From assembly GCA_017434885.1 (NCBI GenBank), contig JAFSGE010000005.1, positions 410,314-474,313 of the forward strand: 64,000 nt of DNA, written 5' to 3'. The notes under the pieces were generated by a model. That model did not search any database, was not told the DNA's origin, and was given only the letters and a program-made list of their open reading frames with translations. Positions 1 to 64,000 of this stretch are shown piece by piece (the first letter of the stretch is position 1; each line of letters starts with the position of its first letter). This DNA is from Lachnospiraceae bacterium (GTDB lineage: Bacteria; Bacillota; Clostridia; Lachnospirales; Lachnospiraceae). Made by a program: the position numbers and the translations under genes.

Positions 1-977
<977 letters not shown>

Positions 978-998
978 CTAATTTACACTTTATTATTG

Positions 999-1027
999 AT
1001 TATAGAGACAAAAAAACCATAAATCAA
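999..1027 (-). promoter_or_regulatory. Sigma-A promoter of ftsH
   Basis: Read on the minus strand: TTGATT (-35, 1027-1022), 17-bp spacer, perfect TATAAT (-10, 1004-999). It lies 37 bp before the ftsH ATG, so a short leader is expected. Confidence 0.75.
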
Positions 1028-1139
1028 TACGCGATTTGTGAAAATCTTGTGTAATCTCTTAAAGTTTTATAAATATCTTTCACAAATCTTACTCTTCCCA
1101 TTCTCTCTTCGGAAGATTCCCCAACAGATATTTTTGTTT

Positions 1140-3878
1140 TTACATCTCTGTAGAAAGATAAATCACACCCAGCCAGTAATAGCCGTACAACTCTATTTCA
1201 TCTCCCATGATTTCATAAATGGCATCGGTAATTTCATAAAATTCATTATCATTCAGCTCATAGTCGGTACGAAGAGTTGCCTCACCGTCCTCTGCAAGCT
1301 GCTCTGCCAAAATTTCCGCCACCTCATGGGACGGGAAATAATTGTCCGTAATATGATAGTATTCATGCTCATCCGTCTCTCCGGTATAAGTGGGAATCAG
1401 CACATCCATCATGTAGTCCTCATCTTCCACCAAAATATCGTCACCCACATCCGAAGGCAGGTTCAGAAGAGCATTAAAGAAATATTCATTATCATTGTTG
1501 GTTACATCCACAATCTGCCACTCGTCATCAATTTTTACCTTGTTCCATGCATGAGCAAGATTACCGTCCAAAAATCCGGTTACCACGATGGTTTCCAGTC
1601 CCGCTTCCTCTGCCAGCAGACGGAATGCCGCCGCGTAACCTGCACAGACACATTTTCCGTCAATTAATGCACCATAAGCGGTAAAGGAATCATTAAATCT
1701 TTCATCAATATACATGAAATCATTTTCTTCTGCATTGGCAAGTGCTTCCTCATCATACACAATGGTATCGCACAAATACTGATTGATTGCCAGTTCCTTT
1801 TCCTGTTCCGTCATATCTTCGGAAATAATTTCGTCAATGACCTTGGAAACCGCACGCTTAATTGCCTTCTGCTTCTTTGCCTGGTCTTCCTCAGACTCTT
1901 CATATACAACCCTGACTGCTTTTCCGTTTTTGCTGATTTTGTAGCCTTTAATACCGAGAATCAACGGATTCTGATAATAGGCTTCCAAAAAGGCATCATC
2001 TACAAGGCTTGTATCTCTTGCCTCCGGGAACTCACTTAGATCAATTACTTTGTTACCGGCAAGCATATTGATTGCCAGATATTCAGACAATGCACTGTTT
2101 GCAAAAACAGTGGTTTCTACCTGCCGAAGTTCTCTGAGTGCTACCGCTTCTTCCAACTCACCGAATTTCAGTGAAGTCTCCAAGGACATGTCACCGGACT
2201 TAAAGCCCATCTTTTTCTCTTTATCTTCCAAATAGGCAATATCCTTTTCGAAATCCTCTGCATGATATCCCTTTTCTTCAGGCCCTACAATAGTAAACTC
2301 GTCAATAAAACTGGTACCTTCTATCCGGTAAGGGATGCAAAGACAACTCATGGTCTGGCTTTCCACATACTCTGCTGTTTCTTTATCAATCATAATGTAA
2401 AGCTTATCCTGTACATATGCTTTTTCTGTCTGATAATCAATCTGCTTGGTAGAGGTATAACCGTCACACATAGTAACATACTCATATGACGGTAAATCTT
2501 CTACATTTTCATAGTCACTGGCAAATCCGTTTTCCCGCTCTGTATTGTAAGCAATGCTATATGGAATCTTAGGAGCAATCTCAGATACATCATAAATATT
2601 ACTGACCATGGAGGTACCTTTCTCATTTACTGCCACCACGCAAATCCCAATATCTGTAACATCTCCGCCCCATTCTCTGGGATACACAAGTCCCGGTTCC
2701 CCATATCTCTCCAAATTATTTTCATAGGACCACTCATCCTTCCATTCATCCTCTGATATGGAAAAGGTACAGAAGTCACTATTTACGGAAAATCCGTGAT
2801 ATTCCGGATACTCTGTCACCCAGGATGTACTTTCTGTTGTGTCTATCACGAACATGGAGCCATTATTATATCCCTTCTCCTCTGACTTATTCACTCTGCA
2901 AAGGAAATACTCCGCAGCACCTTCCACTTCATTCCATGAAAATTCCACTCTGCCGTCATAGGTTACTGAATAGGTAAGTCTGGGAGTTTCCTCTATCTCC
3001 GCTTCAAAGGTGACAATACTTACTTCCGGCTGCTCAAGCAGTTCTCCGGTTTCCTTATCACGATAGGAAGCAAGATAAGCTGTTCCTAAATTTCCCCAAC
3101 TTTGTCCTGCACCCCTTCCGTGAAGATAAGTTTCATTGTGAGGATATTTTTCTACCGTCTTCACACTCAGCCCCGAAAGGCTGATCTGTCCCGGCACATT
3201 CCCGTCAGAGGGCTCCATAATAAAGGTTCCCGTCTGCGGATCAAAATCATACTTTACCCCCATTCTGTAAGTAAGCTCCGGATCTTGATACAAGGCAAAT
3301 ACCTCTGTCCATTTTTCAATCTGAAGGTCATCCACATCATACCCAAGCTGAAAGGTAATGGGCTCTGCTCTTCCCACATCTTCAATAGGGTCTGCATAAG
3401 TGTAATTGTACAAATTCTTTTCTGCATACTTTTCCTGCAGTCCTGCGGCAAGTTTGGTGGATGCCACGTACTCTCCGGTATCCAGAATTTCTTCCCCGCT
3501 CATTCCTTCTTCGCTCTCTTCCGAAGCTTCCTTGGTGTCAATCCCTGCAAGACCTTCATCGGAATCACTTCCTGTTTCAATACCATTTAACTCAGCGCCC
3601 GCACTTTCTGTCGTCTGTACATCCCCGGTGCCTTCGCCCACACTCACATTTGCCGGTTGCTCGCTTTCCGTCCCGTCACTTACCGTCTGCACACTATCAC
3701 CGCGAAGCATGTAACTATGTCCGTAAATGCTTCCTCCCACGATAGCACAAATAAGAAGCGCCGCCACAATCATTTTCGGGCGACGTTTTTTCCGGCGAAG
3801 GGATAGTGTCTCCTTCTGCTCTATAGTAAGCTGCTTTTTTTCAATAATAATCCGAATATAGTCATTCTCAAATCTCAT
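1140..3878 (-). CDS. Membrane-anchored transglutaminase-like protein
   Basis: A 912-residue protein with a basic cytoplasmic N-terminus (RRKKRR at about 28-33), one TM anchor (about 36-56), an acidic Ser/Glu linker, a long extracytoplasmic part and a C-terminal transglutaminase-like core. The core shows the papain-like triad: Cys745 in KCVCAGYA, His776 in LAHAWNKV and Asp791 in WQIVDVTNN. Such domains cleave or rearrange peptide bonds in secreted or cell-wall proteins; the substrate is unknown here. It follows the anti-sigma gene by 24 bp with an AGAGGG ribosome site and is the last gene of the sigma operon, so it is probably under the same control. The middle region (about 250-450) may hold Fn3-like beta domains, but I could not confirm that by eye. 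Confidence 0.8.
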   Translation of the reverse strand: MRFENDYIRIIIEKKQLTIEQKETLSLRRKKRRPKMIVAALLICAIVGGSIYGHSYMLRGDSVQTVSDGTESEQPANVSVGEGTGDVQTTESAGAELNGIETGSDSDEGLAGIDTKEASEESEEGMSGEEILDTGEYVASTKLAAGLQEKYAEKNLYNYTYADPIEDVGRAEPITFQLGYDVDDLQIEKWTEVFALYQDPELTYRMGVKYDFDPQTGTFIMEPSDGNVPGQISLSGLSVKTVEKYPHNETYLHGRGAGQSWGNLGTAYLASYRDKETGELLEQPEVSIVTFEAEIEETPRLTYSVTYDGRVEFSWNEVEGAAEYFLCRVNKSEEKGYNNGSMFVIDTTESTSWVTEYPEYHGFSVNSDFCTFSISEDEWKDEWSYENNLERYGEPGLVYPREWGGDVTDIGICVVAVNEKGTSMVSNIYDVSEIAPKIPYSIAYNTERENGFASDYENVEDLPSYEYVTMCDGYTSTKQIDYQTEKAYVQDKLYIMIDKETAEYVESQTMSCLCIPYRIEGTSFIDEFTIVGPEEKGYHAEDFEKDIAYLEDKEKKMGFKSGDMSLETSLKFGELEEAVALRELRQVETTVFANSALSEYLAINMLAGNKVIDLSEFPEARDTSLVDDAFLEAYYQNPLILGIKGYKISKNGKAVRVVYEESEEDQAKKQKAIKRAVSKVIDEIISEDMTEQEKELAINQYLCDTIVYDEEALANAEENDFMYIDERFNDSFTAYGALIDGKCVCAGYAAAFRLLAEEAGLETIVVTGFLDGNLAHAWNKVKIDDEWQIVDVTNNDNEYFFNALLNLPSDVGDDILVEDEDYMMDVLIPTYTGETDEHEYYHITDNYFPSHEVAEILAEQLAEDGEATLRTDYELNDNEFYEITDAIYEIMGDEIELYGYYWLGVIYLSTEM

Positions 3879-3902
3879 AATTCCCTCTTATCCCCGTCTT
3901 GT

Positions 3903-4478
3903 TTACCGGTTTTGTAATTCCCTTAAAAATTCCTCTTTGTCTGTTATCTTTGATGTAACCAAAAGACCGCTTTCTGCCTCCTGCAGGTATGCCTGATAAT
4001 ATCCGGTTGCCTCATCTGCAACAATCAATGCTTTTACACCGTTTATTTCACATTCTTCCCCGGTAGCAAAAGCTTCCGGCATTTCTGCCGCTGTTTCCTC
4101 TGTCAAAACGGCTTCTCCTTTTGCAATAGGCGCAATTTCAGGCTGTGTCTGTCCTGCAAGCTGTATTTGCAGTGCTTGTATTTGCGATTCCTGCACTTGT
4201 TCTTGCTGCATCTCCTGTGCTTGTACCCCTTGCCTCTGCGGCGTTTGCATCTCTTCTTTGTTTTCGCCCTTAAAAAAAGAGGTTGCCGCGGGATACACCA
4301 GTAAAACCAAAAGCACTGCTGCCGCCGCAAGCGTTAATGTACGAAAGGAATGAACTTTACTTTGCACATTGGACTGACGAAGACGACTTTCTTCTGCCTG
4401 CATGGCCTGCTTAGTCTTTTTCAGTAATTCAGTTGGAACATGTATCTGCGCTATTTCTCTCTGATACTGTTCTTTCAT
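3903..4478 (-). CDS. Putative anti-sigma factor, single-pass membrane protein
   Basis: A 191-residue protein starting with a short cytoplasmic helix region (MKEQYQREIAQIHVP), one TM segment at about residues 49-66, then a Gln-rich extracytoplasmic linker and a small C-terminal domain. Its start codon overlaps the stop of the upstream sigma gene (ATGA), which is the usual translational coupling of an ECF sigma factor and its membrane anti-sigma partner. No zinc-binding HxxxCxxC motif of the ZAS class is seen, so it would be a different anti-sigma type. The role rests on position, topology and size rather than on a recognised domain. Confidence 0.6.
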   Translation of the reverse strand: MKEQYQREIAQIHVPTELLKKTKQAMQAEESRLRQSNVQSKVHSFRTLTLAAAAVLLVLLVYPAATSFFKGENKEEMQTPQRQGVQAQEMQQEQVQESQIQALQIQLAGQTQPEIAPIAKGEAVLTEETAAEMPEAFATGEECEINGVKALIVADEATGYYQAYLQEAESGLLVTSKITDKEEFLRELQNR

Positions 4479-4990
4479 AAAATAATCTCTCCTTCTAACA
4501 GCGTTTTAAGCATTTCCCTTGCCCTGTGTAATTGGGATTTTACCGTACTTTCTTTCTGCCCCGTTGCCGCGGCAATCTGTGCCACCGACAGCTCTTCAAA
4601 GTAAAACAAATGTATCGCCACGCGGTATTTCTCCGGCAGCTTTTTTACAGCCCGAAACAGTATCTCTCCGTTTTCCGCTGCTTCATAACCGGCATCCTCC
4701 ACCCATGCTTCCTCCCGGATGCTCTCCGCATCTTCCAAAAGGGAAACATTTTTATTCCAGTACCTTGTAAAATGCTTTTTGGAACAGTTGGTGGTAACTC
4801 TGATCAGCCACGCTTTCACATGCTCCCAGTCCTGCAATTTATGAATATGCTTTACCAGACGCACAAACACTTCCTGAAAAATATCGTCTGCGTCTGTTCT
4901 ATTTTTTACCTGAAGGAGAGCCAGCCGGTAAACCATATCGGCATACCGGTCTATTACCTCCTCCGGTGTTATCCTTACGTTTTCCTCTTT
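4475..4990 (-). CDS. ECF-type RNA polymerase sigma factor
   Basis: A 171-residue sigma-70 family protein of the short ECF kind. Region 2 is visible in the N-terminal half (DADDIFQEVFVRL and the following VKAWLIRVTTNCSKKHF), and region 4 is at the end (LPEKYRVAIHLFYFEELSVAQIA with a helix-turn-helix up to KSQLHRAREML). The open frame extends 20 codons upstream, but the ATG at 4990 is preferred because GAGGAA stands six bases ahead of it. The gene overlaps the anti-sigma gene by 4 bp. A TATAAT box at 5031-5036 (minus strand) could drive it, but the -35 is poor. Targets probably include the lipoprotein genes upstream, which have an ECF-like promoter. Confidence 0.9.
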   Translation of the reverse strand, partial: KEENVRITPEEVIDRYADMVYRLALLQVKNRTDADDIFQEVFVRLVKHIHKLQDWEHVKAWLIRVTTNCSKKHFTRYWNKNVSLLEDAESIREEAWVEDAGYEAAENGEILFRAVKKLPEKYRVAIHLFYFEELSVAQIAAATGQKESTVKSQLHRAREMLKTLLEGEIIL

Positions 4991-5075
4991 CATTTCCGTT
5001 TCCTCGCATGGTATCATAAAACCTCTTTTATTATACCTTACGGGAAACATCTTTGCATTATTTTTCCTAATGCTT

Positions 5076-6473
5076 TTACCACTCTTTTATCTGGCCTGTT
5101 GCGAGAATACCGTCCATTACGATAAAGGCATCGTCAATGGCATCTTCCATCTGGAATGCCTGCATAGTGAAAACCTCATATTCACCAATAATCACATACA
5201 CAACACCTTCCGCTGATGTAATCCCTGAATCAATTCTGTATTCCAGCTTCAATGCCTCTCCCAAATTTGTCTCGCAGATTTCTTCGGAGTAGCTTGTAAC
5301 AGCAGTTCCTAAACCTTCTTCGATATCTTCTTTGCTATACTCATCAAGGGCATCATACAAATCCATATCTTCGTCATAATCCAAGTACTCTTCGTAAACA
5401 GTAATCATACAACCTGCATAATCGGCATCACCGCCCGGTGCATATACTTTCGTTTCAAAATCTGAGGCTTCTGTATCCTCCTGCCAGCTCATGGGAAGTT
5501 CAAACATAAAACTTCCTGTTGAATAGAAGTTCTCTCTTCCGTTTTCTTCATAGTAACTGCTCTTTTCTTCCGCCCGTTCTTCATCCCAGTTAATTTCAAA
5601 CTGATAAAATGCTTCCAGTTCTTCAAGCAGTTCCTCCGTCTTTTCCGTTACACTTTCTGAATTGATTTCCACTGATACCAGTACTGTTTCCCCACCTTCC
5701 AGTTCTGTCAGATAATAGGTGCAGAAGGTACTGTTATAGGTCTCGTCCCAACTGTCATACCGGCAATACTCCACAGTACATTTCACCGCATTCTTTCCCA
5801 GCTTTTGTACCTCACTGATATCCAAATCCTTGTAATCCGTGGTGTAAAACGGGTCATAATTACTTGCTACGTATTCTTCCAGATTTTCTGCCAGAGTATA
5901 ATCATCCGCATCATATCTCAGATATGGGTCAAGCTCCACATGAAAGTAAATTCCCATACAGCTTGCGTAAGCATAGTTTCCGCTTGCCATCACATAATCG
6001 TCATCCGGCATATATACTGTAATGGTTTTTCTCTCACGCTTTCCTGTCTCTTCATTTTCTTTGGAATCAGTCATGAGAATTTCTTCATAAAGGTGCTCAA
6101 AGCCCTCATAACCTTCTACATCATCTCCGCCAAGTACAGGCGCAGATGACTTCTTCTTTCTTGACTTAGACTTTGATTCGGAATCGGACTCTTCATCCTT
6201 CTTCTCATCTTCGTCATCCTCATCGCTGTCTCTGTCTGCCTTACGGGATTTTCTCTTGCTGTTGCTCTTTTCCTCATCCGATTCATCATCTTCGTCGTCT
6301 TTATTCCGGTCTGCTTTACGGTTGCTTTTCTTTTCGTCTTCCTCTTCATCCTCATCTTCATCTTTTGACTCGACCTTAGCGGATGTCTCCTTTGCATCTC
6401 CAAAGCTGCACCCCGGAAGTGCTGCCAGCAAAAATCCCAGAAGCATACACAATACAATTTTCTTCTTCATCAT
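5076..6473 (-). CDS. Lipoprotein with charged low-complexity linker
   Basis: A 465-residue secreted lipoprotein: N-terminal MMKKKI, hydrophobic core, lipobox LPGC near residue 22. Residues about 30-115 are a run of Asp/Glu/Lys/Ser/Arg that probably forms a flexible spacer in the wall. After it come two acidic, aromatic-rich domains (about 125-290 and 300-465) with no family I recognise. The frame opens at a TTG, but ATG at 6473 follows GAGAGGATTG and is chosen. It starts 18 bp after the 857-residue lipoprotein gene, so the two are co-transcribed. The sigma gene follows 85 bp downstream. Confidence 0.7.
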   Translation of the reverse strand: MMKKKIVLCMLLGFLLAALPGCSFGDAKETSAKVESKDEDEDEEEDEKKSNRKADRNKDDEDDESDEEKSNSKRKSRKADRDSDEDDEDEKKDEESDSESKSKSRKKKSSAPVLGGDDVEGYEGFEHLYEEILMTDSKENEETGKRERKTITVYMPDDDYVMASGNYAYASCMGIYFHVELDPYLRYDADDYTLAENLEEYVASNYDPFYTTDYKDLDISEVQKLGKNAVKCTVEYCRYDSWDETYNSTFCTYYLTELEGGETVLVSVEINSESVTEKTEELLEELEAFYQFEINWDEERAEEKSSYYEENGRENFYSTGSFMFELPMSWQEDTEASDFETKVYAPGGDADYAGCMITVYEEYLDYDEDMDLYDALDEYSKEDIEEGLGTAVTSYSEEICETNLGEALKLEYRIDSGITSAEGVVYVIIGEYEVFTMQAFQMEDAIDDAFIVMDGILATGQIKEW

Positions 6474-6491
6474 CAATCCTCTCGCCTATTT

Positions 6492-9065
6492 TTACCAGCA
6501 CTTTTCAAGCTTCATATCCCAGTCAAGGGTATAAGGCCCGTCTTTCTTCTCTTTCAGCATTTCATAGTACTCGTATCGTTCCATGGTAGGTGAATCGTCT
6601 GTCATCATAAGGTCTCCCTGCCAGAACATATAACCTGCCATGTAAGAATCCACCATTTCCTCCCATGAGGAAAACTTTTTCTGCAAAATCAGAGAGTTTT
6701 TAAGAGATGCATCCATCGCCTCTTCATAGGTCATATATCCGCTGAGATAAAAGTCCGCATACAACTGATTGGCTCTGCATAAATCCCATGCTATGATGTA
6801 ATCTTCGTCATATCCTTCCGTATAAAATGAATAGGCAATAACGTAACGTGTGAAATCATCTTCTTCTGACAACTGCTCTAAAATAGCCTCGGAAAATTCA
6901 TCATAATTCATGTCCAGACAACCCATGTCATCCAGTTCTTCGATGCACTCTGCAAATGTGGCCCTGTGCCCTTCTTCCTCAAGCCACTTGACCTTTTCCA
7001 TAGCAGTCTCTTCGTCGTATACACTCCAGCTGCTTACCAAAAGCGCCTGCTCCAGTTCTTTATTTTCCTCTGTGGGCTCAAGACCTCCTACCAGTCTCCA
7101 GTCCCAACCGTTGCTGTAGGTTAAAGGAGCATAGGTTGCATTAAACCAGAGAATAGTTTCGGGCAATTCTTCCACCTGAGCACTTTCACTGACTTCACCG
7201 CCCATCAGCTCTGCAACGGTAATTCTGTTATCGGAGCCCGCTTTCGGCTTTTCTGCATTTTCATTATAGCTTTCCGACAAATCAACGCCGTATGCTGTCT
7301 CCAGTTCTTCCAAAAGAACATTGGTATAATCGTCATATTCATCTTCTTCCAATGTAATTTCAAACAGGAACAGTCTCTTATCACTCAGCTCAATATATCC
7401 ATTCACCCTTGTCTTGTTCACATATTCTTCGGTTACGGAATCTTTTTCCTCGTATGTCAATACGATATACAATGCTTCTTCAAATCCGTCTATGGACATC
7501 ATTTCACTGATGGTAACATTGCGACAGTCTTCATCTTCTTTTCTGCTCTTATAAATTACATCCTTATCTGTTTTGGTATGAGACATCAGATTACCAATTG
7601 TCTGCTGGAATCTGCCGGAAATACCCACGCCATGCATATGAGAACGGAAGGTATCTTCGGATACACTTGTCATCCAACCCATAGGCACCAAAACCGGCAT
7701 TGATACTTCACCGCTCTCATGGGTAAGAGTTGCCTCTCCAAGGTACTGGTAATCCTTCACTTTTTCAAGTATCTGATCACCTTCGATAGGCTCATAAACA
7801 TCCTGTTCATCGGCAATACGCTGGGCATCATCCTCTGCATAGCTTCCTTCCACGTTAAGGTCATCAGAATCAAGACCATAGCACATAGCCAGTTCTTCTA
7901 CAATGGGAGATGTCATCTCGTCCGCATATGCTTCCTCAATCTCCAACTCCCAAACTACCCCGGCACCTTTCTTTTGCATATCCAGATAAGTAATCCTGCT
8001 TACCTGAAAAAGCGTTCCGTAATAGTCCTCTTTCATACCTGTCATAATGATATATCTGTCATCACCGTTCTCTTCCATGTCACCTACTGTTACATCCGAG
8101 TAACCGGAATCGGCATTTTCCCACGCTTCTATGGAATAATCTACAGTACTTTGCATGTATTCATACATAAAGGAATCACCGCCGGCATTAATGGCCGATG
8201 AAAAATACGATAACCCATGGTCGTAATAATATGCAAATCCGTCTTCATAGTCTGCACCTACCGGAACATACGCGTCATACTCTGACTTATCTCCGTAAAA
8301 ATCTTCAATGGTAATCATCTCAGTATATTCAAGGTCATCCGGAGAAATTTTCTTTTTAGTCTTTTTCTCCTTGTCGTCATCGTCTTCGTCTTTACCTTCT
8401 TTATCGTCTTTGTCATCATCATCGACATCATCAGAATCCTCAGACTTTTCCTTACCATCATACTCACACAAATCATTTACAATGTCATACACTACCGTAA
8501 CATAGGAAACATCATCATCCTCTTCCAGTTCTCCAATATCTGAAACTTCTGAATATTCAATGGATTTTAAGATTTCCAGAACCTCTTCTTTTGTCTCCAG
8601 TTTTTCATCCTGCTCAGCCACTACTTCACCGATTGCAATAATCATCAAATCATCTTCGGCCTTTTTATAGTATGTATAAATGGTTTCAGAGTCTCTCTTA
8701 CTATCGATGTAATCCTCATAGTAAAACCATCCTTCTTCGTCCCATTCATCCACTTCATCAATATCTTCCACTTCATATTCCATTTCAAACATTCCCACGA
8801 TATCATCATGAAAATCTTCAATCATGTCTTCGTCTGTTTCGGCAAGCATGATAATCACATCATCATCTCCCTCATACAGACAAATTACCGGATAGGGGTC
8901 TGCATCCTGATAAGCAATCTCCCAGTTTTCGGTATCATAAATCACCGAAATATTTCCGCCTTCATAGGTCGGCTTCTTGGCACAGCCGGTAGCTGCAAGC
9001 GCAAGCATGATTACCATACAAATCATTGTCACGCTTCTTTTTTTCCATGCCCTCATAAACCTCAT
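6492..9065 (-). CDS. Large acidic lipoprotein
   Basis: An 857-residue lipoprotein with a basic start (MRFMRAWKKR), hydrophobic core and lipobox ATGC near residue 28. The mature protein is strongly acidic. A run of Asp/Glu/Lys at about 200-245 separates a first domain from a long C-terminal part; there are no recognised catalytic motifs. It is the first gene after the ECF-like promoter at 9125-9158 and is followed closely by a second lipoprotein with the same kind of charged spacer. The common spacer and the neighbourhood suggest that both work at the cell surface as part of the sigma-factor regulon. Function unknown. Confidence 0.7.
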   Translation of the reverse strand: MRFMRAWKKRSVTMICMVIMLALAATGCAKKPTYEGGNISVIYDTENWEIAYQDADPYPVICLYEGDDDVIIMLAETDEDMIEDFHDDIVGMFEMEYEVEDIDEVDEWDEEGWFYYEDYIDSKRDSETIYTYYKKAEDDLMIIAIGEVVAEQDEKLETKEEVLEILKSIEYSEVSDIGELEEDDDVSYVTVVYDIVNDLCEYDGKEKSEDSDDVDDDDKDDKEGKDEDDDDKEKKTKKKISPDDLEYTEMITIEDFYGDKSEYDAYVPVGADYEDGFAYYYDHGLSYFSSAINAGGDSFMYEYMQSTVDYSIEAWENADSGYSDVTVGDMEENGDDRYIIMTGMKEDYYGTLFQVSRITYLDMQKKGAGVVWELEIEEAYADEMTSPIVEELAMCYGLDSDDLNVEGSYAEDDAQRIADEQDVYEPIEGDQILEKVKDYQYLGEATLTHESGEVSMPVLVPMGWMTSVSEDTFRSHMHGVGISGRFQQTIGNLMSHTKTDKDVIYKSRKEDEDCRNVTISEMMSIDGFEEALYIVLTYEEKDSVTEEYVNKTRVNGYIELSDKRLFLFEITLEEDEYDDYTNVLLEELETAYGVDLSESYNENAEKPKAGSDNRITVAELMGGEVSESAQVEELPETILWFNATYAPLTYSNGWDWRLVGGLEPTEENKELEQALLVSSWSVYDEETAMEKVKWLEEEGHRATFAECIEELDDMGCLDMNYDEFSEAILEQLSEEDDFTRYVIAYSFYTEGYDEDYIIAWDLCRANQLYADFYLSGYMTYEEAMDASLKNSLILQKKFSSWEEMVDSYMAGYMFWQGDLMMTDDSPTMERYEYYEMLKEKKDGPYTLDWDMKLEKCW

Positions 9066-9124
9066 TTTCCTCTTCCTCCTTTATTCACATGCCGTTTTCA
9101 CGGTCTTTTTTTCTTTACCGTACA

Positions 9125-9158
9125 CTTATAACACCCACCGGTAATACAAAAGGTTGCA
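9125..9158 (-). promoter_or_regulatory. ECF-sigma-like promoter of the lipoprotein operon
   Basis: On the minus strand TGCAACCTTTT (9158-9148), 13 bp, then GTGTTATAAG (9134-9125). The AAC core followed by a T-run in the -35 element resembles ECF promoters of Firmicutes. No sigma-A pair with good spacing is present between 9066 and 9217. The link to the sigma gene at 4475-4990 is inference. Confidence 0.45.
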
Positions 9159-9217
9159 AAAAATTTCAAAAAATCCGATGCGGTATTTTTCCGCACCGGA
9201 TTTTGCTCTTTCAGCTC

Positions 9218-10162
9218 TTACATTCTCGCGCTGTCTACATTCTCTTTAAACCACTGATAAGCAAGCTCTACGCCTTCTTCCAAATCTACCTTGTGCTGCC
9301 AGCCAAGACCATGCAGTTTATCTACATTGGTCAGCTTTCTGGGTGTTCCGTCAGGCATATCTTTATTCCAGATAATATCTCCTTCATATCCTACCACACG
9401 CTGTACCGTTTCCGCAAGTTCTTTAATGGTCACTTCCTTGCCGGTACCGATATTCACATGCTGCTCACCGCTGTAATTTTCTAAAAGGAACACACAGGCA
9501 TCTGCCATGTCATCCACGTAAAGGAATTCACGAAGAGGTGTTCCTGTTCCCCAAAGTTCTACACTGGGTGCGCCGGATACCTTGGCTTCATGGAACTTAC
9601 GAATCATTGCCGGCATTACATGGGAGCCGGATAAATCATAATTGTCATGCGGACCATACAAATTGGTAGGCATACAGCTGATGAAATCGTCCCCATACTG
9701 TCTCTTATAAAACTTACACATTTCCAGACCTGCAATTTTGGCAATGGCATACGCCTCATTTGTTTCTTCCAAAGGTCCTGTCAGCAAAGCATCTTCAGGA
9801 ATGGGCTGGGGTGCCATTCTGGGATAAATACAGGTACTTCCCAGGAATAACAGCTTTTTCACCTTATACTGATGACAACAGTCAATCACATTACACTGAA
9901 TCTGCATATTTTCGTAAGCAAACTCTGCAGGGGCTGTGTTGTTGGCATTGATGCCGCCTACCTTTGCCGCCGCAAGTACTACCACGTCAGGTCTTTCTTT
10001 CTCAAAAAATTCACGAACCGCCGCCTGATTGGTGAGGTCAAGCTCCTTATGGGTTCTGCCGATTACATTTTCATAACCTTTTGCCTTTAAATTTCTTACA
10101 ATCGCACTTCCCACAAGACCTCTGTGTCCCGCAACATAAATCTTATCACTCTTACTTAACAT
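9218..10162 (-). CDS. fcl: GDP-L-fucose synthase
   Basis: Bifunctional epimerase/reductase that turns GDP-4-keto-6-deoxymannose into GDP-L-fucose with NADPH. The 314-residue protein has the Rossmann glycine motif [11 protein letters not shown] near the start, the SDR triad region (GSTCIYP near 107 and YAIAKIAG near 137) and the family segment [12 protein letters not shown]. Length fits the family. It lies 18 bp downstream of the membrane-protein gene, which follows gmd, so all three form one operon for making and probably using GDP-fucose in surface glycans. RBS GGAGG precedes the ATG. Confidence 0.95.
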
Positions 10163-10180
10163 CTCTCTATCCTCCTATTC

Positions 10181-11842
10181 TTAGTGAACCACATCCACAA
10201 ATCCGTCTTCTATTTTATCCCCACGGAAAATATCTTCTGCCTTTACGGGAGATGCCGGAAAATCATCATATCCCGTTCTGTCCCCTTCCTTGGGATAATA
10301 GAATGTATACCCATTCAGTTCATACGAAACAGTTTCAAAATTTTCATAGTCTTTCTGGGTTATCAAATACTTTGCTGTAGCATTTTCTGCCGTTTCCGCC
10401 GTAAACGCTCCCAGCTTATAAACTCCCAAAAGCATGACAAATGCCAAATACAACTTATATTTATCCACCTTGGGACTTATCTGCAAATATAAATATCCCC
10501 ACACCAGCATGGGTAGCACCCACAAATAAATACATCCGTAGCGGATCAGCGGTGCGCTGGTCAGCCAGAAAAGAAAACTCACTGCCATGGTTCCTGCAAC
10601 CAGTAAAAAATCCGCCATCTCTTTCTTTTTCTTTACAAGAGCATAAACACCAACTCCCGCAAGAATCACAAGAGAGAGCACTGCAAGCAGCAGAAATGCC
10701 TTGTTCACCGCATCAAGGGATTTCGCCCACTCAGGCAGCCACTTGCCAATCGGTTCCTCATATCTCGTTACATCAGAATATCCTCTGCCCCAGACCTGTA
10801 TTTCCTTCGAATCATAATCTGCCATTCCCTTAGGAATCTTGAAGTCAAAATCAAACAAATCAATAAATGTAAAGGGATACACCAACCAACCGGACAAGAC
10901 TACATTCCGAATCAGAAAGGGAAGGGCTGTTATTACACCCGCTCCCAAAAATCCGGCAATTGCTTTTCCCTTCTTTTCTTTTATCATCATCACCGCCGGC
11001 TTTATCGTCAGCAACAAAATCAATGCACCGGAAAGCTTAACGGTAAGCACACCGACGCACATTACACATAACAGACCGTAAGGATAGTAGGACTCTTCTC
11101 TGCTCTCCAACAGGTCAAGCCAGGTAATCAGAATATAAAATACACTCAGCACCATAAAATAATCCGATGCCGGCGAAATCATCTCATCAAAAATAATTAG
11201 CAGGTAATAAATACCCATAATCCGTACAAAATCAGCCAGTACAGGTCTTCGGAAATCTTTTCTGCATAGGCCGCCAAAGCATATCACTGCCAGAAGAACT
11301 GCCAGAAAACCGGCGCATACATGATAAGATTGTCCGCCCAAAAAAGCAAAGCTGTAAAGCGCCGAGAGGCAAAACGCCGCGCTGTTATAAGCAAGTCTGC
11401 TGTGCAAATTCCCAAGCCCCGGAACAATACCGTATTCCTCTATCCATCTGATACTCTGCGCATGGTAAAGTCCTGTATCATAGTGGATAATGCCGGTGGA
11501 GGCACCATATGCAAACAAAAGGATAAGGAAAACAACAGCCCCTGCTTTCACAGGGGTAATTGTCTGAAAGCGCTCTTTTAAATGCTGCACCGCTTCTTTT
11601 CCGTATTTTATCATACAGATACCGCAAATCAGAAGCAGAACTGCGTTTGCTACCAGTCCCACTTTATAAAAAATGCTGAAGAATTGGGCGTACACTGTAA
11701 CTGCGGTTATCCCTGCAAATACATAACTGCTGTCTCTTTTTACGGTATAGCCTGCCATCTTTGCCGTTGCCTGTAAAATAGCAAACCCTGTCACATAGCA
11801 GGTAAAGAGCATATAACTCCAAATCAATATCACAGATAACAT
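10181..11842 (-). CDS. Polytopic membrane protein of the glycan operon (LIC_10190-like)
   Basis: A 553-residue protein with about 11-13 predicted TM segments, an Arg/Asn-containing loop before SGWLVYPFTFIDLFDF (about residues 314-330) and a soluble C-terminal tail rich in Tyr, Asp and Pro (about 500-553). The overall pattern resembles the LIC_10190 family and other integral-membrane glycosyltransferase or polymerase-like proteins, but I make that comparison from memory only. It sits between gmd and fcl, 27 bp after gmd and 18 bp before fcl. A role in assembling or transferring fucose-containing glycan is a reasonable inference; no catalytic residue can be assigned. Confidence 0.65.
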   Translation of the reverse strand: MLSVILIWSYMLFTCYVTGFAILQATAKMAGYTVKRDSSYVFAGITAVTVYAQFFSIFYKVGLVANAVLLLICGICMIKYGKEAVQHLKERFQTITPVKAGAVVFLILLFAYGASTGIIHYDTGLYHAQSIRWIEEYGIVPGLGNLHSRLAYNSAAFCLSALYSFAFLGGQSYHVCAGFLAVLLAVICFGGLCRKDFRRPVLADFVRIMGIYYLLIIFDEMISPASDYFMVLSVFYILITWLDLLESREESYYPYGLLCVMCVGVLTVKLSGALILLLTIKPAVMMIKEKKGKAIAGFLGAGVITALPFLIRNVVLSGWLVYPFTFIDLFDFDFKIPKGMADYDSKEIQVWGRGYSDVTRYEEPIGKWLPEWAKSLDAVNKAFLLLAVLSLVILAGVGVYALVKKKKEMADFLLVAGTMAVSFLFWLTSAPLIRYGCIYLWVLPMLVWGYLYLQISPKVDKYKLYLAFVMLLGVYKLGAFTAETAENATAKYLITQKDYENFETVSYELNGYTFYYPKEGDRTGYDDFPASPVKAEDIFRGDKIEDGFVDVVH

Positions 11843-11869
11843 ACCGGATAGCCTCTTAATTTCTTTTTA

Positions 11870-12949
11870 TTATGCGTTACCGGATTTTCTTTTTTCTTTG
11901 TATTCTTCGCAGCTCATTCCCGCAACTTCGCGAAGGTCTGCATCCATCATCATGCTGACAAGTCCCTTGAAGTCTACATCTCTCTTCCAGCCAAGTGCCT
12001 TTTCAGCCTTAGCAGAGTTACCCCAAAGGAATTCTACCTCAGCGGGACGATAAAACTCAGGATTTACATCTACCAAAAGCTTGCCTGTCTCTGCATCGTA
12101 ACCCTTTTCATTTACGCCGGTTCCTTCCCAACGCACCTCAACACCAAGTTCATTAAAGGATGCTTCCACAAATTCTCTTACGGTATGAGTCTCATTTGTT
12201 GCAAGAACATAGTCCCCGGGTGCATCCTGCTGAAGCATCAGCCACATACCTTTCACATAGTCACCTGCAAATCCCCAGTCACGCTTTGCGTTCATGTTAC
12301 CTAAGGAAAGCTTTTCCTGCTTGCCGGCAATGATATTAGCAATAGCAAGGGTAATCTTTCTGGTTACAAAGTTTTCACCTCTTCTGGGTGATTCATGGTT
12401 AAAAAGAATACCGTTACATGCAAACATGTTGTAGGATTCTCTGTAGTTTACAGTAATCCAGTAGGAATACAATTTTGCCACGCCGTAAGGACTCTTAGGA
12501 TAAAAAGGTGTTGCCTCACTCTGGGGTGCTGTTTCGGGAAGTCCGCCAAACAGCTCGGAAGTAGATGCCTGATAGTAACGGCAGTTTCCACCGTTTACAC
12601 GGATTGCTTCCAATAATTTTAAAGTGCTTACACCGGTAGCCTCTGCTGTATACTCAGGCACTTCAAAAGAAACACCTACGTGTGACTGCGCTGCCAGATT
12701 GTAAACCTCTGTAGGTCTGATTTCTGCAATCAGTCTCATCAGGTTACTGGAATCTGTCATATCTGCAAAGTGAAGGAAAAACTTCACATTGTTATAATTA
12801 GAATGGATAATATGGTCAATTCTTGAGGTATTGCTGATACTGTGACGGCGAATCAGACCATGTACCTCATATCCTTTCTCCAATAAAAATTCTGCCAGGT
12901 AAGAGCCGTCCTGTCCTGTAATACCTGTAATTAATGCTATATTTTTCAT
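11870..12949 (-). CDS. gmd: GDP-mannose 4,6-dehydratase
   Basis: Converts GDP-D-mannose to GDP-4-keto-6-deoxy-D-mannose, the first step to GDP-fucose. The 359-residue protein has the NADP-binding [20 protein letters not shown] at the N-terminus, the conserved GLIRRHS segment, the active-site Tyr/Lys in [10 protein letters not shown] (about 156-165) and the family motif [16 protein letters not shown]. Length is typical. It is the first gene of a three-gene operon with a good promoter at 12997-13025 and the ribosome site AAAGGAG. Confidence 0.97.
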
Positions 12950-12996
12950 ATAAATCTCCTTTAAAATTTTTGTCTTATTTTGCTATTCCATTAGGC

Positions 12997-13025
12997 AGTA
13001 TACTATTGTATAATACAAGTGGCAA
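12997..13025 (-). promoter_or_regulatory. Sigma-A promoter of the gmd operon
   Basis: Minus strand TTGCCA (13025-13020), 17-bp spacer, TATACT (13002-12997). It overlaps the region that must also hold the promoter of the divergent AraC gene, where TATAAT on the plus strand is at 13009-13014. The two promoters therefore face each other across the same DNA. Confidence 0.65.
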
Positions 13026-13082
13026 TCAAATATCTTGCGTAAAAATAGTAAAATATTGCTATTTAAAAAAGGAGTGCTGAAA

Positions 13083-13919
13083 ATGGCAAAATCATCTTCC
13101 AACCGTATCCTTGCAACGCCTTCCGCTTATGCCCGTAAACATTATCTTTATGTGCAGGAGGTAGGAACCCTCCAAAGTTTAGAGCCCCACGTAAGCAAAC
13201 GTCAAAACTTAAATTCTTTTTTGTTTTTTATTGTACTGGATGGAGAAGGCACACTTTTTTATGAAGGAACACGCCACCGCATTTGCAGCGGAGACTGTGT
13301 CTGGGTAGACTGTACGCAGCCTTACTTTCACGAGAGCAGTTTTGAACACCCCTGGAGCCTGAAATGGGTACATTTTAACGGGCCGGAAGCCAAACACTTT
13401 TATGAAACCTATCTGTCCAAAGGTAATTCCTATATTTTCCACCCACGAAGCATCCTTCCCTTTACGGAAGCCTTAGACCAGCTTTACGGTTTTCATCAAA
13501 ACAAAACTCCGCTTATGGAGCTTGGCTCCAACAAATGCATTACCGATATTATTACTCTCTGCTTTACCGAAAATGAATCATTAAAACAGGGTGAATACTC
13601 CATTCCCGAGAAATTACAACAAATTCACACTTATCTGGTGGAGCATTATTCTGAAAAAATAACTCTGGAAGATTTAGCGGAGCACTTTTTTATCAGCAAA
13701 TTTCACCTTTCCAGAGAATACAAAAAAACCTATGGAAATACTATCGGAAACGAATTGACTTATCAGCGTATCTCCCATGCCAAATCCATGCTCCGTTTCA
13801 GCGATGATTCTGTAGATGCCATTGCTCTCAAATGCGGATTTCAGGATTCCGGTTATTTTATTAAGGTCTTCAAAAAAGCAGAAAATATGACACCCCTGGA
13901 ATATAGAAAAAAGTGGTAA
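13083..13919 (+). CDS. AraC-family transcriptional regulator
   Basis: A 278-residue regulator with an N-terminal cupin-type sensor domain (about 20-130, including HRICSGDCVWVD) and a C-terminal pair of helix-turn-helix motifs (EDLAEHFFISKFHLSREYKK and VDAIALKCGFQDSGYFIKVFKK). The open frame starts 16 codons earlier, but the ATG at 13083 has AAGGAG eight bases ahead. It is divergent from the gmd operon, with a shared 133-bp intergenic region, so gmd control is possible. The ligand is not evident; such cupins usually sense sugars. Confidence 0.9.
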   Translation: MAKSSSNRILATPSAYARKHYLYVQEVGTLQSLEPHVSKRQNLNSFLFFIVLDGEGTLFYEGTRHRICSGDCVWVDCTQPYFHESSFEHPWSLKWVHFNGPEAKHFYETYLSKGNSYIFHPRSILPFTEALDQLYGFHQNKTPLMELGSNKCITDIITLCFTENESLKQGEYSIPEKLQQIHTYLVEHYSEKITLEDLAEHFFISKFHLSREYKKTYGNTIGNELTYQRISHAKSMLRFSDDSVDAIALKCGFQDSGYFIKVFKKAENMTPLEYRKKW

Positions 13920-13935
13920 AACTACCACTTTTTTT
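13907..13935. terminator. Bidirectional rho-independent terminator
   Basis: Stem AGTGGTA / TACCACT with loop AAAC, flanked by A-run and T-run on both sides, so it can stop transcription from the AraC gene (plus) and from the PAP2 gene (minus). It overlaps the last codons of the AraC gene. Confidence 0.8.
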
Positions 13936-13936
13936 G

Positions 13937-14395
13937 TTACATAATATTACCCATAATAACAGCAATCACAATACCAAGAATGCCGCCGATAAGAACCTGT
14001 AAAGGTGTATGTCCCACAAACTCTTTAAGTTTGTCCTCTACACTCATCTCCTTGCCCATCTTTGCAAACATCTCAATCATTTCATTCAGCACTCTCGCTT
14101 GTATGCCCGTCTCCCTGCGCACACCCATAGCATCATACATGACAATAATCGCAAGCATAACAGAAATAGCACACTCAAAGCTACCGCCTCCGTACTGCAT
14201 TGCAGACGATGTTGCCAATGCACACACTGTTGCCGAATGGCAACTGGGCATACCACCACTTCCTACAAGTCTCTCTGCCACAAACTTTTTATAAATAATC
14301 AAATGTATTATTGTCTTGGATACCTGTGCCACAAACCAGCCAAGCGCTGCCGAAACGAATACTTTATTGTGAAGTAGCGCCACTAAAAATTCCAT
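13937..14395 (-). CDS. Divergent PAP2-family membrane protein (DUF212, YuiD-like)
   Basis: A 152-residue membrane protein with several hydrophobic segments. The family signature is present: GGMPSCHSATVCALA (about 47-61) and, later, MGVRRETGIQARVLNEM. The family is distantly related to PAP2 phosphatases; its substrate is not established. It stands alone, convergent with the AraC gene, and shares a terminator with it. Confidence 0.85.
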   Translation of the reverse strand: MEFLVALLHNKVFVSAALGWFVAQVSKTIIHLIIYKKFVAERLVGSGGMPSCHSATVCALATSSAMQYGGGSFECAISVMLAIIVMYDAMGVRRETGIQARVLNEMIEMFAKMGKEMSVEDKLKEFVGHTPLQVLIGGILGIVIAVIMGNIM

Positions 14396-14470
14396 TTTTC
14401 AATAAACCATACCTTTCTCATTCTGTAAAACTTGCTTGTATTTTGGTTTTTACAAACAAATGGCGACTTC

Positions 14471-15313
14471 CTACAAAGTCTTGATATATTCCTCGATTGC
14501 ATCGTGCCAGTCGGCGAACTGATAACCACCGGTTAATTTCAGCATGTAATTTTCCAAAATGGAATAAGCCGGTCTGGGCGCTGCCGCACCGTACTCTGCG
14601 GTAGAAATCCCCTCAACCTGCGTTGCTTTTCCTGCCAAGCGGAAAATCTCCTGTGCAAATTCTGCCCAATGACAGCTACCCTCACAGGTTGCATGGAACA
14701 ATCCGTAATTTTCAGTAAATAAAAGCTGCGCAATTGCTGCCGCAAGCTCCTTAGTGCTGGTAGGACTTCCAAACTGGTCATTTACCACACGCACCTTGTC
14801 ATGTGTTTCAGAAAGGCGAAGCATTGTCTTTGCGAAATTTTTTCCATCGCCGTAAAGCCATGCAGTACGGAGAATAAAATAACGGTCAGCAAAATCCTTT
14901 ACCATATTTTCTCCCACAAGCTTACTTGCTCCGTAAATTCCCTGCGGATTGGGCGTATCAAATTCAAGATAAGGTCTGGTGCCTTTACCGTCAAAAACAT
15001 AATCCGTGGAAACATGAATCATCTTTGCACCGGTTTCGGTCGCGGCAATACTTAAGTTTCTCGGACCAATTGCATTAATACGATATGCGTTATCCACATC
15101 TGTCTCACAGGCATCTACTGCCGTGTGCGCTGCACAGTTAATAATCGCATAGGGTTTTACTTCCCTTGCAAGTGCCATTACTTTATCAATATTGGTAATG
15201 TCAAGTTCCCCTACATCTGTGTTTACAAATTCAAGTTCCGCATTTCCTGCCAGTTCTTTATTAATAGCTCTGCCAAGCTGACCATTGCAGCCTGTTACGA
15301 TTATTTTTTTCAT
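14471..15313 (-). CDS. rfbD: dTDP-4-dehydrorhamnose reductase
   Basis: Reduces dTDP-4-keto-L-rhamnose to dTDP-L-rhamnose with NAD(P)H. The 280-residue protein has the glycine motif GCNGQLGRAI, the segment STDYVFDGKGTRPYLE, and the active-site YGASKLVGE (about 128-136). The ATG at 15313 is preferred over one seven codons upstream because family members start with MKK(I/V)xVTGxxGQLG; GAGAAGG lies 12-18 bases before it. The other rhamnose genes (rfbA, rfbB, rfbC) are not in the window, so this is a detached member of the pathway. A good promoter is at 15373-15401. Confidence 0.93.
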   Translation of the reverse strand: MKKIIVTGCNGQLGRAINKELAGNAELEFVNTDVGELDITNIDKVMALAREVKPYAIINCAAHTAVDACETDVDNAYRINAIGPRNLSIAATETGAKMIHVSTDYVFDGKGTRPYLEFDTPNPQGIYGASKLVGENMVKDFADRYFILRTAWLYGDGKNFAKTMLRLSETHDKVRVVNDQFGSPTSTKELAAAIAQLLFTENYGLFHATCEGSCHWAEFAQEIFRLAGKATQVEGISTAEYGAAAPRPAYSILENYMLKLTGGYQFADWHDAIEEYIKTL

Positions 15314-15372
15314 AAAACCGTTATCCCTTCTCATTTATCTGTGGAATACATTATGCTATACCACCATTTTAT

Positions 15373-15401
15373 ATTGTACCCGTTTCTTTCCATTTGTACA
15401 A
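15373..15401 (-). promoter_or_regulatory. Sigma-A promoter of rfbD
   Basis: Minus strand TTGTAC (15401-15396), 17-bp spacer, TACAAT (15378-15373), 59 bp ahead of the start codon. Confidence 0.6.
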
Positions 15402-15478
15402 GTCATTAATTTGTTAAGCTTTTGTATAGTTGTAACAAATTCTTAATATTTTTGTATCACATTTTACACATTTTTCTA

Positions 15479-15507
15479 GTGACGGTTTCTTTTATCTGTG
15501 TTATAAT
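15479..15507 (+). promoter_or_regulatory. Sigma-A promoter of the DUF3048 gene
   Basis: GTGACG (15479-15484), 17-bp spacer, perfect TATAAT (15502-15507), 56 bp before the start codon at 15564. Confidence 0.65.
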
Positions 15508-15563
15508 GTCAGTTGTGTGATTATAATGAAATTTATACATATTAAGAAAGTGAGGAAATATTG

Positions 15564-16721
15564 ATGAAAAGATTACAAGTGCTTTTTCTTGTAGCCTTAT
15601 CTTCATCTCTTTTATTATTCGGTTGCGGCAAAGAAGAAACAGTTACTCAGCCTGTGGTAGAGCCTATTGTGGAAGCCCAGCCTGAAAAAGAGACCGAACC
15701 CACAGAAGAAGTTCCGGCAGAAAACGAAACAGATTTAGATGCTCCTCCTGCAGAGGGTATGGTACGAAGCCGTCTGACTAATGAATGGGTTGACGAAGAA
15801 GTGGCAAAGACGCGTCCCATTGCAGTAATGGTTCCCAACTCCAAAACCGCAAGTCAGTACAACTTATCCAAGGCTTCCGTTCTTTACGAATGTAATGTAG
15901 AAGGCAGTATGACAAGACTTATGGCTGTTTGGGAAGATTGGGAAAGCTTAGATAAAATCGGTAATGTAAGAAGCTGCCGTGATTATTATTTATATTGGGC
16001 ATTTGAATGGGATGCCATTTATATCCACTACGGCGGACCTTTCTACATTGATGATTTGATTGCAAGAGAAGATACACAGAATATCAACTGTATCGATTAT
16101 GCAAACGCTACTTTCAGAGATACCGCAAAGAACTCCACTGACAATGCTTTTACAAGTGCAGAGCGTATTAAAGAAGCAGCTGATTATTACGGATACCCCA
16201 CCGAATACAGAGAAGGTTATTCTGACGATAATCACTTCCAGTTTGCTACCAATTCAGAACCTAACACATTAGAGCAGTACAGCGATGCGATTGACGCAAA
16301 AAAAATTGATATGTCACCTGCTTATCCTGTTACCAACTGCTATTTTGTTTATAACGAAGAAACCGGCTTATACGAAAGATTCCAGCATTTGTCCGGCGAC
16401 AGCGACGGTCCTCACGTTGACCTTGCTACCAACGAACAGCTTGCATTCAAAAACGTATTAGTACAGAACACTTACTTCGAAGTAAGAGATCAAAAAGGTT
16501 ATCTTGCATTCCAGTGTCATGATACAACAAGAGACGGATGGTTCTTTACAAACGGAAAAGGTATTCACGTGACATGGGAAAAGACTGCTGACTATAGCGC
16601 TACCAGATATTATGACGATGACGGTAATGAAATCAAATTAAACACCGGTAAGACCATGATATGTATTTTGGAAGACGGCGATTCCTTTAACGTAGACGAT
16701 AAGGTAATTGAAGCAGACTAA
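15564..16721 (+). CDS. DUF3048 lipoprotein (YerB-like)
   Basis: A 385-residue lipoprotein: signal peptide with lipobox LFGC near residue 21, a Glu/Pro/Thr linker (about 25-65), then two domains typical of the DUF3048 family (PIAVMVPNSKTASQYNLSKA; later the C-terminal beta domain with FQCHDTTRDGWFFTNG). B. subtilis YerB is the best-known relative; the biochemical role is not established. The frame opens with TTG, but the following ATG at 15564 has GAGGAAATATTG before it. It is monocistronic, with its own promoter and a strong terminator. Confidence 0.9.
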   Translation: MKRLQVLFLVALSSSLLLFGCGKEETVTQPVVEPIVEAQPEKETEPTEEVPAENETDLDAPPAEGMVRSRLTNEWVDEEVAKTRPIAVMVPNSKTASQYNLSKASVLYECNVEGSMTRLMAVWEDWESLDKIGNVRSCRDYYLYWAFEWDAIYIHYGGPFYIDDLIAREDTQNINCIDYANATFRDTAKNSTDNAFTSAERIKEAADYYGYPTEYREGYSDDNHFQFATNSEPNTLEQYSDAIDAKKIDMSPAYPVTNCYFVYNEETGLYERFQHLSGDSDGPHVDLATNEQLAFKNVLVQNTYFEVRDQKGYLAFQCHDTTRDGWFFTNGKGIHVTWEKTADYSATRYYDDDGNEIKLNTGKTMICILEDGDSFNVDDKVIEAD

Positions 16722-16741
16722 AATCAGTATAATAAAAAATT

Positions 16742-16772
16742 AACGGCAGTCCAATATGGACTGCCGTTTTTT
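16742..16772. terminator. Rho-independent terminator
   Basis: Perfect 11-bp stem AACGGCAGTCC / GGACTGCCGTT (16742-16752, 16758-16768) with 5-base loop, followed by a T-run on the plus strand. It ends the DUF3048 transcript and abuts the stop codon of the converging HPr gene. Confidence 0.92.
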
Positions 16773-17034
16773 ACTCACCTAATCCGCTTTCGATTGCATT
16801 TACCAAGCATCTTAACGCTTCTTCTTCATCTTCACCTTCACACACAAACTCTATTTCATCGCCGCACTTCACGCAGGCTCCCAATACACTTAATACACTT
16901 TTGGCATTTGCTGTATTTCCTCTGAAGGTAAAGGTTATCAGTGATTTAAATTGCATTGCTTCCTTGCAAAGGATACCTGCCGGTCTGAGATGAAGACCGG
17001 TGGGATTCTTAATAACCACCTTTTGGCTTACCAT
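16771..17034 (-). CDS. HPr-family phosphocarrier protein
   Basis: An 87-residue HPr-like protein. His15 sits in GLHLRPA (the phosphotransfer site used by enzyme I), and Ser46 in AKSVLSVLG is at the exact position of the HPr kinase regulatory serine. The open frame begins 13 codons earlier; the ATG at 17034 with GGAGGAGG in front matches the family start. It follows glmM by 83 bp. No other PTS gene is near. Extra cysteines (C23, C51, C54) and the acidic C-terminal half differ from the housekeeping HPr, so it could be an HPr paralogue (Crh-like) with a regulatory role. Confidence 0.88.
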   Translation of the reverse strand: MVSQKVVIKNPTGLHLRPAGILCKEAMQFKSLITFTFRGNTANAKSVLSVLGACVKCGDEIEFVCEGEDEEEALRCLVNAIESGLGE

Positions 17035-17117
17035 TTGTTCCTCCTCCAATTCTTTTGATGCCTTCTCCATCAAGCTTCTGATTTAACTATACCATTTTCC
17101 CATACTTTTCTCAAGTC

Positions 17118-18467
17118 TTAGAGCATGATATTTTGAATCAAATCTGCAAGCTGACGTGCCTCTTTATCAATCATTTCCTGATCTTTTCCTTCAATCATAA
17201 CTCTCACCAAAGGCTCTGTACCGGAAGGACGAATAAGCACTCTTCCTTCACCGGCAAACTTTTCGGTAAGCGCTGCGATTGCCTCTGCAATTTCAGGATA
17301 CTCCATGTATTTTTCCTTTTTATGATTCGGTACTTTCGCATTCACAAGTGCCTGAGGAAGCACTTCCATAATGGAAGAAAGTTCTGATAATGATTTACCG
17401 GTTTCCACCATTACCTGTAATAAATGAAGAGCACTTAAAAGACCGTCTCCGGTTGTATTTTCTTTTAGGAAAATGATATGTCCGGACTGTTCTCCGCCAA
17501 GACTTGCTCCGATTTCTTTCATACGCTCAAGCACATATCTGTCACCAACCTTGGTCTGTTCAACCTTTAATCCCTGTTTTTCTGCCATAAGGAAAAATCC
17601 AAGATTGCTCATAACAGTTGCAACAATGGTATCACCGGAAAGCTCACCCTTTTCCTTCATATGATTACCTACAATGGCCATAATCTGGTCACCGTCTACC
17701 ACATTACCCATTTCATCTACAGCCATCAGTCTGTCTGCATCACCATCAAATGCAAGACCCACATTTGCTTTTTCATAGACAACTCTTGCACGAAGCTCTT
17801 CCATATGTGTGGAACCGCAATTGGCATTAATATTGGTTCCGTCAGGCATATTATGAATTGCCACTACATTACCGCCAAGTTCCTTTAACGCTTCTACAGA
17901 GGTATAGAAAGATGCACCTTCTGCACAGTCTACCACAATTTTAAGTCCTGTTAAATCCACATTAACGGAGCGGATAGAGTGATTAATATACTCTTCTCTG
18001 GCATCGGTACGATATTTAATCTTTCCCACATTGGAACCGATAGGGAACTTAATTCCCTGCATATTGCTTTTAATCAAATCTTCAATTTCATCTTCCATGG
18101 CATCGGGAAGCTTGTAGCCGTTTCCGTCAAAAAACTTAATACCGTTAAACTCCACGGGATTGTGAGAAGCAGAAATCACAACGCCTGCATCCACTTTATA
18201 TTTTCTGGTCAAATACGCTACCGCCGGAGTCGGAAGCACACCTACATATACCGCATTTGCTCCCACAGAACAAATACCTGCCATAAGTGCATTCGCAAGC
18301 ATATCTCCGGAAATTCTGGTGTCACATCCAACCATGATCGTAGGTTTATGTTGGTTTTCTTTGGTAAGCACATACGCGCCTGCCTGACCTAGCTGCATTG
18401 CAAGTAACGGTGTCAGTTCATCATTCGCTACACCTCTTACGCCATCTGTACCAAATAATCTTCCCAT
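17118..18467 (-). CDS. glmM: Phosphoglucosamine mutase
   Basis: Converts glucosamine-6-phosphate to glucosamine-1-phosphate for peptidoglycan precursors. A 449-residue protein with the N-terminal MGRLFGTDGVRGVAN, the phosphoserine loop VISASHNP (Ser101), metal-binding DGDADR (about 239-244) and the C-terminal phosphate-binding RPSGTEPLVRVM. Length and motifs are standard. It is the last gene of cdaA-cdaR-glmM, a conserved Firmicutes operon in which GlmM is known to bind and restrain the cyclase CdaA. Confidence 0.98.
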   Translation of the reverse strand: MGRLFGTDGVRGVANDELTPLLAMQLGQAGAYVLTKENQHKPTIMVGCDTRISGDMLANALMAGICSVGANAVYVGVLPTPAVAYLTRKYKVDAGVVISASHNPVEFNGIKFFDGNGYKLPDAMEDEIEDLIKSNMQGIKFPIGSNVGKIKYRTDAREEYINHSIRSVNVDLTGLKIVVDCAEGASFYTSVEALKELGGNVVAIHNMPDGTNINANCGSTHMEELRARVVYEKANVGLAFDGDADRLMAVDEMGNVVDGDQIMAIVGNHMKEKGELSGDTIVATVMSNLGFFLMAEKQGLKVEQTKVGDRYVLERMKEIGASLGGEQSGHIIFLKENTTGDGLLSALHLLQVMVETGKSLSELSSIMEVLPQALVNAKVPNHKKEKYMEYPEIAEAIAALTEKFAGEGRVLIRPSGTEPLVRVMIEGKDQEMIDKEARQLADLIQNIML

Positions 18468-18513
18468 CTTTTTGTGTTGTGCCCCTCTAAAGGCACTCTC
18501 CTTTTTTTATATT

Positions 18514-19791
18514 TTACTCTGCTATCTCAGATAGATGCATCAAAATCGTTAACGGTTGTGCCATTTCTACATCTTCGCCAAGTCCAAAATCAACTTCAAC
18601 GTAATAGTAACCGTCTGTCGCTTCTTCCATGCCCTCTTCTTCCATCCACTTCTGCACATCCACGGTTCCTTTGATTTCATTTACACGAACCGCGGATAAA
18701 TCGGAAGGAAGTCCTATCAGCGTAACAGCAATGTCTTCTTCAAATTCCTCTATGGAGGCTCTGAATCCTTCCGGAACATTAGTTACTTCAATGGCAGTTC
18801 CCGGAATATCCACTTCACGGGAAGTTTCCTGTCTAATCATAACCGTCACTTCCGTCTTTGCCAATGAGGCATCCGCCAAATGCACATTATCCGGCAAATA
18901 CTCTTTCAGATTTAACTCAACAACATAATCACCCGTCTGTCCCGTAACGTCTACCGCTTCTGCCGGCACTTCAATCATCGCTATATTTCTGATTACATTG
19001 CTCTTTCCTGCAATCAAAACAGTCTCTACACTGCCGGAAGGTGTCTGCGCGATTCTGTAACCGTCAGCCGGTGTTCCGGATACATTATAATGTACCGGCA
19101 CTTCTGCCGTCTGATAAATACTTACATTAACGCCTACAGACCTTATATTCTGTGAAATGCGGCTGCTCTGTATCAGATGCTCATCAGCATCGTACAAACG
19201 AATATCCAAATTAGTACCAATATCATTGGTAAATCCTGTTACATCCACTTCCACCATCGCCTTTGATACCTGATCAATCACTGACTCCGGTCCGGAAATT
19301 CGAATCAGATTCTGGTCAGTTGTAACTTCACCGACAATATATCCGCTTGCAACTTCTCCTGCCACATTGGCTTTCAATGCTAACGTTTTTGATTTTTTGT
19401 TTTCAATATTCAATTTGACAGTATCAATACTTCCCTTAATACTTTCAATGTCATCACCGTAAATACTGCTGGAAAATTTAATACTGATGGTATCCAGACT
19501 ACTAAGGTCATTGATATCCGCCGTCGCTGTAATATTCCCCGCATTTAATGCGCTGTGTACTGACTTCGGAGCCTTAACGGAAACCCTCTCCACCACATCT
19601 GTTCCGTCAAGAATTTCATATACCTTTCCGGCATCCGTAATCAGATCGGTATTCAAAAGCTTCACCGGAACATTTACATACGTCTCCGTAATTGTGGGGT
19701 TTTCCATGTTGTTAACCACAAGCCAAAGAACAAATGCAAAAAGCAGGGATATCAGTTTCAGGCCCATATTGGCTGTAAGCTTATTTTTCAC
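18514..19791 (-). CDS. cdaR: YbbR-domain regulator of diadenylate cyclase
   Basis: A 425-residue protein with an N-terminal TM anchor (about 10-27) and four extracytoplasmic YbbR-type repeats of about 85 residues, each of beta type. In Firmicutes CdaR modulates the activity of the membrane cyclase CdaA. Its start overlaps the end of cdaA by 11 bp, which indicates translational coupling. glmM follows 46 bp downstream. Confidence 0.93.
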   Translation of the reverse strand: MKNKLTANMGLKLISLLFAFVLWLVVNNMENPTITETYVNVPVKLLNTDLITDAGKVYEILDGTDVVERVSVKAPKSVHSALNAGNITATADINDLSSLDTISIKFSSSIYGDDIESIKGSIDTVKLNIENKKSKTLALKANVAGEVASGYIVGEVTTDQNLIRISGPESVIDQVSKAMVEVDVTGFTNDIGTNLDIRLYDADEHLIQSSRISQNIRSVGVNVSIYQTAEVPVHYNVSGTPADGYRIAQTPSGSVETVLIAGKSNVIRNIAMIEVPAEAVDVTGQTGDYVVELNLKEYLPDNVHLADASLAKTEVTVMIRQETSREVDIPGTAIEVTNVPEGFRASIEEFEEDIAVTLIGLPSDLSAVRVNEIKGTVDVQKWMEEEGMEEATDGYYYVEVDFGLGEDVEMAQPLTILMHLSEIAE

Positions 19792-20653
19792 CTTTAGACC
19801 TTCCCTTCCACAAAATACGCTTTTTAGGTTCTTCCTCCGGCTTATTCTGTATTAATTTTAATTTTTCTTTCAGGCTGTCGCCATCCAAATTTCGATCCAA
19901 ATCACCTTCATAGGCAACACTGATTTTTCCGGTTTCTTCCGAAACAATAATTGTCATGGAATCCGTTGCTTCCGATATACCTACACCTGCCCTGTGTCTG
20001 GTACCCAAGTCTTTGCTCAGTGCCATATTATCGGACAAGGGAAGATAACACGTCGCAGAAACGATTCGATTGCCTCTTACAATAAGCGCTCCGTCATGAA
20101 GGGGTGTGTTTTTTTCGAAGATATTAATAATGAGCTGGCTGGTAACAATGGCATCCACGTCAATACCGGTTCTCTCATACTCACTAAGCGACTGTGTTTG
20201 CTCAATCACAATAAGGGCACCGGTTTTCACCTTGCCCATCTCGACACACGCTTTTGCTATTTCGTTAATTGTCTTGTCTGAAAATCTGCCTTCCTCCGTA
20301 GCTCTTAATGTATCAAACGGAATAATGGAAGAAATGATATTTTTCTTTCCCAAATCTTCCAGTGCTTTTCGAAGCTCCGGCTGTAAAATAACGACCATCG
20401 CCGTCACCGCAACGCCGAATGCATTCTGTACAATCCACAGAATCGTTGTCATCTCAAAATATGCTGCAATCAAAATGAAGGCAGCAATCACAATAATTCC
20501 CTTAAGCAAAGACCATGCTCTGGTATTCTTTATCCATAAAAGGATATGATAGAGCAAAAAGGTAATCAATAATATTTCTATAATATCTACCAGTCTGATG
20601 CTTCCGGGTAAACGTGACAGATATTCAGTTGCAAATTCGGTTATCTGTGACAT
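19781..20653 (-). CDS. cdaA: Membrane diadenylate cyclase CdaA
   Basis: Makes cyclic di-AMP from two ATP. The 290-residue protein has three N-terminal TM segments (about 20-90) and a DAC domain with both signature motifs: DGA in LHDGALIVRGNR (about 187-198) and RHR in GTRHRAGVG (about 221-229). The C-terminal tail is charged. It opens the cdaA-cdaR-glmM operon and may be transcribed together with the two membrane-protein genes upstream, since the gap to the previous gene is only 27 bp. Confidence 0.97.
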   Translation of the reverse strand: MSQITEFATEYLSRLPGSIRLVDIIEILLITFLLYHILLWIKNTRAWSLLKGIIVIAAFILIAAYFEMTTILWIVQNAFGVAVTAMVVILQPELRKALEDLGKKNIISSIIPFDTLRATEEGRFSDKTINEIAKACVEMGKVKTGALIVIEQTQSLSEYERTGIDVDAIVTSQLIINIFEKNTPLHDGALIVRGNRIVSATCYLPLSDNMALSKDLGTRHRAGVGISEATDSMTIIVSEETGKISVAYEGDLDRNLDGDSLKEKLKLIQNKPEEEPKKRILWKGRSKGEK

Positions 20654-20680
20654 TTAAACTCCCCATTACTGTAATATTTC

Positions 20681-21646
20681 TTATTCTCTGTTTCGTGCCT
20701 GCACATTAGCAGGTCTTTTCTTTGAAGTATTAATCTTCTTGACGGTTCTTGAAGGGGCTGCAACAGTTACCTTGGGCACTGCCTTAACGTAATAGTAATA
20801 TTCGTCGTCTTCAAACTGAACCTTTTCTGTTCTGCTGTAATCCACATGGAATGCAAAGAACTCAACTATCTTTGCAATCAGCATGGAAAATAATGTACCT
20901 ACAATTAATCCTAAAATAGATACGTTTGTATCAAACATTAAATCTCCCACAAGGAAAATTACTACAGATGCAAGTCCGCCTGCAATAATAGCTATTGTCC
21001 ATGCATAATCAACAGATAATCTGCGGATTAAATATACAAGTACAATAATTACAGTAAAAGCTGCAATTGTCAGGAACATTTCTTTATTATCCAGGAACCC
21101 ATCAATAATAAAACGAATCTTGGTGGACATTTCTTCCGCTTCCATCCCCGACAAGGTTGTCGCACTGTCTGCAATGTAACCGATTAAAAAAGTCACAATC
21201 ACACCACATCCAACAGAAATCGCCGAAACAGGCGTTCCGAGCAGTCCCATAATCAAGGGCATCACATACGGAATTCCGAGAACAAAGCTCATCGGTGTCA
21301 AAACCACCACCAAAGTATCTTTTGAGGAAAATCTCAAATACAAGAGGAACAATACAACAAAAATCACCAAGGTAATTGCCGCACATTCCAGCGTCAGCGC
21401 ATACATATGCAGGACAATAAATACTGCCGCGATAAAAACAATAAAGTTCATCGGCATAAAAGAACACATAAGTGCCGCCATTAATACGATAGATAAATTG
21501 TCGATTTTTTGCATGTAACCGATTTTGGCATTTATCATCATCAGTGATGCCAACGCCACAATCAATTTTAACAGTGGCTTCAAATACACATCATATTTGG
21601 CAATAAATTTTTTGATATATTGTTTTGCAACAAGTAAAGTTGTCAT
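20681..21646 (-). CDS. Polytopic membrane protein, unknown function
   Basis: A 321-residue protein with about eight TM segments between residues 20 and 260, and a basic C-terminal tail ending in KKRPANVQARNRE, probably cytoplasmic. No family recognised. It lies 27 bp upstream of cdaA and 21 bp downstream of the small membrane protein gene; the three look co-transcribed. RBS GAGGAAAAA precedes the ATG. Because of its position it may be linked to envelope or turgor homeostasis with c-di-AMP, but that is only context. Confidence 0.7.
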   Translation of the reverse strand: MTTLLVAKQYIKKFIAKYDVYLKPLLKLIVALASLMMINAKIGYMQKIDNLSIVLMAALMCSFMPMNFIVFIAAVFIVLHMYALTLECAAITLVIFVVLFLLYLRFSSKDTLVVVLTPMSFVLGIPYVMPLIMGLLGTPVSAISVGCGVIVTFLIGYIADSATTLSGMEAEEMSTKIRFIIDGFLDNKEMFLTIAAFTVIIVLVYLIRRLSVDYAWTIAIIAGGLASVVIFLVGDLMFDTNVSILGLIVGTLFSMLIAKIVEFFAFHVDYSRTEKVQFEDDEYYYYVKAVPKVTVAAPSRTVKKINTSKKRPANVQARNRE

Positions 21647-21667
21647 GATTTTTTCCTCGTACCTTAT

Positions 21668-22054
21668 TTACTTATCATACATACTTGCTAACTTTTTCAG
21701 GTTTGTATAATATGTCCTTAAACTTTTTTTGGCTTTGCTGTATTTAAACGCATAAACCACATAGGCAATCACACCGTATGCACCTACAGTACATAAATAC
21801 AGGACAATAACACTTTTTCCGAAAGATAATAAGTCCATTTTATAAATATCCTGCATAAATGTTTCAAAATTATAAAAGATATAGACCCCAAACAGCAAGA
21901 AAAAAGAAACAGTAGCCGCAATTACTGATTTCAGCACCTGAAATCCGATATAATCTCCCCTGAAATAATTCAGAATGGTAATATCCTTTTTCCCTTTGTC
22001 AGCTTCATATGCTGCCATTTTGGTCATTAATATCACTTTTTCTTCGTTAATCAT
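21668..22054 (-). CDS. Small two-TM protein, unknown function
   Basis: A 128-residue protein with two hydrophobic segments (about 41-62 and 82-103) and a basic C-terminal helix rich in Lys and Tyr. No family recognised. RBS AAAGG before the ATG. It is directly followed by the 321-residue membrane protein and then cdaA. Upstream is yvyF, 23 bp away. Confidence 0.65.
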   Translation of the reverse strand: MINEEKVILMTKMAAYEADKGKKDITILNYFRGDYIGFQVLKSVIAATVSFFLLFGVYIFYNFETFMQDIYKMDLLSFGKSVIVLYLCTVGAYGVIAYVVYAFKYSKAKKSLRTYYTNLKKLASMYDK

Positions 22055-22077
22055 AATAACGCCTTTCCATCTGCTCC

Positions 22078-22485
22078 TTACAGGAAACGCATTCTGTCCT
22101 TTTCGGATCTTCTGGGTTCCGGCTTCTGTACAGGCTCAGGCTTTGCTCTCTGTGTAATCTTATTAAATCCGCCAACCATTTCGGAAGTACATTTGTCGCA
22201 AAAACGACCGGAACGAATCATGGCACCGCATTTTTCACAGGGAATTCTAATCGGTGAATCCTCTGCAAACTGCAAACGGTCTTCACGAATCCACTGACGA
22301 ATCTGGGCAGGATCCACTTCGCACTCTTCGGAAACCAGCATAATATCTGCTCCCGGATGATCCTGAACATATTTCTTTACTGTCTGGAATAACTGTTCCT
22401 GTTCTTCCTTACATTTCTGACAGATAGGCAGACCCATCACATAGTTAAATACTCTTCCACATTTTCTGCAATTACGTACGTTCAT
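22078..22485 (-). CDS. yvyF: Flagellar operon protein with two zinc ribbons (YvyF-like, TIGR03826)
   Basis: A 135-residue protein. An N-terminal CRKCGRVFN...CQKC zinc ribbon (Cys6, Cys9, Cys22, Cys25), a helix-turn-helix-like middle (VDPAQIRQWIREDRLQF) and a second CEKC...CDKC pair near 92-110. This layout matches the flagellar-operon protein family of TIGR03826, whose B. subtilis member YvyF lies next to comFC and flgM. Here comF is likewise just upstream (65 bp), but flgM, flgN and flgK are missing from the downstream side. Confidence 0.85.
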   Translation of the reverse strand: MNVRNCRKCGRVFNYVMGLPICQKCKEEQEQLFQTVKKYVQDHPGADIMLVSEECEVDPAQIRQWIREDRLQFAEDSPIRIPCEKCGAMIRSGRFCDKCTSEMVGGFNKITQRAKPEPVQKPEPRRSEKDRMRFL

Positions 22486-22550
22486 AAACTCACCCCATCA
22501 ATTTTAGTATTTTATAATTTTAGTATAAGGAATCGCTACTGCGGACAATC

Positions 22551-23303
22551 CTATCCTTTTCCTACCGCCAATGCCATATAATAGACCCTGCCGATTCCCG
22601 CCTGTAAAAGAAGGGAAGACATGGCATCCACTGTACTGCCGGTAGTGTATATGTCGTCCACAATAACAATCGTATTTAATTTTACATCATTTTGCAGGAT
22701 TTTAAAAGCCTTTTTCAAATTATTTTGACGCTGTTTCTCAGTTAATTCTTTCTGCGGCAAAGTCTTCTTTGAACGGATAATCAATTTTGTGTTTACAGGA
22801 ATACCTGTAAGGCGCGAAAGCTCCCTTGCTATCAGCTCTGCCTGATTATATCCTCTTTTTCTTTTTCGGGACGGATGTACAGGCACGGGAATTAATGCAT
22901 CCGCTTTTAGGGAAAACAGCCATGCACCTCTTCTCTGCCACAATTCTTTCGCAAAAAACAAAGCATATTCGCCCCTTCCGGCATATTTAAACCGGAACAG
23001 GGAATCCGCCATACTTCCATATTCATAGAGAGCAGTCCCCTGCACATAATTGTGATTCTTGTTTTTGCAATCTCTGCAATATTCTGTCTCATCATCAAGC
23101 TGCTTTCCGCATTTCATACAAAAAGGCGGCTTGATATACACAATTTGGGATACACAGTCATGACACACGCCCGAAACCTTATCATCTGTCACATCATCAC
23201 ATATCACACATCGTCTGGGATAAAAAAAATCCAGTATTTTTTCTTTTATGCTGATTGGGACATCAGCTTTCCTTCTTACGTACTTTTTTCTTATTTTTGT
23301 CAT
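22551..23303 (-). CDS. comF: ComF-family phosphoribosyltransferase-like protein
   Basis: A 250-residue ComFC-type protein linked to DNA uptake. The N-terminal part has cysteine pairs (CVIC, CHDC, CMKC, CRDC) that form zinc ribbons, and the C-terminal PRTase domain has PVPVHPSRKRKRGYNQAE and the PRPP loop VIVDDIYTTGSTVDAM. Its ATG overlaps the recD2 stop (TGATG), so translation is coupled. The frame nominally opens at TTG one codon earlier; ATG is preferred. It has recD2 upstream rather than comFA. Confidence 0.93.
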   Translation of the reverse strand: MTKIRKKYVRRKADVPISIKEKILDFFYPRRCVICDDVTDDKVSGVCHDCVSQIVYIKPPFCMKCGKQLDDETEYCRDCKNKNHNYVQGTALYEYGSMADSLFRFKYAGRGEYALFFAKELWQRRGAWLFSLKADALIPVPVHPSRKRKRGYNQAELIARELSRLTGIPVNTKLIIRSKKTLPQKELTEKQRQNNLKKAFKILQNDVKLNTIVIVDDIYTTGSTVDAMSSLLLQAGIGRVYYMALAVGKG

Positions 23304-25534
23304 CAAACTCCTTCTATTTCTGCAATACGTTCCTTAAGCCCTGTATAACGCCTGTTTTCCTTTTCATTATCAATCATCTCACAGACCGTAGCACTGCTTC
23401 CGAGAATTGTTACACACTTTCTCGCTCTGGTAACCGCCGTATACAGCAAATTTCTGTTAAACAGCATTTTAGGACCGGTAAGCAAAGGCAATATTACCGC
23501 AGGATACTCACTTCCCTGTGATTTGTGAATCGTAATGGCGTACGCAAGTTCAATTTCATCAAGCTGGATATAAGGATACTCCACCAGCCGGTGCTCATCA
23601 TATTCCACCGTAACCGTCTGGGCCGTATCATTAATCTCTTTCACTACCCCCATATCACCGTTAAAAATTCCCATTCCCTTATCAATAGGTATGCCATAGC
23701 GGCTCAAAATTTCCCAGGTAATCTGATAATTATTTTTTATCTGCATGACTTTATCGCCCTCCCGGAATAATCGCTCACCGCTCATATACTCTTTTTTTTC
23801 GGGCGAAGGAGGGTTTAGGTATTCCTGTAAAATTCCGTTTAACACTTCCACGCCCAAACTGCCCTTACGCATAGGAGTAAGCACCTGTATATCATAGGGT
23901 ACTGCATCTACATACGGAGGAAGTTTTTCCCTGATAAGCTGTATCATATGTTTATAAATGACATTTACGTCATTTCTTTCGAGTAAAAAGAAATCTTTGC
24001 TTTTATTGGTAAACTCAATCTTTTCTCCCCGGTTGATCTTATGTGCATTGACAACAATGTCACTTTCTCCCGCCTGTCTGAAAATCTTTTCAAGCTTTAC
24101 CACCGGGAAACTGCCGCTTTCTATCAAATCATGCAACACCTGCCCCGGTCCAACACTGGGAAGCTGATTCATATCTCCCACCATAATCAGTCTGGTACCC
24201 ACACTGACTGCGCTAAGAAGCGCCTTCAGCAAGTGGATATCCACCATTGACATTTCATCAATTATTACCACATCCGCTTCGAGCGGATTTTCTTCATTTC
24301 TCTCAAATCCGGCAGTTCTGCCCTCTTCCATAGAGCCGTTAATTTCAAGAAGCCTATGAATGGTTCTCGCTTCAAAGCCGGTAGTTTCCGTCATTCTCTT
24401 TGCCGCTCTTCCTGTAGGCGCTGCTAACAAAATATCCATTCCTTCCGACTCAAAATAACGGATAATCATATTGATGGTAGTAGTCTTACCGGTTCCCGGT
24501 CCGCCGGACAGAATCATAAGTCCGCTTCGAAGGCTGGTTAATACCGCTTTTCTCTGCAACTCATCCAGCTCCAGGCCTTCTTCACGCTCCATGGACGTAA
24601 TAATACTGTCAATTTTTTGTTCCTCACAAGGTAAAAGTTCTCGCTCCATGGTAATATTCAAATCATGCAGCATCCTTGCACATTGCAGCTCAGCATAATA
24701 ATATGAACCGGCATAGACACACTTTTCTTCGCCCTTGCATTTAATAACCAACTTTCTGTCCATTGCCAGATTCCCCAACTGGGGCAAAACCGCTTCCGGT
24801 GCAAGGCCAAGGAGCATGGCCGCCCTGTCAAGAAGCACCTCCTCCGGCAGATAAGTATGCCCCTCTCCCGATGCCTGCAAAAGTGCATACAAAATACCGC
24901 TTCTGATTCTGTAATCGGAATCTGTATGTATACCGATTTTGGAAGCAATTTCGTCTGCCAGCCTAAATCCCACACCGATAATATCCTCTGCCAGCCGGTA
25001 GGGATTCTCTTTCATGATTCCATACAAATTCATGCCGTATTGATTATAAATTTTCACTGCAAGCGTATTAGATATTCCATACTGTTGTAAAAAGACAAAG
25101 GCCTCTCTCATGTCTTTCTTTTCCATCATCTGAACAGCTATTTCACGCGCTTTCCGCTCGCTAATTCCTTTTATTTCAGCAAGTCGCTCAGGTTCCTGCT
25201 CAATAATGCGGAATGTATCTTCCTTAAAGGCTTTCACAATTCGCTTGGCCAAGGCTTCCCCAATTCCTTTAATGGCACCGGAGCTTAGATATCTCTCCAT
25301 ACTGACAATATCATCCGGCGGCACAACCCGAAATCGCTCTGCCTTCATCTGATGCCCATAAACCGGATGTTCCACAAAAGTTCCCTGTATCTCTAACGTT
25401 TCCCCTGCTTCTACATTTTTGAAGGATCCTACACAGGTAATTTCATCATCATCCGTTACTAACATAAGAACTGCATAGCCATTTTCTTTATTCTGAAAAA
25501 TAATATGGTCGATATATCCCTTTATTTGTTCCAA
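23303..25534 (-). CDS. recD2: RecD2 DNA helicase (RecD-like, YrrC family)
   Basis: A roughly 743-residue SF1B helicase acting 5' to 3' in DNA repair without RecBC. The N-terminal OB-like and helix-hairpin-helix region (about 1-200) precedes Walker A GGPGTGKTTT, Walker B VVIIDEMSMVD, motif III GDMNQLPSVGPG and motif VI AYAITIHKSQGSEYPAV with LYTAVTRAR. The frame is open to 25597 and has an ATG at 25576 with no ribosome site. TTG at 25534 gives the family-like start MEQIKGYIDHII, with GAAAGG upstream at somewhat long spacing; I prefer it but it is uncertain. It is co-transcribed with comF. Confidence 0.9.
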   Translation of the reverse strand: MEQIKGYIDHIIFQNKENGYAVLMLVTDDDEITCVGSFKNVEAGETLEIQGTFVEHPVYGHQMKAERFRVVPPDDIVSMERYLSSGAIKGIGEALAKRIVKAFKEDTFRIIEQEPERLAEIKGISERKAREIAVQMMEKKDMREAFVFLQQYGISNTLAVKIYNQYGMNLYGIMKENPYRLAEDIIGVGFRLADEIASKIGIHTDSDYRIRSGILYALLQASGEGHTYLPEEVLLDRAAMLLGLAPEAVLPQLGNLAMDRKLVIKCKGEEKCVYAGSYYYAELQCARMLHDLNITMERELLPCEEQKIDSIITSMEREEGLELDELQRKAVLTSLRSGLMILSGGPGTGKTTTINMIIRYFESEGMDILLAAPTGRAAKRMTETTGFEARTIHRLLEINGSMEEGRTAGFERNEENPLEADVVIIDEMSMVDIHLLKALLSAVSVGTRLIMVGDMNQLPSVGPGQVLHDLIESGSFPVVKLEKIFRQAGESDIVVNAHKINRGEKIEFTNKSKDFFLLERNDVNVIYKHMIQLIREKLPPYVDAVPYDIQVLTPMRKGSLGVEVLNGILQEYLNPPSPEKKEYMSGERLFREGDKVMQIKNNYQITWEILSRYGIPIDKGMGIFNGDMGVVKEINDTAQTVTVEYDEHRLVEYPYIQLDEIELAYAITIHKSQGSEYPAVILPLLTGPKMLFNRNLLYTAVTRARKCVTILGSSATVCEMIDNEKENRRYTGLKERIAEIEGV

Positions 25535-25632
25535 TGTGCATCGTAACCTTTCTTTTATTTTAACAACACTTTGCATTATTAAAGAAGTCTTTAGCAATGT
25601 CCGAAATCATGCTTGCTCCATCAGGCATACAG

Positions 25633-25685
25633 CAAAAAAGAGCTGCATGATAAGACGGTTCCCCGTCCGATATCAGCAGCCTCTT
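25633..25685 (-). terminator. Terminator of the flagellar rod operon
   Basis: Minus strand: stem AGAG.CTGC...GCAG.CTCT with an inner hairpin GACGG / CCGTC, followed by TTTTTT. It lies 15 bp after the rod-binding gene and before recD2. Confidence 0.75.
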
Positions 25686-25699
25686 TGTTTATATTGTTT

Positions 25700-26056
25700 T
25701 TATTCTAATCCGTAATTGCGTTTCATCTGTTCATACAGCATCTGCGCCAGACCGGTTCCCTGAATGTCCGTGGAAGTTGCCGCCAAATCCTGTATTGCAG
25801 TATCCTTAAAATAGTCCACAAGACCGGTAGTACTGGAACTGCTTTCTTCACTCTTGAAACAATCTACTGTTTTCTGCATTTCTTTAAAAATCATTTCCAT
25901 AAAGTAAGCTTCAAACTGTTTGCAGGCATCTAAAAGTTCATCGTCATTTGCCTTGGCATAGTCTGTTGTTTCAAGTGTTTTATTCAATTTGGACGCTGTC
26001 GTGTTCTGTGCAGCTATTTGATCCGTATACGCCTGTGTAATACTTGTTATATCCAT
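25700..26056 (-). CDS. flgJ: Flagellar rod-binding protein (FlgJ N-terminal domain)
   Basis: A 118-residue protein with the FlgJ N-domain pattern (LLDACKQFEAYFMEMIFKEMQ near residues 42-62) and no muramidase domain. It serves as rod cap or rod scaffold. The frame is open 41 codons further up through the repeat element, but the ATG at 26056 follows AGAGGAATCTACT and matches the family start. It is the last gene of mbl-flgF-flgG-flgJ. The 185-bp gap before it, filled by an unusual structured repeat, separates it from flgG. Confidence 0.85.
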   Translation of the reverse strand: MDITSITQAYTDQIAAQNTTASKLNKTLETTDYAKANDDELLDACKQFEAYFMEMIFKEMQKTVDCFKSEESSSSTTGLVDYFKDTAIQDLAATSTDIQGTGLAQMLYEQMKRNYGLE

Positions 26057-26072
26057 AGTAGATTCCTCTTTA

Positions 26073-26236
26073 CCCATGCAAGCATGTAAATTCATATGCT
26101 TGCCCTTATGCTTCTTTTTGTGAAGCGTTCCTTGCGCTACGCGCATTGAAACATTCGTTTCGCCTTCGGCTTCACTCATGTTCCACGTTCGTCAAATATA
26201 TGAATTCCCATGCAAGCATGTAAATTCATATGCTTG
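26073..26236. repeat. Structured intergenic element bounded by 30-bp identical direct repeats
   Basis: Two identical 30-bp copies (26073-26102 and 26207-26236) bound a 104-bp core. Each copy holds an inverted repeat CAAGCAT / ATGCTTG. The core has an outer stem GTGAAGC (26120-26126) with GCTTCAC (26169-26175) enclosing hairpins TGCGC-TAC-GCGCA (26133-26145) and GAAAC-ATTC-GTTTC (26148-26161), plus an alternative GCC-TTC-GGC hairpin (26162-26170). It sits between flgG and flgJ within one operon. It may be a MITE-like or REP-like unit or an RNA structure that processes or attenuates the transcript. A reading frame continuous with flgJ passes through it on the minus strand. Confidence 0.75.
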
Positions 26237-26241
26237 ACTCA

Positions 26242-27060
26242 CTAACGCTTCACGTTGTTGGCTGTTTGCATCATTTCATCGGTAGTAGTGATTGCCTTGG
26301 AGTTCATTTCGTATGCACGCTGTGCCACAATCAGGTTTACCATTTCATCAGCCACCTGAACATTGGAGCCTTCCAAATATCCCTGAATAATTTTGCTCTT
26401 GGGAAGATTTCTGTTGGTTGCCTCATTCATTGCATTTCCACTGGCATCTGTTACTCCCCAAAGGGTATCACCCTGCCTTTCCAGTCCGCCCGGATTATTA
26501 AACTGATACATACCGATAGTCATTCCTAATGACTGTGCATTATTGCTGGCATCAGGATAGCAGATGGTTCCGTCAGCTGAAATGGTAACACGACTTGTTA
26601 CATAGTTTGAATTCAAAGTAATTGTTCTTCCTGTAGAACTGAGCACCGGAAGACCGTCACTGTTGGTAAGAATCACGCCGCCACCGTTATTGGTAGCCCA
26701 TGTAAAGTCACCGTTTCTGGTATAATATGTATTTCCGTCACTGCCTCTGACAGAGAAAAATCCTTCTCCTTCAATGGCAAATGCGGTATCACTTTCTGAT
26801 GCCAAAAGGCTACCCTGTGTAAAAATAGAATTAATAGATGAATTTCTTACACCAAGTCCCACTTGTGAAGTAGTCGGCTTCGGATCACCGCTTGCCGTAG
26901 TTGTTACTGTCTGTAATGTTTGATAAAGCAATGACTTAAACTGTGCTGATTGTGTCTTATATCCCACTGTATTTACATTTGCAAGGTTGTTTGCAATGGT
27001 ATCTACATTTGTCTGCTGTGCATTCATGCCGGTTGCGGCCGACCATAAACTTCTAACCAT
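26242..27060 (-). CDS. flgG: Flagellar distal rod / hook-basal body protein (FlgG, FlhP-like)
   Basis: A 272-residue axial protein of the flagellum. The N-terminal signature MVRSLWSAATGMNAQQTNVD with NLANVNTVGYK is the rod-protein motif, and the C-terminal ANVQVADEMVNLIVAQRAYEMNSK motif closes it. Both termini form the coiled coil that packs the rod. It is 16 bp downstream of a paralogue with the same layout. Together with the mbl gene upstream this reproduces the mbl-flhO-flhP order of B. subtilis, so FlhP is the closest named relative. Confidence 0.92.
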   Translation of the reverse strand: MVRSLWSAATGMNAQQTNVDTIANNLANVNTVGYKTQSAQFKSLLYQTLQTVTTTASGDPKPTTSQVGLGVRNSSINSIFTQGSLLASESDTAFAIEGEGFFSVRGSDGNTYYTRNGDFTWATNNGGGVILTNSDGLPVLSSTGRTITLNSNYVTSRVTISADGTICYPDASNNAQSLGMTIGMYQFNNPGGLERQGDTLWGVTDASGNAMNEATNRNLPKSKIIQGYLEGSNVQVADEMVNLIVAQRAYEMNSKAITTTDEMMQTANNVKR

Positions 27061-27076
27061 ATCCCGTTACCTCCGA

Positions 27077-27853
27077 TTAAATCTTTCCAAGCTGATTTGC
27101 CGCGATTTCCAGTGTACCGTCATATGTAGTAATCACCTTTTGATTGCTTTCATATGCTCTCTGCACACTAATCATATTTACCATTTCCGTCACCACGGAA
27201 ATATTGGAAGTTTCCAAATATCCCGAATATACTTTAGCCTCAGACTCTTTTTCTGTAGCACCTTCTACCGGTTGGAAATAATTCTCACCATATTTTTCCA
27301 AATAATCATAATCTTCAAAATCTGTCACACCAACCGTCGCCACAGTTCTTCCGTTCTGGATAATCTGTCCTGCAGAGTTAATCAGGGTAGCCTCAATGGG
27401 ATCAATCTTGATAGCTTTACCATTTGTATCTAAAACCGCATCGCCATCCTGTGTCACCAGTCTGCCATCACTTGTCAGTGTAAAATTGCCGTCTCTTGTA
27501 TATTTTACAGATGTTTCACCTGCTTTGTTGGTAAACTCTACTGCAAAGAATCCCGTATCAGTCAAAGCCAAATCAAATGTATTTGATGTAGTTTTCAGAG
27601 ATCCTTGAGAAAAATCAGTATACCCTTCCCCAATTTTCACACCGGGATTATTCACACCAATCTTTCTGGCCAAATGATAACCTTCCGATACATCCTTAAT
27701 CTTGTATGCAAGTACGGAATCAAAAGCCTGACTGGTTGCGCCTTCTTTTTTATATCCGTTGGTTGCAGCATTTGCCAAATTGTTGGTAAGCACATCCATT
27801 CTGTGCTCCTGATTAATCATGCCGGTATAAGCACTATAGAGTCCCTTTACCAT
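27077..27853 (-). CDS. flgF: Flagellar proximal rod protein (FlgF, FlhO-like)
   Basis: A 258-residue paralogue of the next gene. N-terminal MVKGLYSAYTGMINQEHRMD and NLANAATNGYKKEGA, C-terminal TSNISVVTEMVNMISVQRAYESNQK. By order in the operon (mbl, this gene, flgG) it corresponds to FlhO/FlgF. It lies 20 bp after the mreB/mbl gene. Confidence 0.9.
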   Translation of the reverse strand: MVKGLYSAYTGMINQEHRMDVLTNNLANAATNGYKKEGATSQAFDSVLAYKIKDVSEGYHLARKIGVNNPGVKIGEGYTDFSQGSLKTTSNTFDLALTDTGFFAVEFTNKAGETSVKYTRDGNFTLTSDGRLVTQDGDAVLDTNGKAIKIDPIEATLINSAGQIIQNGRTVATVGVTDFEDYDYLEKYGENYFQPVEGATEKESEAKVYSGYLETSNISVVTEMVNMISVQRAYESNQKVITTYDGTLEIAANQLGKI

Positions 27854-27873
27854 AAAACATCCTTCTTTCTGTA

Positions 27874-28866
27874 TTAGTCTTCCCTGTATCCTGCCAAAAA
27901 TTCTACATATTTTCCTGTACCGATTGCCACCGCCGTCATAGGGTCTTCTGCAGTCATTGTATTGATTCCGGTCTTTTCACAAATTAAATCTTCCAATCCG
28001 CGCAGAAGGCTTCCGCCGCCGGTAAGTACAATACCTCTGTCTGCAATATCTGCTGCAAGTTCAGGGGGAGTTTTCTCAAGTACACTGTGAATAGTCTCAA
28101 TAATCTGGGCCGTTGTTTCACGTAATGCTTCTTCTGTTTCTTCAGAAGAAACCTTTACTGTCTTAGGAAGACCTGTTACCAGGTTACGTCCTCTGACATC
28201 CATATAGTCCACTTCGGAACGGGGGAATGCAGATCCGATTTTAATTTTAATGTCTTCTGCTGTCCGCTCACCAATCAGCAGATTGTGTTTCTTACGCATG
28301 TAACGGACAAGAGCTTCATCAAAGTCATCGCCCGCAATTTTGATGGAAGCACTTACTACTGTTCCACCTAAGGAAATTACCGCTATATCGGATGTACCAC
28401 CACCGATATCTACAATCATATTACCGCAAGGCTTGGAAATATCAATTCCTGCACCGATTGCTGCTGCAATGGGTTCTTCGATAATAGATACTTCCCTGGC
28501 ACCTGCCATAAGTGTTGCATCTTCTACCGCCTTCTTCTCTACTTCTGTGACACCGCTGGGTACGCAAACCGCAATTCTGGGTTTACGGAATGCCTTTCTC
28601 CCCAAAGCTTTCTGAATAAAATATTTCATCATCTGCTCTGTCACTTTGTAATCAGAAATAACACCCTGACGAAGAGGACGGACTGCCATAATATTGCCGG
28701 GTGTTCTACCAAGCATCAGTCTTGCATCTTCTCCGATTGCCTTAATCTTATTGGTATCTCTATCGTAAGCTACTACTGAGGGTTCTTTTAAAACAACACC
28801 TCTGCCTCTGATGTAAACTAAAATACTCGCTGTTCCCAAATCAATTCCGATGTCTGTGTACTGCAT
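27874..28866 (-). CDS. mbl: MreB/Mbl-type rod-shape actin
   Basis: A 330-residue bacterial actin that guides lateral wall synthesis. The phosphate 1 loop (DIGIDLGTASILVY), the connecting segment MIVDIGGGTSDIAVISLGG (phosphate 2) and the adenosine loop GIVLTGGGSLLRGLE are all visible. It heads the flagellar rod operon and has a good promoter at 28990-29017. By gene neighbourhood it is the Mbl-type paralogue rather than the MreB of the mreBCD operon. Call it MreB-like if neighbourhood is not accepted as proof. Confidence 0.93.
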   Translation of the reverse strand: MQYTDIGIDLGTASILVYIRGRGVVLKEPSVVAYDRDTNKIKAIGEDARLMLGRTPGNIMAVRPLRQGVISDYKVTEQMMKYFIQKALGRKAFRKPRIAVCVPSGVTEVEKKAVEDATLMAGAREVSIIEEPIAAAIGAGIDISKPCGNMIVDIGGGTSDIAVISLGGTVVSASIKIAGDDFDEALVRYMRKKHNLLIGERTAEDIKIKIGSAFPRSEVDYMDVRGRNLVTGLPKTVKVSSEETEEALRETTAQIIETIHSVLEKTPPELAADIADRGIVLTGGGSLLRGLEDLICEKTGINTMTAEDPMTAVAIGTGKYVEFLAGYRED

Positions 28867-28989
28867 AATGCGATACCCCTTTCTGTTTTTTCTATTCTTT
28901 ACAATTCAGTAACTTTCCGCAAAATCCACATCATGCTTATCAGCACTGAATAAGCTTATAATAATCTCTACAAAAGAACATATAGAGTT

Positions 28990-29017
28990 ATTATAACCCA
29001 TAGAAAAGTATTTTCAA
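28990..29017 (-). promoter_or_regulatory. Sigma-A promoter of the mbl-flagellar rod operon
   Basis: Minus strand TTGAAA (29017-29012), 16-bp spacer, TATAAT (28995-28990). It leaves a leader of about 115 bp. No flagellar sigma-28 box was seen here, so rod genes appear to follow mbl expression. Confidence 0.65.
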
Positions 29018-29040
29018 AGAGATTTCACAAAATTTTAATA

Positions 29041-29091
29041 GAAAAAAAATGGCACAGTGAAAAAACGGGTCCGTCCGTTCATTCACTGCAT
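29041..29091 (-). terminator. Terminator of the EAL gene
   Basis: Minus strand hairpin GCAGTGAA...TTCACTGTGC with inner GAACGG pairing to CCGTTT, then a run of eight T. The rest of the 304-bp gap 28867-29170 holds only this terminator and the mbl promoter. Confidence 0.7.
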
Positions 29092-29170
29092 CCATGCTCT
29101 ATTATAGTAATCGGTTCTTTTTTCCGTTTTCTTAATAGCTTGATATCTTTTTTTGTCAAAAACTTTCGCC

Positions 29171-30988
29171 TTATTCGTGCTTCAAATACTGTTTTTCAAA
29201 ACTTTCCATCGGAATCGGTTTGCTATAATAGTATCCTTGTACCATTTCACATCCCAAATCCCGCAAAGCAAGTATCTGCTCATGCTCCTCTACACCTTCT
29301 GCAATGCAATGTATTCCCAACTCTTTTGCCATGGAAATAATATGCCGCAATATAATACGTATCTTATCTGAATCTTCATCTACCATAATGGAGTCGACAA
29401 AGCTTTTATCAATTTTAAGAGTATCTATCGGCATTTCCTGCAATAAGCTGAATGAAGAGTAACCTGTCCCGAAATCATCCATTGAAATCAGAAATCCATT
29501 ATTCTTTAAATCATTCATGACAGAAACCATATACTTTTGATTATCGTATGCCGCTGTTTCTGTTAATTCAAACTCTATCAAAGAATGTTCTACGCCATAA
29601 GAATCAACAATTCCCGCCAAATGGCTGACCAATCCGGGTTGTTCCATATGCTTACGCGACAAGTTTACCGAAACCGGATGTAATCTATACCCCAGTTTTT
29701 TCCATTCTTTTAACTTGGCACAGACCTTGTGCAGAACAACATCATCCACTTTAATAATGGAATCGTCAGATTCAAAATAAGGTATAAAACGAAACGGCGC
29801 AATTATCCCTTTATGTTTGTAATTCCAGCGAATCAATGCTTCCGCACCGCAGATATGTTCATTATAAATATCAAATTTAGGCTGAATATAAACCAAAAAT
29901 TCATCTGCACGGATTGCCGTATCAAGATATGCCTTCAGTTGCTTCCCCCAAAGGAGATTTTCATGCATATCATCCGTATAAAAATTTATCTCTGTAACAT
30001 TAATTCCCGTCCCCATAGCCTGAGCAAGCTTGGCACAATCAGCAACCGTATTTGCTGCTCTCATTGCATTACGCATGTTTACAACACCGCATCTGTAATA
30101 AATACGATAAGACGGGTCAACATCCAATTTTGATATTTCATCAAAAAATACTGTAAGCTTCTCCTTGATTTCTTCCTCAGGCATATCCCGGATCATCATT
30201 GCAAAATTATCATTATGACATCTCGCCCCAAAATAAATCCAGTCTTTATGTGCCTCAATATTCTGCGCAACACGCCTTAGAAGTGAGTTGGCAACCTCAT
30301 GATTATATAATTCGTTAACCATTTTGAAATCTTTGATATCAAAATGAACAAAGCCATAATCTGTCACGCCGCTGAGATAATAAGTCTGCAAGCGATCCCA
30401 CATCCATGTCCAGTTGTAATAACCAGTAACAGTTTCACGATACGCCTTGCGATATAAATCTTCCTTGGAATAATCATCACAGTTATCACTTAAACAATAC
30501 TTACTATTGTCTGCCTTTTCAATTTGATACAAAACACGCAATTTTTCTTTGGCAGTAAATGCTGTAACAACTCCATCATCAGGATAGCGATATTCTACCC
30601 AGGTTTCACCACTTTCATCTTTTGCACAGCAAATAATTTCATCCAACAATTCATCATTTAATTGATTTTCATACGCCACATTCAACATGATAATATCACA
30701 CGCAGGCAATACAACAAACGGAAGATGTTCCGGTAAGTTCAATCTTTTATCATTTTTGCGGTATTCTATTCCCACAACGTATTTCATTCCGGTCTCTTTT
30801 TGTAAATAGGACGGTAAATAAAAAATACCAACCTCATCGTAGGTACCAAATGCATACTGGTATTTCTCTAACAAGGAAGGGCATACTCCGTCTGAAATAT
30901 ACCGTTCCACTTCTTCAGTATTTCCCTGAAGATAGTACAATACTCTTTCCGGTCTGTGCAATATCGAAGAAGAAGTAACCTTAAACAT
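29171..30988 (-). CDS. Cyclic-di-GMP phosphodiesterase (EAL) with degenerate GGDEF domain
   Basis: A 605-residue soluble protein. A GGDEF-type domain (about 185-335) has RCHNDNF in place of the RxGGDEF active site, so it cannot act as a cyclase and may bind GTP or only dimerise. The EAL domain (about 350-600) keeps its catalytic residues: AEALIRW, VNLSRKH, FELTET, MDDFGTGYSS, LKIDKSF, AEGVE and GYYYSKP. It likely degrades c-di-GMP, a switch between swimming and surface life. N-terminal about 170 residues form an unrecognised sensor-like region. No TM. ATG at 30988 is preferred over 31027 because of the GAAAGG site. Single gene. Confidence 0.9.
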   Translation of the reverse strand: MFKVTSSSILHRPERVLYYLQGNTEEVERYISDGVCPSLLEKYQYAFGTYDEVGIFYLPSYLQKETGMKYVVGIEYRKNDKRLNLPEHLPFVVLPACDIIMLNVAYENQLNDELLDEIICCAKDESGETWVEYRYPDDGVVTAFTAKEKLRVLYQIEKADNSKYCLSDNCDDYSKEDLYRKAYRETVTGYYNWTWMWDRLQTYYLSGVTDYGFVHFDIKDFKMVNELYNHEVANSLLRRVAQNIEAHKDWIYFGARCHNDNFAMMIRDMPEEEIKEKLTVFFDEISKLDVDPSYRIYYRCGVVNMRNAMRAANTVADCAKLAQAMGTGINVTEINFYTDDMHENLLWGKQLKAYLDTAIRADEFLVYIQPKFDIYNEHICGAEALIRWNYKHKGIIAPFRFIPYFESDDSIIKVDDVVLHKVCAKLKEWKKLGYRLHPVSVNLSRKHMEQPGLVSHLAGIVDSYGVEHSLIEFELTETAAYDNQKYMVSVMNDLKNNGFLISMDDFGTGYSSFSLLQEMPIDTLKIDKSFVDSIMVDEDSDKIRIILRHIISMAKELGIHCIAEGVEEHEQILALRDLGCEMVQGYYYSKPIPMESFEKQYLKHE

Positions 30989-31103
30989 ATAAATACCAGC
31001 CTTTCTGCTCAAAGCTCTCATTGTCATCCAATTAATTATATAATACTCTTTTTTTCAGACAATTTCCACTGTTACTTAATAACACTATACTATATAATTG
31101 CAA

Positions 31104-33992
31104 TCAACTCTTTCCTATGTTTTCTTTATATCTTTTCAACATTTTTTTCACATAATGTCCGGTGTAAGAAGCCGGATTTTCCGAAACTTCCTCCGGTGTG
31201 CCTTGCGCAATCACCGTTCCTCCTTTATCTCCGCCTTCCGGTCCCATATCAATAATATAATCAGCCGTCTTAATTACATCCAGGTTATGCTCAATCACTA
31301 CTACCGTGTTTCCGCCGTCTGCCAATCTGTGCAAAATCTCCACCAGTTTATGCACATCCGCAAAATGAAGTCCTGTAGTCGGCTCATCCAAAATATAAAT
31401 TGTCTGTCCCGTACTTCGCTTACTCAATTCCGTAGCAAGTTTAATTCGCTGCGCCTCACCGCCGGAAAGCGTGGTTGACGGTTGTCCCAGTTTCACATAA
31501 GAAAGCCCCACATCATTCAAAGTCTCTATTTTTCTGCGGATAGAAGGAAGATTCTCGAAGAAAGGTACTGCTTCTTCTACTGTCATATCAAGCACGTCAT
31601 AAATACTCTTTCCTTTATATTTGACATCTAATGTTTCTCTGTTATAACGCTTGCCACCGCAAACCTCACAAGGCACATAAACGTCCGGCAAGAAATGCAT
31701 TTCAATCTTAATGATACCATCACCACAACAAGCTTCACATCGTCCGCCCTTAACATTAAAGCTGAAACGGCCCTTCTTATATCCCTTTGCCTTGGCATCC
31801 GGTGTACCCGCAAACAAATCACGAATCTGGTCAAATACGCCTGTATAAGTCGCCGGATTGGAACGCGGTGTTCTGCCGATAGGTGACTGGTCAATATCTA
31901 TGACTTTGTCGAGTTTCTTAATTCCCGTGATGTTTTTATGCTTACCGGGAATGGTTCTGGCGCGATTCAGTTCCTTTGCCAGGCGCTTATACAAAATCTC
32001 ATTCACCAGAGAACTCTTGCCCGAACCGGATACGCCGGTCACACAAGTGAGCACACCCAACGGAATATCCACAGAAATGTTTTTCAGGTTATTTTCTGCC
32101 GCACCGGTCACCTTTAAATAACCGGCCGGTTTCCGCCTCTTCTCAGGTACCGGAATCTGCACTTTGCCACTCAGATACTGTCCTGTTACGGATTCTTCTA
32201 CCTGCATAATCTCTTCTGCAGTCCCCTGCGCCACCACCTGTCCGCCGTGAGAACCCGCACCGGGACCGATATCTACCACATAATCCGCCGCAAGCATAGT
32301 ATCCTCATCGTGCTCTACCACAATCAGGGTATTTCCTAAGTCGCGCAGATTTTTCAGTGTATTCAGCAATTTGTCATTGTCTCTCTGATGCAGTCCGATA
32401 CTGGGCTCATCTAAAATATAGCACACTCCCACCAGACCGGAACCAATCTGTGTTGCCAACCGGATTCTCTGTGCTTCGCCACCGGATAATGTTCCCGTAG
32501 CACGGGCAAGGGAAAGATACTCCAGTCCCACATCCATCAAAAAGCCCACTCTCGCCCTGATTTCCTTCAATACCTGCTGACCGATAAGCTGCTGTTGCTT
32601 TGAAAGTTCCATATTCTGCAAAAAATCGTGTAAATCTCTGATAGAAATCGAAGTAATTTCATAAATATTCTTATCACATACGGTAACTGCCAACGCTTCT
32701 TTTTTTAGCCTCATACCCTGGCATTCCGCACATGGCGTAATTCGCATAAAGGTTTCATACTCCTGCTTCATAATATCAGAGGCTGTTTCTCTGTACTTGC
32801 GTTGCACATTTCGTACTATTCCTTCAAATGTAATAGGATAAACCCCTTCCCCTCTTTGACCTTTATAATATACTTTTACTTCCTTAAACCCGCCATAAAC
32901 AAGCATGTGCTGAATATTCTCAGGCAATTCCTCAAAAGGGCAGTCCAAGCTAAAATCATATTCTTTTGCAAGTGCCTGCAAAATAGCATTAGTAAAGCTT
33001 CCCTCCGATGTGCTGGACTGCCACCCCATCACTTGGATAGCTCCGTCATTGATACTTAAGGTTTTATCGGGAATCATAAGCTCTGCATCGAATTCCATTT
33101 TGTATCCCAAACCAAAACATACAGGGCAGGCTCCGAAAGGATTGTTAAAAGAAAAACTTCTGGGTTCAATTTCACTGATACTGACACCACAATCCGGACA
33201 GGCAAAGCTCTGACTGAAATTAATGGTCTCTCCACCGATTACATCAACCATCAGAAGCCCTTCTGCAAGAGACAGCACATTCTCAACGGAATCAGTCAAT
33301 CGCCTCTCAATCCCTTCCTTTACCACCAGTCGATCTACCACAATTTCAATATTGTGTTTAATATTCTTATCCAGCTTAATTTCCTCGGACAGCTCATACA
33401 TGCTGCCGTCCACGCGCACGCGTACATAGCCGCTTCTCTTGGCGCGTTCAAATACTTTGACGTGTTCACCCTTCCGACCGCGGACTACCGGTGCCATCAA
33501 CTGAATCTTGGTTCCTTCCGGCATCTCCATAATCTGGTCTACCATCTGATCCACACTTTGCTTTTTGATTTCCTTACCGCACTCCGTACAATGAGGAATA
33601 CCGATTCTTGCATACAATAATCGGAAATAGTCATAAATTTCCGTTACCGTACCCACTGTGGAACGAGGGTTTCTGTTGGTTGATTTCTGGTCAATGGAAA
33701 TCGCCGGAGAAAGACCTTCTATCTTCTCAACGTTGGGCTTCTCCATCTGCCCCAAAAACTGACGGGCATAGGAGGATAAGGATTCCATATATCTTCTTTG
33801 TCCCTCTGCATAAATTGTATCAAATGCAAGTGATGACTTCCCGGAACCTGACAGACCTGTCAGAACCACCAGTTCATTTCTGGGAATATCCACATCAAGA
33901 TTCTTCAAATTATGCTCTGCTGCGCCTCGGATTTTAATATATTCTCTGGGTAACATTTTCGGCTTTTCCACATGCTTATCTGCTAAACTCAT
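31104..33992 (-). CDS. uvrA: Excinuclease ABC subunit A
   Basis: DNA-damage recognition subunit of nucleotide excision repair. The 962-residue protein has two ABC ATPase halves, Walker [13 protein letters not shown] near 47-58 and [11 protein letters not shown] in the second half, the two LSGGEAQRI signature motifs, and zinc-finger cysteine pairs ([31 protein letters not shown]). It is 89 bp downstream of uvrB and read with it. The length is slightly above the usual 940 because of a short N-terminal tail and a charged C-terminus. Confidence 0.98.
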
Positions 33993-34081
33993 TGTAATTT
34001 TGCCTCTTTTCCTGCTTATTTATCTATTCTTTTCTGCAAAATCCTTTTCTTTCAGAATTCTTTTACTCTCTTGCAGATTTC

Positions 34082-36076
34082 TTATGCTTCGTCATCAATT
34101 TCACGAAGCCTTGTTTTCAGTTCCACCATCTTATCACGCAGCTCGGCTGCCATCTCGAAATTCAGGTCCGCCGCTGCCTGACGCATCTGTTTTTCCACTT
34201 TGGAAATTAACTTCTGCAATTCCTTGCGGTCCATGGATTCCGGATCTTTTTCAAAACGAAGTTCTTCTTTGGCAATTACCTTAGAGATACTAATCAAATC
34301 ACGTACTGCCTTTTTAATGGTCTGAGGTGTGATACCGTTTTCTTCGTTATATTTCTGCTGAATGGCACGCCTTCTCTCCGTTTCACTAATCGCTGCTCTC
34401 ATGGAATCCGTCATGTTATCGGCATACATAATAACATGTCCCTCTGCATTACGCGCAGCACGTCCTATAGTCTGTATCAGAGAAGTTTCTGAACGCAAAA
34501 AGCCTTCTTTGTCTGCATCCAAAATGGCAACCAACGAAATCTCCGGAATATCCAGTCCTTCCCTGAGCAGGTTAATACCTACCAGCACATCAAAAACATC
34601 AAGACGCATATCTCTGATAATCTCTGCACGCTCTAAAGTATCAATATCAGAATGCAGGTATTTTACACGGATGCCTGCCTCTTTCATGTAATCGGTCAAG
34701 TCCTCCGCCATCCGCTTGGTCAGCGTAGTTACAAGCACTTTATTGCGCTTTTCGATTTCTTTATTTACCTCAGAAATCAAATCATCAATCTGTCCTTCTA
34801 CAGGTCGCACATCTACCTCCGGGTCAAGGAGTCCGGTAGGTCTGATAATCTGCTCTGTTCTTAATAATTCATGCTCGTATTCATACTTAGAAGGTGTTGC
34901 AGATACAAACAAAAGCTGGTCTATACGCTGTTCAAATTCTTCAAAACAAAGCGGCCTGTTATCAAGCGCAGAAGGCAATCTGAACCCGTAATCTACAAGC
35001 GTTGTCTTACGGGCGCGGTCTCCGTTATACATAGCACCAATCTGCGGAATGGTCATGTGAGACTCGTCAATAATCATCAAAAAGTCACCTTTAAAAAAGT
35101 CCATCAGGCAGTGTGGCGGTTCTCCTGCTACCATACCGCTTAAGTGACGGGAATAGTTCTCAATTCCCGAACAAAATCCTGTTTCTCTCAGCATTTCGAT
35201 ATCGAAATTGGTACGCTCTGCAATTCTCTGAGCCTCCAAAAGCTTATCCTCACTTTTGAAAAAACGTACTCTCTCTTCCAGTTCTGCCTCAATATTCTTA
35301 CAGGCAATATTTATCTTCTCCTGAGGCACCACATAATGGGATGCCGGAAAAATCGCTATATGGTCTAAAGATGCATGAACCTGTCCTGTAAGAGGATCTG
35401 TCTCCACAATCCTGTCAATTTCATCTCCGAAAAATTCCACACGAATCAGAAAGTCACCACCCTCTGCAGGATAAATTTCCACCACATCTCCGCGCACGCG
35501 GAAAGAACCGCGTTCAACATCCATATCGTTTCTGTTGTATTGAATATTAATCAATTCCCGAAGTACCTGATCCCTGTCCTTCACCATACCGGGACGCAAA
35601 GACACAATCATCCCCTGATAGTCATCGGGACTTCCCAGACCGTAAATACAGGATACGCTTGCAACCACAATCACATCCTTTCTCTCAGAAAGGGATGCCG
35701 TTGCCGAAAGTCTCAGTTTATCAATTTCATCATTTACAGAAGAATCTTTGGCAATATAAGTATCCGATGAAGGCACATAGGCTTCCGGCTGGTAATAATC
35801 GTAATAGGATACAAAATACTCCACTGCGTTCTCGGGGAAAAACTCTTTAAATTCACTGTAAAGCTGCCCCGCCAATGTCTTGTTATGAGCGATAATCAAA
35901 GTGGGCTTATTCAGCGCAGCAATTACATTTGCCATGGTAAATGTTTTACCGGAACCGGTCACACCGAGCAATGTCTGAAACTGATTTCCCTGCTTAAAGC
36001 CCTCTACAAGATCTGCAATTGCCTGCGGCTGATCACCGGTGGGAGAATATTCAGAATGAAGTATAAATTTATCCAT
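34082..36076 (-). CDS. uvrB: Excinuclease ABC subunit B
   Basis: Helicase-like damage verification subunit of UvrABC. A 664-residue protein with Walker [13 protein letters not shown], the beta-hairpin region [16 protein letters not shown]-like DESH, SATP motif and a C-terminal UVR domain ([21 protein letters not shown]) for UvrC contact. The ORF opens earlier, but the ATG at 36076 has AGGAGG at correct spacing and gives the standard start [20 protein letters not shown]. The promoter has a LexA box. Confidence 0.98.
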
Positions 36077-36122
36077 GAGTTCCTCCTGATAAAATAAAAA
36101 CATGTATAGATTAGCTTTTCCC

Positions 36123-36161
36123 ATTATAGCACACCTATACACGTTTTACAAACATTTGTTC
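36123..36161 (-). promoter_or_regulatory. LexA-controlled promoter of uvrBA
   Basis: Minus strand TTGTAA (-35, 36151-36146), 17-bp spacer, TATAAT (-10, 36128-36123). GAACAAATGTTT (36161-36150) overlaps the -35 and fits the Gram-positive LexA consensus GAACRNRYGTTY at every position. uvrBA is a standard SOS operon, so LexA repression is expected. Confidence 0.85.
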
Positions 36162-36197
36162 TGTTTTTTGTTTTAATTTCAAAACTGTCCTTTCACA

Positions 36198-37070
36198 TTA
36201 CCATGTCAAAATCTCATATCCGTCATCAGTCACCGCTACTGTAACCTCCCACTGCGCAGAAGGCTTCCTGTCTGCCGTATAAACAGTCCATCCATCATTC
36301 TCATCTACTTCTATTTCACAAGTTCCTGCATTAATCATGGGTTCAATAGTAAATACCATACCGGGTACCATCAACATTTCCGTTCCTTTTCTCGTTACAT
36401 AACTGACAAAAGGTTCCTCGTGGAACTCCAGTCCCACACCGTGCCCGCCGATATCCACTACCACACTGTAGCCGTTTTCTTTCGCATGATCATTGATGGC
36501 CTGCGCCATGTCACCAAGAAAGTTCCAAGGTTTCACCTGCTCAAGTCCTAACTCCATACATTCCTTTGCAACACGAACCAATTTTTCTTTTTCCTCATCC
36601 ACTTTACCGATACAGAACATACGGGAAGAATCAGAAAAATATCCATTGTAAATGGTAGACACATCCACATTGACAATGTCCCCTTCTTTTAAAATTCTGT
36701 CAGAAGAAGGAATACCGTGGCAAACCACTTCATTAACGGATGTACATACACTCTTTGGAAATCCGTCATAGTTTAGCGGCGCAGGAATACCGCCCATTTC
36801 CGTAGTCATATCGTAAACCAGTTTGTCAATTTCCTCCGTGCTGACACCCGGTCCAATCATCTTTTCTACCGCATCCAATATCGCCACATTAATTTTACTG
36901 CTGATTCGGATACCTTCTATCTGTTCCGGTGTTTTCAGCATATCCCTGTCAGGTACAATATGCCCCTGCAACTCATAAAAATGAATTTTCTCATCAATAG
37001 CCATATGACAACTTTTGTACTTTTTACCACTGCCACACCAGCATTTATCATTTCTTCCCAACTTTTCCAT
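36198..37070 (-). CDS. map: Methionine aminopeptidase type I with SEC-C zinc motif
   Basis: Removes the initiator methionine from new proteins. The 290-residue protein begins with a SEC-C motif (GRNDKCWCGSGKKYKSCH, residues 5-22) that should bind zinc and dock on the ribosome, followed by the catalytic domain. Metal ligands are visible in VNVDVSTIYNGYFSDSS (two Asp), GHGVGLEFHEEP (His), FTIEPMI (Glu) and WEVTVAVT (Glu). The SEC-C fusion is common in clostridial MetAPs. The gene is alone, not in the ribosomal operon. Confidence 0.96.
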   Translation of the reverse strand: MEKLGRNDKCWCGSGKKYKSCHMAIDEKIHFYELQGHIVPDRDMLKTPEQIEGIRISSKINVAILDAVEKMIGPGVSTEEIDKLVYDMTTEMGGIPAPLNYDGFPKSVCTSVNEVVCHGIPSSDRILKEGDIVNVDVSTIYNGYFSDSSRMFCIGKVDEEKEKLVRVAKECMELGLEQVKPWNFLGDMAQAINDHAKENGYSVVVDIGGHGVGLEFHEEPFVSYVTRKGTEMLMVPGMVFTIEPMINAGTCEIEVDENDGWTVYTADRKPSAQWEVTVAVTDDGYEILTW

Positions 37071-37122
37071 ATTTTTCCTTCTTTCTTTTATTTGCAGGCT
37101 CTTTCAAAATCAATTTTTCCTC

Positions 37123-37151
37123 GTGACATAAATCACTTATGATAGTACAAT
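37123..37151 (+). promoter_or_regulatory. Promoter of the hemerythrin gene with CRP/FNR-like palindrome
   Basis: GTGACA (37123-37128), 17-bp spacer, TACAAT (37146-37151). The -35 lies inside the palindrome GTGA-N6-TCAC (37123-37136), which has the half-site form used by CRP/FNR-family regulators. Overlap with -35 would suit repression. No such regulator gene is in the window. Confidence 0.5.
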
Positions 37152-37195
37152 ATTACCAGAGAAAGAACAAGCTGAAATTGCAAGGAGGATTTTAT

Positions 37196-37591
37196 ATGTA
37201 CGAAATGAAAGATGAATACTTAACAGGCATTGAGTCCATTGACGCTGAGCATTGCAGATTATTTGAAATTGCGGAAGAAACCTATCAGTTGACCATGGAC
37301 GAATTCATTGCAGATAAATATGACCGCCTTTCAGATATTTTTGATGAGTTAAAATCATATACCCTGACACATTTTGAACACGAAGAAGCTTACATGAAGG
37401 AGCACAATTACAAAGGTCTTATTTCTCAAATTGCTGCTCATAATGAATTTCGTGAAAAACTTAATGATGTTGTAATTGACAGGAATGACGAAAATACGGA
37501 AGAACTGATAAAAGAAGTATTGGACTTTATAACCGACTGGTTAGTTAATCACATTTACTACAGCGACAAAAAAATCGGAGAGGCCTTATAG
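37196..37591 (+). CDS. Bacteriohemerythrin
   Basis: A 131-residue non-heme di-iron oxygen-binding protein. The ligand pattern is visible: IDAEHCRLFEIAEETY (first His), LTHFEHEEAYMKEH (HxxxE-type cluster), AAHNEF and NHIYYSDKKIG (last His and Asp). In an anaerobe it would store, sense or scavenge O2. The open frame starts 19 codons earlier, but ATG at 37196 has AAGGAGG in front. Divergent from map. It ends in its own hairpin terminator at 37577-37606. Confidence 0.92.
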   Translation: MYEMKDEYLTGIESIDAEHCRLFEIAEETYQLTMDEFIADKYDRLSDIFDELKSYTLTHFEHEEAYMKEHNYKGLISQIAAHNEFREKLNDVVIDRNDENTEELIKEVLDFITDWLVNHIYYSDKKIGEAL

Positions 37592-37606
37592 GCTTCTCCA
37601 ATTTTC
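37577..37606 (+). terminator. Terminator overlapping the end of the hemerythrin gene
   Basis: Stem GGAGAGGCC / GGCTTCTCC (one mismatch; 37577-37585, 37591-37599), loop TTATA, then AATTTT. Confidence 0.65.
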
Positions 37607-37618
37607 CCATACATTGCA

Positions 37619-38138
37619 TTATACCTGAATACCGGCTTTTATCAGTGCCGCTTTCATTTTTTCGATTTCCTTATTCTTATCTTCCAATTCTTTGTTTTTC
37701 GCGTCCAGTTCCTTGTTTTTCACATCCAGTTCCTTGTTTTTCACATCCAGTTCCTTGTCTTTCGCGTCCAGTTCTCTATTCTTCACACCAATTGCCTGAT
37801 TTTTTGCTTCCAGTTCGCGCTCTTTTTCACCGAGTTCACGCTCTTTTTCATCAATCTGCCGCTCCAGCATTTCAAACTTCTTTTCCATGATATCCACATC
37901 AAGCATCAAGGATTCATCTGTCATTTCGTTCAGTACCTCCATTTCTTTAAAGTGGGAATACATATGCTCATACAGCTTGTGGGTATAGCGCTTTAACTTC
38001 CTCGCATCCCATGTGGTAACTGTACCTGCCGTTAATGGTTAAAATCGTATCCGCCAGTATCTTCCGCAAATCCTCCCCTTCAAACTCCGTCCAGTTGTAG
38101 GTAATGGTACTTCTCCCATAAATCAATTTTTCTGTAAC
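37619..38138 (-). pseudogene. Frameshifted gene remnant with coiled-coil tail of 21-bp repeats
   Basis: A 114-residue open frame (37619-37963) has a coiled-coil tail of KNKELDx heptads encoded by six 21-bp repeats (37688-37813). The same frame remains open 5' of its ATG as TTWDARKLKRYTHKLYEH. A shift near 38030 then leads to a second frame with LIYGRSTITYNWTEFEGE and DLRKILADTILTING. The two pieces read as one protein broken by one indel, and a stop lies at about 38155. The family is not identified. It is probably a decayed gene rather than a new short protein. Confidence 0.55.
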
Positions 38139-38410
38139 CAAAAGAAATCACATAAACATCACCCCACTTAACATAAACTTTAACGGAATTCAGCAGCGTA
38201 TGCTGCGGTCGATACGACCAACGATAAAAAGATAAATAATTTGTTAAAAGATGTACTTGAATAATACCACAATCGAATTGGCTTTGCAAGTAGTTTTTAT
38301 AAAATATTGTAAAAAATTTCACTAAAAAACATGTGTGATTCGGTATTTATTTCCCCTCAGAGTCAGTTAAGCCAAACATTCCAATGAATCTTACGCCAAA
38401 AATAAGGCGC

Positions 38411-38456
38411 AAAAAAACCGCTAGTCTGCATCCAAACAATGCCTACTCAGCGGTTC
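38411..38456 (-). terminator. Terminator of the rpe-transketolase operon
   Basis: Minus strand stem AACCGCTGAGTAG...CTAGCGGTT followed by TTTTTTT, seven bp after the rpe stop. Confidence 0.85.
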
Positions 38457-38462
38457 ATTTTT

Positions 38463-39119
38463 TTATTTAAATGCTTCCAAAAACTTATTCACATTATCGG
38501 TAATGCTGTTCTTGCGAAATACTCCGGAGCCTGCCACGAAAATATTGGCTCCTGCTTCAATGACTTCGCGGATATTCTTCTTACCCACACCGCCATCCAC
38601 TTCGATTGCCGTTGCAAGTCCTTTTTCTTCAATATAACTGCGAAGCTGTCTGATTCTTTCATAAGACTCAGGAATAAAGGTCTGCCCGCCAAACCCCGGC
38701 TCAACACTCATGACAAGTACCATTTCCACCTTATCTGCATAAGGGTATACTTCTTCAATCGGTGTTCCCGGTTTAATGGAAATGCCTGCTTTTACTCCAC
38801 ATGCATGAATTTTGTCAATGACTGCCTGTGCATCTTTCGTTGCTTCCAAATGAAAGGTAATACCGTCTGCACCGCATCTTACAAACTCTTCAATATACCG
38901 CTCCGGTTCTACAATCATCAAATGTACGTCAAAAAACTGCTTACTTGCCGGTCTGATTGATTCGATTAATGGCATTCCGAAAGAAATACTGGGTACAAAA
39001 AGTCCATCCATTACATCAATATGAAGGTACTCTGCTCCTGCTTTTTCAGTTTCTTTTATCTGTTCTCCCAGCTTCGTAAAATCCGCCGCAAGAAGAGAGG
39101 GGGATAAAATATACTTCAT
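38463..39119 (-). CDS. rpe: Ribulose-phosphate 3-epimerase
   Basis: Interconverts ribulose-5-phosphate and xylulose-5-phosphate. A 218-residue TIM barrel with SPSLLAADF, LHIDVMDGLFVPSISFG (metal His and Asp), DVHLMI, GISIKPGTP, MSVEPGFGGQ and the phosphate loop EVDGGVGKKN. ATG at 39119 is chosen for GAAAGG and the family start MKYILSPSLL. It is the third gene after the two transketolase halves, 89 bp downstream, making a compact non-oxidative pentose phosphate operon. Confidence 0.97.
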   Translation of the reverse strand: MKYILSPSLLAADFTKLGEQIKETEKAGAEYLHIDVMDGLFVPSISFGMPLIESIRPASKQFFDVHLMIVEPERYIEEFVRCGADGITFHLEATKDAQAVIDKIHACGVKAGISIKPGTPIEEVYPYADKVEMVLVMSVEPGFGGQTFIPESYERIRQLRSYIEEKGLATAIEVDGGVGKKNIREVIEAGANIFVAGSGVFRKNSITDNVNKFLEAFK

Positions 39120-39208
39120 AATTTTTACCTTTCGCCATTTACCGAATAAAGAAGAATGACTCTTGCGAATCATTCTTCCTTTATATCATAAGTCTGTATT
39201 TTTTACAA

Positions 39209-40150
39209 CTATTTGAGGAAATCTTTTACCTGCTCGTATACGCCCTTGCCGTCTAATTTATACTTTTCAACGAGAGCTGCTGCGGAACCGGATTCACCGA
39301 ATACATCCTGCATACCAATCTTCATCACGGGAACGGGATAAGATTTGCAAAGCGCATCACAAACTGCACTGCCCAGGCCACCGATTACGGAATGTTCTTC
39401 TGCTGTCACTACCTTACCTGTCTTTTTTGCAGAATTGATAATTACCTCTTCATCCAAAGGCTTAATGGTACAAATGTTAATTACTTCTGCACTGATTCCT
39501 TCTTCTGCCAGCTTTTCTGCTGCTTCCAAAGCGCTTCCTACACAAATACCGGTTGCTACGATGGTTACGTCGCTACCTTCTCTTACTACAGTGCCTTTAC
39601 CAATCTCAAATTTATAATCAGGTCTGTCATTGATAACAGGGCATGCCGCACGTCCGAATCTCATGTAAACAGGACCTACATATTCTGCTGCCGCTCTTAC
39701 TGCTGCTCTTGCTTCAATATCATCAGCAGGACACATAACTACCATGCCGGGAATACTTCTCATCAGAGCAATATCTTCGTTACACTGATGGGATGCACCG
39801 TCTTCCCCTACTGTGATACCTGCATGGGTTGCACCGATTTTAACATTTAAGTGAGGATAACCGATGGAGTTTCTCACCTGTTCAAAGGCTCTTCCTGCTG
39901 CGAACATGGCAAAACTGCTGACAAAAGGAATCTTACCCATGGTAGATAATCCTGCCGCAATGCCTGTCATGTTACATTCTGCAATACCGCAGTCGATATG
40001 TCTGTCGGGATATGCTTTCTTAAACACACCTGTCTTGGTTGCTGCTGCAAGGTCAGCATCTAATACTACAAGGTTGGGGTATTCTGCACCCAGTTCTACT
40101 AATGCGTTACCATAGCTTTCTCTGGTTGCTACTTTCTTTACGTCTGCCAT
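39209..40150 (-). CDS. tktB: Transketolase, C-terminal subunit
   Basis: A 313-residue half of a split transketolase: pyrimidine domain (GIAECNMTGIAAGLSTMGKIPF with the activating Glu) and C-terminal domain. It needs the N-terminal subunit from the adjacent gene for TPP binding and catalysis. Its ATG overlaps the stop of the upstream gene by one base (TAATG), which favours equal amounts of the two subunits. The symbol is only a label; these split genes are not always given tkt names. Confidence 0.95.
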   Translation of the reverse strand: MADVKKVATRESYGNALVELGAEYPNLVVLDADLAAATKTGVFKKAYPDRHIDCGIAECNMTGIAAGLSTMGKIPFVSSFAMFAAGRAFEQVRNSIGYPHLNVKIGATHAGITVGEDGASHQCNEDIALMRSIPGMVVMCPADDIEARAAVRAAAEYVGPVYMRFGRAACPVINDRPDYKFEIGKGTVVREGSDVTIVATGICVGSALEAAEKLAEEGISAEVINICTIKPLDEEVIINSAKKTGKVVTAEEHSVIGGLGSAVCDALCKSYPVPVMKIGMQDVFGESGSAAALVEKYKLDGKGVYEQVKDFLK

Positions 40151-40998
40151 TATGCTTCTCCCTCCTTATTCAATTCTTCACCGATTTTTTCAAGGTCTGC
40201 CATTGCTACGGCATACTGTTCATCATTGGGTGCTGTTCCGTGCCATGCCACGTTTCCTTCCATGAAGGATACACCTTTACCCTTTAAGCTGTGGGCAATA
40301 ATCGCTGTGGGCATTCCCTTGGTCTCTCTCGCTTCCTTGAAGGCCGCTCTGATTTTGTCAAAGTCATGTGCATCATCCAAATTAATTACATGGAAGTTAA
40401 ATGCTTCAAACTTTTTATCAATAGGATAAGGAGAACATACCTGATCAATAGGTCCATCAATCTGAAGTCCGTTGTTATCCACGATAACTACAAGATTATC
40501 CAGTTTACGGTGTCCGGCAAACATAGCTGCTTCCCAAACCTGTCCTTCCTGAATTTCTCCGTCACCCAGCAGAGTATAAACTCTGATATCTTTTTCATCC
40601 ATTTTGGCTGCAAGTGCCATACCTACCGCTGCGGAAATTCCCTGTCCTAAAGAACCGCTGGACATATCCACACCGGGAATGTACTGCATGGAAGGATGTC
40701 CCTGCAAATAAGAACCAAGTTTACGAAGAGTAGTTAAATCTTCCACCGGGAAATATCCTCTGTTTGCAAGTGTGGAATATAAACCGGGAGCTGTGTGACC
40801 CTTTGACAATACGAAACGGTCCCTGTCTTCTTTCTTGGGATTCTTAGGGTCGATGTTCATTTCTTCGAAATACAGATAGGTGTAAATATCTGCTGCTGAC
40901 AAAGAACCACCGGGGTGTCCTGCCTTTGCGCTGTGTACTGCCGTTACGATGCCTTTACGCACTTCGTTGGCAATTTTTTTGAGTTCCAGATTATTCAT
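40150..40998 (-). CDS. tktA: Transketolase, N-terminal subunit
   Basis: A 282-residue TPP-binding half. The GDGEIQEGQVWEAAMFAGHRKLDN motif (metal/TPP site, Gly-Asp-Gly with Asn further down) and the N-terminal HSAKAGHPGGSLSAADIYTYL segment are typical. RBS GGAGG precedes the ATG. First gene of the tktA-tktB-rpe operon; a large dyad lies about 50-75 bp upstream. Confidence 0.95.
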   Translation of the reverse strand: MNNLELKKIANEVRKGIVTAVHSAKAGHPGGSLSAADIYTYLYFEEMNIDPKNPKKEDRDRFVLSKGHTAPGLYSTLANRGYFPVEDLTTLRKLGSYLQGHPSMQYIPGVDMSSGSLGQGISAAVGMALAAKMDEKDIRVYTLLGDGEIQEGQVWEAAMFAGHRKLDNLVVIVDNNGLQIDGPIDQVCSPYPIDKKFEAFNFHVINLDDAHDFDKIRAAFKEARETKGMPTAIIAHSLKGKGVSFMEGNVAWHGTAPNDEQYAVAMADLEKIGEELNKEGEA

Positions 40999-41045
40999 AC
41001 TTACCTCCGTTCTTACCAGTATGTGATGTTGTTATCTATAATGCT

Positions 41046-41075
41046 ACAACTTGTATTCTTATCCCTACAAGTTGT
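41046..41075. promoter_or_regulatory. Perfect 10-bp dyad upstream of the transketolase operon
   Basis: ACAACTTGTA (41046-41055), 10 bp, TACAAGTTGT (41066-41075), perfect inverted repeat. The plus strand continues into TTTTTT, which gives it a terminator look, but no plus-strand gene precedes it. It is therefore more likely an operator or leader hairpin of the transketolase operon. Confidence 0.5.
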
Positions 41076-41236
41076 TTTTTACCGTTTGCCTGAAATCAAC
41101 TAAATTTTAACATATTTCAAAAGAAGCGTCTATATGCGATTCATGCTAAATACCTCTTAAATATTGCGCTTTTTCTGTGTACTTTTTACACAGTATTTTC
41201 ATATAATCGTAATAAGAACTGACTTTGAGGATACCC

Positions 41237-43081
41237 ATGCCTTTATCAAAAAAACTCACCGGCAAACAATTCATTCTGTATCCGGCGCTTCTGTTAATTA
41301 TCACTTTTATCATACTCGGCATTTCCGTTTATGTCAGCGACGAAGCCAGATTTGAACGTTATGCAAAGAACTTGTTTGTATCAGAACTCGCCGGAAATTC
41401 CCTGAATCTCCATTACACGCTTGCCTATCCCGAAAACTACGATATCACCGAAAAAACGGTTCTGCCGATTTATACGGGCACTTCCGGCACAAAACAAGAT
41501 GCTGAAGAGTTATTCTCTTCCTTAGAAACCCTGACGGACATCTCCCGCGACAATTTGGATGACGACGATGCATATACATATGATTTGCTTTACCGCCACC
41601 TGAAATTACAGCTTACCGGAAGTTCTTTTGATTATTACAGTGAGCCTTTTTCTCCCAACTCCGGCATCCAGTCCGGATTACCGGTTTTACTGGCAGACTA
41701 CGCCTTCCGCTGCAAACAGGATGTAATAGATTATTTGGATATTTTAGAACAAAGCCGAGCCTATCTGGAAGGACTGCTGAAATATGAAACGGAAAAAGCA
41801 GATGCAGGGTTATTTATGAGCGACTCCTCTGCCAAAAAAGTTATAGAACAGTGCGGCGTAATTATGGATAAAAAAATGCTTGCAGATGGCACCCATTTCT
41901 TACAGATGACCTTCCGGGAACGCCTTACCGGACTGATAAGTGATGGGCTGATTACCGAACAGGAAGCTGCTGCCTATCTCTCCGAAAATGACCGCCTTCT
42001 AACCACGGTTATGGCACCTGCCTATGAACAAATTGCCGACACCTTTACCCTTCTTACGGGAAAAGGAAAGAATGAAAACGGTCTGTGCTACTATCCGGAA
42101 GGAAAAGCTTATTACCGCTATCTGTTTGCTTCTTCCACCGGTAGCCACCGCTCTGTTGCGGAAACAAAACAGCTTCTTTTTTCAGACTTTAAAAACAATT
42201 ATAGCGCGCTTATGATACTCCTGACAAAGTATCCGCAATTATCGGACTCCTCCATTGTAAGTGCTTGTGACTTTCCAATGTCCGATGCCGGAGAAATACT
42301 CTCCTCCTTAAAGGAACGTATTACAAATGACTTCCCTGCATTCCCCTCGGATGTCAAAGAAAGCGCTGTCATCAAGACTGTTTCTCCCTCCATGGAAAAC
42401 TATTGCAGTCCGGCTTATTACCTGACGCCGCCTATTGATGATATGTCAGAAAATATTATTTATCTTAACCCCAAAAACAATACAGATTCTTTAAACCTGT
42501 ATACCACACTGGCACACGAGGGTTACCCGGGACATCTTTATCAGACTGTCTACAGTCAGATTTATATGAGTAAGACCGATGCTTCTCCCATAAGATATCT
42601 GTTACATTACGGCGGCTATGTAGAAGGATGGGCATATTATGTAGAAAATCTCTCCTATGAATATGCCAAAGAGTACATGCAGAATAATAACCTTGCCACT
42701 GCATACTACGAAGCCTGCCGCCTAACCCGTAATCTTCACATCGGAATGTATTCCTTGCTTGATATCGCCATTCATTACGATGGTGCTACTTTTGCACAGG
42801 TACAGCAAATTCTGCGCCAAATCGGAATTACCAATCCGCAGACTGCCAGAAATATTTATGAGTATATCAGGGAAGAACCCTGCAACTATCTCAAATACTA
42901 CATGGGCTACCTGGAAATCAGACTGTTAAAGCAGGAGGCTATAGACCTGTGGGGTGAGCGTTTCTCCCTCTACGAATTTCACAAATTCCTATTGGAAACA
43001 GGACCGTCTGATTTTAACGGCCTGCATGAGTCTCTTCTATCATACTCTCCAGATAACCACCATCCCAAAGAAGAATCTTAA
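41237..43081 (+). CDS. DUF885-family metalloprotease-like protein
   Basis: A 614-residue protein with an N-terminal TM segment (about 15-35), then a helical ectodomain. The DUF885 core has the zinc-type motif LAHEGYPGHLYQ (about residues 426-437) and, further on, GYVEGWAYYVE. This fits extracytoplasmic gluzincin-like enzymes, although the substrate is unknown. The frame opens with TTG, but ATG at 41237 has GAGGATACCC in front. Its last 68 bp overlap the antisense end of the Mrr-type gene. Confidence 0.88.
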   Translation: MPLSKKLTGKQFILYPALLLIITFIILGISVYVSDEARFERYAKNLFVSELAGNSLNLHYTLAYPENYDITEKTVLPIYTGTSGTKQDAEELFSSLETLTDISRDNLDDDDAYTYDLLYRHLKLQLTGSSFDYYSEPFSPNSGIQSGLPVLLADYAFRCKQDVIDYLDILEQSRAYLEGLLKYETEKADAGLFMSDSSAKKVIEQCGVIMDKKMLADGTHFLQMTFRERLTGLISDGLITEQEAAAYLSENDRLLTTVMAPAYEQIADTFTLLTGKGKNENGLCYYPEGKAYYRYLFASSTGSHRSVAETKQLLFSDFKNNYSALMILLTKYPQLSDSSIVSACDFPMSDAGEILSSLKERITNDFPAFPSDVKESAVIKTVSPSMENYCSPAYYLTPPIDDMSENIIYLNPKNNTDSLNLYTTLAHEGYPGHLYQTVYSQIYMSKTDASPIRYLLHYGGYVEGWAYYVENLSYEYAKEYMQNNNLATAYYEACRLTRNLHIGMYSLLDIAIHYDGATFAQVQQILRQIGITNPQTARNIYEYIREEPCNYLKYYMGYLEIRLLKQEAIDLWGERFSLYEFHKFLLETGPSDFNGLHESLLSYSPDNHHPKEES

Positions 43082-43481
43082 GTTTTTTGGCTGCCTCTAC
43101 CGCCGGGGTTGTGAAGTATTGGTTGGTCATCACCACACCCACCATTCTGTCATAATAATCCCGGCCGGCATATGCCTCCTGAACCGCTTTCACTCCTACC
43201 GGCATGGTATACCGCTTACACTGAATGGCATAAGTAACCCCTTCCTTCTCTGCCAAAATGTCGATACCGTAATCTCCGCTGCCTCTGGTCACTTCCACAT
43301 CCACAAATCCCCTTTGCTCTAAAAGGGCGGCACAATAGTACTCAAACTCATGACCTTCCATATCTTCAAAGCAATCAGCCGGAATACGCCTTCTTCTCAA
43401 AAGAACCATAATGACGGCAACCATCAATATAATAAAAAGAATAATTCCAAGTATCATCCATGTTTCTGTCATTCTGCTCAT
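43014..43481 (-). CDS. Membrane-anchored Mrr-type restriction endonuclease-like protein
   Basis: A 155-residue protein: N-terminal TM (about 8-27), a basic RRRRIP stop-transfer, then an Mrr_cat PD-(D/E)xK domain. The active site is visible as GSGDYGIDILAEKEG (Asp) and YAIQCKRY (QxK, the common variant of ExK). The C-terminal KAVQEAYAGRDYYDRMVGVVMTN is also typical. The domain is known in methyl-directed and defence nucleases, but many membrane-anchored versions have no proven target. Start set at the ATG at 43481 (frame opens at a TTG overlapping the AGGAGG). The gene ends inside the converging DUF885 gene. Confidence 0.85.
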   Translation of the reverse strand: MSRMTETWMILGIILFIILMVAVIMVLLRRRRIPADCFEDMEGHEFEYYCAALLEQRGFVDVEVTRGSGDYGIDILAEKEGVTYAIQCKRYTMPVGVKAVQEAYAGRDYYDRMVGVVMTNQYFTTPAVEAAKKLKILLWDGGYLESMIEETHAGR

Positions 43482-43539
43482 TTTGTTTGACAAACCTCCT
43501 TAATGCTCCTATACTCTTTTTGACGAAAGGAGCCTCCCT

Positions 43540-44535
43540 ATGGAAAATCTGATTTTTAGTTTAAATGCTACCGTTCCCGTATTTCTGGTTATGGTAATCG
43601 GTTATATTTTAAAAAATTTAAAAATGATGGACGAGCCTTTCGTAAAGACTCTGAATAAATTCAATTATAACATAACTCTGCCTCTGCTTCTGTTTCAGGA
43701 TATTGCAGGCTCGGATTTTTTTTCGGTTTGGGATACCTCATATGTTCTGTTTTGTTTCTTCTGTACCCTTTTTTGCATTGGCTCTACTTGGATTATAACA
43801 GCAAAAGTGTACCATAAAAAGGACCTTGTGGGAGAATTTGTACAAGCTTCTTACCGGAGTAGCGCGGCTGTCCTTGGAATTGCTTTTATCCAGAACATCT
43901 ACGGTAACGCCGGAATGGCTCCTCTTATGATTATCGGAACGGTTCCGTTATACAATGTAGCGGCAGTTATTATTTTGTCCTTTACTGCTCCTGCAGCTTC
44001 CCCTGCCGATTATACCGCAGATTACCGGGCAAAAGATGCATCACTTACAGCAAGCCGTCAAGCTGCCATCAAAAAATCCATCAAAGGTATTTTTACCAAT
44101 CCAATTATTATCGGCATTCTTGCAGGAATGGCAGTTTCCGTATCAGGCATCTCTTTTCCTGCTATTGTAAATAAAACCGTAAACTATTTTGCCACACTCG
44201 CTACGCCCCTTGCCTTGATTGGACTGGGTGCCGGCTTTGAAGGCAAAAAAGCGTTGGCAAAAATAAAACCAACGCTTGTCTGCTCTTTTATTAAATTACT
44301 GCTTTGGCCTGCGCTCTTTCTGCCTTTGGCCATCTCCATGGACTTTCGGGCAGAAAAATTAGTGGCTATCCTCATCATGCTGGCATCACCTACCACGGTA
44401 AGCTGTTATATCATGGCCAAAAATATGAAGCACGAAGGCATTCTTACTTCAAGTGTAGTCGTAGCAACTACCTTTTTAAGTTCTGTCACTCTCACATTCT
44501 GGCTGTACCTCTTAAAGTCTTTGAGAATGATCTAA
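43540..44535 (+). CDS. AEC-family (auxin efflux carrier-like) transporter
   Basis: A 331-residue transporter with about ten TM segments, in two five-TM halves, and the family pattern near the N-terminus (NATVPVFLVMVIGYILK) and a Pro/Asn-rich middle (FTNPIIIGILAGMA). Members carry organic anions such as malate or other dicarboxylates. RBS AAAGGAG. Substrate not deducible here. Confidence 0.9.
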   Translation: MENLIFSLNATVPVFLVMVIGYILKNLKMMDEPFVKTLNKFNYNITLPLLLFQDIAGSDFFSVWDTSYVLFCFFCTLFCIGSTWIITAKVYHKKDLVGEFVQASYRSSAAVLGIAFIQNIYGNAGMAPLMIIGTVPLYNVAAVIILSFTAPAASPADYTADYRAKDASLTASRQAAIKKSIKGIFTNPIIIGILAGMAVSVSGISFPAIVNKTVNYFATLATPLALIGLGAGFEGKKALAKIKPTLVCSFIKLLLWPALFLPLAISMDFRAEKLVAILIMLASPTTVSCYIMAKNMKHEGILTSSVVVATTFLSSVTLTFWLYLLKSLRMI

Positions 44536-44556
44536 GTAACAGTTTCTTTAGACTTT

Positions 44557-45099
44557 TCACATCATTCCTGCAATCACTACACTTGCCGCGATTCCTGCAA
44601 GTGTAGACAACAAAGCGCCACTGAGAGTATATCTGGTCTTTGTCACTTTAGCTGCCAGAAAATATACACTCATGGTATAAAAAATAGTCTCTGTGCAGCT
44701 CATCATAATAGACGTGACCAACCCGATATAAGAATCTGTCCCATAAGTTTTAAATATATCAAGTACGAGCCCCGTTGCTGCCGAAGAAGAAAACATTTTA
44801 ATAACGGCAAGAGGTATCAATTCCTTTGGGAAATGCAGTAAATCGGATATCGGTCTGCACAATTCTCCTAGAAAAGTCAAAAAGCCGGAAGCACGAAGTA
44901 CCCCCACTGCTACCATCAAAGCCACCAGTGTGGGTGCAATCCCAACCACGGTATGAAAACCCTTCTTTGCACCCTTGACAAAATCCTCGTATACATTGCA
45001 CCTGCTCACCACACCGTAAGCTACAACATAAAAAACAAGTACCGGAATAATAATGTTAGAGATGTTCGTTAAAACCTGCGCCATACTCAAAACCTGCAT
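44557..45099 (-). CDS. spmB: Spore maturation protein SpmB
   Basis: A 180-residue polytopic membrane protein of the spore-maturation (nucleoside-recognition-like gate) family: IIPVLVFYVVAYGV, NVYEDFVKGAKKGFHTVVGIAPTLVALMVAVG and the signature SSSAATGLVLDIFKTYG. In Bacillus SpmA and SpmB help dehydrate the spore core. SpmA is normally the neighbour, but is absent here. The start codon is uncertain: ATG at 45099 has a poor site, and an ATG five codons later is possible. Confidence 0.92.
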   Translation of the reverse strand: MQVLSMAQVLTNISNIIIPVLVFYVVAYGVVSRCNVYEDFVKGAKKGFHTVVGIAPTLVALMVAVGVLRASGFLTFLGELCRPISDLLHFPKELIPLAVIKMFSSSAATGLVLDIFKTYGTDSYIGLVTSIMMSCTETIFYTMSVYFLAAKVTKTRYTLSGALLSTLAGIAASVVIAGMM

Positions 45100-45156
45100 T
45101 TTTCATCTGTACAATATATGACATCTGCTTCCAAAAAAGTCATTTTTACCTGTTCT

Positions 45157-46971
45157 CTATAAAATTATCGTTCGCGCATCATTTGTGAGAGGATTTCTCT
45201 CCTTATAATCAAACAGCATATAGGCGGGCATAGGCAATGCTCCTTCCTTTGCTATCTTCACCCCATCCTTTTCCCACACAGGATAGGTAAACACTTCCAT
45301 ATGAGTCATTTTCATAGTCTGTCTTGCGTGATACTCCTGATATGATTTCAAGTAAAACGGCTCTGCTTCCTCTTTTTGGTAAAAAGTCCATATTCCTTCG
45401 TAATAATCGTCTAAATTCTTTGCAAAATCAGGGCGGCTTTTTGCTTTCTCCCGAAGAAAAAAGTCATAAGTAAGCAATTCCCGATACAAGTCTGCTTTGT
45501 CTGCATCTGCTTTACACGCAAAGTCAAGCAACACCTGATAGCGATACCCTCTGGCAGGAGACTGCACAAAATATCCATTTTCTTCATAGTACCGGGCCAA
45601 TGCCTCAAACATGGCAAAGGGACCGCTAAAACAACCCACCAACACTTTAAGCGTATGTCTGAACTGGTTGGAATTGTAATAAAGCTCCACCATTTCCTCT
45701 ATCTGCTTTAATTTCAGCACCTCTTCATAAGAAAGCCACTTGGTGTAAAGCACTTCATAGGGCGGCATGGACTGGTATACAATTCCGTATTTTTCCGCTC
45801 TCTCTTCCATGGGAGAACCTTTCAGCACCTTTAAGAACCCAAGCTGCAACTGCTCCGGCTCCATGGCATATACCTCATCAAAAGAATGAGCAAAAATTCG
45901 GTAGTCCTCATAAGGAAGGCCTACTATCAAATCAAGATGAATGTGAATATTTTCCTTTTCATGAAGCTCTCTCACTACCTGCGCAATATGCGCTGTATTT
46001 ACAAAACGGTTGATTTCCCTTAAAGTCGGTTCATGGGTGGACTGCACACCGATTTCCAGCTGTATAAGCCCCGGACGCATTTGCTTCAACAAAGAAATTT
46101 CTTCCTGCGTCATAATGTCCGCAGCTATCTCAAAATGAAAATTTGTGACACCATTGTCATTCTCCACAATATATTTCCACACTGACATGGCATGCTCATG
46201 ATTACAATTAAAAGTTCTGTCAATAAACTTTACCTGCGGCACTCTGCGATCTAAGAAGAACTTTAGTTCCTGCCTTACGGTGCTAAAATTCCTAATTCGC
46301 ACACTTTTATCAATGGAAGATAAACAGTAACCACAACGGAAAGGGCATCCTCTTGAGGATTCATAGTAAATAATCTTGTTTTCAAAGGCATCCAAATCCT
46401 CATATAGAAACGGCAATGTATTAATATCCAGCATTTCTCTCGGTTCTGTAGCACCGCTTCGAAGAATAAGACCTTTGATTTGTGCAAATACCTCGCCATT
46501 GTTACCTATAGTTCTACTTCTGTATACCGATTGTTCCGCTCCTTCTTCCGCGCACACAGTGCTTTCTTTATTACCTATCGTTCCTTTATAATATACCAAT
46601 AGTTCCTTAAAAGTCTGTTCTCCTTCTCCGCACATAATTCCTGTAACAGAAGGATATTTCTCAAGAAGTTTTGCTCCGTCAAAAGAAACCTCCGGACCTC
46701 CCAGCCAGATGTCTGTATCCGGCAAGAGCTTAGGAAGCTCAAGCAACAGTTCCCGTATCATAGTAAAATTCCAAATATAGCAGGAAAACCCGATTACATC
46801 GGGCTTTCTTCGGAACAAGTCCGCCATAATCTCTTCTTTGCGGTTATTAATGGTATATTCTGCCAATTCAATATTCCGCGCAAATTCTTTCCCCGCATAT
46901 GCCTTCAGACTGTAAATGGCAGGGTTGGAGTGTATGTACTTTGCATTAATGCCTACCAGTAAAAATTTCAT
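45157..46971 (-). CDS. B12-binding-domain radical SAM protein (DUF4080)
   Basis: A 604-residue protein with an N-terminal cobalamin-binding-like Rossmann region (LLVGINAKYIHSNPAIYSL, then GFSCYIWNF and LGGPEVSF), a radical SAM core with CPFRCGYCLSS (about 210-220; the 4Fe-4S cysteines) and a C-terminal DUF4080 domain. Members of this group modify unknown substrates. It follows 57 bp upstream of spmB and 14 bp downstream of the nitroreductase gene; the nitroreductase and this protein appear to be one operon. Confidence 0.93.
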   Translation of the reverse strand: MKFLLVGINAKYIHSNPAIYSLKAYAGKEFARNIELAEYTINNRKEEIMADLFRRKPDVIGFSCYIWNFTMIRELLLELPKLLPDTDIWLGGPEVSFDGAKLLEKYPSVTGIMCGEGEQTFKELLVYYKGTIGNKESTVCAEEGAEQSVYRSRTIGNNGEVFAQIKGLILRSGATEPREMLDINTLPFLYEDLDAFENKIIYYESSRGCPFRCGYCLSSIDKSVRIRNFSTVRQELKFFLDRRVPQVKFIDRTFNCNHEHAMSVWKYIVENDNGVTNFHFEIAADIMTQEEISLLKQMRPGLIQLEIGVQSTHEPTLREINRFVNTAHIAQVVRELHEKENIHIHLDLIVGLPYEDYRIFAHSFDEVYAMEPEQLQLGFLKVLKGSPMEERAEKYGIVYQSMPPYEVLYTKWLSYEEVLKLKQIEEMVELYYNSNQFRHTLKVLVGCFSGPFAMFEALARYYEENGYFVQSPARGYRYQVLLDFACKADADKADLYRELLTYDFFLREKAKSRPDFAKNLDDYYEGIWTFYQKEEAEPFYLKSYQEYHARQTMKMTHMEVFTYPVWEKDGVKIAKEGALPMPAYMLFDYKERNPLTNDARTIIL

Positions 46972-46985
46972 AATGATTCCTCAAA

Positions 46986-47753
46986 CTATGCTTTGATTTT
47001 GTAAGTTGCCGTCAAAGTTTTTTCTGCCTCTTCGCCGAGGTCCTCATGCAACACTCTTTCATATACAATTTTCTCATGCACCAGACATAAATCCATAAAG
47101 CACAGAAAAATACCAATATCAATCCGATTATAATAAGAAACCTGCACCGCCGGCATAATCCCACGCTTTCCCGGCTTCTTATATCGGAAGACTCTTAATT
47201 CATTTCCTATATTTTCTACCAGCCAGGGCTGTGTATTGCAGGCACTTGGCGCAAACCTGACAACATCTGACACTCCTGTCACAAGTTGCCCATTCCATAT
47301 TTCGTCTAGAGGCTTCCGTTTACTTTTAAACATATCCTTGCGGAACTTTTTCTCATCATTTATTTTTGATATTGCAATCATAATCACAAAATCAAGTCCC
47401 TCAAAAAGCTGCTCCTCTACCTTGCCGATTCCAAACCACAAAGTTCCGATATTACGGGAAACCAGATATAAATCAAGCTGCTCTCCCAAATAACCGATGT
47501 TTTGCAGATAGCCTTCCTTCTTTTCACTGTAAAGCAGGATACAGTACTCCTGTCCACGTTTGCAAGTGGTTTCGCAAGATGGAACAATTCTGATTGCGGT
47601 CTGTATCTCCGGACAAAGCGGCACAAATGTCTTGTATGTTTCCTCTATCTCGCGCAATTCTTCTTCACTGATTCTTTCTTCACCAATATTTCGGAACAAG
47701 TGAAAGGATTTGCGCTTAAAAATCATGTCATAAAACAATTCTTCACGCTTCAT
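46986..47753 (-). CDS. Nitroreductase-family FMN oxidoreductase
   Basis: A 255-residue protein of the nitroreductase fold: the first half has the FMN phosphate region (FKRKSFHLFR) and the second half holds APSACNTQPWLVEN, the FMN/substrate motif typical of the family. It resembles the duplicated NiRdase type in which both halves sit in one chain. It lies immediately before the radical SAM gene. Substrate unknown. Confidence 0.85.
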   Translation of the reverse strand: MKREELFYDMIFKRKSFHLFRNIGEERISEEELREIEETYKTFVPLCPEIQTAIRIVPSCETTCKRGQEYCILLYSEKKEGYLQNIGYLGEQLDLYLVSRNIGTLWFGIGKVEEQLFEGLDFVIMIAISKINDEKKFRKDMFKSKRKPLDEIWNGQLVTGVSDVVRFAPSACNTQPWLVENIGNELRVFRYKKPGKRGIMPAVQVSYYNRIDIGIFLCFMDLCLVHEKIVYERVLHEDLGEEAEKTLTATYKIKA

Positions 47754-47845
47754 AGCTTCTTACTCCTTATTTTAATGAAAAGGATATCCTAAATAAAGCG
47801 TAAGTTAATTTAAAATGTTTTTCAATAGTTTTTTAAGAATACGTT

Positions 47846-48250
47846 TTATTTCAGCAATTCATCTGTAAGACGAAGAATTTCAGGTGTAATCCTTTCACGC
47901 TCTTTTTTCGCGATACGATAATAAACAGGATAAGCAGCACCTACGAGAACAATCCCCACAAGACCGATAATAATACCAAGCAGCATTCCCATACTACCGT
48001 GCAGTCCCAACTTCTCACCCAAATCGGTCATTGCCAGGCTCATTCCGCTGCCCATAATTAGTGCGCCTATGATACCGCTTGCAAGAGAAGCTGTTGTAGC
48101 TTTTTGATTGACACTTGCATCCAGCCTGCGTAATCTGGTCAATTTATCTTCTTCCTGAGGCTGATATTTCTGGCGTATTCTTTTCACTTCCTCTTGCTCT
48201 GTTGCAGAATAAGTATAGCTGAAACCTTCTTTTTTATTTTTAGCTTCCAT
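47846..48250 (-). CDS. Two-TM protein, paralogue 1 of the family in this cluster
   Basis: A 134-residue protein. N-terminal FSYTYSATEQEEVKRIRQKY and a KLTRLRRLD helix, two TM segments (about 55-75 and 87-108) with the motif IMGSGMSLAMTDLG between, and a C-terminal helix ITPEILRLTDELL. Two closely related proteins are encoded at 52662-53030 and 53126-53512. No known family. It ends the operon RR-HK-membrane protein, 8 bp after the membrane protein gene. Confidence 0.75.
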   Translation of the reverse strand: MEAKNKKEGFSYTYSATEQEEVKRIRQKYQPQEEDKLTRLRRLDASVNQKATTASLASGIIGALIMGSGMSLAMTDLGEKLGLHGSMGMLLGIIIGLVGIVLVGAAYPVYYRIAKKERERITPEILRLTDELLK

Positions 48251-48258
48251 TGTAATCG

Positions 48259-49158
48259 TTACTCCTTTTTAAGTTCTTTGTATTCCCGAATCTCTTTCGT
48301 TGTGCAGACAATCATATATACTGCCATTGTGACTACTATTACACTGATTCCTGCTCCTGTTGCCATAATCATAATCCGCTGTGATTCAGGAGATGTATCT
48401 CCCCCGAACTGTGAAAACATTGCTGTTTCCAAAAAAAGCATGGAAAACAATGCTGCTGCCATCTTAATCACCTTAGTAACAGACATAATAGGGCTCTTAA
48501 ATTTCCGATATTTAATCATATCGATAACAGCTGTCGTAGTAATATAAAAGGTATACAATGCCATCACATAAATCAAAATGCCCTGATATTCAAAGCCCCG
48601 GTTATAATATATCATCATGAGCACTGCCCCTGACAAAGCAAGGTTTACCGTCATTAAGATATAAGCGCATAACCTGGCGCGTTTCAATTCTCCCATGCGG
48701 CTTGTGCCGATATGATTTTTCGTCACATAACGGGCCAGTAAAAACCGCACAATCGCCATAATGGCATAGTAAATTGCAAAAATTCCGAACCAATATGTGC
48801 TGAAAACAATTCCCGAAACAGCATTGATTACAATATAAATCAAATTAATTGTCAGAGAACGATAAAGGGTTACATGGGTTTTAAATACCGCATCCGTCAG
48901 ATATCGGTTCGCATATTTATTACCGTACACCTTCCCTTTGATACTTTTGTAATATCCCGGAATTGTCTTGTAGCATGCAATACAAATTGTCATAAGCGTA
49001 TAAAAGGAAAGGACATATATCACATAAGCGATAGGTGTAGTATCCCATCCCTTTGCAAAAACAGTAACAAGCAGCACCGTACTGATAACCGTCAAAAGAA
49101 CTACCAGCCATAGCGGCAAAACCAGAAGTCTGCCACATATCTTTTTCCAACTTTTCAT
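48259..49158 (-). CDS. Polytopic membrane protein of the two-component operon
   Basis: A 299-residue protein with about six to eight TM segments, no recognised transporter or enzyme motif. ATG at 49158 is chosen over the longer frame because CGGAGG lies just ahead; this also leaves only one base after the kinase stop codon. The tail CTTKEIREYKELKKE is cytoplasmic and basic/acidic. Sandwiched between the kinase and paralogue 1, it may work with the kinase as a sensor partner or be the output of the system. Function unknown. Confidence 0.7.
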   Translation of the reverse strand: MKSWKKICGRLLVLPLWLVVLLTVISTVLLVTVFAKGWDTTPIAYVIYVLSFYTLMTICIACYKTIPGYYKSIKGKVYGNKYANRYLTDAVFKTHVTLYRSLTINLIYIVINAVSGIVFSTYWFGIFAIYYAIMAIVRFLLARYVTKNHIGTSRMGELKRARLCAYILMTVNLALSGAVLMMIYYNRGFEYQGILIYVMALYTFYITTTAVIDMIKYRKFKSPIMSVTKVIKMAAALFSMLFLETAMFSQFGGDTSPESQRIMIMATGAGISVIVVTMAVYMIVCTTKEIREYKELKKE

Positions 49159-49159
49159 A

Positions 49160-50233
49160 TCAAATCCTCCGGAATCTGACTGTAAAAGCGCTTCCTTTTC
49201 CCGGCGAACTTTCCACACTGATTTCACCATGTAAAATATCTACTACTCTCTTTACCAAAGCAAGTCCCAATCCGTTTCCCTGTGTTGCATGGGAAGTATC
49301 ACCCTGATAAAATTTCTCGAAAATGTGAGTGCCTACTTCCGAAGTCATACCACAGCCCGTATCCTTTACCGTAACAATCGCATGATGCTCCGTTGCCTCC
49401 AAAATAACCGATACCTTACCACCTTCAGGGGTAAACTTGAATGCATTGGAAAAAAGATTATTCCAGACAAGAGAAAGTAGCTCACTATCGGTATTTACCT
49501 TTACCCCTTCTGCAATTTCTGTTTCAATTTCAATATCTTTCTTTTCCCATACGTTTTCATAACCAAGCAGACACTCACAAAGCTGCTCCCCTAAGTCATA
49601 TTCCTCTGTTTTGGGGTAAATCTGCTGCTTCTCAAGTCGGTTCAGCTTTAAAATATTTGTCATCATATCGGCCAGACGGCGAGAGCCGTCAGTAATGCCC
49701 TTTGCGTATTCGATGCGCTTCTCTTCCTCCAAATCCGGTGCCTGCAAAAGCGTACCATAATTCTGTATCACCGCAAGAGGGGTTTTCATTTCATGGGATA
49801 CATTGGCAATAAAGTCCGTACGAAGCGTTTCAACGCCTGCCAGCTCTTCCGTCATGGCATTAAAGCAATCAATAATTTCAGCAAACTTCTCGTCTGCACC
49901 CAATCGGCTTACCAGAGCAATCCGTACACTAAAGTCTCCCTGTACCACCTTTTTTGCTGCTTCGGCAATCCGTTTCGTAATTCGCTCTGTTGTGAATTTT
50001 CTACGCACAGCATCAATCACAGTAAAAAGAACACTCAGCAAAACTACATTAAAAAAGGTCAGCTTCGCTGCCACGTTTACATTTTCTTCCGTCAGTTCAA
50101 TCTGCAGCGTATCGGTTAATGTTGAGACAAACAGCATAGTGGAACAGGTAACAAGAAATGCCACCAACAAAAAAAACAATAAATAATTGAAAATACCACG
50201 AAAAATTTTATGACTTAAGTCTGTCTGTTTCAT
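49160..50233 (-). CDS. Sensor histidine kinase
   Basis: A 357-residue kinase: two TM segments (about 15-40 and 58-75) with a very short extracytoplasmic loop (about 17 residues), HAMP-like region, HisKA motif FIANVSHEMKTPLAVIQNY (His147), N box NNLFSNAFKFTPEGG, and G1/G2 boxes DTGCGMTSEVG and GNGLGLALVKR. The short loop argues for sensing within the membrane, as in LiaS/BceS-type kinases. Start codon overlaps the RR stop (ATGA). Confidence 0.95.
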   Translation of the reverse strand: MKQTDLSHKIFRGIFNYLLFFLLVAFLVTCSTMLFVSTLTDTLQIELTEENVNVAAKLTFFNVVLLSVLFTVIDAVRRKFTTERITKRIAEAAKKVVQGDFSVRIALVSRLGADEKFAEIIDCFNAMTEELAGVETLRTDFIANVSHEMKTPLAVIQNYGTLLQAPDLEEEKRIEYAKGITDGSRRLADMMTNILKLNRLEKQQIYPKTEEYDLGEQLCECLLGYENVWEKKDIEIETEIAEGVKVNTDSELLSLVWNNLFSNAFKFTPEGGKVSVILEATEHHAIVTVKDTGCGMTSEVGTHIFEKFYQGDTSHATQGNGLGLALVKRVVDILHGEISVESSPGKGSAFTVRFRRI

Positions 50234-50901
50234 TTGAATACCGCCTTATATCCCAGTCCGTGAACAGTTACGATTTCAAAGTCATTACAATCCGAAAGTT
50301 TCTGCCGAAGCTTAGTCATATATACATCCACTGCCCTTGGTGCCGTTTCCGTATCCGCATCCCAAAATTCATCCATCAGCTGGGTCCGGGTAAAGGTCTT
50401 CTTAGGGTACGACAGCAGCTTGTAGAGAATACTGAACTCACGGTTCGTCAAGGATATCTCTTCATCGTTCAAATAAGCAGTATGCTCATCCGCATCCATC
50501 ACGAAGCTGCCGATTTCCAGTTTTCTGCTTGCCGCAATCTTCGCCCGCCTAAGAAGTGCACCGATTCGCAGAAACAATTCATCCAAATCAATAGGCTTTA
50601 CCATATAATCATCCACACCGATACGGAAGCCTCTCTGCTTGGAAGCAATATCATCACGTGCCGTCATAAAAAGAATAGGAATGTCCTCATTCAATTCACG
50701 GACATTACTTGCAAACTCAAACCCATCAATTCCGGGCATCATAATATCCGATACGATAAGGTCAAACATTTTATCAGCGAGTGCGTCATAAGCATCGGTT
50801 GCATTCAGACAGCCGGTTGCCTCGTATCCTCTGTGATTCAAAAAAGAACATACCGTTCTGTTTAGCTCTTTGTCATCTTCTACCACTAATATCCTAAACA
50901 T
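50230..50901 (-). CDS. OmpR-family response regulator
   Basis: A 223-residue regulator. Receiver domain with the acidic pocket VVEDD (Asp9, Asp10), phosphoacceptor Asp52 in IVSDIMMPGIDG, and Lys in YMVKPIDL; then a winged helix with SLTNREFSILYKLLSYPKKTFTR and AVDVYMTKLRQKLS. The longer frame upstream is rejected: the ATG at 50901 has AGGAGG at standard spacing. 4-bp overlap with the kinase gene. Related 11-bp repeats lie just upstream of its -10, so self-control is likely. Confidence 0.95.
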   Translation of the reverse strand: MFRILVVEDDKELNRTVCSFLNHRGYEATGCLNATDAYDALADKMFDLIVSDIMMPGIDGFEFASNVRELNEDIPILFMTARDDIASKQRGFRIGVDDYMVKPIDLDELFLRIGALLRRAKIAASRKLEIGSFVMDADEHTAYLNDEEISLTNREFSILYKLLSYPKKTFTRTQLMDEFWDADTETAPRAVDVYMTKLRQKLSDCNDFEIVTVHGLGYKAVFK

Positions 50902-50932
50902 CTTTACAACCTCCTGTAATTTACCATAATAC

Positions 50933-50975
50933 ATTATATATCTTAGCAAACAAATGTTAAAGTTTTGTTTACATA
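50933..50975 (-). promoter_or_regulatory. Promoter of the response regulator with 11-bp repeats
   Basis: TATAAT (minus, 50938-50933). Two 11-bp repeats (plus-strand reading) follow: ATGTTAAAGTT (50954-50964) and TTGTTTACATA (50965-50975). The same half-site is found at the other promoters of this cluster, but here the phase to the -10 box differs (15 rather than 8 or 19 bp). Confidence 0.5.
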
Positions 50976-51029
50976 CATGGAAAAATACCAAGGTAAATCA
51001 CTTTTTTATTATATTACATACATAAGCTG

Positions 51030-52595
51030 TTACAGCATCGGTGCAAATATCCTGACTATCGCACAAATAAACCGTTGCAATAAATTTGTTTTAAGCATAT
51101 CCGTTGTAACCTCTATGCACTTTTCAAAGGTGTCTTCCATGTCTGCTTTTAGTAATTTTATGGCATCACACCGATACATCCATACACCATTCTCAAAGTG
51201 ATGTACCAGACTGCGGTAGTCCAGATTAATGGTTCCAATCATTGCATAGGTATCATCAGCAAGATAACTCTTTGCATGGACAAAGCCCAGTTCATATTCG
51301 TATATCTTCACTCCTGCTGCCATCAACCGATGGTAGAAACTCCGCGTCATGGCAAATACCAGTTTTTTATCGGGTATATGCGGAACGATGATTCTTACAT
51401 CCACGCCACGGAGTGCCGCATTTTCAAAATCCGTACACAAATCATTATCTATAATAAGATACGGCGAAGTCATCCAGACATGGTGGGTAGCACCGGAAAG
51501 CATATTCTGAATGACACTTTTACCAACCCGACGTTCATAAAGCGGACGGGGTCCGTCTCCGAATGGAATCATATACCCTTGCTCACTAACATCCGGTTGT
51601 GCCGGATATAAATCACTTCTTACTCCCGATAATTTCTTTATATTGATTCCAAAGTCCACAAGAAACAGTTTGGTCAGCTCCCATACGGCTTCCCCTTCAA
51701 GTCTGAGAGCTGTATCTTTCCAGTGTCCGAATTTCACAACCTCATTAATATATTCATCTGCAATGTTCACACCGCCGGTATACCCAACCTTACCGTCAAT
51801 TACCGTTATCTTTCGGTGACTGCGATTATTAAATTCACTGTCTGCATTTCCCCGTAGTCTGGAAAACGGTGTTGCTTCAATACCATAGGTTTTCAGTATT
51901 TTGTGGTAATCACCGGGCAAAGTCATCATACAGCCGACATCATCATACAACACCTTTACTTCAACTCCCGCTGCCGCCTTTTTCTTAAGAATATCCAATA
52001 TGGAGCTCCAGAATTTTCCTTCCTCAATAATGAAATACTCCATATAAATAAACTTTTCTGCCGCTTCAAGATCAGTCAACATACGCTGATGCATATCCTC
52101 ACCAAGCGAAAAATATTCCTGCTTCGTATTTGTAAATAAATGTGTTTCTGCAATCCTGCAAAGCATTTTTGCCTGTGCGACGGCAACCGGATTCTCTTCC
52201 TGCAATTTGACAAACAGCTCTTTGTCATCCTGCCTATATGTATGACTTTTCAAATCGTTCAGGCGCTTGATAAACCTTCTTTGCAATTTTCTGGAGTAGA
52301 ACAAAAAATACAACATAAATCCGGCTATCGGAACAACCAATACCAAAAGTAGCCAAGGCACCTTATAGTCCGGGTTATCATCGGATGCAATGATTCGAAT
52401 GACACAGAAAAATTCTGTAGCCCAGGCTGCCAGATAAAAATACGGCACATAATAGCACATTGCAATTACAATACCGATAACCGCAAGCACTTCAAACAAT
52501 GTAATAAACACTGCAATAATATACCTTACCGGAATATAATCAATCTCCCGCTGAACCGCTTTTTGATTTACATCATAAGTTATTATTTTCTTCAT
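51030..52595 (-). CDS. cls: Cardiolipin synthase-like phospholipase D
   Basis: A 521-residue enzyme with two N-terminal TM segments (PLDc_N; about 23-80) and two HKD motifs: HRKITVIDGKVGYTGGVN and HAKSYLADDTYAMIGTINLD (HxKxxxxD). It should join two phosphatidylglycerols to cardiolipin at the inner membrane. ATG at 52595 has GTGAGG in front. It sits 128 bp before the response regulator gene and in the same direction, so a membrane-lipid output of this system is suggestive. Confidence 0.93.
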   Translation of the reverse strand: MKKIITYDVNQKAVQREIDYIPVRYIIAVFITLFEVLAVIGIVIAMCYYVPYFYLAAWATEFFCVIRIIASDDNPDYKVPWLLLVLVVPIAGFMLYFLFYSRKLQRRFIKRLNDLKSHTYRQDDKELFVKLQEENPVAVAQAKMLCRIAETHLFTNTKQEYFSLGEDMHQRMLTDLEAAEKFIYMEYFIIEEGKFWSSILDILKKKAAAGVEVKVLYDDVGCMMTLPGDYHKILKTYGIEATPFSRLRGNADSEFNNRSHRKITVIDGKVGYTGGVNIADEYINEVVKFGHWKDTALRLEGEAVWELTKLFLVDFGINIKKLSGVRSDLYPAQPDVSEQGYMIPFGDGPRPLYERRVGKSVIQNMLSGATHHVWMTSPYLIIDNDLCTDFENAALRGVDVRIIVPHIPDKKLVFAMTRSFYHRLMAAGVKIYEYELGFVHAKSYLADDTYAMIGTINLDYRSLVHHFENGVWMYRCDAIKLLKADMEDTFEKCIEVTTDMLKTNLLQRFICAIVRIFAPML

Positions 52596-52619
52596 GGTAC
52601 ACCTCACAAAACCAACAAT

Positions 52620-52645
52620 AGCGAGACACCTTCCGGTGCCTCGCT
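52620..52645. terminator. Hairpin between paralogue 2 and cls
   Basis: AGCGAGACACC / GGTGCCTCGCT (52620-52630, 52635-52645) with one mismatch and a 4-base loop. There is only a weak T-tract, so it may be a partial terminator, giving less cls than the genes before it. Confidence 0.5.
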
Positions 52646-52661
52646 GTTCTATCAGATTTCT

Positions 52662-53030
52662 TTATTTTTCACCTATAATTTCATCACTAAGCTTCATAAT
52701 TTGGTCAGCATACTTTTTTCTTCTGGATGCAAGAATACCCTTATGCATAGGATAATTTATAATTGCCATCAGCATACCTACAACTCCAATAATAATACCG
52801 GGAGCCATTGTTTCCTTCATACCAATGGTTGATCCAATGTCTGTCATAACAAGACTCATTCCGCTTCCCATAATAATGGCACTGATGCTACCGAATATAT
52901 AGGCGAATACATTTGCCGGACGCTTCACCTTCGCATCCAGTTCCTTCAGCGCATCCAGCTGCGTATGTTCCTTTTCTGTGTATTGTGTACGGATTTTTTG
53001 TACAAGAAATTCCTGATCCTCTCTGTTCAT
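52662..53030 (-). CDS. Two-TM protein, paralogue 2
   Basis: A 122-residue relative of the proteins at 47846-48250 and 53126-53512. The same GSGMSLVMTDIG motif between the TM segments (about 42-62 and 76-96), a YPMHKG loop, and a C-terminal helix with IMKLSDEI. The N-terminal FSY segment of the other two is missing. It has its own promoter with in-phase 11-bp repeats (53064-53110) and an AGAGG ribosome site. Confidence 0.72.
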   Translation of the reverse strand: MNREDQEFLVQKIRTQYTEKEHTQLDALKELDAKVKRPANVFAYIFGSISAIIMGSGMSLVMTDIGSTIGMKETMAPGIIIGVVGMLMAIINYPMHKGILASRRKKYADQIMKLSDEIIGEK

Positions 53031-53063
53031 CGTGATTACCTCTTTCTGTTTTATTATGAGCTC

Positions 53064-53110
53064 ACTATAAGATACTCATGTTTCTGAATGTTTCATAAAA
53101 TGTTTCTGAT
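53064..53110 (-). promoter_or_regulatory. Promoter of paralogue 2 with ATGTTTC repeats
   Basis: TATAGT (-10, 53069-53064 minus strand). Plus-strand reading: ATGTTTCTGAA (53078-53088), a one-base-offset copy ATGTTTC at 53088, and ATGTTTCTGAT (53100-53110), 22 bp after the first. The first repeat begins 8 bp from the -10 box. No good -35 is present, as for an activator-dependent promoter. Confidence 0.6.
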
Positions 53111-53125
53111 TTATTAAAATACAGC

Positions 53126-53512
53126 TTACGCTTCTCCCGAAAGCTCCTCTGTTAATGCAAGGATTCTTGGTGCATACTTTGCCTTGGTCTTATCAAAAAC
53201 AGCCCGATATAGGGGATAAGCAGCCATCATGGCGGCTATGCCAATCATTCCCACAATTACGCCCAAGGCTATTACAAGCACGCCGCTTGCAAATATCTGC
53301 ATCGCAAGGCACATACCCAAACCAAACACCAAAAGACCGCCTATCCCCGCACAAAGAGCTTCTATCATTCCTGAATTTTGAACCACTCTGTCAAGCCGCT
53401 TGAGTTCATCAAGCTTACTTTCACTTTGGGGCAGATACTTCTTACGGATTTCCTGCACCTCTTTATTTTCTTTTGCCGAATACTTGTAGCTGAATGTATT
53501 TTCCCGGTTCAT
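53126..53512 (-). CDS. Two-TM protein, paralogue 3
   Basis: A 128-residue relative. The N-terminus FSYKYSAKENKEVQEIRKKY closely matches paralogue 1 (FSYTYSATEQEEVKRIRQKY); then KLDELKRLD, two TM segments (about 52-73 and 76-98), and AAYPLYR near the second. The GSGMSL motif is relaxed to GLGMCLAM. It lies 20 bp downstream of the 71-residue gene and is co-transcribed with it. Confidence 0.72.
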   Translation of the reverse strand: MNRENTFSYKYSAKENKEVQEIRKKYLPQSESKLDELKRLDRVVQNSGMIEALCAGIGGLLVFGLGMCLAMQIFASGVLVIALGVIVGMIGIAAMMAAYPLYRAVFDKTKAKYAPRILALTEELSGEA

Positions 53513-53532
53513 TTCTGTTCTCCAAACGCTGT

Positions 53533-53748
53533 CTATTCTTCACCGGAAAGTCTTTTCTTCGCTTCTTCAACGGTTTCGCCCTCTTTGGCAAAGAGCTTTT
53601 CTACACACTTATCCGTTACCTTGTTAAAACCCTCAACGGCACCCTGCTCGATTTTTTTGTAGCCTCCTACTACACCATCTTCAATTTTCTTGTAGCCTTC
53701 TACTACAGCCTCTGCGATTTTTTCATTTACTTCTACTAATTTTGACAT
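53533..53748 (-). CDS. 71-residue protein with 11-residue amphipathic repeats
   Basis: Three consecutive 11-residue units at 14-46: AVVEGYKKIED, GVVGGYKKIEQ, GAVEGFNKVTD. Eleven-residue periodicity is the mark of amphipathic helices lying on lipid surfaces (as in synuclein and LEA-type proteins). It ends in ETVEEAKKRLSGEE. No TM, no signal. The clear AAGGAG site, the short promoter with repeats at 53783-53829, and conserved spacing support a real small gene. Function unknown; membrane binding is inference. Confidence 0.8.
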   Translation of the reverse strand: MSKLVEVNEKIAEAVVEGYKKIEDGVVGGYKKIEQGAVEGFNKVTDKCVEKLFAKEGETVEEAKKRLSGEE

Positions 53749-53782
53749 TATAATTATCTCCTTTTCTCGATTTTATGGTTTA

Positions 53783-53829
53783 ACTATACTTTACAATTGT
53801 TTGTAAGTTTTTTAAGAAATGTTTCTGTT
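53783..53829 (-). promoter_or_regulatory. Promoter of the 71-residue gene with 11-bp repeats
   Basis: TATAGT (-10, 53788-53783 minus strand). Eight bp further, three in-phase units (plus-strand reading): TTGTTTGTAAG (53797), TTTTTTAAGAA (53808) and ATGTTTCTGTT (53819). Same layout as the promoters of paralogue 2 and of the zinc-ribbon gene. Confidence 0.6.
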
Positions 53830-53872
53830 TTATTAATTTTCTCATTTTTTTGTTTCGCCGGACATCGTAGTA

Positions 53873-54220
53873 CTATGCTTCTTTTAAGCTTGTACCGCAT
53901 GCACCGCAATATTTCATGTCAGCCGATGTTTTGGCTCCGCACTTCTGACATACTACCGTGGTTTTTATTTTCTCCCTCTTTAATGTGGAAATCACTTCTT
54001 CCGCTTCTTTGATGGCTGAATATCTTTCCATGATTTCGGGACACATTTCCTCTCCGGCTTCTAATCTGACTAAAGTAAGATTTCCTATTTCTTTTGTTAA
54101 TACCTTAATCTTCTTCTGCTGCTCGGCAATCTTTCCATCTGCCTTACAATTATCAACACCATTTTTCATGCTTTTTGTGAATTTTGCCATTCCGGCATTT
54201 ACTGTACCTGTAAAACTCAT
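53873..54220 (-). CDS. Coiled-coil/zinc-ribbon protein
   Basis: A 115-residue protein. An N-terminal amphipathic region (1-28), a helical coiled-coil zone (about 30-88) with KIAEQQKKIKVLTKEIGN, and a C-terminal zinc ribbon with Cys91, Cys94, Cys105 and Cys108 (CQKCGAKT and CGACGTSL). No known family name. RBS AAGGAGG, own promoter with four in-phase repeats (54251-54308). First gene of the cluster in transcription order. Confidence 0.8.
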   Translation of the reverse strand: MSFTGTVNAGMAKFTKSMKNGVDNCKADGKIAEQQKKIKVLTKEIGNLTLVRLEAGEEMCPEIMERYSAIKEAEEVISTLKREKIKTTVVCQKCGAKTSADMKYCGACGTSLKEA

Positions 54221-54250
54221 TTGAGCTACCTCCTTGTATTTGATGATTTG

Positions 54251-54308
54251 ATTCTACAGGCGTTTTGTTTGGGGAATGCTAAAGAAATGTTTCTGAAATG
54301 TTAAACTT
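54251..54308 (-). promoter_or_regulatory. Promoter of the zinc-ribbon gene with four 11-bp repeats
   Basis: TAGAAT (-10, 54256-54251 minus strand). After 8 bp, four consecutive units (plus-strand reading): TTGTTTGGGGA (54265), ATGCTAAAGAA (54276), ATGTTTCTGAA (54287), ATGTTAAACTT (54298). This is the cleanest array in the window and fits tandem binding by an OmpR-type regulator. Confidence 0.7.
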
Positions 54309-54313
54309 GAAAT

Positions 54314-54345
54314 AACCCCTATTTTGCCATAGCATAATAGGGGTT
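54314..54345. terminator. Hairpin terminator
   Basis: Perfect 10-bp stem AACCCCTATT / AATAGGGGTT with a 12-base loop (54314-54323, 54336-54345). T-tracts are short on both strands. It lies 16 bp past the stop of the small ORF at 54362-54496 and directly before the zinc-ribbon promoter. Confidence 0.6.
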
Positions 54346-54361
54346 TTGCACTGTACTCTCT

Positions 54362-54496
54362 TTATTTTTTCTCTCTTTGTCCATATGCAGTCAACATATA
54401 TTCACTGTTCATTATCGGAGTTACTACCATCACAAAGCTCATAGCCCAAATAATACACTTTTTTACCATTTTGCCGCCCATTTTTTTTCTTCTCAT
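54362..54496 (-). CDS. Possible 44-residue micro-protein
   Basis: ATG at 54496, stop at 54362. The peptide starts with a basic MRRKKMGGKMVKK, then a hydrophobic CIIWAMSFVMVVTPIM stretch, then a polar tail ending QREKK. That is the outline of a small membrane or exported peptide. The ribosome site is weak (AAAGAGAAAG), and the only other support is the terminator-like hairpin after it. The rest of 54221-54632 holds the zinc-ribbon promoter and no other candidate gene. Confidence 0.35.
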   Translation of the reverse strand: MRRKKMGGKMVKKCIIWAMSFVMVVTPIMNSEYMLTAYGQREKK

Positions 54497-54632
54497 GCTT
54501 TCTCTTTGTTGCCGCATCTCATCTTATGCACTTAATGTATCATTTACCAATTTCGGGTCATATCATGATTTTGCTTTTTACATCAAGATTGTGACCATTT
54601 TTTGCATTCTTAATTTGCTTTTAAAAAGAACT

Positions 54633-55583
54633 TTATAAATAAGCTATCAGTTCATCAATAACTCCGCTTAATCTTTCATCAGACAATCCAAAATCCATCT
54701 GTTTATAACTCCATGCGCAACGGCTTATATTCAACTCTTCGAATGCTGTGTGAATAGCTTTGAACCATTTCACGGTATCCTCCGGACTTACTCTGTCAAT
54801 CACTCCGTACTCTCCGCAGTAAAGAACCGTATTATTCCGTTCTGCCGCTTCACAAGCCGAAGCAAAATGTTCCATAAAATATTGAGCATCAATACGGAAC
54901 TGTTCAAAATCATGTCGCTCATCAGGATTAATTAAATCTGTCCATGTCGCTCCCTGATGAGTAAACTTTAACGGGTCATAACAATGCATATTGTACACTA
55001 CCTTCTCATCATACGGTGCGGGTAAGTCTTTAACTGCTGCCGCATCATTATTCCAGTAGCTTCCCACAAGAATTATTGTATTGGGCGCCAAGTTCCTTAT
55101 TCTCTGAATACACTCTGTTGATATTCTGTTCCATTCACTGCTAAATACCTGATCGGTTATTTCGTTCAATAACTCAAACGCCACTCTGTCAGAATATCCG
55201 CCATATCTTTTGGCTATTTCTATCCAAAGACTATAAAATCTCTCCTGAAGTTCTTTGTTATCAAAGAAGCCGCTCTCACACTCCCCTTTGTCAAAAGAAA
55301 ATCCCATTGTTTTATGCAAATCCAATACCGTATTCAGTTTATATTTTTCACACATTGCAAGTGCCCAGTCAACGCGTGCAAATCCTTTTGGACTAAAGCT
55401 TCCATCCTCATTCTGAAGCACATTATAATCTATCGGAATTCTTACATGATCCACTCCCCATGACGCAATCTTTGCAATATCTTCTTCCGCAATAAAATAG
55501 TTTAACCTTTCATCACTGTAATCACATTGAGAAAGCCAACCTCCTAAATTCACACCTTTTGTATAACCAACTAAATTTTTCAT
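54633..55583 (-). CDS. Glycoside hydrolase family 5 (endo-beta-glucanase-like)
   Basis: A 316-residue TIM-barrel glycosidase without signal peptide, so likely intracellular and acting on imported oligosaccharides. The acid/base is Glu141 in FELLNEITD, the nucleophile Glu258 in LYCGEYGV; HVRIPIDY and VLDLHKT are further family marks. The longer frame is set aside in favour of ATG at 55583 with AAAGGAG. Next to a divergent AraC gene and the GH16 gene. Substrate most likely a beta-glucan or cello/gluco-oligosaccharide; exact specificity cannot be read. Confidence 0.9.
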   Translation of the reverse strand: MKNLVGYTKGVNLGGWLSQCDYSDERLNYFIAEEDIAKIASWGVDHVRIPIDYNVLQNEDGSFSPKGFARVDWALAMCEKYKLNTVLDLHKTMGFSFDKGECESGFFDNKELQERFYSLWIEIAKRYGGYSDRVAFELLNEITDQVFSSEWNRISTECIQRIRNLAPNTIILVGSYWNNDAAAVKDLPAPYDEKVVYNMHCYDPLKFTHQGATWTDLINPDERHDFEQFRIDAQYFMEHFASACEAAERNNTVLYCGEYGVIDRVSPEDTVKWFKAIHTAFEELNISRCAWSYKQMDFGLSDERLSGVIDELIAYL

Positions 55584-55792
55584 TTTCAGTTCTCCTTTGC
55601 CAGATAACATTATTTTTGTACTATATCCTGCAACTTTTGTGTTGCCTTATTGAATTTTATTATATCAGTATCTTTTGAAATATATATCAAAATTGTGTCT
55701 TTTGTATCACTTTTATGCTGTCACTTCCTATCATAATGTGATATTATATTTTTACAAACAAAATTGATGTTTTAATTAGGAGGGCAAACAAA

Positions 55793-56569
55793 TTGACAGC
55801 ATCCGGAAAAGAATTGACACACAAAACCTTTCTGAACCGAGAATACGCATTTAGTCATGCGCCTCTTGAAAAAGAATTTGAATTTTACGACTACGTAAAG
55901 AGCGGAGATATCGAAAACGTCAAACGTCTCATGACGCCGCTCGCAAGTCACGGATCCGGAATCTTATCCGAAAATCCTTTGCGAAATCTGAAATATCACT
56001 TTATTGTTACAATTGCCTTTATCACAAGATTTTGTGTCGAAGGCGGAATGGAACTGGAAACTGCCTACACCATGAGTGACCTTTACATTTTGAAAGCAGA
56101 CAAGTGCCAGGCGGCAAGCGAGATACACAAGCTGCATCAGACTGCTGTGTTAGACTATACCTCGCAGATGAAAAAAATATCAAGAGAGCATATTTATTCA
56201 AAGCCGGTAATTATCGCAATGGATTACATATATGATCATTTACATACTAAAATTTCAGTTGAAGAAATCGCAGAACATACCACCCTGAGCACTTCTTATT
56301 TATCAAGATTATTTCATCGGGAAACAGGAATTACACTCACCGGCTATATTACAGCCAAGCGTATAGAAGCTGCTCAAAACATGCTCAAATATTCCGATTA
56401 TGCATCTGCTGATATTAGCAACTATCTTGCTTTTTCTACACACAGTCATTTTATCAGCACCTTCAAAAAACACACCGGCATGACCCCCGGCGAATTTCGC
56501 AAAAAACATTATCGGACAGATTGGATTATTCCGTCTCAAACCACAATTTCACAAAAAATTGATATGTAG
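55793..56569 (+). CDS. AraC-family regulator of the glucanase genes
   Basis: A 258-residue protein with an N-terminal unrecognised sensing part (1-150) and two C-terminal helix-turn-helix motifs (ISVEEIAEHTTLSTSYLSRLF and ISNYLAFSTHSHFISTFKKHTG). It starts with TTG at 55793: AGGAGG stands at good spacing and no ATG lies within the first 40 codons. Divergent from the GH5 gene (209-bp gap) and convergent with GH16. Probably switches the glucanases on. Confidence 0.88.
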   Translation: MTASGKELTHKTFLNREYAFSHAPLEKEFEFYDYVKSGDIENVKRLMTPLASHGSGILSENPLRNLKYHFIVTIAFITRFCVEGGMELETAYTMSDLYILKADKCQAASEIHKLHQTAVLDYTSQMKKISREHIYSKPVIIAMDYIYDHLHTKISVEEIAEHTTLSTSYLSRLFHRETGITLTGYITAKRIEAAQNMLKYSDYASADISNYLAFSTHSHFISTFKKHTGMTPGEFRKKHYRTDWIIPSQTTISQKIDM

Positions 56570-56570
56570 T

Positions 56571-56611
56571 AAAAGGGACTGCCGCCAGCTTTTTCGCTAC
56601 GCTACAGTCCC
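56571..56611 (-). terminator. Terminator of the GH16 gene
   Basis: Minus strand stem GGGACTG / CAGTCCC (56611-56605, 56581-56575) followed by TTTT. The plus-strand side is less suited to stop the AraC transcript. Confidence 0.5.
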
Positions 56612-56642
56612 AATTACTGTTACTTGTATTTTTTGAACGTAT

Positions 56643-59033
56643 TTATTTTACTTCTTCTAATATAATATTATCAATATATACTACATGCGGTTTTTTTATA
56701 GTTTTTTCATCAATCACCCCTAAATAGATTGCTACAACCGCATGGTTATCTGTTTCTTCTTCCATCGTAAATGTATGTTCAAATGTGATGTAACCTTTAC
56801 TCGCTCCATGCACCGCTTCTCCCGAATAAGTAACGTCTTCTTCTCCGGGCTTATTGTCCTTCTTCACTTCAATTTTAATTGTACGGTTTAAAGATGTCTT
56901 GGCATCATATTTAATCCTATAGGTTTTTCCTTTTTCTAATTTCAAATCCTTTTGTGTAAGGCAGATTTGCCAATCTTCCTCAGGTATTTGTGTAATGGTA
57001 AATCCTATTGCTCCGCCTTCTGTCAATTCGTCAACCGCGTATGTGGCATCTGCAGACTCATCAACATAGATTTCGTATCCGGTTATTTCATTGGAAAAGT
57101 TACCATTGATAACCTTATCAGCCTCATACATACCGATATTATCCAAATAAACTGTACCTGCTGTCCCCAGCATCAATTCAAGTGATGTTTCCTGCAAGGA
57201 TGCTTCCGTGTGAACCTCACAATAATACTTCTCCGGCTGTGTCGTTAACGGAATTTCAAATGACTGTCCGGCTATTTTTAGCCCAATACTTTTATCTTCT
57301 TCTGCTCTTGCAGTGAATAAAAGCTTGTAATCCTTTTCTCCTTCAACCTTGATACCGGACTGCAATATTACCACATCATCTATCTTCTCTGCCCCATCCG
57401 GCACCGATACCTTTAACTCTCTTGTCAAATTATCATTTGTTACACTAATATCTGTTCCTTCGCAGTTGTTCTCGATTTCCCAGTATCCCAGCCTTGAATT
57501 ACCTTGCTCAAAATTACCGTTATAGATATAATTTCCGTCCGGAAGCATATAAGCTTCCACTCCGCCGGATTCTGCCTGACCGATTTTCTCGATTCTTACA
57601 TTTGTAATGTGGACTGTTTCTTTTGAACCCATTGCGCCCATATTAAATTCAACACGTCCGTTGGCATCATCTTCTTCATTCATTGTGAACTCAAATTCAT
57701 AGTTTTGTGATTCTGTTGATAGCTTTACCGTCTGGTCATCAAAATATCGGATAAAATTGAGATCAGGTGCTGAAATATTCGTCACCAATTTTCTTTCCTT
57801 ATCAGCATAAGCATCAAATGATAATTTATATTTTCCGCCTTTGGATAAGGGAATGCCGGCTTGTACCAACTGCACACTATACTCTTCCGTTCCGCTTTCT
57901 GATGTTGCAATATGAATTGCCTGATCAGAAATACTTGCTTCTGCTACACCGGAATGAAACAATAAAAATTTCCAGTTTTCATCATCTGTTAAATTTTCAT
58001 TTTCTTCAAACATACTGTTTGACACAAGGTTCCCTGTTTCATCGGCTGTTTTTATGGTCACATTTTTTTCCGGTTTTTTTACATCTGTATCATATTCCGG
58101 TTTTTGATATACTCTGACATAATCAACCACCATTCTTGCGTTCTCTTCAAACTTGGTAGACGCATCAGGGTATCCTACCCAGCTACCGCCAACTGCCACA
58201 TTCAAAATCATATAGAAAGGTTGATCATATGGTGCCGGATAGGCCACTTCATCAAATCCTTTTCTTTTGGTAAACCAGTCACTCTCTGAGTAATAAAGTT
58301 CATTATCTACATAAAAACGGATTTCGCCCGGGTCCCATTCACATGCAAATACATGAAACTCATCAGAAAAATTACCCTCTGACAACTGATAAGTACCCTG
58401 CCTTTGTGAATGAGGCTCTCCAAAATGCAATGTGCCATGGGCGAGCGTCACATCATCTCCCAGCACTTCCATAATATCAATTTCGCCGCATTTAGGCCAC
58501 TGACCATAAAAACTCTCATCCGTCGGCATCATCCAAAACGCCGGCAAAAATCCTTTTCCATTCGGCACTTTACATCTGGCTTCAAATCTTCCATAAGTAA
58601 AATCATGCTTATTTTGTGTATTAATTCTTCCTGATGTATAATAATCAGAGCCATCCTTTTTCATTTTAACAGGCTGTATCACCAAGCATCCGTCTTCAAG
58701 AAAAATGTTTTCTTCACTGTCTACATATTCCTGCCATTCTGCATTTACCCAGCCCGGCTCATGATACTCATAATTCCAGTCATCCAGATTTAATGTATCC
58801 CCGTCAAAATTATCTTCCCATACCAGCTCATACTCCGAATCAATTGTTATCGCATCAACTTCTTCCGGCTCTGATTTTTGATTTTCCTTCTCTGCGTTCA
58901 CTTCTTCTGTTATCACTTTGCTTTCCTCTGTATCAGCAACCTTTACTTCATCCTGTGACATCGCAAATACAACGCAGAAAATCACAATAGCCAATATAAA
59001 AGTAACTCCAACTATAGCTCTTTTTTTATTCAT
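56643..59033 (-). CDS. Secreted GH16 beta-glucanase with carbohydrate-binding modules
   Basis: A 796-residue enzyme. N-terminal membrane anchor (about 6-25), Glu-rich linker, GH16 catalytic domain (about 60-320) with the family motif EIDIME (Glu184, Asp186, Glu189), and then three CBM4/9-like beta modules (roughly 350-490, 500-635, 640-790), each beginning with NxxFE/NGNF-type segments. It should cleave mixed-linkage or 1,3-beta-glucans outside the cell and feed the GH5 enzyme. ATG at 59033 is chosen for GGGAAGAGG. Confidence 0.92.
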   Translation of the reverse strand: MNKKRAIVGVTFILAIVIFCVVFAMSQDEVKVADTEESKVITEEVNAEKENQKSEPEEVDAITIDSEYELVWEDNFDGDTLNLDDWNYEYHEPGWVNAEWQEYVDSEENIFLEDGCLVIQPVKMKKDGSDYYTSGRINTQNKHDFTYGRFEARCKVPNGKGFLPAFWMMPTDESFYGQWPKCGEIDIMEVLGDDVTLAHGTLHFGEPHSQRQGTYQLSEGNFSDEFHVFACEWDPGEIRFYVDNELYYSESDWFTKRKGFDEVAYPAPYDQPFYMILNVAVGGSWVGYPDASTKFEENARMVVDYVRVYQKPEYDTDVKKPEKNVTIKTADETGNLVSNSMFEENENLTDDENWKFLLFHSGVAEASISDQAIHIATSESGTEEYSVQLVQAGIPLSKGGKYKLSFDAYADKERKLVTNISAPDLNFIRYFDDQTVKLSTESQNYEFEFTMNEEDDANGRVEFNMGAMGSKETVHITNVRIEKIGQAESGGVEAYMLPDGNYIYNGNFEQGNSRLGYWEIENNCEGTDISVTNDNLTRELKVSVPDGAEKIDDVVILQSGIKVEGEKDYKLLFTARAEEDKSIGLKIAGQSFEIPLTTQPEKYYCEVHTEASLQETSLELMLGTAGTVYLDNIGMYEADKVINGNFSNEITGYEIYVDESADATYAVDELTEGGAIGFTITQIPEEDWQICLTQKDLKLEKGKTYRIKYDAKTSLNRTIKIEVKKDNKPGEEDVTYSGEAVHGASKGYITFEHTFTMEEETDNHAVVAIYLGVIDEKTIKKPHVVYIDNIILEEVK

Positions 59034-59152
59034 ACCTCTTCCCTCTCCCATTTTCTGTTTTTACTACTGTTTCTATCGATATCATATCTTTGCTGAACAT
59101 TTGAAACTATTAAATTTTTGTCATTTATATCGATTTTTTGACATAAAAGCAT

Positions 59153-59196
59153 AAAAAAAGAAGTTGAGCACTAATTACTGTGTGCAACAACCTCTT
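59153..59196 (-). terminator. Terminator of galT
   Basis: Minus strand hairpin AAGAGGTTGTTGCAC paired with GTGCTCAACTTCTT (two mismatches), then TTTTTTT. It lies 17 bp past galT. Confidence 0.75.
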
Positions 59197-59212
59197 TTCA
59201 TTTTATTTATTT

Positions 59213-60727
59213 CTAAATGCTCTCAATAAATCTGTCGAATGCTTTCTGACCTTCCGATGTTCTCTTATACACGCCTGCATCTTCAAGCACTTGCATAAAC
59301 ACAAGTCCGATTTCCTTCTCTACAATTTCATCGATATTAGAAGCATCAACGGTATCATATTTAGCAGTAAATTCATCTACCCAGTCAGCATGCTTTTCAA
59401 GCACTTCATCCTTACGAAGGTCATCGCCTGCAAGCATTGCTGCCTTAAGCTGTTCCATCTCCCCCTTTAATCTGGCAGGAAGAACGGCAAGTCCCATTAC
59501 CTCAATCAGACCGATATTTTCTTTCTTAATATGGTGCAAATTTGCATGAGGATGATAAACACCCAAAGGATGTTCCTCTGTGGTAATGTTGTTACGAAGT
59601 ACCAAATCAAGCTCATACTTATCACCGCGCTTGCGGGCAATAGGTGTAATGGTATTGTGAGGTTCCCCGTCGGTCTCGGCAAAAACAAATGCTGCCTCGT
59701 CGGTATATGCTCTCCACTTCTCCAAAATCACATCGGCAAGTGCAATAATTCTGTCAGTGTCTACACCACTCAAACGAATTACGGACATAGGCCATTTTAC
59801 AACACCGGCTTCCACATCCGCAAAGCCCTCTACCGCAAAGGTTCTCTCCACAGGCGCTTTTGCCATGGCAAACTCATAGTTGCCGCCCTGGAAATGATCA
59901 TGACTCAAAATCGAACCGCCAACAATGGGCAAATCCGCATTGGAGCCTACAAAATAATGAGGAAACTGCTTTACAAAGTCAAACAGCTTGCAGAACGTAT
60001 TATGTTCAATTTTCATAGGAATGTGCTGTCCGTTAAACACAATGCAGTGCTCGTTATAATATACATAAGGAGAATACTGGAATCCCCACTTATCTCCCTG
60101 AATAGTTACAGGAATAATGCGATGATTCTGTCTTGCGGGATGGTTCACTCTTCCCGCATAACCTTCGTTTTCCATGCACAGCAGGCACTTAGGGTAGCCT
60201 GACTGCTTAGCGTTCTTGGCAGCCGCTATAGCCTTGGGATCTTTTTCCGGCTTGGAAAGATTAATGGTAATATCCAGGTCTCCGTACTGTGTGGGCGCAA
60301 TCCATTTCATATCCTTTTTGATTCGGTATCTGCGGATATAATCAGAGTCACAGCTCATTTTATAATAAAAGTCAGTCGCCTCCTTGGGGCTCTTCTCATA
60401 CAATTCATTAAATGTACGAATCACTTCACTTGGACGGGGCATCAGCACACTCATAATTTTAGTATCAAACAAATCACGATATACCACACCGTTATCTTCC
60501 ATGAGCCCTGCCTCGTAAGCATAGTCAAGCATCTTAGAAAGAATCTCTTCCAGTTCCTCCGGCTGTGTATTTTCTATCTCCGCCAAAGTCTTTTCATCTA
60601 AATCCTCCAGTTCTTCCAAACCAAACAACTCAAGCAATCTGTTTGTGGTATAAATTTTGTCTTCAGGCAATACCAATCCTGTCCCCATTCCATACGCAAC
60701 TAACTTTCTGATAGCAACCTGTATCAT
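59213..60727 (-). CDS. galT: UDP-glucose-hexose-1-phosphate uridylyltransferase, Gram-positive type
   Basis: Second enzyme of the Leloir pathway, transferring UMP between UDP-glucose and galactose-1-phosphate. The 504-residue length and lack of the E. coli type zinc motif identify the Gram-positive class. The catalytic region shows SILSHDHFQGGNYEFAMAKAP and the later GVYHPHANLHHIKKENIG. It follows galK by 89 bp in the same direction. galE is not in the window. Confidence 0.96.
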   Translation of the reverse strand: MIQVAIRKLVAYGMGTGLVLPEDKIYTTNRLLELFGLEELEDLDEKTLAEIENTQPEELEEILSKMLDYAYEAGLMEDNGVVYRDLFDTKIMSVLMPRPSEVIRTFNELYEKSPKEATDFYYKMSCDSDYIRRYRIKKDMKWIAPTQYGDLDITINLSKPEKDPKAIAAAKNAKQSGYPKCLLCMENEGYAGRVNHPARQNHRIIPVTIQGDKWGFQYSPYVYYNEHCIVFNGQHIPMKIEHNTFCKLFDFVKQFPHYFVGSNADLPIVGGSILSHDHFQGGNYEFAMAKAPVERTFAVEGFADVEAGVVKWPMSVIRLSGVDTDRIIALADVILEKWRAYTDEAAFVFAETDGEPHNTITPIARKRGDKYELDLVLRNNITTEEHPLGVYHPHANLHHIKKENIGLIEVMGLAVLPARLKGEMEQLKAAMLAGDDLRKDEVLEKHADWVDEFTAKYDTVDASNIDEIVEKEIGLVFMQVLEDAGVYKRTSEGQKAFDRFIESI

Positions 60728-60816
60728 CTCAAAAACCTCTCTTTACCAATCATTACAATCTCTGTTGTTCTGCAAATACGCTTTTTCAACTTATAGCCCT
60801 TCACGCTGCGTTGTTA

Positions 60817-61980
60817 TTACAGCACAGTGGGACCGTCGCCTACTTCTACCACATAGAAATCTGCGGCATAACCGATTTTTGCAAGATAAGCATCTCCTAC
60901 CTGTTTCTTAAAGGTTTCAATTGCTTCATCCTTTACAATACTTACGGTACATCCGCCAAAGCCTGCACCTGTCATACGGGAACCGATAACGCCTTCCACC
61001 TTCCATGCTTCTTCCACCAATGTGTCAAGTTCGATGCCTGTTACTTCATAATCATCACGAAGGGAAACATGAGATGAATTCATCAGCTGTCCAAACTGTG
61101 CAATATCATTTGCTTCAAGTGCAGCTACTGCCTTTAAGGTTCTCTGATTCTCATAAACAGCATGTTTTGCACGTCTTACTCTCACTTCATCTTTAATAGC
61201 AGATTTGTAGGTTTCAAACTGTTCTTCGGTAAGATTTCCCAGACCGGCAATGTCAACTACTGTCTGTAACTCTGCAAGAGCAGTCTCACATTCACTTCTT
61301 CTTTCATTATATTTAGAATCGCCAAGTCCGCGCTTTTTGTTGCTGCATGCGATTACAATCTTAGCACCTTCCAGTTTTACAGGTGCATAGGTGTAAGATA
61401 AATCAGCAGTATCTAAGAAAATAGCATGGTCTTTTTTGCCCATGGCAATGGCAAACTGATCCATAATACCGCAATTTACGCCGTTGAATTTATTTTCGGA
61501 AAACTGTCCGATTAATGCCAAATCCTGATTGCTCACTTCAAAGCCAAAGAAGTCGCGCAGGATAGCTCCTGTCAATACCTCTACAGATGCAGAAGATGAC
61601 AAACCGGAACCGTTGGGAATGTTACCGTTTAACAAAATATCCATACCGCAGGGAATTACATATCCCTTCTCACCAAACGCCCACATCACTCCCTTGGGAT
61701 AATTGGTCCAGTCAGCTTCCTTCTCAGGCTTAAGGCCCTCTATGCTTGATTCAATCACACCAAGCTGTTCGAAATTCATGGAATAAAAACGAAGCTTCTT
61801 ATCGTCTCTTTTTCTTGCAACGGCATAAGTACCGATAGTCAGCGCACAGGGAAATACATGACCTGCATTATAGTCAGTATGTTCTCCGATTAAGTTTACT
61901 CTTCCCGGTGCAAAAAATACTTTAACCCCTTCAACATCTCCGAATACTTCTTCAAATTTCTTTAAAACGATTTCTTTCAT
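60817..61980 (-). CDS. galK: Galactokinase
   Basis: Phosphorylates galactose to galactose-1-phosphate. A 387-residue GHMP kinase: galactose signature GRVNLIGEHTDYN (about 26-38), phosphate loop PNGSGLSSSASVEV (about 122-135), and C-terminal GSRMTGAGFGGCTV. ATG at 61980 is preferred for GGAGG (longer frame open to 61995). First gene of galK-galT. An AraC gene lies immediately upstream in the same direction but is separated by a strong terminator. Confidence 0.97.
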   Translation of the reverse strand: MKEIVLKKFEEVFGDVEGVKVFFAPGRVNLIGEHTDYNAGHVFPCALTIGTYAVARKRDDKKLRFYSMNFEQLGVIESSIEGLKPEKEADWTNYPKGVMWAFGEKGYVIPCGMDILLNGNIPNGSGLSSSASVEVLTGAILRDFFGFEVSNQDLALIGQFSENKFNGVNCGIMDQFAIAMGKKDHAIFLDTADLSYTYAPVKLEGAKIVIACSNKKRGLGDSKYNERRSECETALAELQTVVDIAGLGNLTEEQFETYKSAIKDEVRVRRAKHAVYENQRTLKAVAALEANDIAQFGQLMNSSHVSLRDDYEVTGIELDTLVEEAWKVEGVIGSRMTGAGFGGCTVSIVKDEAIETFKKQVGDAYLAKIGYAADFYVVEVGDGPTVL

Positions 61981-62040
61981 CTGCGTAACCTCCAATTTTA
62001 AATACCTTTTACTAACCTTATGTTATGATATTGCTTTCAA

Positions 62041-62073
62041 AAAAAATAGACAGGTTTGTTATACAAACCTGTC
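62041..62073 (-). terminator. Terminator between the AraC gene and galK
   Basis: Perfect 10-bp stem GACAGGTTTG / CAAACCTGTC with a 5-base loop (62049-62058, 62064-62073), followed by TATTTTTT on the minus strand. Confidence 0.92.
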
Positions 62074-62079
62074 AAAATG

Positions 62080-62982
62080 TTAACTGTTTATTTGATTAAT
62101 CTGATTAATAAAGTCCTCGACCTGCTTTAAATACTCTTTATTTTTTCTTGTTTCTCCCTTTTGCATCTCTTTGCGGTAAGCGGAAGGAGACATTTTTTTC
62201 ATCTGCTTGAATGATTTTGTAAAAACAAGAGGGTCGGTATACCCGCAGGAAAGCGCAATACTTTCAATAGGAAGAGCGGTCAGTTGCAAAAGCTCTGTAG
62301 CCTTGGTAATGCGGAAGGTCGTCAAAAACTGCTGTGGTGACATTCCCGTAGCTTCATGAAACAGTGTATACAAATAACTCCTGTTGATACAGACATAATC
62401 CGCCACATCCGTAATCTTAATGGGGTTACAGTAATTTCCCTGGATAAACTCAACCGCACGTCTTACATAATTGTCCGCACGACTGCTCTCACCCTTTTCC
62501 TCGATAGTCACACCCTCTGCTATCAGAGATAAAAACATCTGAAGCTGTCCGTTTCTTCGAAGGTCATTTGCCACACCAAAGGTATTATGCTCCATCATAT
62601 CTTTAACCACCTGATAAAGCTCTTTCTCCTTCTCTGATTTAAAAATCGGATTGCTTAAAGAAAATCCCATAGCCTTTACCAGATCCGGTGCCAGACTTCC
62701 GCCAAAGCCAACCCATACATAAGTCCATGGGTCTTCTTCATCTGCCTGATAAAAAGCAAGCTCTTCCGGGGGAATCAGAAAGCCGTAACCCTGTTCCAGC
62801 GGATACTCCTTGCCGCCAATAGAAAATTTTCCTTTACCGCTCAGCACAAAATGAATCAGATAATGAGGTTTAATGGCAGGTCCGAAGCTGTGCAAAGGCT
62901 CTGTACGCGACAAGCCGCAACAGTTTACAAACAAACTGCCGTCTTTTCCTTTGGCAAATTCTAATTTGTACGCTTTCTCCAT
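62080..62982 (-). CDS. AraC-family regulator (cupin sensor), likely galactose control
   Basis: A 300-residue regulator of the arabinose-binding kind: N-terminal cupin domain (about 25-150; GKGKFSIGGKEYPLEQGYGFLIPP) and two helix-turn-helix motifs at the end (ITDVADYVCINRSYLYTLF and IESIALSCGYTDPLVFTKSFKQ). ATG at 62982 follows GAGGGAAAG (frame opens at a GTG one codon before). Adjacent to galK and galT, which it may control. The ligand is probably a galactoside, by neighbourhood only. Confidence 0.9.
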   Translation of the reverse strand: MEKAYKLEFAKGKDGSLFVNCCGLSRTEPLHSFGPAIKPHYLIHFVLSGKGKFSIGGKEYPLEQGYGFLIPPEELAFYQADEEDPWTYVWVGFGGSLAPDLVKAMGFSLSNPIFKSEKEKELYQVVKDMMEHNTFGVANDLRRNGQLQMFLSLIAEGVTIEEKGESSRADNYVRRAVEFIQGNYCNPIKITDVADYVCINRSYLYTLFHEATGMSPQQFLTTFRITKATELLQLTALPIESIALSCGYTDPLVFTKSFKQMKKMSPSAYRKEMQKGETRKNKEYLKQVEDFINQINQINS

Positions 62983-63030
62983 CACTTTCCCTCATTTTTC
63001 TCTGCACTGCTTCAAACGTATTTTCTTTGA

Positions 63031-63807
63031 TTACTGCTCTGCAGCTTTCTCTTCTGTTTCTTCCTTCACATCAGCCGCCTCTTCTGTTGATTCTGCTGAG
63101 CCCTCACCATCTGCAGTCTCCGAATTTTCTGTTTCAGATTCTTTGGGCTCCTCCGCAAGAATAACAGCGCTTGCCTCTTCGTCATAAACCAGTGTCAAAA
63201 GTTTACCGCTCTCATCATAGGTTTCCACAGGCAGTACAAATTCATATTTCGCACCTTCTGTTTCTTCTATCACAAATAACCACGGTGTATTATTTACATC
63301 TCTCTGAATCATTAGGCCGGTCATGGTTTGTCCGTTTTCTAACGATGTCAGGCCTTCCAACACATTCTGTGGTACACCGGTTTCATCTTCCTGATACAGC
63401 TTTACGGAAATAATTTCTTTTCCGGAGTTATTGATTACGGTAATAGGTATAGGTATCAGCACTGCTGCCTCTTCCTCCACCTTTACATTCTGCAAAGCTG
63501 TATAAAATTCCTCATAAGATGCAATCAGCGTATCCATAATTTCAATCAGCATATCAATCTCTTCATCCTGCATATCATTCAGATTGTACGCTTCCACATC
63601 TGCAATTTTTCCTTGCAGGGCAACAAGCTGCTCATACATGGAGTCATCGTTTACATTATTGTGTGCCTCTACTACTTTATTGTTTGTTTCGATTAACTGC
63701 GAATACTTCTTCTGTGCCTCCAGTACTTTTTCTTCGGAAGGTCCGCAGGCTGTCACCATCAGACATAAACTGCATATTATAAAAAGAGTTCTGATTTTCT
63801 TTAACAT
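63031..63807 (-). CDS. Lipoprotein, unknown function
   Basis: A 258-residue lipoprotein: basic start MLKKIRT, hydrophobic core, lipobox VTACG near residue 21. A helical segment (about 30-105) precedes a beta-rich domain (about 110-215), and the C-terminus is a Glu/Ser/Ala tail (about 220-258). No family recognised. ATG at 63807 is used; the frame opens with a TTG four codons earlier, too close to the AGAAAGG site. It is separated by 48 bp from the AraC gene downstream. Confidence 0.75.
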   Translation of the reverse strand: MLKKIRTLFIICSLCLMVTACGPSEEKVLEAQKKYSQLIETNNKVVEAHNNVNDDSMYEQLVALQGKIADVEAYNLNDMQDEEIDMLIEIMDTLIASYEEFYTALQNVKVEEEAAVLIPIPITVINNSGKEIISVKLYQEDETGVPQNVLEGLTSLENGQTMTGLMIQRDVNNTPWLFVIEETEGAKYEFVLPVETYDESGKLLTLVYDEEASAVILAEEPKESETENSETADGEGSAESTEEAADVKEETEEKAAEQ

Positions 63808-63917
63808 GTCACAAAGCAAGCCTTTCTGTTTCTTTTATTCATACTTTTTCAAAATATCACATACATTAGTATAAAAAAACAACGAAAAAAAAGCAAGGAA
63901 ATATATTGGAAAAATAC

Positions 63918-63946
63918 TTGACAAAGCAGAGAGGATATTTTAAAAT
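63918..63946 (+). promoter_or_regulatory. Sigma-A promoter of the tRNA gene
   Basis: Perfect TTGACA (63918-63923), 17-bp spacer, TAAAAT (63941-63946), 22 bp before the tRNA. The strong match suits a stable-RNA promoter. Confidence 0.85.
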
Positions 63947-63968
63947 GTTTTTTGTGCCACGAGCATGA

Positions 63969-64000
63969 GCCCAGATAGCTCAGTTGGTAGAGCAGAGGAC
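63969..64000 (+). tRNA. tRNA gene, 5' part (anticodon outside the window; possibly tRNA-Phe)
   Basis: The first 32 bases are present: acceptor strand GCCCAGA, T8-A9, D arm GCTC-AGTTGGTA-GAGC with the invariant bases, and the 5' half of the anticodon stem AGAGGAC. The anticodon itself lies past the right edge. The sequence up to here agrees with a Phe tRNA of Clostridia, but identity cannot be proved. Confidence 0.85.

Follow-up and report, generated by a model that had tools for sequence, protein, structure and literature searches.

Nine genes were found in the 64-kb window (the whole stretch of DNA that was analysed), all on the (-) strand and in the order ZnR, S71, P3, P2, Cls, RR, HK, Poly and P1, which confirmed every gene of the one-strand block reported in the preliminary description. 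ZnR (53873..54220) encodes a 115-aa helical protein, accessory to the block, with a C-terminal four-cysteine zinc ribbon (Cys 91, 94, 105 and 108) that scored 28.2 bits against Zn_Ribbon_1 (PF13240), just above the Pfam cut-off of 25. Three genes encode small membrane proteins of a single family, P (alignment A3). P3 (53126..53512) carries a charged stretch at its N terminus and a GxGM-containing TM hairpin, although the hydropathy rule returned a single TM segment only. P2 (52662..53030) showed two TM segments by hydropathy (residues 45-63 and 73-91), and P1 (47846..48250), likewise a two-TM protein, is the last gene of the RR-HK-Poly-P1 unit and follows Poly in most of the classic-form loci listed. 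These paralogues were the only three found in the host genome, the fourth match standing at E 0.05. Some P-like proteins may bear the database name dihydropteridine reductase, a term absent from the papers matched in a literature search.

S71 (53533..53748), considered a core effector, is a 71-aa helix of 11-residue repeats of the GYKKIEDGVVG type devoid of TM segments. The periodicity was nearly perfect: among the homologues examined, neighbouring repeat motifs were spaced by exactly 11 residues in 119 of 120 cases. The helical moment was moderate, 0.376 at 98 degrees, to be read against a mean of 0.128 and a maximum of 0.449 in 5000 shuffles. Matches in the PDB started at E 0.1 with mostly a coiled-coil viral protein and were taken as chance, no PADLOC family was returned, and the repeat strings had no match in the literature text searched, which included few subscription journals. 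We take the S71 helix to resemble the 11-mer helices of alpha-synuclein and perilipin. The shared traits are a near-perfect 11-residue helical repeat and constant positions of Lys, Gly and Val/Ile/Tyr within it (compare PMC5889406, available part). S71 differs in being bacterial, in having few repeats and in being tied to membrane partners; no homology is claimed and lipid binding is putative.

The Cls gene (51030..52595), another accessory member, encodes a protein scoring 323 bits against the curated cardiolipin synthase family TIGR04265 (cut-off 290). This match, two intact HKD motifs at 260 and 440 and an N-terminal TM pair identify it, at the level of sequence, as a bacterial cardiolipin synthase. 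An 11-pair hairpin at 52645-52620, between P2 and Cls, may uncouple Cls from P2. A role in anti-phage defence was considered and discarded: in PADLOC, Cls matched phospholipase-D models of the DrmC type and a single MkoB model, and the other six proteins submitted gave no match.

RR (50230..50901) and HK (49160..50233) form a two-component pair of the OmpR/PhoB type. RR combines a receiver and a winged-helix domain (PF00072, PF00486) with SDIMMP, TAR and KPID motifs, HK combines HisKA and HATPase domains (PF00512, PF02518) with a SHEMKTPL motif, and the motifs are intact in both. Hydropathy placed two 19-mer TM segments of HK at residues 18-36 and 58-76, separated by 21 residues, a value that fits a short-loop kinase; the loop of about 17 residues in the preliminary description holds, the two figures reflecting slightly different trimming. 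Among 45 homologues of HK, a simple hydropathy rule returned two TM segments in 28, with gaps mostly of 15-22 residues, and another count in 17. By its two predicted TM helices and very short extracytoplasmic loop, HK is classed as a putative intramembrane-sensing kinase.

Poly (48259..49158) is a 299-aa membrane protein with eight helices. The C-terminal approximately 210 residues (88-299) adopted, in one structure model, the six-TM fold of the cation diffusion facilitators (CDF; ZnT/YiiP) when compared by VIA-align over 412 Foldseek-ranked chains. Sequence comparisons gave no CDF family at E ≤ 1 in 30 members, no PDB sequence at E ≤ 10 and a probability of 0.05% against FieF by hhalign, so that the CDF-type fold of Poly is a modelled one, resting on that single model without sequence support. 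The polytopic protein of the preliminary description was polytopic indeed, but instead of an arbitrary membrane protein it is modelled with a CDF-type fold. The metal site of CDF proteins is made of Asp and His residues of TM2 and TM5. In a helix-level check, distinct from a superposition, Asp and His were both missing from TM5 of Poly in 27 of 30 members, and TM2 showed neither as a conserved residue. Moreover, since Poly ends after TM6, the CDF C-terminal domain is missing. Compared with ZnT and YiiP/FieF, Poly therefore lacks detectable sequence similarity, metal ligands and the C-terminal domain, while it has two extra N-terminal helices. In one genome (G438) Poly and S71 are fused in a single ORF, with S71 in the place of that domain; a second fusion was not found in 63 further queries (20 genomes of the same family as G438 and 43 of its class). 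Were Poly a working CDF-type transporter, the module could be a metal-stress response, a reading that we consider very improbable: metal transport by Poly was rejected on the missing conserved Asp/His of TM2 and TM5, the C-terminal domain is lost, and ZnR occurs in just 5 of 80 related loci.

The loci of relatives were reached through S71 (n=80). S71, P, RR, HK and Poly recurred in them, Cls sometimes (16/80), with a conserved gene order and nearly always on one strand, with 246 of the 254 P, Poly, RR and HK matches sharing the strand of S71. In the 299 genomes of the host's family, S71 was present in 43, and the pairs S71-Poly, S71-P and Poly-P were observed together in 25, 33 and 42 genomes, against 6.9, 9.5 and 10.6 expected (Fisher p between 2e-12 and 1e-27). 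Copies adjacent to S71 served to build the two profiles used for Poly and P (A2 and A3), a choice that may bias the counts somewhat towards co-occurrence. The presence threshold for P (E ≤ 1e-10, our choice) reduced the 89 genomes with a match at 0.001 to 66. Co-occurrence elsewhere, on which the preliminary description had staked its proposal, was therefore found, and its self-contained, co-inherited two-component membrane module of unnamed proteins is borne out by the synteny and by these counts. Its member list stood in part: S71, P and Poly form the conserved heart of the module, whereas Cls and ZnR are only accessory. P1-P3, S71 and Poly matched no Pfam or NCBIfam family above cut-off, and no paper describing the module was found in a literature search that reached few subscription journals.

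RR was not found in 18 of the 62 loci having at least 5 kb downstream of S71. Beyond the host's family, S71, P and Poly were present and no RR was called in the fetched stretches, several of which were short (3.7 kb in L170, 8 kb in L169) and give its absence little weight. As they occur without RR in these stretches, S71, P and Poly look like the effector part. In L173, also outside the family, a kinase-like ORF lies about 5 kb from the P-Poly pair. The possibility of a plasmid- or phage-borne cargo was dismissed, as no match to S71 at E ≤ 1e-5 occurred among 72,556 plasmid records and 50,697 records of phages.

The upstream regions of the genes revealed an operator made of four 11-bp direct repeats with an AAACAWWWC core, followed by a -10 box. 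A matrix was derived from 56 of 65 non-redundant S71 upstream regions of other loci; the window was left out, while locus L035, whose S71 is 96% identical to that of the window, was included. On both strands of the window this matrix returned scores of 46.3, 38.0 and 32.2, the fourth being 8.0. The best site (53791..53838; host genome E 1.6e-8) belongs to the S71-P3 promoter and precedes a TATAGT -10-like box, the second (54259..54306; E 6e-8) to the ZnR promoter and the third (53072..53119; E 1.1e-6) to the P2(-Cls) promoter, all on the (-) strand. In the 3.1-Mb host genome a sequence-only model returned the same three sites at E ≤ 1.1e-6 and the next one at 0.08, with 150 of 2917 first-look candidates scored. 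The RR promoter carries a shorter arrangement on the same strand (50944..50970), two repeats and an extended -10, AAACAAAACTTTAACATTTGNNTGNTA, which occurred once in the host genome at up to 3 mismatches (0 in the backward control); as judged by eye, this arrangement stands before 36 of 47 RR genes examined. Tandem direct repeats are placed near the -35 of the target promoters.

A total of 116 operator sites was counted in 981 kb of loci, and none in the reversed control. They preceded 61/71 S71, 5/5 ZnR, 14/41 P2 and 11/29 P3 genes, 0/51 HK genes and 5/718 other genes. At genome scale, 35 of 40 genomes carrying the module also showed the operator (29/34 with S71 and 6/6 with Poly and no S71 match), as did 0 of 40 genomes without an S71, Poly or P match, the latter taken in list order and not at random, with stricter filters in that count; under such filters, 5 of the 34 S71 genomes had no operator at E ≤ 0.001. 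In genome G250, S71 and Poly lie on separate long contigs and each gene has an operator to itself. The operator is, on these sequence counts, private to the module, and we regard it as direct sequence evidence for the co-regulation of its genes. Its co-distribution with the module suggests that RR binds the repeats, and the predicted regulon in the host genome comprises just four promoters.

The repeats recall the PHO boxes of PhoB/PhoP, which are 11-nt direct repeats placed in tandem and occupied in a head-to-tail arrangement according to the available part of the source (PMC4415409), and PhoB and PnpS were the best NCBIfam names for RR and HK, as if the locus were a phosphate-starvation system. 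We find this reading scarcely credible, since the scores fell far under the cut-offs (173 against 270 bits for PhoB, 203 against 400 for PnpS) and six other kinases of the host genome matched PnpS better than HK did. The operator itself also differs from PHO boxes by the AAACAWWWC core, by the number of units (four at the effector genes, two at RR) and by full sites confined in the host genome to this locus.

Two further explanations were weighed. In one, the module would serve lipid homeostasis or a developmental remodelling of the membrane instead of a damage response, with S71 coating the membrane and Cls supplying cardiolipin. The 16 loci with Cls, an HpnA-like epimerase directly behind the operator in two loci and the coating of lipid surfaces by eukaryotic 11-mer repeat helices (PMC5889406, available part) speak for it, but the patchy presence in 43 of 299 family genomes better fits an accessory stress system than core development, and we assign this explanation a low probability.

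The other is a narrow immunity to bacteriocins or antimicrobial peptides, in which HK would sense a peptide class, ABC pairs would export it and S71, P and Poly would be immunity proteins. An ABC-2 ATPase and permease pair was indeed found in 17 of 80 loci, mostly as two tandem pairs, and short-loop kinases work in peptide-immunity systems, as described in the available parts of PMC3023708 and PMC4314665. The relatives' permeases measured 133-294 aa (median 275), and the single one scanned matched ABC-2 families; an exporter of the BceRS-BceAB type, whose permease has a large extracytoplasmic loop, was not found. The best match of the two ATPases tested was a lantibiotic-protection ABC protein, yet their 203 and 202 bits remained under the family cut-off of 309.75. 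The block of the window contains no ABC gene and the pair is missing in 63 of 80 loci, many of which end at contig edges. We consider narrow immunity unlikely.

The explanation that we favour, with some confidence, is a regulon for membrane stress under two-component control, in which Poly, P and S71 would make up the effector and to which Cls and peptide-type ABC exporters are added in some loci. The short-loop kinase, Cls (16/80), the ABC-2 pair (17/80), the 11-mer repeat helix and the membrane effectors suggest a function in sensing and repairing membrane damage, and S71, P and Poly probably protect the membrane. HK, amid the membrane partners Poly and P1 of its own unit, would sense a disturbed membrane or a disturbed partner, the stimulus possibly being membrane-active peptides or other amphiphiles. 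Bile acids, bacteriocins and host peptides surround gut Clostridia in their habitat. HK would then phosphorylate RR, a chemistry expected from the intact motifs, and RR would bind the repeats overlapping the -35, four units at ZnR, S71-P3 and P2-Cls and two at its own gene, thereby giving strong induction of the effectors and weak induction of its own gene. Because of the fusion, adjacency and co-occurrence, a complex of S71, Poly and P is proposed; S71 would act on the cytoplasmic side with Poly, whose metal site is lost, and the P hairpins as a membrane-protecting assembly. Cls would change lipid composition, and peptide-type ABC exporters would join in other genomes.

More tentatively, and with a good deal less confidence, the module might be a new membrane-guarding machine, in which Poly is a metal-free scaffold or sensor with the zinc-transporter fold, the synuclein-like S71 replaces the cytoplasmic domain and P hairpins stand around them, in one family under a dedicated two-component system and an operator code that assigns four repeats to the effectors and two to the regulator. 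If Poly were such a metal-free CDF scaffold with an 11-mer helix, a transporter fold would have been turned to membrane sensing. What is new is the private operator; the conserved module has a complete, testable cis-regulatory code and includes three families (S71, P and Poly) below all Pfam and NCBIfam cut-offs.

LiaFSR and Psp are among the closest known systems. As in our reading of the module, they control small membrane proteins together with a helical protein associated with the membrane (through a two-component system in Lia) in response to envelope stress, and an accessory membrane protein stands next to the kinase (PMC3543457 and PMC11237479, available parts). The module is made of different proteins, as the preliminary description had anticipated: none of the PspA/LiaH, PspC, Toastrack and LiaI-LiaF-TM Pfam families appeared at E ≤ 1 in the nine proteins, and membership of Lia/Psp was ruled out on this basis. 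Its regulator is of the OmpR/PhoB type with 11-bp repeats, and its effectors are S71, P and Poly. The clostridial envelope-stress two-component systems that we found described are CprKR, DraRS and HexRK of C. difficile (PMC10601699, available part). Together with BceRS-BceAB, GraRS-VraFG and MadRS of E. faecalis, CprK-CprABC and DraRS/HexRK place peptide exporters or lipid change under two-component control against membrane-active peptides (PMC3023708, PMC4314665, PMC10614854 and PMC10601699, available parts), as is proposed for the present module. In the available parts of their descriptions no proteins like S71, P and Poly are named, whereas here such proteins form the core and the exporters are optional ABC-2 transporters that mostly come as tandem pairs and are missing from the window.

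The nine-gene minus-strand block claimed in the preliminary description (54220 to 47846) was recovered in full and in its stated order, namely the zinc-ribbon protein ZnR, the 71-residue helix S71 with its 11-residue repeat, the small paralogous membrane proteins P3 and P2, Cls, the response regulator RR, the histidine kinase HK, the 299-residue polytopic membrane protein Poly and P1. Cls scored 323 bits against a curated cut-off of 290 and is classed as a cardiolipin synthase by this family model. RR and HK form an OmpR/PhoB-type pair whose motifs are intact by Pfam and motif inspection, and the two transmembrane segments of HK are separated by a short loop, in agreement with the short-loop kinase proposed earlier. 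S71, P1-P3 and Poly gave no Pfam or NCBIfam match over cut-off, and only P1, P2 and P3 represented the P family in the 3.1-Mb genome containing the window. A TM1586-type nitroreductase gene (46986-47753, minus strand) lies immediately downstream of P1 and has a counterpart after P1 in the relative's locus L044. An 11-pair hairpin with a T-poor tail (52620-52645, minus strand) separates P2 from Cls, a possible attenuator setting Cls output from the P2 promoter.

A contig scan with S71 detected at least 368 relatives, from which the best 80 loci were retained and their gene content scored by profile and sequence searches, many loci being truncated by contig ends. S71 was found in 79, P in 69, RR in 48, HK in 46, Poly in 44, Cls in 16 and ZnR in 5, the complete set of S71, P, RR, HK and Poly occurring in 41/80; where 5 kb or more of sequence remained downstream of S71 (62 loci), all five genes were present in 40 and RR was missing from 18. 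The block is a conserved module, and of 254 matches to P, Poly, RR or HK, 246 shared the strand of S71. Two arrangements recurred, a classic form, S71-(P3)-P2-(Cls)-(ABC)-RR-HK-Poly-P1, and a distant form, S71-P-Poly-RR-HK-P-like. The P of distant-form loci and of loci beyond the family (L110:8309-8677, L169:6474-6845) has 122-123 residues, lacks the N-terminal stretch and looks like two tandem P hairpins. The blocks of L064 (8645-8941), L052 and L058 hold an extra small, highly charged helical protein of 98-162 residues, one copy of which returned no family in a Pfam scan.

S71, P and Poly also co-occurred far above expectation across 299 genomes of the window's family. S71 was present in 43, Poly in 48 and P in 66 (E <= 1e-10) or 89 (E <= 0.001), with joint presence of S71/Poly in 25 (6.9 expected), S71/P in 33 (9.5) and Poly/P in 42 (10.6), and Fisher p values of 2e-12 to 1e-27. 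In a phylum-wide survey of 299 genomes S71 occurred in 7 and P (E <= 1e-9) in 6, every one also S71-positive.

An operator matrix was built on 56 sites from 72 S71 upstream regions of other loci (65 non-redundant), the window lying outside the training set. Its consensus, TTAACAAAAC-t-cAAACATTTct-CAAAaAnnTC-nAAACAA followed by a -10 box, consists of four 11-bp direct repeats. Scanning both strands of the 64 kb placed the top sites before S71 (46.3), ZnR (38.0) and P2 (32.2), the fourth scoring 8.0, and a sequence-only model returned exactly the same three from the whole genome at E <= 1.1e-6, the next being at 0.08. The 80 loci (981 kb) contained 116 sites scoring >22 vs 0 in reversed sequences (maximum 10.4); such sites preceded S71 in 61/71 cases, ZnR in 5/5, P2 in 14/41, P3 in 11/29 and other genes in 5/718, with none before RR (0/51) or HK (0/51). 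A site was also present at E <= 0.1 in 27 of 29 S71 loci taken from genomes of the family, 23 of them passing E <= 0.001, and 25 of the 27 site sequences were not present in the 80 training loci. Across 80 chosen genomes the operator occurred in 29/34 that have S71, in 6/6 that have Poly without an S71 hit and in 0/40 that lack S71, Poly and P alike. In one genome, G250, S71 and Poly lie on separate contigs carrying one site each, so the operator tracks the module genes even when these are dispersed. As judged from these distributions, the four-repeat operator is private to the module. The 19-kb stretch L177 (G104:C1:1710000-1729000), where S71, Poly and P genes are present, shows six operator-like sites (14.9-35.7), which would represent an expanded regulon.

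In a two-repeat scan of the window the RR promoter joined the three full operators as the best four sites. Aligned RR promoters gave AAACAAAACTTTAACATTTGnnTGnTATAAT, two repeats plus an extended -10, before 36/47 RR genes, the other 11 all belonging to the distant form with RR inside an S71-led gene run. The low threshold of 8 applied here was also reached by 81/3000 random 220-bp stretches of the loci, some of which may hold true sites. The string occurs once in the window's own genome, even allowing three mismatches. By its predicted sites, RR's own promoter carries a shorter operator than the effector promoters.

As accessory genes, Cls accompanied 16/80 loci and an ABC-2 ATPase together with its permease 17/80, mostly as two tandem pairs within the block; two ATPases tested matched best a lantibiotic-protection ABC family (203 and 202 bits), below its cut-off of 309.75. 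A putative membrane-stress function is suggested by this gene company, in which the short-loop kinase stands with a lipid synthase, exporters of peptide type and membrane-only effectors. In L069 (position 8971) and L084 (position 6873) the operator lies immediately upstream of an SDR gene resembling HpnA, a hopanoid-associated sugar epimerase, which suggests glycolipid change as a putative output in some relatives.

In E. coli K-12 (L183, 4103500-4107500) the CDF gene fieF adjoins the envelope-stress genes cpxP and cpxRA, an apparent parallel to Poly beside RR-HK that is possibly a coincidence. The PHO box, as described in PMC4415409, has an operator architecture of the same type as the 11-bp repeats. 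Against the Pho family models, both RR and HK score well short of the cut-offs. The logic of the module resembles that of LiaFSR, BceRS, GraRS, MadRS, CprKR and DraRS/HexRK, whereas the defining proteins of those systems were absent from it where tested by Pfam scan. The module is probably of the two-component membrane-stress type, and its effector may be categorically new.
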